Shown here piece after piece: positions 1 to 22,158 of a stretch of DNA of 22,158 nucleotides. This DNA is from a virus, in IMG/VR virus record IMGVR_UViG_3300048905_000094, positions 1 to 22,158 of that record; one strand, given 5' to 3'. How positions within the stretch are numbered: the first letter of the stretch is position 1; every line of letters starts with the position of its first letter. The notes beneath the pieces were generated by a model. The model made no database searches. It saw only the letters and a list, made by a program, of their open reading frames with translations, and had not been told where the DNA came from. Made by a program: the position numbers and the translations under genes.

Positions 1-1
1 G

Positions 2-346
2 CAAAATTGGAAGGGACGCGTTTTCGTCAAGATTATCAATAGCGATGGAAGCGCCGGTAAGGCTAGTTTTTGGGTGAATGTTTTTGGGGGCCCGAGACAA
101 GAACCGGAGAGCGTCGCTGATTTCCACGTCTTTAACGTCGAGGCTTCAGGAAACGGTGCGGAGCTTAAATTTAAAGCCGAGACTCCTGGGATCGTGGCAG
201 CTTGCTCCCTTCAGGAATTTCACGAGGACGATGCGGAGGTCAAAGACATGTTTGCTGACCTCGCGAAATGCGGCGCAGACACGCAATGCTTCGGTGACAG
301 ATGGGCTCAGAAGACTTTGCCCCATTCATCCCAAATCTTCCCGTAG
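2..346 (+). CDS. Hypothetical protein, C-terminal part
   Basis: This frame is open from the left edge of the window and stops at 344-346, leaving about 114 residues of a gene whose start lies outside. An internal GTG at 74 is only a fallback start. The visible part is mixed in charge, begins with a beta-like stretch (VFVKIINSDG) and contains two cysteines near its end (KCGADTQCFG). I do not recognise a family. Base use is more A/T-rich than in the phage genes further right, as in the neighbouring 409-residue gene, so this may be host or island DNA rather than phage. The overlapping frame that begins at 78 meets a stop just upstream and is less likely. Reality as a gene is moderately likely; function is unknown. 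Confidence 0.45.
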   Translation, partial: QNWKGRVFVKIINSDGSAGKASFWVNVFGGPRQEPESVADFHVFNVEASGNGAELKFKAETPGIVAACSLQEFHEDDAEVKDMFADLAKCGADTQCFGDRWAQKTLPHSSQIFP

Positions 347-575
347 AATGGAATTTGGGAAGCCTTCAGGGAGGCGGAACAAGGTTGGGGATGTGAGCCT
401 CTTCGGAGAGGGGAAATCTGCCATTATACTGCTTTAGAGCGGTCTTTTGGCGCCGCTTAAATTCCATCCCAGGGGAATCTAAATTGCCTCCGGCGGAGCC
501 CAAAGGGAGCTATTTTACGCTTTTAAAGTCGCAGACTTGCATACCTAGATTTTGGGATTCAATGGGCAGCTCACC
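347..575. other. Intergenic stretch with inverted repeats, no gene seen
   Basis: No convincing reading frame is present. The 8-base arms TCCCAAAT (329-336) and ATTTGGGA (352-359) bracket the end of the upstream partial gene and could form a hairpin. ATGGAATTT (348-356) also recurs in inverted form (AAATTCCAT) about 100 bases downstream. I found no tRNA end or core duplication that would identify a phage attachment site here. Confidence 0.4.
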
Positions 576-1805
576 TTACTTTACCTTACCAATAAGTGCG
601 CCTTCGGAACGTTGAATGATTTCCGCAGCGGGTTTGAGCCAAGCTGCACCTGACACCGTCGCCCAAATTTCTGCCTGATGCAGAATTATCGCAGCTATGG
701 CCAACCCTAGTGCGCCGGCCACCGGCACACGAGCTGCGCTCAGGGACTGCTTAAATATCGTGGAGGCAAAATCTGACAGTTGGCGGAATACGGAAATTGC
801 TAAATTCTCAATTGTGCGGATCAAGGCTAAGCCTGCCCGCTTCAATTCCTTGGCCGGCTGCTTGCGGACATTAGCTACGAACCTTAATGATCGCGGAACT
901 TCCTCATCAACTGTAATTTCGCTTTCAAGCTTATCCGCCAATTGCTCAGTTTCGCGGGCCAGCGCTTCGAGCTCTTCGCGAGAAAGCTCTAGTTCGGCTG
1001 CATTGTCACTAAACGCAACCCATTCGGGATACTGAGCGAGATAGTGACGGACTCCCAACGCGTGGGCTTGCAAACTCCTTGCCATCACAGCGGAAACTTC
1101 GTCCTCAGCGCCGTGAACTGCTCCCTCCCATGTCAGATTGAGTAGCCCGAGCTGAACAATATCGTGCCCAGATGAGAGCTTAATCTGCAATATTTGTAAT
1201 GCATCGCGAAGTAGGGGATTGCTGTTTGAGGCTGTCAAGGCTTCGAGCAGCCGTTGCCCTTGCTCAAGAAGTGCCGTTCTAGCGCTGGCAGTGGCACCCG
1301 TATCGGATGCACTGGCAGGCTGGCTAACGACAACGAGGCGTTTATCGACTATGTCAAAATTGAACGGGGCAACTTTCGGCGAGGGAAGAGGAAAGGTTTG
1401 GGGAATGGGTTCTAGCCATTGATCAGCAGCTTCCCGAGCGAACTCGATAGCATTTTCTATTGTTGTCTGACGGCGGCCAAGCACTCCGTTAACCGCCTCC
1501 TTGACTCCGGCGAACACGCCACCGTCTATTAGACTCGGCGCCGGAAACGGCAAATGCTTCAGCATCACATATGTCGCATTATGACTTAAATTGTTCAGTG
1601 AATTGCGGAACTGGTGAACATCTCGAACTGAAACCATCGAGCGCGCCATTATAGTGATTTGGTGCAGCTCTGATGCGAGTGTATTAGCTAAAATAGCATC
1701 CGACGGAAGGGGCCTTACAGGAGTAACGTTTGTGTATTTTCTAAGCCCATCTATAGCGGCGTCTAGGATTCGCAACACCAAATTAAGTTCATTTACGTCA
1801 ACCAC
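576..1805 (-). CDS. Uncharacterised helical protein with C-terminal membrane segment
   Basis: A 409-residue protein of unknown family. It starts at a GTG (1805) preceded by AGGAC at a suitable distance. Most of it looks alpha-helical. Residues about 280-305 are rich in Glu and Leu (SREELEALARETEQLADKLE) and suggest a short coiled coil. A single hydrophobic segment at about residues 360-375 (VPVAGALGLAIAAIIL) would anchor the C-terminus in the membrane, leaving a short tail. No catalytic motif was recognised. It lies downstream of the integrase in the same direction, separated by 135 bases, and its codons use more A/T than the phage core. It may therefore be integrase-side cargo (lysogenic conversion or defence) or host sequence just outside the prophage. 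The cargo idea rests on position alone. Confidence 0.75.
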   Translation of the reverse strand: MVDVNELNLVLRILDAAIDGLRKYTNVTPVRPLPSDAILANTLASELHQITIMARSMVSVRDVHQFRNSLNNLSHNATYVMLKHLPFPAPSLIDGGVFAGVKEAVNGVLGRRQTTIENAIEFAREAADQWLEPIPQTFPLPSPKVAPFNFDIVDKRLVVVSQPASASDTGATASARTALLEQGQRLLEALTASNSNPLLRDALQILQIKLSSGHDIVQLGLLNLTWEGAVHGAEDEVSAVMARSLQAHALGVRHYLAQYPEWVAFSDNAAELELSREELEALARETEQLADKLESEITVDEEVPRSLRFVANVRKQPAKELKRAGLALIRTIENLAISVFRQLSDFASTIFKQSLSAARVPVAGALGLAIAAIILHQAEIWATVSGAAWLKPAAEIIQRSEGALIGKVK

Positions 1806-1940
1806 GGGCCCGTCCTAATCTTACACCGCGCAACCGCCGCAATTCCATTGGCGGATAGGTGGGCTCGTTTTACTCTTTCTGTGCCGACATCGACAAGAGG
1901 AACTACTTTCAATAATTCTGCTGTCTCCTGATATTGCGTG

Positions 1941-3047
1941 TCACACAGCACGGTCCGATTTCGAAGCCTTTTTTACGGTCATCTTCCGACTTAGGCGGGT
2001 CATTGCATCCTTAGCGAGCCGCTGTTGTTCTGCTTCGCGGCTATAAAGTTCAGCGTGCTGGATATCATCATGGCCCAAGGTCTCCATTAACTGGCGGGTG
2101 GTCGAGCCGGATTCGGCTAGCAATTTGCCCAGCGTTTTTCGGAGACCGTGCAGGCTACAGCCCTTTGGCATGCCGGCAAGGTTGGTCCAGTGCGACATCA
2201 TGCCAGTTAGGGATTTCCCGGAAAAGGGGTTTCCATAACCATTGATCAGGACAAATTCCTTGCTCCTGTCGAGCGGTGCAAGAATTTCGATCATCATGGG
2301 CGTGAGGGGCAGGACAAGCGTCTTGTCGCCCTTCTTGGTGGTGATGGTCGCCGTCCGGTTCTTTAAGTCGATGTCGCTCCATTTGATCTTGACGACATCG
2401 GAGCGGCGATTGCCGAGCCAGAGTGCAAGTCCATAGGCAGTTCGCGCCGCAGAACCGAGCGGCCATCTGGCTTCAAACGCGGCACGCTCTTCCTCTGTCC
2501 ATGCACGCCAGCCCTTGTACTCCGGTCGGTAGGAGAGCTTGTAGGTAGGATCGCTATCTATCCATTCCTCATCGAGTGCCACGTAAATCATCTTGCGAAC
2601 CGCAACCAGCAGATGTTTGGCTTTGTGGGGCGTTTCATGAAATCTCGCTAGCAGTTCCTTTACGTGCCGGCGTTTCAGATCGCGCACCAGCATATCGCCC
2701 CATTTGGCCGTGCCATTTTCCACAAGCAGCAGCTCAAGAAATTCTTCGGCAAGCCGTGTGTTCTTATCTTTCGTGGCCGGATCGTACTTGAGCCATTCGG
2801 GAGTGCGTTGCACTTTTCGCCATCCATCGCGGAATGAACCCTGGGCAACCGCGCCCGGCATGCCAATGACTTTAGCGGTGGTCGGTTTTCGCCCTTCAAT
2901 CGCTGCTTTGTAATGCTGTTCAAATTGGGGATCGCCCGGCTGACCGGGCAATGAGACCGTCTTTCCGGAACGGCGAAACCGCCAGCGGGTGGTGCCGTGG
3001 CGGTCTTCGAAGGATGATGCAAAGGGATAATCGGGGTGCGTAGCCAT
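1941..3047 (-). CDS. int: Tyrosine-family phage integrase
   Basis: A 368-residue site-specific recombinase that would integrate and excise the prophage by recombining attP and attB. The C-terminal catalytic domain shows the tyrosine-recombinase signature: Arg at 214/215 in GNRRSDVVKIKW, a Lys in the beta hairpin near 239, H300-x-x-R303 in LHGLRKT, His326 in LGHDD, and the nucleophile Tyr335 in AELYSR. Residues about 75-170 form the helical core-binding (SAM-like) domain, and the N-terminus could be an arm-binding region. Length is normal and all catalytic residues are present, so it is probably active. The ATG at 3047 lies 14 bases after the stop of the excisionase gene, so the two are co-transcribed. 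The attachment site itself was not found. Confidence 0.95.
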   Translation of the reverse strand: MATHPDYPFASSFEDRHGTTRWRFRRSGKTVSLPGQPGDPQFEQHYKAAIEGRKPTTAKVIGMPGAVAQGSFRDGWRKVQRTPEWLKYDPATKDKNTRLAEEFLELLLVENGTAKWGDMLVRDLKRRHVKELLARFHETPHKAKHLLVAVRKMIYVALDEEWIDSDPTYKLSYRPEYKGWRAWTEEERAAFEARWPLGSAARTAYGLALWLGNRRSDVVKIKWSDIDLKNRTATITTKKGDKTLVLPLTPMMIEILAPLDRSKEFVLINGYGNPFSGKSLTGMMSHWTNLAGMPKGCSLHGLRKTLGKLLAESGSTTRQLMETLGHDDIQHAELYSREAEQQRLAKDAMTRLSRKMTVKKASKSDRAV

Positions 3048-3061
3048 AAGCCACTCTACTT

Positions 3062-3310
3062 CTAGGGGTGCCGGCCTGACAATATCTCGTCAATCATGTT
3101 GACGCCTTCGTCCGGCAGTTCCGTGAACGCTGCGTCCAAGGCAATGCGATCCCAAACCACGCGGCCATCAATTTTCTTTGCCTTCGGCATGCGACGGTCG
3201 GCGACGAGCTGGTCAAATTTTGTGGTGCTGACGCCAATGTATCTTGCCGATGCTTCTCGGCTTAATCCACGCGGCGGGTAGGCTATACCGTCAGTTCGCT
3301 CCGCTTTCAT
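3062..3310 (-). CDS. Small HTH protein, probable excisionase
   Basis: An 82-residue basic protein with a MerR/AlpA-like helix-turn-helix: LSREASARYIGVSTTKFDQLV, followed by DRRMPKAKKIDGRVVWDRIALD, where the R-M-P and the D-G-R-V-x-W pattern are typical of excisionase-type winged helices. Such proteins bend attachment-site DNA and push the integrase toward excision. It ends just before the integrase gene. The start ATG (3310) is preceded by AGGAC about 7 bases upstream. Just before that, at 3324-3332, lies a short GCGATAATT-like word resembling a half operator of the phage switch. Family assignment is good; the role as Xis is inferred mainly from position. Confidence 0.75.
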   Translation of the reverse strand: MKAERTDGIAYPPRGLSREASARYIGVSTTKFDQLVADRRMPKAKKIDGRVVWDRIALDAAFTELPDEGVNMIDEILSGRHP

Positions 3311-3382
3311 TCGTCGTCCTATGCGATAATTCTAGCAGCGCCCGGCTGTCTCATGTTGCGGTTCAAGTTTCGGGAAAGGCGA

Positions 3383-3408
3383 GAGCGGGCGAGGGGTGAC
3401 GCCCGCTC
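3383..3408 (-). terminator. GC-rich hairpin after the DUF2303 gene
   Basis: Perfect 9-bp arms GAGCGGGCG (3383-3391) and CGCCCGCTC (3400-3408) enclose an 8-base loop, immediately after the stop codon of the DUF2303 gene at 3417. In the minus-strand transcript there is no clean U-run after the stem, so it may be a weak terminator or an mRNA-stabilising hairpin. Either would set the level of xis and int relative to the upstream early genes. Confidence 0.5.
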
Positions 3409-3416
3409 CGCTGCAA

Positions 3417-4325
3417 TCAGCCGCCGGCCATTTCCGGCTTGCCGGTGAATTTCGGCAGGTCCAGCGCGGCGGCGGTGTCGTGGAGGGCGAAGTTGACGGC
3501 CTTGGTGATGTGGATATCCGGGCGATAGAGCATGAATATCCACGAAAGAACGCCCTCGCGCAGGCGGTAGCGCAGGCGGACCGGCACGCGGATGCTTTCG
3601 CCCTCAAAGAACGGCGCGATACTCAGAATGAAGATGCCCGGCACCGTGATAGGCTGGCCGGCTGCGTTCTTGTGGTCTTCTTCGAACACGATCTGGCTTT
3701 CGCCGGATTGCAGCTTGACGGCATTCTTGACGCGGGTTTCCGCATTGACTTGCAGGCCGCGCGAAAGCTCGATCAGCTCGTTAGGATAGGCAACCTTGGT
3801 GTTGAACATGCCGCCGAAGTCCTTGGCCTCGTCCGAGTCGGGCGACGACAGCTCGGCAATATGGTCTTCGATAAACTCGGCAAACTCGCCCTGGGTCATG
3901 GGCTTACTGTCCTTGGAAACCCAGGCCTTCCACTCCTCGGAGAGCGGGAAAGCGTAGTGGATGCGGTGCTTGCCGTTGTCCGGGTCTGTGCCGTGATAGT
4001 CGATGACTGCGGTAAAGCTCGGCTTCTGCCAATCGGTGATGGCAAAGATAGCGCTGTTTGCCGTCTTGTGGCGCTCGACGAGAGCGATGAACGAATCCAG
4101 CGTCTCGACGCTCGCCGTGCCGGTCTTGCGCTCCGGGCGGTCGCGCCATGGGGCGAAGATATTGGATACATCCGTAACTCGCCCGCTCGACGGGTCCAGC
4201 AAGGCGGGCACGCTTGACGGGATGCCTTTGGCATTTGCCGGCGCGGGCACGCTGATAATGTGGGCGTTGGCCTGCGTCGCGATCTTGGCAATTTCGACAA
4301 CGGCGGTGTTGGTCAGTTGATCCAT
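3417..4325 (-). CDS. DUF2303 (YfdQ-like) phage protein
   Basis: A 302-residue protein that I recognise as the DUF2303 family, typified by YfdQ of an E. coli cryptic prophage and common in early operons of alphaproteobacterial phages. No enzymatic activity is established. Visible features are the region around TASVETLDSFIALVERHK (about residues 69-86), a beta-rich core containing AIFAITDWQKPSFTAVIDYH and KHRIHYAFPLSEEWKAW, and a C-terminal part beginning GIFILSIAPFFEGE with many Arg residues in VPVRLRYRLREG. The ATG at 4325 has AGAGGA 8 bases upstream. It follows the 112-residue gene by about 50 bases in the same operon and may act with it. Its place in the early left operon suggests a job in takeover or recombination, but this is inference. 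Confidence 0.85.
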   Translation of the reverse strand: MDQLTNTAVVEIAKIATQANAHIISVPAPANAKGIPSSVPALLDPSSGRVTDVSNIFAPWRDRPERKTGTASVETLDSFIALVERHKTANSAIFAITDWQKPSFTAVIDYHGTDPDNGKHRIHYAFPLSEEWKAWVSKDSKPMTQGEFAEFIEDHIAELSSPDSDEAKDFGGMFNTKVAYPNELIELSRGLQVNAETRVKNAVKLQSGESQIVFEEDHKNAAGQPITVPGIFILSIAPFFEGESIRVPVRLRYRLREGVLSWIFMLYRPDIHITKAVNFALHDTAAALDLPKFTGKPEMAGG

Positions 4326-4376
4326 TTCAATTCCTCTATTGGTGCGCGGGTGCGCGGTTGAAAAAGTCGGGAAGGG

Positions 4377-4715
4377 TTATTGCTGCGCGCTAGAGACTTC
4401 GCGCGGCGTGAACATGTCGTGTTGGCGGGGATGCTCGGTCGAAAGCGCGCCGTCCTCGACAACCCAAAAGACGGAGTTCTTGCGAGGCAGTTTCGGCGTC
4501 TTGGACTCCATGTCGGCGGATATCGTGACCATGCCGTCCTTGACGGACAGGCCAAGTTTCAGAGTCACGGCCCCCTTGAACGTCGCCATGGGATTGCCTT
4601 CCGACATGGCGGACAGCTTTTCGAGCGTGGTGCCGATCTCCGCCGAAAAGGCCGGGTTGAGTTGGCCGTTTTCGAGCATGCCTATGATCATTGAGGCATC
4701 GCGTATTTTCTTCAT
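4377..4715 (-). CDS. Conserved phage protein of unknown function (112 aa)
   Basis: A 112-residue protein with no family I can name. The frame is open much further upstream (to 4946), but that part crosses a repeat element and a different small gene. The ATG at 4715 has a strong AAAGGA site 8 bases upstream and is the better start. The sequence begins MKKIRDASMIIGMLENGQ. It has a central beta-like region (TFKGAVTLKLGLSVKDGMVTISADM) and an FWVVEDGALS segment; the C-terminal tail is polar. It is soluble, without cysteines or membrane segments. It sits directly upstream of the DUF2303 gene, a pairing I believe is common in related prophages, so the two proteins may work together. Confidence that it is a gene is high; function is unknown. 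Confidence 0.75.
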   Translation of the reverse strand: MKKIRDASMIIGMLENGQLNPAFSAEIGTTLEKLSAMSEGNPMATFKGAVTLKLGLSVKDGMVTISADMESKTPKLPRKNSVFWVVEDGALSTEHPRQHDMFTPREVSSAQQ

Positions 4716-4735
4716 GCGCGGTTTCCTTTGGGCGG

Positions 4736-4876
4736 TTAGTGCGAAAGCATGAGTGCCAGCACGGCGAGCGCCATGGCGGCGGTGATGAGACCGATTGCAG
4801 CGCAGAGCGCGCGCACTTCCTCTTCGAGCGGTGGCAGGCTCGTGGGGGCCTCTGTCATTGGGGAAATGCGGAACAT
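4736..4876 (-). CDS. Small single-pass membrane protein (46 aa)
   Basis: A 46-residue reading frame beginning MFRISPMTEAPTSLPP. An acidic stretch (LEEEVRALC) is followed by a hydrophobic helix AAIGLITAAMALAVLALM that runs almost to the C-terminus, LSH. The ATG (4876) follows GGAGATCACATC, a good ribosome site with an 8-base spacing, and that site belongs to the conserved hairpin leader repeated in front of the next gene upstream. It ends 20 bases before the start of the 112-residue gene. Small membrane proteins of this kind in early phage operons are sometimes involved in superinfection exclusion or host inhibition, but nothing in the sequence shows the role. Confidence 0.65.
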   Translation of the reverse strand: MFRISPMTEAPTSLPPLEEEVRALCAAIGLITAAMALAVLALMLSH

Positions 4877-4892
4877 GATGTGATCTCCGTTC

Positions 4893-4936
4893 ATCCGTTC
4901 GGGAAACCGGCCCGAAGGCCGGAAACCGGAGCGGAT
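4893..4936 (-). repeat. Hairpin leader element, copy A
   Basis: In the minus-strand transcript this reads ATCCGCTCCGG, UUU, CCGGCC, a UUCG tetraloop, GGCCGG, UUU, CCCGAACGGAT. It forms a two-storey hairpin: an outer 11-bp helix with two mismatches, a symmetrical UUU/UUU internal loop, and a perfect 6-bp inner stem capped by cUUCGg, an exceptionally stable loop. It lies 7 bases after the stop of the 76-residue gene and just before the ribosome site of the 46-residue gene. Copy B has the same outer helix and internal loop. Confidence 0.8.
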
Positions 4937-4942
4937 GGGGGA

Positions 4943-5173
4943 TCACACGACGATATCGCCGAGTGCCTGGCTAACGTCTTCCAAGTTCGAAACGCCTTCA
5001 TCTAAGGCGTCAATTGCTGTTTGCGCGTCTTCGCCCTTTTGGCCGTCTTGAAAGGATTCAGGCATGTTGTCGAAATAGTCCTGCTCTTCGTCGCTGCAGG
5101 TTTCCAGAATGCTCTTGGCCTCTTCGATCATCGCGATTGCGCGTGCGATTTCTTTGCGACGTTCTTTGTTCAT
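4943..5173 (-). CDS. Small acidic phage protein (76 aa)
   Basis: A 76-residue, strongly acidic and helical protein of unknown function. After a basic start (MNKERRKEIARAI) it has an amphipathic helix (AMIEEAKSILETCSDEEQDYFDNMPESFQ) and a C-terminal helix ending DVSQALGDIVV, in a pattern that suggests a small helical bundle or dimer. Short proteins of this type recur in early operons of alphaproteobacterial phages, but I cannot name the family. The ATG (5173) follows GGAGATCGAGTTTC, with the GGAG contributed by the conserved leader element, copy B, upstream. The gene is flanked by one hairpin element on each side, a cassette-like arrangement. Confidence 0.7.
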   Translation of the reverse strand: MNKERRKEIARAIAMIEEAKSILETCSDEEQDYFDNMPESFQDGQKGEDAQTAIDALDEGVSNLEDVSQALGDIVV

Positions 5174-5187
5174 GAAACTCGATCTCC

Positions 5188-5233
5188 ATCCGTTCGGGAA
5201 ACCGCCTCGCGTGAGGCGGAAACCGGAGCGGAT
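5188..5233 (-). repeat. Hairpin leader element, copy B
   Basis: The outer arms (ATCCGCTCCGG and CCCGAACGGAT in the transcript) and the UUU/UUU internal loop are identical to copy A. The inner stem differs, with CCGCCTC pairing GAGGCGG (7 bp) around an ACGC loop. The bases changed on both sides yet pairing is preserved. The conserved block continues into GGAGATC, the ribosome site of the 76-residue gene, and begins 6 bases after the stop of the 54-residue gene. Confidence 0.8.
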
Positions 5234-5239
5234 AGAGAA

Positions 5240-5404
5240 TCAGGCGGCGCGTGCGGTTTCTGCTGCGCGCAGCATTTCCGCCGCCTCGGTGGCGTGCTTC
5301 GCGATTTCGTCCTTGGTGAAACCTTCGGCCCGTAACTCGGCCTCAGTCATGCCGACGCCGCGTTCGCGTGCCAGATCGGCCATCTCTCTCGGAATATTGC
5401 GCAT
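5240..5404 (-). CDS. Small helical phage protein (54 aa), first gene of left operon
   Basis: A 54-residue protein beginning MRNIPREMADLARERGVGMTEAEL and ending in an Ala/Glu-rich helix (HATEAAEMLRAAETARAA). The middle, AELRAEGFTKDEIAKHA, resembles a small helix-turn-helix (two helices around GFTKDEI) but is too short to assign. The frame is open upstream to 5527; the ATG at 5404 has GGAG five bases upstream and lies downstream of the predicted promoter, so I take it as the start. It is the first gene transcribed from the leftward promoter at 5509-5537, after a leader of about 100 bases. The function is not known; a small regulatory or host-interfering protein is possible. Confidence 0.65.
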   Translation of the reverse strand: MRNIPREMADLARERGVGMTEAELRAEGFTKDEIAKHATEAAEMLRAAETARAA

Positions 5405-5475
5405 GTTTTCTCCATCGTTGCGTTGAGCCGGGCGCAGGCAGTTCGCAAGAAAGCACGAGTTTGCCCGGTCGAATG

Positions 5476-5500
5476 CCGAGCCTGCGTACGCAAGGCTCGG
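5476..5500 (-). promoter_or_regulatory. Near-perfect palindrome at 5' end of the left early transcript
   Basis: The sequence is CCGAGCC, TGCGTACGCA, one unpaired A, then GGCTCGG. All 24 paired bases fit a long stem with a single bulge. With the -10 box predicted at 5509-5514, transcription would begin near 5502, so the RNA would start 1-2 bases before the hairpin. A 5'-terminal hairpin could stabilise the message or act as a nut-like recognition site; it could alternatively be a protein-binding DNA site. Confidence 0.55.
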
Positions 5501-5508
5501 ATGCGCCG

Positions 5509-5537
5509 AAATTCGCGATAATCGCAAAATAAGTCAA
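5509..5537 (-). promoter_or_regulatory. Predicted leftward early promoter (PL-like)
   Basis: Reading on the minus strand: -35 TTGACT (5537-5532), a 17-base spacer, and -10 GAATTT (5514-5509). The last 11 bases of the spacer are the operator word GCGATTATCGC, so a bound repressor would block polymerase. It would drive the 54-, 76-, 46- and 112-residue genes, DUF2303, xis and int. The -10 is weak by E. coli standards, but a TTGAC-type -35 is the dominant element in alphaproteobacteria. Confidence 0.6.
5515..5525. promoter_or_regulatory. Operator GCGATAATCGC (left)
   Basis: An 11-base palindrome with 5-base arms GCGAT/ATCGC around a central A, adjacent to the -10 box of the leftward promoter. 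The identical 11 bases occur at 6760-6770 in the rightward promoter, the expected pattern for a CI-type operator used at both early promoters. Confidence 0.7.
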
Positions 5538-5551
5538 GACAAAAAATGGAG

Positions 5552-5565
5552 ATAATCGCGATTAT
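5552..5565. promoter_or_regulatory. Perfect 14-bp palindrome, second left operator
   Basis: ATAATCGCGATTAT reads the same on both strands. It lies about 15 bases upstream of the -35 box of the leftward promoter. Its core ATCGCGAT recurs at 6775-6782 over the rightward start site. It is a plausible binding site for the Cro-like protein or a second repressor dimer. Confidence 0.6.
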
Positions 5566-5697
5566 AAGTCAGCAAGCGCTAAGTTCAGCGCGCGAAATCG
5601 CGTTTTCCGCATGGAATGGCAGATCAAAAACGACTCGACACTGCCACCAGAAGGTGCTTTCTTGGCGTGAACGAACAAAGAACAAACAGGAGAGAAA

Positions 5698-5964
5698 ATG
5701 AAGAGGCCGCCGGTATATCACCCCGATGCAATGAGGTTGATTATCGAGTTGTCCAGCCTTTATGTGGCTTGCGACGACTGCGGCCATTCCCGAAATCTTG
5801 GGGTGGAAAGCCTACGAAAGGCTGTCGATTTAGGCGTCCATAACTACATGCAACTGTGCCGGAAAATCAGGTGCAGCGAGTGCCCAAAGGGCCTTCCGGC
5901 CTTTCGAAACCTCACTATTCGACCCACTTGGCGATGCGATGAGCCGCGTTATAGCATCGCGTGA
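5698..5964 (+). CDS. Zinc-ribbon-like small protein (88 aa)
   Basis: An 88-residue protein with two paired-cysteine knuckles: C-D-D-C-G-H near residues 25-30 and C-R-K-I-R-C-S-E-C near residues 54-62. A four-cysteine zinc ribbon is likely, which usually means nucleic-acid or protein binding. The start is well supported: AGGAGAGAAA precedes the ATG at 5698. It is transcribed from left to right between the two early promoters, opposite to the repressor, and its last 16 bases overlap the 3' end of the repressor gene (ending at 5949). A promoter for it was not clear in 5566-5690. Because the transcripts converge, its expression could interfere with repressor expression. I do not recognise a named family. 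Confidence 0.65.
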   Translation: MKRPPVYHPDAMRLIIELSSLYVACDDCGHSRNLGVESLRKAVDLGVHNYMQLCRKIRCSECPKGLPAFRNLTIRPTWRCDEPRYSIA

Positions 5965-6692
5965 AATACAACCTTATGGATGCTAAAAACCTTATCCATG
6001 GGGAATTCAAGCTCATGTCCTTCGCCATCGGCGGGATTGTACTGGTACAGTCTGAGGACTTGAGAGTTCTGGCTTTCGTATCGCTTAATGTAGCTGAAGA
6101 CCTCGCCGCTCTCATCGTCGCCGAGTATCTGCACAATAACGTCGTCGCCTTTGCGATAGCGAGCATTGGGGTTTACCCACGCCGTTTCGCCATGAAAGAA
6201 CCTCGGCTCTCCGGAGGTGCCTTGTACTTGGACCGCGTAAGCTCCCTCGACTCCTTCGAGGCCGGGCGGGCAGAAGACCCGCGCTATGTCTTGCCCGTTC
6301 ATTATGAAGCGGCCGTTTGCGCCTGCAGAAATCTGGCCGCGCAAAGGAATTGATGTGTCTCCGGGAAATGCCTGCCACTTAGGCGGGAAGCTAGCATTTG
6401 GTGATGGGCGAGATTGCGCCGGCATCGCCGTTGAATGATCTTGCCGGTCGGAAATCCAGCTAGCCATTTCCTCGTAGCCCGGCGGCAATTCGTTGAAGAA
6501 TTTGGCGATCCCGTGGAGTTCTTCCAAGGCGATCCTGCGAGGCTCTTTTCCAGCCTCCAAGTTCTTCATGCGCGTGATTTGCGTCGGGCTGACACCCAGG
6601 GTGCGCGCGAGCGCACTTGCAGTGCCGTGTGGCGCGGCATCCAACTTGTTGGTCAACCAGCGTTTGATTTCGTGTTGCGGGTCTAGCATCAT
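5949..6692 (-). CDS. CI/LexA-type phage repressor (S24 peptidase)
   Basis: A 247-residue lysogeny repressor. The N-terminal helix-turn-helix spans about residues 22-66 (TASALARTLGVSPTQITRMK), and the C-terminal S24 self-cleavage domain about residues 110-245. Likely cleavage is at Ala123-Gly124 (ISAGANG); catalytic Ser160 lies in GTSGEPRF and Lys203 in FSYIKRY. The usual GDSMEPRF has become GTSGEPRF: the serine is kept but the following Met is Gly. RecA-stimulated autocleavage on DNA damage is the expected induction route. The frame is open to 6797, but that extension crosses the promoter and operators, so I chose the double ATG at 6692/6689; the ribosome site there is weak. It is divergent from the Cro-like gene. 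Confidence 0.9.
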   Translation of the reverse strand: MMLDPQHEIKRWLTNKLDAAPHGTASALARTLGVSPTQITRMKNLEAGKEPRRIALEELHGIAKFFNELPPGYEEMASWISDRQDHSTAMPAQSRPSPNASFPPKWQAFPGDTSIPLRGQISAGANGRFIMNGQDIARVFCPPGLEGVEGAYAVQVQGTSGEPRFFHGETAWVNPNARYRKGDDVIVQILGDDESGEVFSYIKRYESQNSQVLRLYQYNPADGEGHELEFPMDKVFSIHKVVFHAML

Positions 6693-6746
6693 TTGACTTT
6701 CGCGTAATCCGCAAAAAAATCCATCGCGAAAAACGCCATGGTGCGG

Positions 6747-6776
6747 TTGACAAAAAGTAGCGATAATCGCAAAGAT
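6747..6776 (+). promoter_or_regulatory. Predicted rightward early promoter (PR-like)
   Basis: -35 TTGACA (6747-6752) is a perfect consensus; an 18-base spacer leads to -10 AAAGAT (6771-6776). The operator GCGATAATCGC occupies the last 11 bases of the spacer, exactly as in the leftward promoter. Transcription would start about 7 bases after the -10, at or next to the ATG at 6783. Confidence 0.65.
6760..6770. promoter_or_regulatory. Operator GCGATAATCGC (right)
   Basis: Identical in all 11 bases to the operator at 5515-5525 and likewise abutting the -10 box. Repressor binding here would silence the rightward early operon. Confidence 0.7.
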
Positions 6777-6782
6777 CGCGAT
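6775..6782. promoter_or_regulatory. Operator core ATCGCGAT over the start site
   Basis: A perfect 8-bp palindrome overlapping the end of the -10 and the base before the ATG. It matches the core of the 14-bp palindrome at 5552-5565. A further ATCGCGA lies at 6723-6729 on the repressor side, so three sites may line this switch. Confidence 0.5.
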
Positions 6783-7025
6783 ATGAGCGAAAAACACCTA
6801 GATCCGGCAAAGTCTGTCATTGCCAAAATTGGGATTGGCGAAGTGTCTGCCATCACTGGCAAGCACATTTCGCGTGTTTACCGCTGGATGTATCCAAGGC
6901 ATCGCGGCGGCACGGGTGGAATTATTCCGCAGGCTGATGCGTTTCGTTTGCTTGCCCATGCAAGGGCAACCGGCCTCGATCTCAAGCCGGATGACTTCTT
7001 TTCGTTTGCGGAGGCCGCAGAATGA
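6783..7025 (+). CDS. Cro-like DNA-binding protein
   Basis: An 80-residue protein (MSEKHLDPAKSVIAKIGIGE...). A helix-turn-helix is visible at IGEVSAITGKHISRVYRWMYP, followed by the GGTGGIIPQADAFRLLAHARATGLDL pattern that I associate with Cro-type proteins of alphaproteobacterial prophages. It would bind the operators around 6760-6782 and oppose the repressor, which is divergently transcribed. The frame is open to an ATG at 6738, but that would place coding sequence across the promoter. The ATG at 6783 has no ribosome site and coincides with the predicted transcription start, so the mRNA is probably leaderless. Its stop overlaps a possible 40-residue frame by ATGA. Confidence 0.75.
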   Translation: MSEKHLDPAKSVIAKIGIGEVSAITGKHISRVYRWMYPRHRGGTGGIIPQADAFRLLAHARATGLDLKPDDFFSFAEAAE

Positions 7026-7144
7026 CCGGCCTCGCTCATCTTTTGCGCGGCCAATCCTCCCGGCCCGCTGCACCCCGCGCCGTGGCGCTTTCTTGTCTGC
7101 CGCCCGGCGCGGGGATTTCTCGTTTTGCATGTGGGCCTCCGTAG
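7022..7144 (+). CDS. Possible 40-residue coupled ORF
   Basis: An ATGA overlap with the stop of the Cro-like gene opens a 40-codon frame beginning MTGLAHLLRGQSS and ending FACGPP. GGAGG lies 8 bases upstream of the ATG, inside the preceding gene. The ATGA coupling is the same device used by most genes in this operon. The product is rich in Pro, Ala and Arg and shows no motif, so this may be a chance frame. Confidence 0.3.
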   Translation: MTGLAHLLRGQSSRPAAPRAVALSCLPPGAGISRFACGPP

Positions 7145-7178
7145 CTTCGTAACGCCCTGAATTTCTCATCTTCGATCA

Positions 7179-7223
7179 TTTCCCACCACGGGAAAAACAC
7201 CGGGAATTTCCCGGTGCGGGAAA
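7179..7223. promoter_or_regulatory. Cluster of GGGAAA/TTTCCC inverted repeats
   Basis: TTTCCC-ACCAC-GGGAAA (7179-7195) is followed by the palindrome with arms CACCGGGAA and TTCCCGGTG (7198-7216, one central base) and by a further GGGAAA (7218-7223). The array ends 11 bases before the ATG at 7235. It looks like a multi-site operator or an RNA fold controlling the next gene. The binding protein is unknown; the repressor sites at the early promoters are a different word. Confidence 0.55.
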
Positions 7224-7234
7224 GGTTTTGTCTC

Positions 7235-7732
7235 ATGAATCAAACTGCATGGTTCCACCGCATCAAGGCGGCACAGCGCGATCTCATCCGACTTGTCGGC
7301 GGCATCGAGCGGGCTGCGGAAATCTCTTCGATTTCGAAAAGTCACATCGGGCGCATGAACAATGCGACGGACCCGGAAATGATGCCGTTGCACGCGGTCT
7401 ACGCCCTGGAATCCGATTGCGGCGTGCAGGTCGTCACTTCGGCGATGGCGGAGCTGCACGGCAAGCGGTTGGTCGAGCCGGAAAGCGAGCGCGGGGCCGA
7501 TCACTGCCTTATCGCCGCCTATTCCGACATGGTGCGCAAGGCCGGCGACCTGATTTCGGGCGGGGCAGTTGCGATTGCCGATCTCATGGTGACGCCAGCG
7601 GAAGCGACCAAGATGGACCGGGACGCGGCGGAACTGGAAATCGGGATTGCGGCGCTCCGCAAGGCGCTCGCCAACGTGAAAGCACGCGGCGGGCAGAGGG
7701 TCGGCCTCCATGCGGTTGGAGGCGGACAATGA
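7235..7732 (+). CDS. Phage regulatory-type protein (165 aa)
   Basis: A 165-residue protein beginning MNQTAWFHRIKAAQRDLIRLVGG. Residues about 22-60 look like a helix-turn-helix (GGIERAAEISSISKSHIGRMNN), and MPLHAVYALESDCGVQVVTSAMAEL follows. It occupies the place of a CII-type or early regulator, second in the rightward operon, and resembles short regulators seen there in other alphaproteobacterial phages. The C-terminal half is helical with no motif. An upstream GTG (7214) lies inside the palindrome and is less likely than the ATG at 7235, which follows AAAGG by 9 bases. It overlaps the next gene by ATGA. The DNA-binding role is likely; the specific regulatory role is inference. Confidence 0.7.
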   Translation: MNQTAWFHRIKAAQRDLIRLVGGIERAAEISSISKSHIGRMNNATDPEMMPLHAVYALESDCGVQVVTSAMAELHGKRLVEPESERGADHCLIAAYSDMVRKAGDLISGGAVAIADLMVTPAEATKMDRDAAELEIGIAALRKALANVKARGGQRVGLHAVGGGQ

Positions 7733-7977
7733 AGCCTCAAACCGATCCCGCCATTGATGAATTGATGTCCCGCCCCTTGTCCGAACGTGCAAGGGGTTTT
7801 CTGCGTGAAGTGCAGTTTGCCGGGGGACGCGTCGAGATCGCAACCGGCCTTGGCCGTCGCTTGCTCGCTTTGGAGTGCCGCCGCTGCGGCTATGTCCATA
7901 TCTCCCAAGACGAACGAACAGCAAAACTGACCGGCCTCGGGCAAGCCTACCTCGATCGATTGATGAGGGCGAACTAA
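7729..7977 (+). CDS. Small phage protein with CxxC pair (82 aa)
   Basis: An 82-residue protein of unknown function. It begins MKPQTDPAIDELMSRPLSERARGFL; near residues 53-58 is a C-R-R-C-G-Y knuckle, and the end (LTGLGQAYLDRLMRAN) is helical. With only one cysteine pair it could bind half a zinc site, or bind as a dimer. The ATG at 7729 sits in an ATGA overlap with the preceding gene and has GGAGG six bases or so upstream, so translation is coupled. Its stop TAA shares a base with the ATG of the methyltransferase gene (TAATG). Confidence 0.7.
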   Translation: MKPQTDPAIDELMSRPLSERARGFLREVQFAGGRVEIATGLGRRLLALECRRCGYVHISQDERTAKLTGLGQAYLDRLMRAN

Positions 7978-9374
7978 TGCCCGTCTATCAATCCGTAAAA
8001 CTCCCCAAGCCCGGTCCGAACGCGCTAGCGCTCATCACGACAGCGGTAAGCGAAGGCGTCGTAAAGGCGACAGAGCCAAGACATGTGACGGCGGCAAACA
8101 ATGCCGTTGGTAACGGTTATCTGAAACGCGACAAGCAAGACGCGAAAACCTACTATCCGACCGAGCGCGCCCGCGAAGTGCTGGCGATGCTGCAAGGCAT
8201 AGCGGAACCGGGCGACTTGCCCATTTCTGCGGATATCCCTCAAAATCTGCCGGATATCCTGCCCGCCTCCGACGCCTCCGGACTGGTCGCAACCGTCGAG
8301 CGGGCGCGGGCGTTGCTGGACGAGGGCGATATCGTCAACGCTCGTATCGTCGCCTCGGTTGCATATGCCACGGCCAAGACGGCGGCGCAATTCGCCGAAC
8401 AGATCGGCGCGACGGAAAAGCTGATAGCCAAGGCGCGGCGGATGCAGGCCGACGCACTGCTGATCGAAGCCCGCGCGAAAATCCTGATCGCGGACAAGTG
8501 GGATGAGGCGCAGGCTTCGGGTAAGGCGTCAAAAGGCGGTCGGCCCAAAACCGTTTCCGATGGAAACAGTTTTACGTCGGAGGAAACCGGCCTTTCCCGC
8601 AAGGAAATCCACGAAGCGCGCAAACTGGCAGCGGCGGAACATCGCGAGCCGGGCATTGTCGAGCGTGCAATTCAGGCGCGGCTTTCTGCCGGGCTTGGGC
8701 CGACCCGCGCCAATCTTCGGGCGGCGGTGGGCACGGCGAGCGCCTCGAAAGAGGCGCGTGGACAGAACCTTTATGAAACTCCGCCGGAAGCGATGCATAC
8801 GCTTCTCGCCCTCGAAACCTTTTCCGCCACGGTTCTTGAGCCGGCCTGCGGTCGCGCGGCGATTGCTCGTATGCTTGAGCGGGCTGGCTACAGTGTCGTT
8901 CTCGCCGATCTGGTCGATTACGGCACTGCGGACCAGCACGGCGAATTGCAGGCGGTGCAAGACTTCCTGACTTCGCAGCCGGCGGAACATGGATCTTACG
9001 ATATCGTGACGAATCCGCCCTATGGCGAGGTTCTAAATGGGTTTGTCGCCCATGCCCTGCGGGTATTCCGTCCCCGCAAGATGGCCTTGCTGCTCAATCT
9101 CAATTTCCTGTGCGGCTTCGCGGACGATGACCGCAATTTCGTCATGGACGATTGCCCGCCGGCTCGCGTCCACGTTTTCGCACGGCGGCTTCCGATGATG
9201 CATCGCGACGGGTGGGATGGCGAGAAAGCCAGCAGCCGCATGAATACCGCGTGGTTCGTTTGGGAGCTGCGAGACGACGGCACCTATGGCGACAGCACCA
9301 CCATTCGCCGGGTGGACTGGAAAGACTACATGCCCGCCGAAACCGCGCCTGCGGTGGAAAGCGAGGCTGCATGA
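7977..9374 (+). CDS. DNA N6-adenine methyltransferase with long N-terminal region
   Basis: A 465-residue protein in two halves. Residues about 265-430 are a class I SAM-dependent methyltransferase: YETPPEAMHTLL leads in, motif I is LEPACG (287-292), and the catalytic NPPY (346-349, in DIVTNPPYGEV) is diagnostic for amino-methylation, most likely of adenine N6 in DNA. Residues 1-260 are helical, with GLSRKEIHEARKLAAAEHREPGIVERAI (205-232) resembling ParB-type regulator regions and an Arg/Lys-rich linker SKGGRPKTVS. This may give DNA targeting. Phages use such enzymes to evade restriction or time replication and packaging. The start ATG is in TAATG and is preceded by GAGGG. No partner endonuclease is seen nearby, so it is an orphan methyltransferase. 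Confidence 0.85.
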   Translation: MPVYQSVKLPKPGPNALALITTAVSEGVVKATEPRHVTAANNAVGNGYLKRDKQDAKTYYPTERAREVLAMLQGIAEPGDLPISADIPQNLPDILPASDASGLVATVERARALLDEGDIVNARIVASVAYATAKTAAQFAEQIGATEKLIAKARRMQADALLIEARAKILIADKWDEAQASGKASKGGRPKTVSDGNSFTSEETGLSRKEIHEARKLAAAEHREPGIVERAIQARLSAGLGPTRANLRAAVGTASASKEARGQNLYETPPEAMHTLLALETFSATVLEPACGRAAIARMLERAGYSVVLADLVDYGTADQHGELQAVQDFLTSQPAEHGSYDIVTNPPYGEVLNGFVAHALRVFRPRKMALLLNLNFLCGFADDDRNFVMDDCPPARVHVFARRLPMMHRDGWDGEKASSRMNTAWFVWELRDDGTYGDSTTIRRVDWKDYMPAETAPAVESEAA

Positions 9375-9919
9375 CGACGCCAGCCCAAGCCGCACGCGAA
9401 AGCGAGAAAGCGCGCGTTTCCAGATTGACCGGTATCGTGGATCTTTGCCAAGGCGACCGATGGTCCATCGACACCGATGGCGGGATGACGCGCATCGTTG
9501 TTCGGCGCGCGACAGGCGAGCAAGCTGTGCTTTGCACGATGCACGCCGATGCCCTTCCCGAAGATATTGAGCTTATCAGCGGCGCACTTGAAAACGTGGT
9601 GCTGTTTTTAGAGCTTCGTCGCCGTGCAGTCGTCGCGTTGCGGCAAAGCCAGCCTCAAAGGGAAGTACCGCGCCAGTTGCGCGACGGCGATTTCGCGGCG
9701 AATGCGGCCATGCTCTGCGCCGAAAAGCCGTTCCATCGCTTTCTTGAACGTCGGGACAGCAGCCGGGCAATCCACAACAAAGACCATGCCGATACCGTGC
9801 TGAAAAAGCTGCTCGGCATTTCCAGCAAAACACAGATCAACACCGAAGCGCGCGCGCAGATGGCCTTTCTGGACCTGCGCGCGGATTTCGAGGTGTGGAA
9901 ACAGGGCAGGGGCCAATGA
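9371..9919 (+). CDS. Phage protein of unknown function (182 aa)
   Basis: A 182-residue protein that I do not recognise. The first 90 residues seem alpha/beta (VSRLTGIVDLCQGDRWSIDTDGG, then TRIVVRRATGEQAVLCTMHADALPEDIELI). The second half is helical and basic: FLELRRRAVVALRQSQ, then AAMLCAEKPFHRFLERRDSS and DHADTVLKKLLGISSKTQINTEARA. The last block could be a small nucleic-acid-binding or adaptor module. It starts at an ATGA overlap with the methyltransferase gene and ends in an ATGA overlap with the next, so its production is tied to both. Position among replication and modification genes suggests a role in DNA metabolism, without direct evidence. Confidence 0.7.
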   Translation: MTTPAQAARESEKARVSRLTGIVDLCQGDRWSIDTDGGMTRIVVRRATGEQAVLCTMHADALPEDIELISGALENVVLFLELRRRAVVALRQSQPQREVPRQLRDGDFAANAAMLCAEKPFHRFLERRDSSRAIHNKDHADTVLKKLLGISSKTQINTEARAQMAFLDLRADFEVWKQGRGQ

Positions 9920-10560
9920 GCGAGCGCGATTTTCCAGAAGAGTCCATTTCCTACGGCGACAAGTCCACCAAGGCGATGAAGATCGTGTGCGCCTGCTGCA
10001 ACGCGGTCGCCTACTTCCCCTTTCAGACAGGGGCAAACCGAAAGCCGCCGGTTGCGGCAATTCAGCATTTTCAGAACAAGGGATGGGTGGTCGGCAACGG
10101 CCCGCGCAAGGATTTTTGCCCGCTCCACGCCAGCCCGGCCAAACGTAAAGGAACGACAGTCGTGGCTAACATTTCCGCTTCGTCCAGTGCCGAAAAGCCG
10201 CGCGAGATGACGCGCGAGGATCGCCGGATCATTAACGACAAGCTGGATGCGGTCTATGCCAAGGATGCTTACAAAGCGCCCTGGACTGATGCCGCCGTTG
10301 CCAAGGATTTGGGCGTACCGCGCGATTGGGTCGCACAAGTTCGCGAACATTTCTTCGGGCCGGCAGCATCCAATCCGCTGTTTGATGAAATGCTTGCCGG
10401 CATGGCGCAAATCGAGGCTGCGTTCAAGGGCTACGCCGAACTCTGCTCCGCCGCCGAAAAGGCCGCAGAAGCGCAAAGGCTCGCCCATACCGATCTGTGC
10501 AAGCAGATGGACGCCTATCGCGCCGTAGCGCGCAGGGTTGAGCGCGAGGTGGGGCGATGA
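9916..10560 (+). CDS. Zinc-knuckle phage protein (214 aa)
   Basis: A 214-residue protein. The N-terminal part carries C-A-C-C near residues 25-28 and FCPLH near 66-70, consistent with a treble-clef-like zinc site built from three or four Cys/His. After a Ser/Lys-rich linker (about 78-95), REMTREDRRIINDKLDAVYAKDAYKAPWTDAAVAKDLGVPRDWVAQVREHFFGP looks like a helical DNA-binding domain (a helix-turn-helix at DAAVAKDLGVPRDWVAQV). The C-terminus is a long helix that may form a coiled coil. I cannot name the family, but both modules suggest DNA binding. The ATG (9916) lies in an ATGA overlap and has AGGGG upstream; the stop also overlaps the next start by ATGA. Confidence 0.7.
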   Translation: MSERDFPEESISYGDKSTKAMKIVCACCNAVAYFPFQTGANRKPPVAAIQHFQNKGWVVGNGPRKDFCPLHASPAKRKGTTVVANISASSSAEKPREMTREDRRIINDKLDAVYAKDAYKAPWTDAAVAKDLGVPRDWVAQVREHFFGPAASNPLFDEMLAGMAQIEAAFKGYAELCSAAEKAAEAQRLAHTDLCKQMDAYRAVARRVEREVGR

Positions 10561-10850
10561 GCGCGCTTCTCCCTATCGTTGAAGAACTAGCGGATTGCGA
10601 GACTGACGCGCAGCGTGCGGACTGGCTTTTGCGAGTCCCGGCGGGCGTCATTTGCCGCGATTGCAGCGCTATTCGCCGCATTCTGATGGAAGCCCACTTC
10701 ACGTTCGGCTTGCAGGCGTTCGCGGTGGAATATTCGGCCCTGCATGCCACACGTTTGGCGGACGGCGGATTGCCGCAGACGGTCGTTCTCAGTGTGCAGG
10801 CCATTCGCTCGCTTCTGCGCGAAATCGTGCGGAAAGGCGGTGCACAGTGA
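10557..10850 (+). CDS. Small phage protein (97 aa)
   Basis: A 97-residue helical protein of unknown function (MSALLPIVEELADCETDAQRADWLLRVPAGVICRDC...). Three cysteines occur (Cys14, and a C-R-D-C pair near 33-36). The end, SVQAIRSLLREIVRKGG, is a basic amphipathic helix. It is coupled by ATGA to the gene before and by GTGA to the replication-type gene after. Small proteins next to a phage initiator are often helicase loaders or accessory factors, but nothing here proves that. Confidence 0.65.
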   Translation: MSALLPIVEELADCETDAQRADWLLRVPAGVICRDCSAIRRILMEAHFTFGLQAFAVEYSALHATRLADGGLPQTVVLSVQAIRSLLREIVRKGGAQ

Positions 10851-12070
10851 CCAGCGAGGCGACTATTCGGCGCGGCGCGCGAAATGCCCGCTATACCGCC
10901 GTTCCCAATCACGTATTCGAGGATGACCGTCTTTCCATGGAAGCGCGTTGGCTCCTCGGCTACCTGCTATCGAAGCCGGACAACTGGACCGTCGTTATTG
11001 GCGACATCATCAAGAAGGGTGGTTGCGGACGCGACAAGGCCCGTAAGATGATCGCCGAATTGGTCGAGTGCGGCTATGCGGAGCGAGAGCAGTCGCGTGA
11101 AGACGGCAAGTTCGGCGCATCCAATCTGGTTATCTTTGATGAGCCGCGTTCCCCTCCGGTCGCCGACGCGCCGCGCGGGGACAGCGAGAGTGTTGCATTT
11201 CTACCGCAGACTGAAATGCCGTCGCCGGCAAAACCGTCGCCGGTTTTACCGTCGCCGGCAAAATCGGCACATAGTAATAACTCATCTCTAGCAAATACTG
11301 ATTATCAGCAAGAGAGAGATGCGCGCGACGAAGGTTCGGAAGAAAAGCCGGAAGCCGTCGAGCGTGTTTTCCGTCGCTGGTATGCCAGATGGCCGACGCG
11401 GGACAAGGACAGCGAATATGCTGGCCGGAAGGCGTGGCAGAAGCTTTCGCAAGAGCAGCGCGCCGAATGCATCGCCAAGTCTCCGACCTACATCGAGCGT
11501 GCCGAGAAAGCCAAAATCTCGGTTCCATGGGCCGGCGCTTACTTGACCGGGCGCGATTGGGAAAAGCTTGAGGACCCGAAGTCGGACGTTGCGTTGCCTA
11601 CCGTCCATGGCCCTTACACGAGAGCGTGGCACGCCGGGCGTTGCGCCGAGCTGCTCAAGCCCGCCTCGGCCACCATGCCGGCATTGCCGCCGCTCTTGCG
11701 GTCACTGGTGGCGGAAGGTGGCGAAAAGGCCGAAGCGATCCTGCGAGAACGCCGCGCTAAGCATGGCTGGCCGAAGGTCAACACCGTGGACGAACGCGTA
11801 CATGAACGTAAGGGCATGACGGTTGCTCCGAACATGTTCCGTATCTCCGAAGGTTTCGACAGCGTTGGCCGGAATGGCGAGTTGTGCGCGGCATGGGAGC
11901 GGTTCTTTACCAGAACCGGTTTGCCATGGCTGCCGACGCCAGCCGGAAACGTCGAGCGTTTCTTTTTCCCGCCTGTCTCATCCGAAATCACCGACTTGGA
12001 CACGGCGGTTAGTGAGGCGTGGTCTGCATTTGAACGGCAAGTCAACGAGGGAATATCCAATGATGCATAA
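10847..12070 (+). CDS. Winged-helix replication-initiator-like protein
   Basis: A 407-residue protein starting at GTG (10847), in a GTGA overlap and preceded by GGAAAGG. Residues 1-100 form a winged helix-turn-helix of the phage replication/DnaD type: AVPNHVFEDDRLSMEARWLLGYLLSKPDNWTVVIGDIIKKGGCGRDKARKMIAELVECGYAE. A low-complexity linker (about 101-160) contains a thrice-repeated P-S-P motif. The C-terminal half has RVFRRWYARWPTRDKDSE and a run of conserved-looking Trp/Arg residues typical of such proteins. The linker is encoded by three 15-bp direct repeats followed by A/T-rich DNA, like lambda gene O with its internal origin. The function is probably origin binding and helicase recruitment. 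It overlaps the NusG-like gene by 11 bases. Confidence 0.7.
   Translation: MTSEATIRRGARNARYTAVPNHVFEDDRLSMEARWLLGYLLSKPDNWTVVIGDIIKKGGCGRDKARKMIAELVECGYAEREQSREDGKFGASNLVIFDEPRSPPVADAPRGDSESVAFLPQTEMPSPAKPSPVLPSPAKSAHSNNSSLANTDYQQERDARDEGSEEKPEAVERVFRRWYARWPTRDKDSEYAGRKAWQKLSQEQRAECIAKSPTYIERAEKAKISVPWAGAYLTGRDWEKLEDPKSDVALPTVHGPYTRAWHAGRCAELLKPASATMPALPPLLRSLVAEGGEKAEAILRERRAKHGWPKVNTVDERVHERKGMTVAPNMFRISEGFDSVGRNGELCAAWERFFTRTGLPWLPTPAGNVERFFFPPVSSEITDLDTAVSEAWSAFERQVNEGISNDA
11219..11310. repeat. Three 15-bp iterons plus A/T-rich stretch, candidate origin
   Basis: CCGTCGCCGGCAAAA occurs at 11219-11233 and 11249-11263; the middle unit (11234-11248) keeps the first ten bases and ends TTTTA. 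Arms AAAACCG and CGGTTTT between units 1 and 2 can also pair. From about 11268 to 11310 the sequence is clearly A/T-rich for this genome. Repeats inside an initiator gene followed by an easily melted tract are the design of the lambda origin. Confidence 0.45.
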
Positions 12071-12737
12071 CGTGAAAACCTACGCCGCCACCAAACCGGT
12101 TGACCCGGAGGTTTACGACCTGACGCGCTTTGCACCGTTGTTCGACCAGATGCGCGACCGGAAGCGAATCAAGGTCACGATGCTGTCCATGGCGGCGGAG
12201 AATCAGCCGGGAAAGCGGGAGTGGTTCGTGGTCGAGACGAAGCATCGCCAAGAAAAAGCTGTTGAAGAGGCTCTTCACAAGGCGGGCGTGAAAGTTTTCT
12301 TGCCGCTCGAAAACGCCGGGCAGCAGGTCATTCGAGGCAAGGTTGTTGCGGACTACATGCGCCCGCTTCTGCCTGGGTATGTGCTGGTCAACATCGTCTA
12401 TTCGCCGGCTGCGGTGTGCGGTATCTGCGGTGTTGATGGGGTTGCTGGCTTCGTTGGCGGCATGATCTCGCCGCATCGTGTATCCGAAGAGGAAGTCTAT
12501 CGATTCAAGGCGTTCGATGAAGCGCCGGATCGCGAACACTGCAAGCAGTTCGGTCGCGGCGACGCCGTTCGCTTCACCTTTGGACCCTTCGTCAAACTGT
12601 CCGGCATTATCTGCAAGATGCGCAAGGGGCGCTCGTTTGGCGGCGAGCGTATGGCAACGGGTGCAGTCGTAAAGCTGGAGCTTTTCGGCAAGGTGCACCT
12701 TGTAGACGCCCCTCTTGCGTTCTTCGAAAAGTTGTGA
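12060..12737 (+). CDS. NusG-like phage antiterminator
   Basis: A 225-residue protein with a NusG N-terminal domain at residues about 53-150: REWFVVETKHRQEKAVEEALHK, then VKVFLPLE, the hallmark RPLLPGYVLVNI, and a GVAGFVGG block before VSEEEVYRFK. Residues about 163-225 look like a KOW domain (FGRGDAVRFTFGPFVKLSGIICKM). NusG and RfaH relatives ride on RNA polymerase and suppress pausing or termination. This is the last early gene and stands directly upstream of a structured leader with an intrinsic terminator and then the late genes, so a Q-like late antiterminator role is likely. The 50-residue N-terminal extension is not part of NusG. The first of two ATGs (12060) follows GAGGG and overlaps the preceding gene. 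Confidence 0.85.
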   Translation: MMHNVKTYAATKPVDPEVYDLTRFAPLFDQMRDRKRIKVTMLSMAAENQPGKREWFVVETKHRQEKAVEEALHKAGVKVFLPLENAGQQVIRGKVVADYMRPLLPGYVLVNIVYSPAAVCGICGVDGVAGFVGGMISPHRVSEEEVYRFKAFDEAPDREHCKQFGRGDAVRFTFGPFVKLSGIICKMRKGRSFGGERMATGAVVKLELFGKVHLVDAPLAFFEKL

Positions 12738-12739
12738 GA

Positions 12740-12945
12740 GTCAAAGGGCAGGATGATCTACCGTCCATGTGCAAGCGCGCCACCTTCGGGGAAGGCGAGC
12801 GGAGCGAAAAGCTTCCACGCTGTTTAGCCGGGTAGACCCTGCCTCGACCCTCTCGAATGAGAGCGGCGATTCAAGGCCGGTGCTACTGCATTGCCAAAAA
12901 TCTTCATCGTACCCAAGGCGGTCCAAACGGATCGCCTTTTCTCTT
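12740..12945 (+). ncRNA. Structured leader RNA before the late genes
   Basis: A non-coding stretch of about 200 bases with several compatible helices. GGCAGG (12747-12752) pairs with CCTGCC (12838-12843), and CTACC (12758-12762) with GGTAG (12831-12835), forming a closing stem. Inside it is CCTTC-GGG-GAAGG (12783-12795). After it come CTCTC-GAAT-GAGAG (12850-12863) and the terminator hairpin (12915-12940). This could be a short RNA like lambda 6S, with an antiterminator-loading element. No clear promoter was found at its 5' side, and transcription is not shown. Confidence 0.45.
12915..12940 (+). terminator. Intrinsic terminator upstream of late genes
   Basis: AAGGCGGTCC, loop AAAC, GGATCGCCTT: a 10-bp stem (one G-U pair) followed by further T bases, the standard rho-independent form. 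It lies between the NusG-like gene and the first structural gene in the direction of transcription, so late gene expression would require read-through or a downstream promoter. Confidence 0.75.
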
Positions 12946-12966
12946 GTCCGTAGGGTGGGCTTCCCA

Positions 12967-13536
12967 ATGACCGCGATATCCATGCAATGGGTTGACCGCA
13001 ACCTCTCAGAGTACGGCAAGCGCATTGGCGAGCTGAAAGAGCGCTTCCCGAAAGTCTTGCCGCGCATCGTCAATCAGGTGGGTGGCCGTGCCAAGACGGT
13101 TGTCATTCGCGAGCTGACCAAGCAAACCGGCCTGCCGCGTGCGACTATCGTCAAGGCGATTGGCAATCCAGCGGCGGCGCGACCGGGCAGGCTCTACTAC
13201 GAGATGGTAACGAAGGGCGGCAACATTCGCCTGAAGTATCTTCGGCCCAAGGAAACCCCGGCGGGCGTAGTGGCCAGGCCATTCGGCAAGCCGACGCTCT
13301 ATCCCGGCTCGTTCATGCGTGGCGCCTTGTTCCCTGATCGCAAGGATGTCCCTCACTTCAACGGGCATGTCTTCTACCGTCTGAACACTGCGGGCACGAC
13401 GATTACCTTTGCCCGCTCTGGCGTGTTCATCCCGCAGGAGATGACCAAGGGCGCAACGTCTGCCGCCTTCCATCGGGTCGCGGCACCGCTGCTCAAAGAG
13501 CGGGTCGAAGCCGCCTTGACCAAGCTCGTGCCCTGA
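12967..13536 (+). CDS. Minor tail protein Z-like protein (GPZ family)
   Basis: A 189-residue basic protein. The order of blocks resembles lambda gpZ: RIVNQVGGRAKTVVIRELTKQTGLPRATIVKAI (about 38-70), a middle beta region (GNIRLKYLRPKETPAGVVARPFGK), and a C-terminal helix LLKERVEAALTKLV. gpZ is a minor tail protein needed for correct tail-end assembly and DNA injection. Here it precedes the terminase genes rather than standing among tail genes. The ATG at 12967 is preceded by GGGTGGGC, a modest ribosome site, and lies 27 bases after the terminator. The frame is open further upstream, but that part lies in the structured leader. Family assignment is by resemblance and fairly good. Confidence 0.65.
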   Translation: MTAISMQWVDRNLSEYGKRIGELKERFPKVLPRIVNQVGGRAKTVVIRELTKQTGLPRATIVKAIGNPAAARPGRLYYEMVTKGGNIRLKYLRPKETPAGVVARPFGKPTLYPGSFMRGALFPDRKDVPHFNGHVFYRLNTAGTTITFARSGVFIPQEMTKGATSAAFHRVAAPLLKERVEAALTKLVP

Positions 13537-13662
13537 CGGGCCGGCCCTTCGACCCCTCGGCGACCGCCGCCCCGGCCCCCTCGGGTGGGTCCTTCCCCCA
13601 AAAGAGGACGATTAGCGGGTGCGCGCGACTGCGGGATTTCGCTCTGTGAAGAAAATTATAGG
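13537..13662 (+). other. GC-rich region upstream of terminase, candidate cos
   Basis: Just after the tail gene lie a perfect palindrome GGGCCGGCCC (13538-13547) and GGCGACCGCC (13559-13568), which shares the 7-mer GGCGACC with the lambda cos nicking site. The distance to the small terminase start (about 135-160 bases) is near that in lambda. The large terminase is of the lambda gpA family, many members of which cut cos sites. This is a positional guess, not proof. Confidence 0.35.
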
Positions 13663-13664
13663 GG

Positions 13665-13690
13665 GATTCCACCGCTCAATCGGTGGAATC
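13665..13690 (+). promoter_or_regulatory. Perfect 10-bp hairpin before the small terminase gene
   Basis: GATTCCACCG (13665-13674) and CGGTGGAATC (13681-13690) are exact complements around a CTCAAT loop. The stem ends 8 bases before the ATG at 13699; the ribosome site GGAATCAG follows directly. It could tune translation of the small terminase or be a terminase-binding (cosB/pac-like) DNA site. Confidence 0.65.
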
Positions 13691-13698
13691 GGAATCAG

Positions 13699-14433
13699 AT
13701 GGCAAAGAGCTATCCCGACGAACTCCGATTGCAGGTCATCGCCTACATTGACGAAGGCCATACGGTTCGCGAAGCCGCCGAGAAATTCAGCGTAAGCGCG
13801 AGTTTCGCGGCCAAAGCACACAAGAAACATGCGATTGCCGCCGAAACCACGATGTTTGCGCAGGCGGAAGCCGGCGCAGTCGAGCCGGAAGCCGCCAACG
13901 ACGGCGGAATGACTGCCTCTCAACTGGCGGATTTGTTGGGGGTGTCCAAGCGGGCGATCTCCGATTTTGTCGAGCGTGGAATCGTGGTGAAGACAGATCG
14001 GAATCGCTTCGACATGGTCGGGTCGGTCCAGCGCTATTGCGAGCACCTGCGGATGATGGCGGCGGGACGATCAGGCGACGGCTCCGATGCGCTAACTGCG
14101 GAACGCGCCCGACTGGCACGAGAGCAGGCCGACCAGACCGCATTGAAAAATGCGTCGCTTCGTCGTGAGCTGATCGCGATTGTTGATGTCCGCAATGAGT
14201 GGACCTCTCTAGGTCGCCGCATCCGAAACGGCATGTTGTCGGTGCCGTCGCGATGCCGCCAGAAGCTTCCGCACCTCACCACTTACGACGTTGACCTGAT
14301 CGACCGCGAAATACGGTCGGCGCTTACCGGGCTTGGTGACGAAGACGATGGCGACAGCACTGGCAATATTGCGGCGGGCGCTGTGGGACAGTCTGCTACC
14401 GCCTCCGAAGCTGCGGCTATCGGACTGGATTGA
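13699..14433 (+). CDS. Terminase small subunit (gpNu1-like)
   Basis: A 244-residue DNA-packaging recognition protein. Residues about 74-120 contain the gpNu1-type winged helix: MTASQLADLLGVSKRAISDFVERGIV, then KTDRNRFDMVGSVQRYCEHLR. Before it, residues 1-45 carry a second, transposase-like helix-turn-helix (SYPDELRLQVIAYIDEGHTVREAAEKFSVS), an extra module relative to lambda gpNu1. Residues about 130-165 (AERARLAREQADQTALKNASLRREL) are the usual dimerising helix. The C-terminus would contact the large subunit. I chose the ATG at 13699 with GGAATCAG upstream, because the open frame from 13585 runs through the hairpin. It overlaps the large terminase gene by about 86 bases. Confidence 0.85.
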   Translation: MAKSYPDELRLQVIAYIDEGHTVREAAEKFSVSASFAAKAHKKHAIAAETTMFAQAEAGAVEPEAANDGGMTASQLADLLGVSKRAISDFVERGIVVKTDRNRFDMVGSVQRYCEHLRMMAAGRSGDGSDALTAERARLAREQADQTALKNASLRRELIAIVDVRNEWTSLGRRIRNGMLSVPSRCRQKLPHLTTYDVDLIDREIRSALTGLGDEDDGDSTGNIAAGAVGQSATASEAAAIGLD

Positions 14434-16126
14434 AAAGAACGTTTATCTGCCTGAAGGCGTGTCATCGCTGACGGGCATGGTGCAGCTCTGGCCGCCGCAG
14501 ATTGAAATCGCTGATGCCATCGGCAGCACGGCAATCGAGCGCGTCACGCTGGTAAAACCGGTTCGTGTTGGCTTCACCACGTTGCTGACCAGCGCACTTG
14601 CAAGCTTCTGCGCAAACGACCCGTCGCCCATTCTGTCGCTCCTACCGACAGAGGCCGATTGCCGCGACTACATGGTTTCGGACGTTGAGCCGATCTTTGA
14701 TGCATCCCCCTCGCTTCGGGGGTTGTTGACCGGCGATGCCGACGAGGGCGGACGTAATACGCTTCTAGCTCGGCGCTTTCCGGGCGGTTTCCTCAAGGTC
14801 ATTGCTGCAAAGGCACCGCGAAACCTTCGTCGCCACAATGTCCGCATTCTCTTTATCGACGAAGCGGACGGCATGGATGCGACCAAGGAAGGCTCGCCGA
14901 TTTTGCTTGCCGAGCGCCGTACCCTTTCGTTCGCCGATCGCAAGATCGTTATGGGGTCTACCCCTGTCTACAAGGCGACTAGCTATGTGCTTCGCGCCTA
15001 TGAGCAATCGGACAAGCGGATTTATGAGCTGCCTTGCCCGGAGTGCGGACATTTCCATGAAATCACATGGGCCGATATCCAGTGGCCGGAAGGCGAGCCG
15101 GAGAAGGCTTACTATGTTTGCCCGGAATGCGGTTGCACCATTGATGAGCGGCACAAGCCGGGCATGGTTGCCGCCGGACGTTGGCGGGCATTGCGCCCGG
15201 AGATCAAGGATCATGCCGGCTTTCGGATGAATGCTCTGATTTCGCTTCTGCCGAACGCCTCCTGGGGGCGCTTGGCGCGGGAGTTTGTGTCCGTCAAGAA
15301 TGATCCGACGACGTTGCAAACGTTCGTCAACACGATCCTTGCCCAAGGATGGGAAGAGGAAAGCGACGAACTAGACGACATCGAGCTTGCCACGCGAGCC
15401 GAAGATTTCGGGCTTGAGGCCATCCCTGCGGAAGTCCTCATTATCACCGTCGGCGTTGACGTGCAGGATGATCGACTTGAGGCGACCTTTGTCGGATGGG
15501 ACAAGGCGGGCATTCCCTTCATTCTCGGGCATACCGTGATTTGGGGCCGCTATGACGATCATTCGACATGGGCGGAGTTGGACGTTGCCATATCGACCCG
15601 ATGGGATCACCCGTTAGGCGGCAAGATCAAGATCGATGCCGTTTGTATCGATAGTTCGGACGGCGAGACGATGGAGACGGTCTATCGTTTTGCGTTCCCT
15701 CGGTTCAATCGCCGCGTACTGGCGATCAAGGGAGCGGCGGGCAATCGGCCATGGATTGAGCGCTCTAAAACATCGGTAAAGGGCGGACGGCTTTTCATCG
15801 TTGGCGTTGACGGCATCAAGGGCAATATTTTTGGTCGGCTTGTTCGCCCGAAATCCATGCGCTTTTCGAAAGACCTGCCCGACGTTTGGTATGAACAGGT
15901 CACGGGCGAGCAGATGATTGTTCGCTATGTTCGCGGCCAAAGCACTCGCCAATTCGTCCCGGTTCCGGGTCGCCGCCATGAGGCACTTGACTGCACCGTC
16001 TATGCCTTCGCCGCCCGACAAATGGTCAATCCCAATTGGGCGCATCGGGAGGGCGAACTCTCCACGCCGCCGGAAGCGCCGGCAGCTTCACAAGCACAGA
16101 AAATTGCAAAATCGGAGTGGTTATAG
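14348..16126 (+). CDS. Terminase large subunit (gpA family)
   Basis: A 592-residue packaging motor and nuclease of the lambda gpA family. Visible parts: PPPKLRLSDWIEKNVYLPEGVS near the N-terminus; the atypical Walker A region VKPVRVGFTT (69-78), corresponding to KSARVGYSK of lambda; Walker B VRILFIDEADGM (166-176); two CPEC knuckles (230-233 and 258-261) making a zinc ribbon; and the nuclease core with GVDVQDDRLE (369-378), DAVCIDSSDG and the late RRHEALDCTVYA. Length is usual. It cuts concatemeric DNA and translocates it into proheads through the portal encoded two genes later. The ATG at 14348 is favoured over the in-frame TTG at 14333; both lie inside the small-subunit gene. Confidence 0.95.
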   Translation: MATALAILRRALWDSLLPPPKLRLSDWIEKNVYLPEGVSSLTGMVQLWPPQIEIADAIGSTAIERVTLVKPVRVGFTTLLTSALASFCANDPSPILSLLPTEADCRDYMVSDVEPIFDASPSLRGLLTGDADEGGRNTLLARRFPGGFLKVIAAKAPRNLRRHNVRILFIDEADGMDATKEGSPILLAERRTLSFADRKIVMGSTPVYKATSYVLRAYEQSDKRIYELPCPECGHFHEITWADIQWPEGEPEKAYYVCPECGCTIDERHKPGMVAAGRWRALRPEIKDHAGFRMNALISLLPNASWGRLAREFVSVKNDPTTLQTFVNTILAQGWEEESDELDDIELATRAEDFGLEAIPAEVLIITVGVDVQDDRLEATFVGWDKAGIPFILGHTVIWGRYDDHSTWAELDVAISTRWDHPLGGKIKIDAVCIDSSDGETMETVYRFAFPRFNRRVLAIKGAAGNRPWIERSKTSVKGGRLFIVGVDGIKGNIFGRLVRPKSMRFSKDLPDVWYEQVTGEQMIVRYVRGQSTRQFVPVPGRRHEALDCTVYAFAARQMVNPNWAHREGELSTPPEAPAASQAQKIAKSEWL

Positions 16127-16128
16127 CA

Positions 16129-16323
16129 ATGGCTACGACAGACGATCAAATTGCCGCCCTCGAAGACGCCATGGCAATGGGCGCAAGGAAAGTGATTTTC
16201 CATTCGGGCGGCACCCGCCGCGAGGTGGAATATCACTCGCTAAAAGAGATGCGGGAAGCGCTCGCGGCCATGAAGGCCAACCGCTCGACCCGCGCTCCCA
16301 TTATTCGCGCGGCGCTTGACTGA
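16129..16323 (+). CDS. gpW-like head-tail joining protein
   Basis: A 64-residue protein with the gpW pattern: an N-terminal helix (TTDDQIAALEDAMAMGARKV), a short beta hairpin (IFHSGGTRREVEYHS) and a second helix (LKEMREALAAMKAN). In lambda, gpW stabilises the DNA in the filled head and forms the platform for tail joining. Location between large terminase and portal is exactly that of lambda W. The start ATG is 2 bases after the terminase stop with GGAG further upstream; its stop overlaps the portal ATG by one base (TGATG). Confidence 0.85.
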   Translation: MATTDDQIAALEDAMAMGARKVIFHSGGTRREVEYHSLKEMREALAAMKANRSTRAPIIRAALD

Positions 16324-17861
16324 TGAGCGTTGCCAATCTCATTGACCGGACCATCGGCTATTTTGCGCCGGAAACTGGCCTTCGGCGTATCAAGAATCGC
16401 GCGGCGATGGACATCATGTCGCGCGGTTACGCCGCAGCCGAAACAAGCCGCCTGAAATCCGGCAGGCGTGCACGCTCGACATCGGCGGACGCGGAAATAT
16501 CCCGCGCGGGCCGCGCGCTTCGCGACCGCATGCGCGATATGGTGCGCAACAACCCTTACGCCGCAAATGCCATCGCGCAGCTTGTCGCCCACGCGGTCGG
16601 CGATGGCATCGTGCCACGGTCGAAAGACCCTGCGGTCAACAAGCTGTTTGACGAATGGAGCAAGGTTTGTGATGCAGATGGCGACCTTGATTTCCATGGC
16701 CAGATATCTCTTGCGGTGCGCGGCATGTTCGAGTCGGGTGACGGCTTGGTCCGCCGCCGCCGCCGCAGGCTTGAAGATGGCCTGCCGGTCCCGCTTCAAT
16801 TGCAGAACATTGAAACGGACCTGATTGACAGCACGAAAGAAGGTGTCCTTTCGGGTGGCGGGAAGGTCATTCAGGGTATCGAGTTCGATGCTATTGGCCG
16901 CAAGCGTGCCTATTGGATGTTTGGTTCGCATCCCGGCAACAGTTTCTTTGATCCGATGTCATCGGTCATATCGAAGCCGGTTCCGGTGTCCGAAATTGCC
17001 CATGTCTTCGAAAAGCAGCGAACGCAGGTTCGCGGTACACCCTGGGGTGTCCCGGCTTTGGATGATTTGGATGATCTCGCCAAATACGAGGAATCGGAAC
17101 TTGTTCGAAAGCGTCTCGAATCCTGCCTTGTCGGCGTGATGAGCGGTGGCGAAGAGCAAGACATGCTTGGAACGCCAGTTGACGAAGGTACGGGGAAGTC
17201 ACTTCAACCGGGCGTCTACAATGCCCGTGGAGAACGTGTCGAAAAATTCGAGCCGGGCACCTTCTACAATGCCGTGGGTGGTCGGCGTCTCGACTTTTCG
17301 CAGCCGGCATCAACCGGTGGCTATGACCCTTACAAGGTGTCGATGCTGCACACCATCGCGGCGGGCTGGCGGATGCCGTATTTCATTTTGACCGGCAGGT
17401 TGGACAAGGTGAATTACTCGTCCAGCAAGATCGGGATCGAAGCTTTCAAGCGGATCATCTCGGAACTGCAATGGAAGTTCATTATTCCGATGCTGTTGCA
17501 GCCCATTTGGGATTGGTTCTGTGAGGCGGCATATTTCGCCGGCTTGATTAAGTCGCCGAAAGTTCCGGTGAAATGGTCGCCGCCGCGCTTCTACTCGGCC
17601 GATCCTTTGAAGGACGTAAACGCGAAGATCAAAGAGGTTCGCGCCGGCTTCCGGTCGCATCCTTCCGTCATTGCGGAGTCCGGCGAAGATCCCGACGAAG
17701 TGATTGCGGAAATCGCGGCATTCCAGAAAAAGACAGACGGCCTCGGGCTTGTCTTCGATACCGACGCCCGCCGCGTTTCGCAGGCGGGCCAATTGCAACA
17801 GGGTTGGGATGACGACCCGCCCGACACGGCAGAAGAAGGCCAAGACGATGACGAGACTTGA
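16323..17861 (+). CDS. Portal protein, lambda family
   Basis: A 512-residue portal protein; twelve copies form the ring through which DNA enters the head. Lambda gpB-type features are RDRMRDMVRNNPYAANAIAQLV (about 67-88), the SHPGN motif, and HVFEKQRTQVRGTPWGVPALDDLDDLAKYEESEL (about 226-260). The C-terminus from about 480 is very acidic and disordered (DDDPPDTAEEGQDDDET). Length matches the family. It begins one base into the stop of the gpW-like gene and overlaps the protease gene by 14 bases, so the head genes are read as one message. Confidence 0.92.
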   Translation: MSVANLIDRTIGYFAPETGLRRIKNRAAMDIMSRGYAAAETSRLKSGRRARSTSADAEISRAGRALRDRMRDMVRNNPYAANAIAQLVAHAVGDGIVPRSKDPAVNKLFDEWSKVCDADGDLDFHGQISLAVRGMFESGDGLVRRRRRRLEDGLPVPLQLQNIETDLIDSTKEGVLSGGGKVIQGIEFDAIGRKRAYWMFGSHPGNSFFDPMSSVISKPVPVSEIAHVFEKQRTQVRGTPWGVPALDDLDDLAKYEESELVRKRLESCLVGVMSGGEEQDMLGTPVDEGTGKSLQPGVYNARGERVEKFEPGTFYNAVGGRRLDFSQPASTGGYDPYKVSMLHTIAAGWRMPYFILTGRLDKVNYSSSKIGIEAFKRIISELQWKFIIPMLLQPIWDWFCEAAYFAGLIKSPKVPVKWSPPRFYSADPLKDVNAKIKEVRAGFRSHPSVIAESGEDPDEVIAEIAAFQKKTDGLGLVFDTDARRVSQAGQLQQGWDDDPPDTAEEGQDDDET

Positions 17862-18495
17862 AGTGCGAAAGGCACCCGCCAGCCTGCCGATGCAGTTTCG
17901 CGGCGAGGCTCTTAACAGCTCCATCGACGCGGAAGCGCGCACGGTGACGCTGGCCTTTACGACGGGGGCGGCTGTCCGCCGGCTCCGTTATACGGGATGG
18001 GATAGTGCCGTGCCGTTTGACGAAATCCTAGTTGTCAGCGAGCGGGCGATTGACCTTTCGCGCATGAATGCCGGCGCTCCTGTTCTCGACAGTCATTCCC
18101 GTTGGTCCACATTTTCGCAGGTGGCAGTTGTGGACCGGGCTTGGGTCGAGGGCAGCGAGGGCATGTGCACGGTGCGTTTTCCAAAGCCGGGAATCGATGC
18201 TGCTGCCGACCGCATGTTCGGGCTGGTCTCAGACAAGATCATCAAGAATGTATCGGTTGGCTACTCCATCGACAAAATCCGCATTGAGGAAGCGCAGAAG
18301 AAGGGTGAAGTGGAAAAGATTTTCGTGGAGCGCTGGACGCCGAACGAGGTTTCCTTTGTGACCGTTCCCGCCGATCCCGGCGCGCAGGTCCGCTCAACCG
18401 AGACGACTTTTCCATTGCTGATAGGCGAGCCGGATAGTTATTTGATCCGCGCCACCCGCATGCGCATGGCCGAAGCCGCGCTTCGCCTGGCCTAA
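17848..18495 (+). CDS. Prohead protease
   Basis: A 215-residue serine protease of the HK97 prohead type (herpesvirus-assemblin-like fold). The likely catalytic His83 lies in PVLDSHSRW and Ser136 in IKNVSVGYS; NEVSFVTVPADPGAQVRS (about 166-183) is the family's closing motif. It would cleave scaffold or the N-terminal delta region of the capsid protein during maturation and then be lost. The frame is open from 17704, but the ATG at 17848, with GAAGG upstream, fits the family start (MTRLEVRKAP). In some related phages this domain is fused to the capsid protein; here a stop and about 100 bases separate them. Confidence 0.88.
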   Translation: MTRLEVRKAPASLPMQFRGEALNSSIDAEARTVTLAFTTGAAVRRLRYTGWDSAVPFDEILVVSERAIDLSRMNAGAPVLDSHSRWSTFSQVAVVDRAWVEGSEGMCTVRFPKPGIDAAADRMFGLVSDKIIKNVSVGYSIDKIRIEEAQKKGEVEKIFVERWTPNEVSFVTVPADPGAQVRSTETTFPLLIGEPDSYLIRATRMRMAEAALRLA

Positions 18496-18521
18496 TCCCA
18501 ATACTCGATTTCGAAGTTCGC

Positions 18522-18586
18522 CGCCTGCGCTCCACCGGGACGCAGGGCGACGGCGCTTGTTCTGCCCGGTACTCTTCATAAGGAAC
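18522..18586 (+). promoter_or_regulatory. Capsid gene leader: hairpin plus TTCATAAGGAAC
   Basis: After the protease stop, CGCCTGCG (18522-18529) pairs with CGCAGGGCG (18541-18549; one bulged G). It is followed by TTCATAAGGAAC (18575-18586), holding the ribosome site for the ATG at 18595. The same 12 bases and a comparable hairpin precede the DUF2190 gene. The pair may raise translation of the two most abundant head proteins or adjust mRNA decay. Confidence 0.55.
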
Positions 18587-18594
18587 CGCACGCC

Positions 18595-20250
18595 ATGAAA
18601 AAGGCTGCATATGTTTTCGCGACCGTCGCCGCATTTCTTTGCTTCGGCCTCGCATTCGTTATCATCTCCGCCGACCCCTCCCACGCCGCTACGTTGATCG
18701 GACACGACAGCTTCCTTTCGGGTGGCGGCATCAACCACATGCTGCAAGCCTCGCCTGCGCTTTTCGCGTTGCGCAGTAAGTTGGGCGAGCTGTCTACGCG
18801 TGCCGAGAAAAAGCGGGGCGAGCTGGTGGACGGTCTTTCGACCGAAGCCGCGCGCGCCATCGAACAGGATCATGCCGGCATTCTTGCCGAGATTGAACAG
18901 GTTCGCGCCGAGATTACCACGCTCGAAAGCGCCACCCGCACCGTGCCGGTTACTCCGCAGGCCAATCACAATGGGGACGCCGCGCAGCAAGGGATGCTTG
19001 CCGAGCGGACGCGATCCACGACGATTGACGACCTCGCCAGCCGCGCCGGCCTTGCAGACTTTGGCCGTGAGCACATCCGTGCCGGAACGACCGTCGACGC
19101 TTTCCGCTCTGCGCTGTTCGAAAAGCTGTTCGATAAGGACCAGTCGGTCAAAACTGACAGCCATGTGCGCGCGCAGGTTGGGCAAGACGAAACCGAGACG
19201 ATCCGCGCGGCTCGCGTCGAAGCGCTTGCTTACGGCCTCGGTGCGCCGATGCCCACGGACGGCCCATCGGCTGCGGCTCGCCAGTATACGGGACAGGGCC
19301 TTATTGATGTTGCCGCCGATAGCGTCAACTTCCGTGGTCGCCGCATGCTGAATGCTCGGGACATCGACGACATTTTCACGCGCGCATCGCACGCAACGTC
19401 CGATTTCCCGGCAATCTTCGAAGGTGCCGTGAACCGCACTCTTGAACAGCGCTATGCGCTTGCGCAGCCAACGTTCCGCCGGTTCGCCCGGAAGAAAAAC
19501 TTTCGCGACTTTCGCCCGGATACGATTGTCCGCGTCGGCGATTTCCCGATGCTGAAACAGGTGCTCGAAAACGGCGAAATCAAATATGGCACCTTCGGCG
19601 AAGGCAAGGAGTCGGTGCAGGCGTTCAGCTATGCCATCGCCCTCAACATCAGCCGTCCGATGCTGATCAATGATGATCTCGGCGCAATTTCCGATCTTTT
19701 GACCAGCTACGGCGCATCGGTGGCGTTGTTCGAAGAAGTCACCTTCTATGCCGGTGCCTATAACGGCAAGCTTGCCGATGGGAAAACGGTCTTCCACGCA
19801 GACCACTCCAATCTTGGAGCGGCCTCGGCGATCACCGTCGATAGCGTCGGCGATGGCCGAAAGTCGATGAGCAAACAGAAGAGTATCGATGATAAGCCGA
19901 TGTTGGCAAACCCGGCCCGCATCATGCTCGTTGGTCCCGACCAGCTCACGAATGCGGAAAAGTTCCTGGCCTCTATCACGCCTGCCACGGTTTCGAGCGT
20001 GAATATCTTCTCGGGCAAGTTCGAGCTTGTCGAAACTTCGCAAATCGACGGGCCGTCCTGGGACCTGTTCGCGGACCCTTCGACCGGCTCGAATTACCGT
20101 TGGGGCTATCTGGACGGTTACGAAGCGCCGCGCGTCCGCATGGATGAGCCTTTCGGTCGGCAGGGTTTCAGCATGTCGGTGGAACACGATTTCGGCTGCG
20201 GCGCGACCGACTTCCGGTTCGGCTACCACAATCCCGGCAAGCTGGCCTAA
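18595..20250 (+). CDS. Major capsid protein (Mu gpT-like) with signal-like N-terminus
   Basis: A 551-residue capsid protein. The C-terminal two thirds (from about residue 265) resemble Mu-like major head subunits of HK97 fold: DFPAIFEGAVNRTLEQRY, FRDFRPDTIVRVGDFPMLKQV, INDDLGAISDLLTSYGASVALFEE, and AEKFLASITPATVSSVNIFSGKFELVET. Residues about 55-110 form a coiled coil (LRSKLGELSTRAEKKRGELVDG, then EIEQVRAEITTLES), like a delta or scaffold domain removed by the protease encoded upstream. Residues 1-36 are unusual: MKKAAYVFATVAAFLCFGLAF is hydrophobic, followed by IISADPSHA, the form of a Sec signal peptide or membrane anchor. A strong AAGGA site supports the ATG at 18595, so this is likely the true start. 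Confidence 0.88.
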   Translation: MKKAAYVFATVAAFLCFGLAFVIISADPSHAATLIGHDSFLSGGGINHMLQASPALFALRSKLGELSTRAEKKRGELVDGLSTEAARAIEQDHAGILAEIEQVRAEITTLESATRTVPVTPQANHNGDAAQQGMLAERTRSTTIDDLASRAGLADFGREHIRAGTTVDAFRSALFEKLFDKDQSVKTDSHVRAQVGQDETETIRAARVEALAYGLGAPMPTDGPSAAARQYTGQGLIDVAADSVNFRGRRMLNARDIDDIFTRASHATSDFPAIFEGAVNRTLEQRYALAQPTFRRFARKKNFRDFRPDTIVRVGDFPMLKQVLENGEIKYGTFGEGKESVQAFSYAIALNISRPMLINDDLGAISDLLTSYGASVALFEEVTFYAGAYNGKLADGKTVFHADHSNLGAASAITVDSVGDGRKSMSKQKSIDDKPMLANPARIMLVGPDQLTNAEKFLASITPATVSSVNIFSGKFELVETSQIDGPSWDLFADPSTGSNYRWGYLDGYEAPRVRMDEPFGRQGFSMSVEHDFGCGATDFRFGYHNPGKLA

Positions 20251-20268
20251 TCGGCGCGGATCAACACG

Positions 20269-20314
20269 GGCGGCCCTCCGGGTCCGCCTCTCGTCCTCAT
20301 TGTTCATAAGGAAC
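20269..20314 (+). promoter_or_regulatory. Cement gene leader: hairpin plus TTCATAAGGAAC
   Basis: GGCGGCCC, loop TCC, GGG, a bulged T, CCGCC (20269-20288) form a hairpin after the capsid gene stop. TTCATAAGGAAC (20303-20314) then gives the ribosome site for the ATG at 20322. The 12-base word is identical to that in front of the capsid gene, and both genes begin ATGAAAAA. Confidence 0.55.
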
Positions 20315-20321
20315 GCTCGCA

Positions 20322-20645
20322 ATGAAAAACTATATTCAGGAAGGCGATACGCTGGAAGTGACCGCGCCGACTGATGTCAACTCCGGTGACGGGGTAATGG
20401 TCGGCAAGCTCTTCGGTGTCGCAGCGCATTCGGCCAAGGCAGGGGCGCGCGTCAATATTGACCGCGAAGGCGTCTACCTACTGCCAAAGGTTGCCGCGCA
20501 GGCTTGGGCAACCGAAGGCATCCCCCTTTATTGGGATGCAGGCGCCGCGACCAGCGATGCTACCGGCGGCAAGACGAAGATCGGCTATTCCGCTGATGTC
20601 GCCGCCAATCCGTCCGACTTCGGTTCCGTAGTGTTGCATCAGTAA
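20322..20645 (+). CDS. DUF2190 capsid cement protein
   Basis: A 107-residue protein of the DUF2190 family: MKNYIQEGDTLEVTAPTDVNSGDGVMVGKLFGVA at the front and KIGYSADVAANPSDFGSVVLHQ at the end, with EGVYLLPKVA in the middle. Members decorate or cement the outer capsid surface and stabilise the packed head. The protein is all-beta in appearance, soluble, without cysteines. It lies just after the major capsid gene, the usual place, and shares its leader motif, which fits co-production in near-equal amounts. Confidence 0.88.
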   Translation: MKNYIQEGDTLEVTAPTDVNSGDGVMVGKLFGVAAHSAKAGARVNIDREGVYLLPKVAAQAWATEGIPLYWDAGAATSDATGGKTKIGYSADVAANPSDFGSVVLHQ

Positions 20646-20646
20646 C

Positions 20647-21024
20647 ATGGTCGATTGGCGAAAACTGGAAGCCGCCGTTGATCGGAAGATCGGCGGCGCT
20701 TTTGGCGAGCGGGTGCGGCTTTCCTTCATGAAGGGTGGAAAGGCCGACCCGGAGCGCCCGCAAATTATCGTTCGCTGCGAGGCGCTTTGCGAGGGCGGCG
20801 ATGATTCCAAGCCGACAGGTGCCGGTCAAGCCGGCGTCTTCCGCAGCCGTCTTGCGGCGGGGCAGGCGGAGCTTTTCCTAGATCGCGGCTCATATGACGG
20901 CCCACGGCTTCAAGCTGGCGATGCCGTGCGCGCTATCGATCGACAGGGCGAACCTGTTTGGGAAGTCAGTTTTATTTCCGACCGCTACAGCAATTTGATT
21001 GTCGCGGTCCTCAATGAAAAGTGA
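20647..21024 (+). CDS. Probable head-tail adaptor protein
   Basis: A 125-residue protein beginning MVDWRKLEAAVDRKIGGAFGERVRL. The layout, a short N-terminal helix followed by a beta-rich body (ERPQIIVRCEALC, then AELFLDRGSYDGPRLQAGDAVRAI, and EVSFISDRYSNLIVAVLNEK at the end), resembles gpFII-type head-tail joining proteins, which bind the portal/gpW platform and accept the tail. Its place directly after capsid and cement genes agrees. It starts just after the stop of the cement gene, with only a weak ribosome site, so translational coupling is likely. Family assignment is by resemblance and position, with moderate confidence. Confidence 0.6.
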   Translation: MVDWRKLEAAVDRKIGGAFGERVRLSFMKGGKADPERPQIIVRCEALCEGGDDSKPTGAGQAGVFRSRLAAGQAELFLDRGSYDGPRLQAGDAVRAIDRQGEPVWEVSFISDRYSNLIVAVLNEK

Positions 21025-21033
21025 GTGTGTCAC

Positions 21034-21774
21034 ATGTCGCTTGCCTGTATCGCCATCCGCATCGCCGCCGTGCAAGCTCTGATCGGGCAAACTATGGTCG
21101 GCGACAACGTGCTTGATAGTGAAATCGGAACGCTTGACGTTGGCGCGGACGGCAAGCTTAGAACCCATAAGGAAAAGCCGTTCATTTCGGTCTATGTCGG
21201 TGGGTCAAAGGTGACGGACGGACTAGAGACGCGGGCGCTCAACAAAAATGGAAGCGTCGATATCACCTTTGAGGCCGGGATAGCTTCGCCGCATGTCGTG
21301 ACCGACCCGGAAACGGACGAAAGCGTCATCTACGGTGGGCTTCCGGCGACCGACGCGAATTTTGAGTTTCAGCTTGATATGACCATCCGCCAGATTGGCG
21401 ATGCGCTCAACGATCCGCAAAATCAGTGGGCGGAGCTGCTGCGGAGTTTCAGCCTTCGTCTGTTGAGTGTCGAGCGCGACCGCGTAAGCACGGATGCGAA
21501 CGGTACGCGCCTCGCAGCTCATCGGCTCAAGCTCACAACGGAAGTCGTCGCCGACCCTATTCGCGGGGCGGTGCTTGGGGAAGGCTCGCCGTTTGGGCGG
21601 TTCTTTGCAAAATGCGATGCCGATCTAATTCCGAACGCGCCTCATATGGCGAAGAATATCGAGCTTATGCGCACGCAGATTTCGGGCGATGCCGATGAGC
21701 TGCAAGCTGCCATCCGCCGTTACGGCATGGTTTACGGCGAAGCCGACGCCATGTTGATGACGGCAGCCTTTTAG
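21034..21774 (+). CDS. Probable tail completion/terminator protein (246 aa)
   Basis: A 246-residue protein of no family that I can name with certainty. It begins MSLACIAIRIAAVQALIGQ and has a beta-rich segment (KPFISVYVGGSKVTDG, then GSVDITFEAGI), a DETDES-like acidic turn, and helices around MTIRQIGDALNDPQNQWAELLRSFS. A helical C-terminus (ADELQAAIRRYGMVYGEADAMLMTAAF) closes it. Position between the head-tail adaptor and the baseplate gpV gene suggests a tail terminator or completion role. An in-frame GTG at 21025 is possible, but the ATG at 21034 is preferred. It lies 9 bases after the preceding stop and 8 before the gpV gene. Confidence 0.6.
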   Translation: MSLACIAIRIAAVQALIGQTMVGDNVLDSEIGTLDVGADGKLRTHKEKPFISVYVGGSKVTDGLETRALNKNGSVDITFEAGIASPHVVTDPETDESVIYGGLPATDANFEFQLDMTIRQIGDALNDPQNQWAELLRSFSLRLLSVERDRVSTDANGTRLAAHRLKLTTEVVADPIRGAVLGEGSPFGRFFAKCDADLIPNAPHMAKNIELMRTQISGDADELQAAIRRYGMVYGEADAMLMTAAF

Positions 21775-21782
21775 GTGTCTTC

Positions 21783-22158
21783 ATGAGCGATTTAGTTGAG
21801 CAGCTTGCGGAAATGCTACACCGAATTGCCGAGCTTGAGCGGCGAAACCGCAATCGCCGCAGGAAAGGGACGATTGCCGAAGTCAGCGACGACAAGAGCA
21901 AGTATCGTGTGAAGTTGTCCGACCAGAACGGCAAGCCCTACCTCACGCCATGGATGAAGGCGCGGACGCTCGCGGCGGGTGGGGTCAAGGTGGACGTGCT
22001 GTATCAGAAGGGCGAGCAAGTCGATGTCGTATCCGAAAGCGGCGACATTGCGGATGCGCAGATCGATTTCTCGACATACAGCGATGCCAACGCTCGCGAG
22101 AACAAAGACATGCCGCTGCATATCAAGATTGGCAATACCGTCGTGGAAGCCTCGTCCG
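21783..22158 (+). CDS. Baseplate assembly protein V / tail spike (partial)
   Basis: The first 125 residues of a protein that runs off the right edge. A short N-terminal helix (MSDLVEQLAEMLHRIAELERRNR) is followed by RRKGTIAEVSDDKSKYRVKL, the start of the OB-fold typical of P2/Mu gpV. A region ending GEQVDVVSESGDIADA follows, with the conserved GEQV and GD. gpV forms the membrane-piercing spike at the tip of contractile tails, so this gene indicates a myovirus-like tail. It starts at an ATG 8 bases after the preceding stop. The C-terminal spike beta-helix is not in the window. Confidence 0.85.
   Translation, partial: MSDLVEQLAEMLHRIAELERRNRNRRRKGTIAEVSDDKSKYRVKLSDQNGKPYLTPWMKARTLAAGGVKVDVLYQKGEQVDVVSESGDIADAQIDFSTYSDANARENKDMPLHIKIGNTVVEASS

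Follow-up and report, generated by a model that had tools for sequence, protein, structure and literature searches.

A conserved two-part hairpin at gene borders in temperate phages of Rhizobiaceae looks like a structured joint for the exchange of single genes

Why would a temperate phage keep two copies of the same elaborate hairpin, with different inner stems, in front of two consecutive small genes? The window analysed here, the whole 22,158-bp stretch of the IMG/VR virus record IMGVR_UViG_3300048905_000094, contains a leftward early operon on the minus strand in which this arrangement occurs. The operon begins with a gene of unknown function encoding 54 aa (5240–5404, here gene A), followed by the first hairpin (5188–5233), a gene of unknown function encoding 76 aa (4943–5173, phrog_4068), the second hairpin (4893–4936), a gene encoding 46 aa (4736–4876, here gene C), a phrog_204 gene of unknown function (4377–4715), a DUF2303 gene (PF10065, 3417–4325), an excisionase-like regulator (3062–3310) and a tyrosine integrase (1941–3047). 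The latter two constitute the ordinary phage integration module, and we see no sign that it acts on the hairpins.

The initial annotation described two hairpins 250 bases apart with identical outer arms, a symmetrical UUU/UUU internal loop and inner stems that differ in sequence but stay fully paired, each filling the gap from a stop codon to the ribosome site GGAGATC in front of a small gene of unknown function. This description is correct, and if anything understated. Both hairpins are present on the coding (minus) strand at 5233–5188 and 4936–4893, they start 295 nt apart with about 250 nt between them, and they fold with an outer stem (ATCCG/CGGAT in the first copy, with outer arms identical in the two), a UUU/UUU bubble and an inner stem, which is CCGCCTC/GAGGCGG with the loop ACGC in the first copy and CCGGCC/GGCCGG with the loop UUCG in the second. 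The MFE z-scores are −5.5 and −3.1, respectively, and 0 of 200 shuffled sequences folded as well. Each copy lies between a TGA (5242–5240; 4945–4943) and a GGAGATC (5187–5181; 4888–4882) that precedes an ATG (5173; 4876), and the TGA of gene A lies at the foot of the first copy. Minor corrections are that the outer helix also holds a conserved C.C mismatch and a C.A mismatch, and that the downstream genes encode the 76-aa phrog_4068 protein and a 46-aa protein without a match. In the first copy the stem extends to 5183–5238 and pairs the ribosome site.

The initial annotation knew of no named RNA family with this form, and a comparison with Rfam agrees, as no family reached its gathering threshold in the window and none matched up to E 5 in the region 4700–5500. 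It had also stated that its reading would fall if no further copies, or no covariation, could be found. Both were looked for and both were found. A search of viral contigs with the core pattern CGGGAAACCG-N6-30-CGGAAACCGG gave 70 stretches, of which about 60 are real elements, and species-representative genomes gave 20 more real loci, all in Rhizobium, Agrobacterium, Allorhizobium, Sinorhizobium, Ciceribacter or Brucella. Pattern matches in Actinomycetota, Bacteroidota, Lachnospiraceae and other contigs (our loci L077, L079, L080, L083, L085, L087, L096, L098, L099 and some viral ones) lack paired arms and were set aside as chance. Most new contigs found with a bare 16-nt arm had no match to the model described below, so the arm alone is not the element.

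A covariance model built from 66 distinct copies found divergent members whose core itself varies, and the family has about 95 distinct copies in temperate phages and prophages of Rhizobiaceae. The two copies of the window, which belong to the seed alignment, match the model (R1) with 69.9 bits (E 1e-16) and 65.6 bits, respectively. The model matched 18 of 395 Rhizobiaceae genomes, whereas wider samples of the order and class gave a single borderline match besides the seed genome. A borderline match outside Rhizobiaceae (L145:1501–1556, 31.6 bits) has a UCU/UCU bubble, a TGA at the 5′ foot and GAAGAGG...ATG downstream, and could be a distant relative in another family. Named phages that carry the element are Agrobacterium phages Rivra and Atu_ph08 and Sinorhizobium phage PBC5, and it is also found on a Rhizobium rhizoryzae plasmid near integrase and repressor-like genes.

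Both helices covary strongly. In the 66 seed elements, in an alignment not fitted to the structure, 91% of pairs are standard and the covariation score is 0.374 against at most 0.085 when the structure is slid along the alignment; in the 95 distinct elements the values are 92.2% and 0.415 against at most 0.080, with two-sided changes in 14 of 16 pairs. As the search pattern fixed only the core, covariation of the outer and inner stems is not due to selection of hits, although the sequences are not phylogenetically independent. Outer stems range over ATCCG/CGGAT, ATCGG/CCGAT, AAGC/GCTT, AAAC/GTTT, CCACT/AGTGG and CTAACATT/AGTGTTAG, and inner stems over many sequences, with loops from tetraloops to long extensions; Brucella-type copies (loci L073, L078 and L124) have a long conserved inner arm (CTTTTTCCCGGYGTTGGGAATAAG) in place of the short inner stem. 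Nearly fixed are one U-A pair, the GG/CC pairs, three U.U mismatches and a C.C mismatch. The bubble columns are T/T in 87 to 94 of 95 copies, and in 79 of 95 the core is the two-fold symmetric GGUUUCC over GGUUUCC. This constancy is partly by selection, since the core was part of the first search pattern, but it is also seen in most copies found by the model alone. A purely inherited repeat without function, whose palindromes are kept perfect by template-switch mutation, is very unlikely: template switching can restore palindromes, but it would also erase the bubble and the C.C mismatch, which are kept, and the placement of the copies described below is far from random.

The copies are co-oriented with the flanking genes, as a stop of a frame of 40 codons or more lies at the foot in 115 of 124 on the sense strand and in 16 of 124 on the antisense strand. 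The base pairs themselves are less clear on which strand folds. Wobble pairs in the inner stem favor the sense strand (G.U 15, A.C 1), but one outer column (8/61) is C.A in 41 of 95, which would be G.U on the other strand, and computed folding is better on the antisense strand in about 74%. Orientation and place thus argue for an mRNA element, but the base-pair data alone do not prove it, and the choice between RNA and single-stranded DNA as the folded molecule is not settled.

In 94 of 103 copies the in-frame stop codon ends −9 to +3 nt from the first paired base, and the start codon mostly follows 6–29 nt after the element (mode 15–16), with a Shine-Dalgarno match of at least 4 nt in 93. This placement, together with the full pairing of the ribosome site in the first copy of the window, could suggest a hairpin for translational coupling or repression, in which ribosomes ending the upstream gene open the stem and free the next ribosome site. 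However, ribosome sites are not consistently paired over the family (mean unpaired probability 0.36 with the element and 0.46 without), and coupling does not explain the fixed bubble. We regard this option as unlikely, and masking of the ribosome site is not general. Translational control, one of the two options raised by the initial annotation, is therefore neither shown nor excluded.

Each of the 20 virus records that were scanned whole carries one site only, with one or two copies, and by rough gene calls the site comes after 0–2 genes of its operon in 49 of 64 loci, at a median of about 270 bp from the operon edge. This position recalls that of lambda nutR after cro, and one alternative is a nut- or put-like antitermination RNA, where the nascent hairpin binds host RNA polymerase or Nus factors and lets the polymerase read through terminators in the long early operon, cassette exchange being a by-product of a conserved repeat. 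One site per phage, a conserved unpaired bubble with variable loop and stems, the restriction to one group of hosts and the lack of a shared phage protein (see below) would fit this option. On the other hand, no boxA-like sequence (CGCTCTTTA) was found near the hairpins, some copies lie 2–4 kb into the operon, tandem copies around each cassette are not expected, and no terminator that the element overcomes has been shown, read-through not having been assayed here. We consider this possible but doubtful.

The other option raised by the initial annotation, a mobile gene-cassette joint, is directly supported, as is its interpretation as a whole. The site of the window exists in four states: between the same genes A and C, relatives have nothing but one element (locus L100), the 76-aa gene (window, L046), a 136-aa gene (L020, L050, L070, L095) or a 205-aa gene (L048), each gene flanked by two elements. 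L100 and L095 are two related prophage loci of one strain, Rhizobium lusitanum P1-7, and the outer flanks of the filled site match the empty site at 88% and 91% over 100 nt, as expected for recombination between two direct copies. In 22 loci with more than one copy, all 23 neighbouring pairs are on the same strand and a single ORF fills the space in 20 of them; the longest array seen has three joints in a row with one gene between each pair (L126:1203–2234). The same downstream gene is found behind 5–6 different upstream genes, and the reverse also occurs. Among pairs of elements sharing at least one homologous flank, 139 share only one and 42 share both. Homology breaks at elements more often than at other same-strand gene junctions in the same loci (0.78 against 0.51, within-locus permutation p = 2e-4), with the reservation that this comparison rests on simple gene calls of our own, related loci and metagenomic records.

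Arrays of single-gene units in one orientation, empty and filled sites, and a stem with a bubble and a variable end recall integron attC sites, which would be folded as single-stranded DNA and used by a recombinase. However, the core boxes RYYYAAC and GTTRRRY occur as a pair in 0 of 95 elements on either strand, no recombinase is shared by all carriers, and the place of the crossover varies, which makes this option unlikely. As to a dedicated integron integrase, none was identified; the window has only the ordinary phage integrase with its excisionase and no protein family is common to the carriers, observations that do not decide the matter either way. Inner stems travel with either flank, so no single fixed crossover point is seen. 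The 76-aa and 136-aa cassette genes are otherwise different but share about 45 nt at their 3′-ends just upstream of the second copy (SQALGDIVV and NQALGDIAE; 4943–5000 of the window and the matching part of L020), so some exchange happens just inside the cassette. These observations fit homologous recombination in and near the element better than a site-specific recombinase. A universal annealing recombinase was not found: RecT is clear in only 1 of 20 carriers and weak in three more, and ERF was found in 0 of 20. In these four carrier phages (L146, L147 and virus records G007 and G1172) the RecT-like gene lies about 2–3 kb downstream of the joint in the same direction.

The strict bubble in a helix whose loop and ends are free suggests a reader that sees the bubble. 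No protein family was present in more than 8 of 13 carriers compared, which include several unrelated phage lineages, by BLAST at E 1e-4 plus profile iterations, and we infer that any reader is probably a host factor. A further alternative is an RNase III processing site of the T7 early-mRNA type, the hairpin being cut to separate cistrons. The intercistronic position, the helix length (11–23 pairs, median 16) and the bubble inside a long helix agree with this, and the two-fold symmetric core would suit a dimeric enzyme. RNase III, however, needs no such fixed bubble sequence and is universal, while the element is confined to one bacterial family and to one site per phage. Cleavage was not examined, and we hold this option, too, to be doubtful.

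We favor, with moderate confidence, the explanation that the element is a portable, structured intercistronic joint of Rhizobiaceae temperate phages. In this view its 5′ arm travels with the end of the upstream gene and its 3′ arm with the ribosome site of the downstream gene, and because the arms and core are standardised, an upstream end joined to a downstream start would generally re-form a complete hairpin. As 88% of outer-helix cells stay paired in spite of shuffling, pairing is probably selected. Homologous recombination (short-homology or strand-annealing) inside the element would insert, remove or swap the gene between direct copies. In the transcript the hairpin would lie in the untranslated gap, with a terminating ribosome at one foot and an initiating ribosome at the other, and it most likely works as an RNA read at its GGUUUCC/GGUUUCC bubble by a host factor, keeping expression of the cassette genes independent of which neighbour they have, by processing, stabilising or insulating the mRNA. 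Our data demonstrate the conservation of structure, the position and the exchange of genes at the element, whereas RNA as the acting molecule, a host reader and homologous recombination as the route are inferences, and there are no expression or recombination data by which its effect could be judged. A more far-reaching reading, which we put forward only tentatively, is an integrase-free gene-cassette platform, where a self-completing RNA joint read by the host lets a phage plug single genes into the promoter-proximal slot of its early operon by recombination inside the joint, while every junction remains a working expression unit.

Elements at phage gene borders have been described before, but we found no description of this one in the literature searched, in which most subscription papers were missing. 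The nearest are the ESAS/SAS repeats of Cluster K mycobacteriophages (PMC3203893), which are inverted repeats with a variable spacer just upstream of ribosome sites of non-structural genes, are tied to genes of different families and are of unknown function. The present element shares the inverted repeat and variable spacer just upstream of the start. ESAS, however, come with the 13-nt SAS (GGGATAGGAGCCC) at the ribosome site, which has no match with 0–2 mismatches in the window, and they occur at about half of 11–19 sites per genome, without a described bubble or covariation, whereas here there is one site per phage, with single-gene arrays and in different hosts. The PeMobs of T4-type phages (Arbiol et al., 2010, cited in PMC4177764) are mobile intergenic regulatory cassettes with a stem-loop that go with gene shuffling, and carry an early promoter and a terminator-like stem. 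We found no sigma-70-like match in 4700–5750, by a simple consensus scan that did not cover other promoter types, and no terminator-like match (a G+C stem followed by a U run) at either hairpin. The T7 RNase III sites are likewise intercistronic hairpins with an internal loop in early phage mRNA, but they are not known as cassette joints and their bubble sequence is not fixed in this way. Lambda nutR and HK022 put are structured RNAs near the start of an early operon recognised by the transcription machinery, but their structure is different, and here tandem copies flank genes.

Phage modular evolution was long proposed to need linker sequences between genes. The element described here is a compact, recognisable linker with a well-supported new fold and unusually clear cassette behaviour, found in unrelated phages of one bacterial family and with natural empty and filled sites, even within one strain, which makes it possible to test directly how single early genes are swapped. 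Its nearly fixed symmetric U.U bubble furthermore points to an unknown reader in Rhizobiaceae. It also gives a search handle for such genes, mostly of unknown function, namely whatever lies between two joints. Of the genes behind the joint, gene C (MFRISPMTE...), which is a conserved flank of the site in the window and its relatives, is among the commonest, and its product looks like a single-span membrane peptide.
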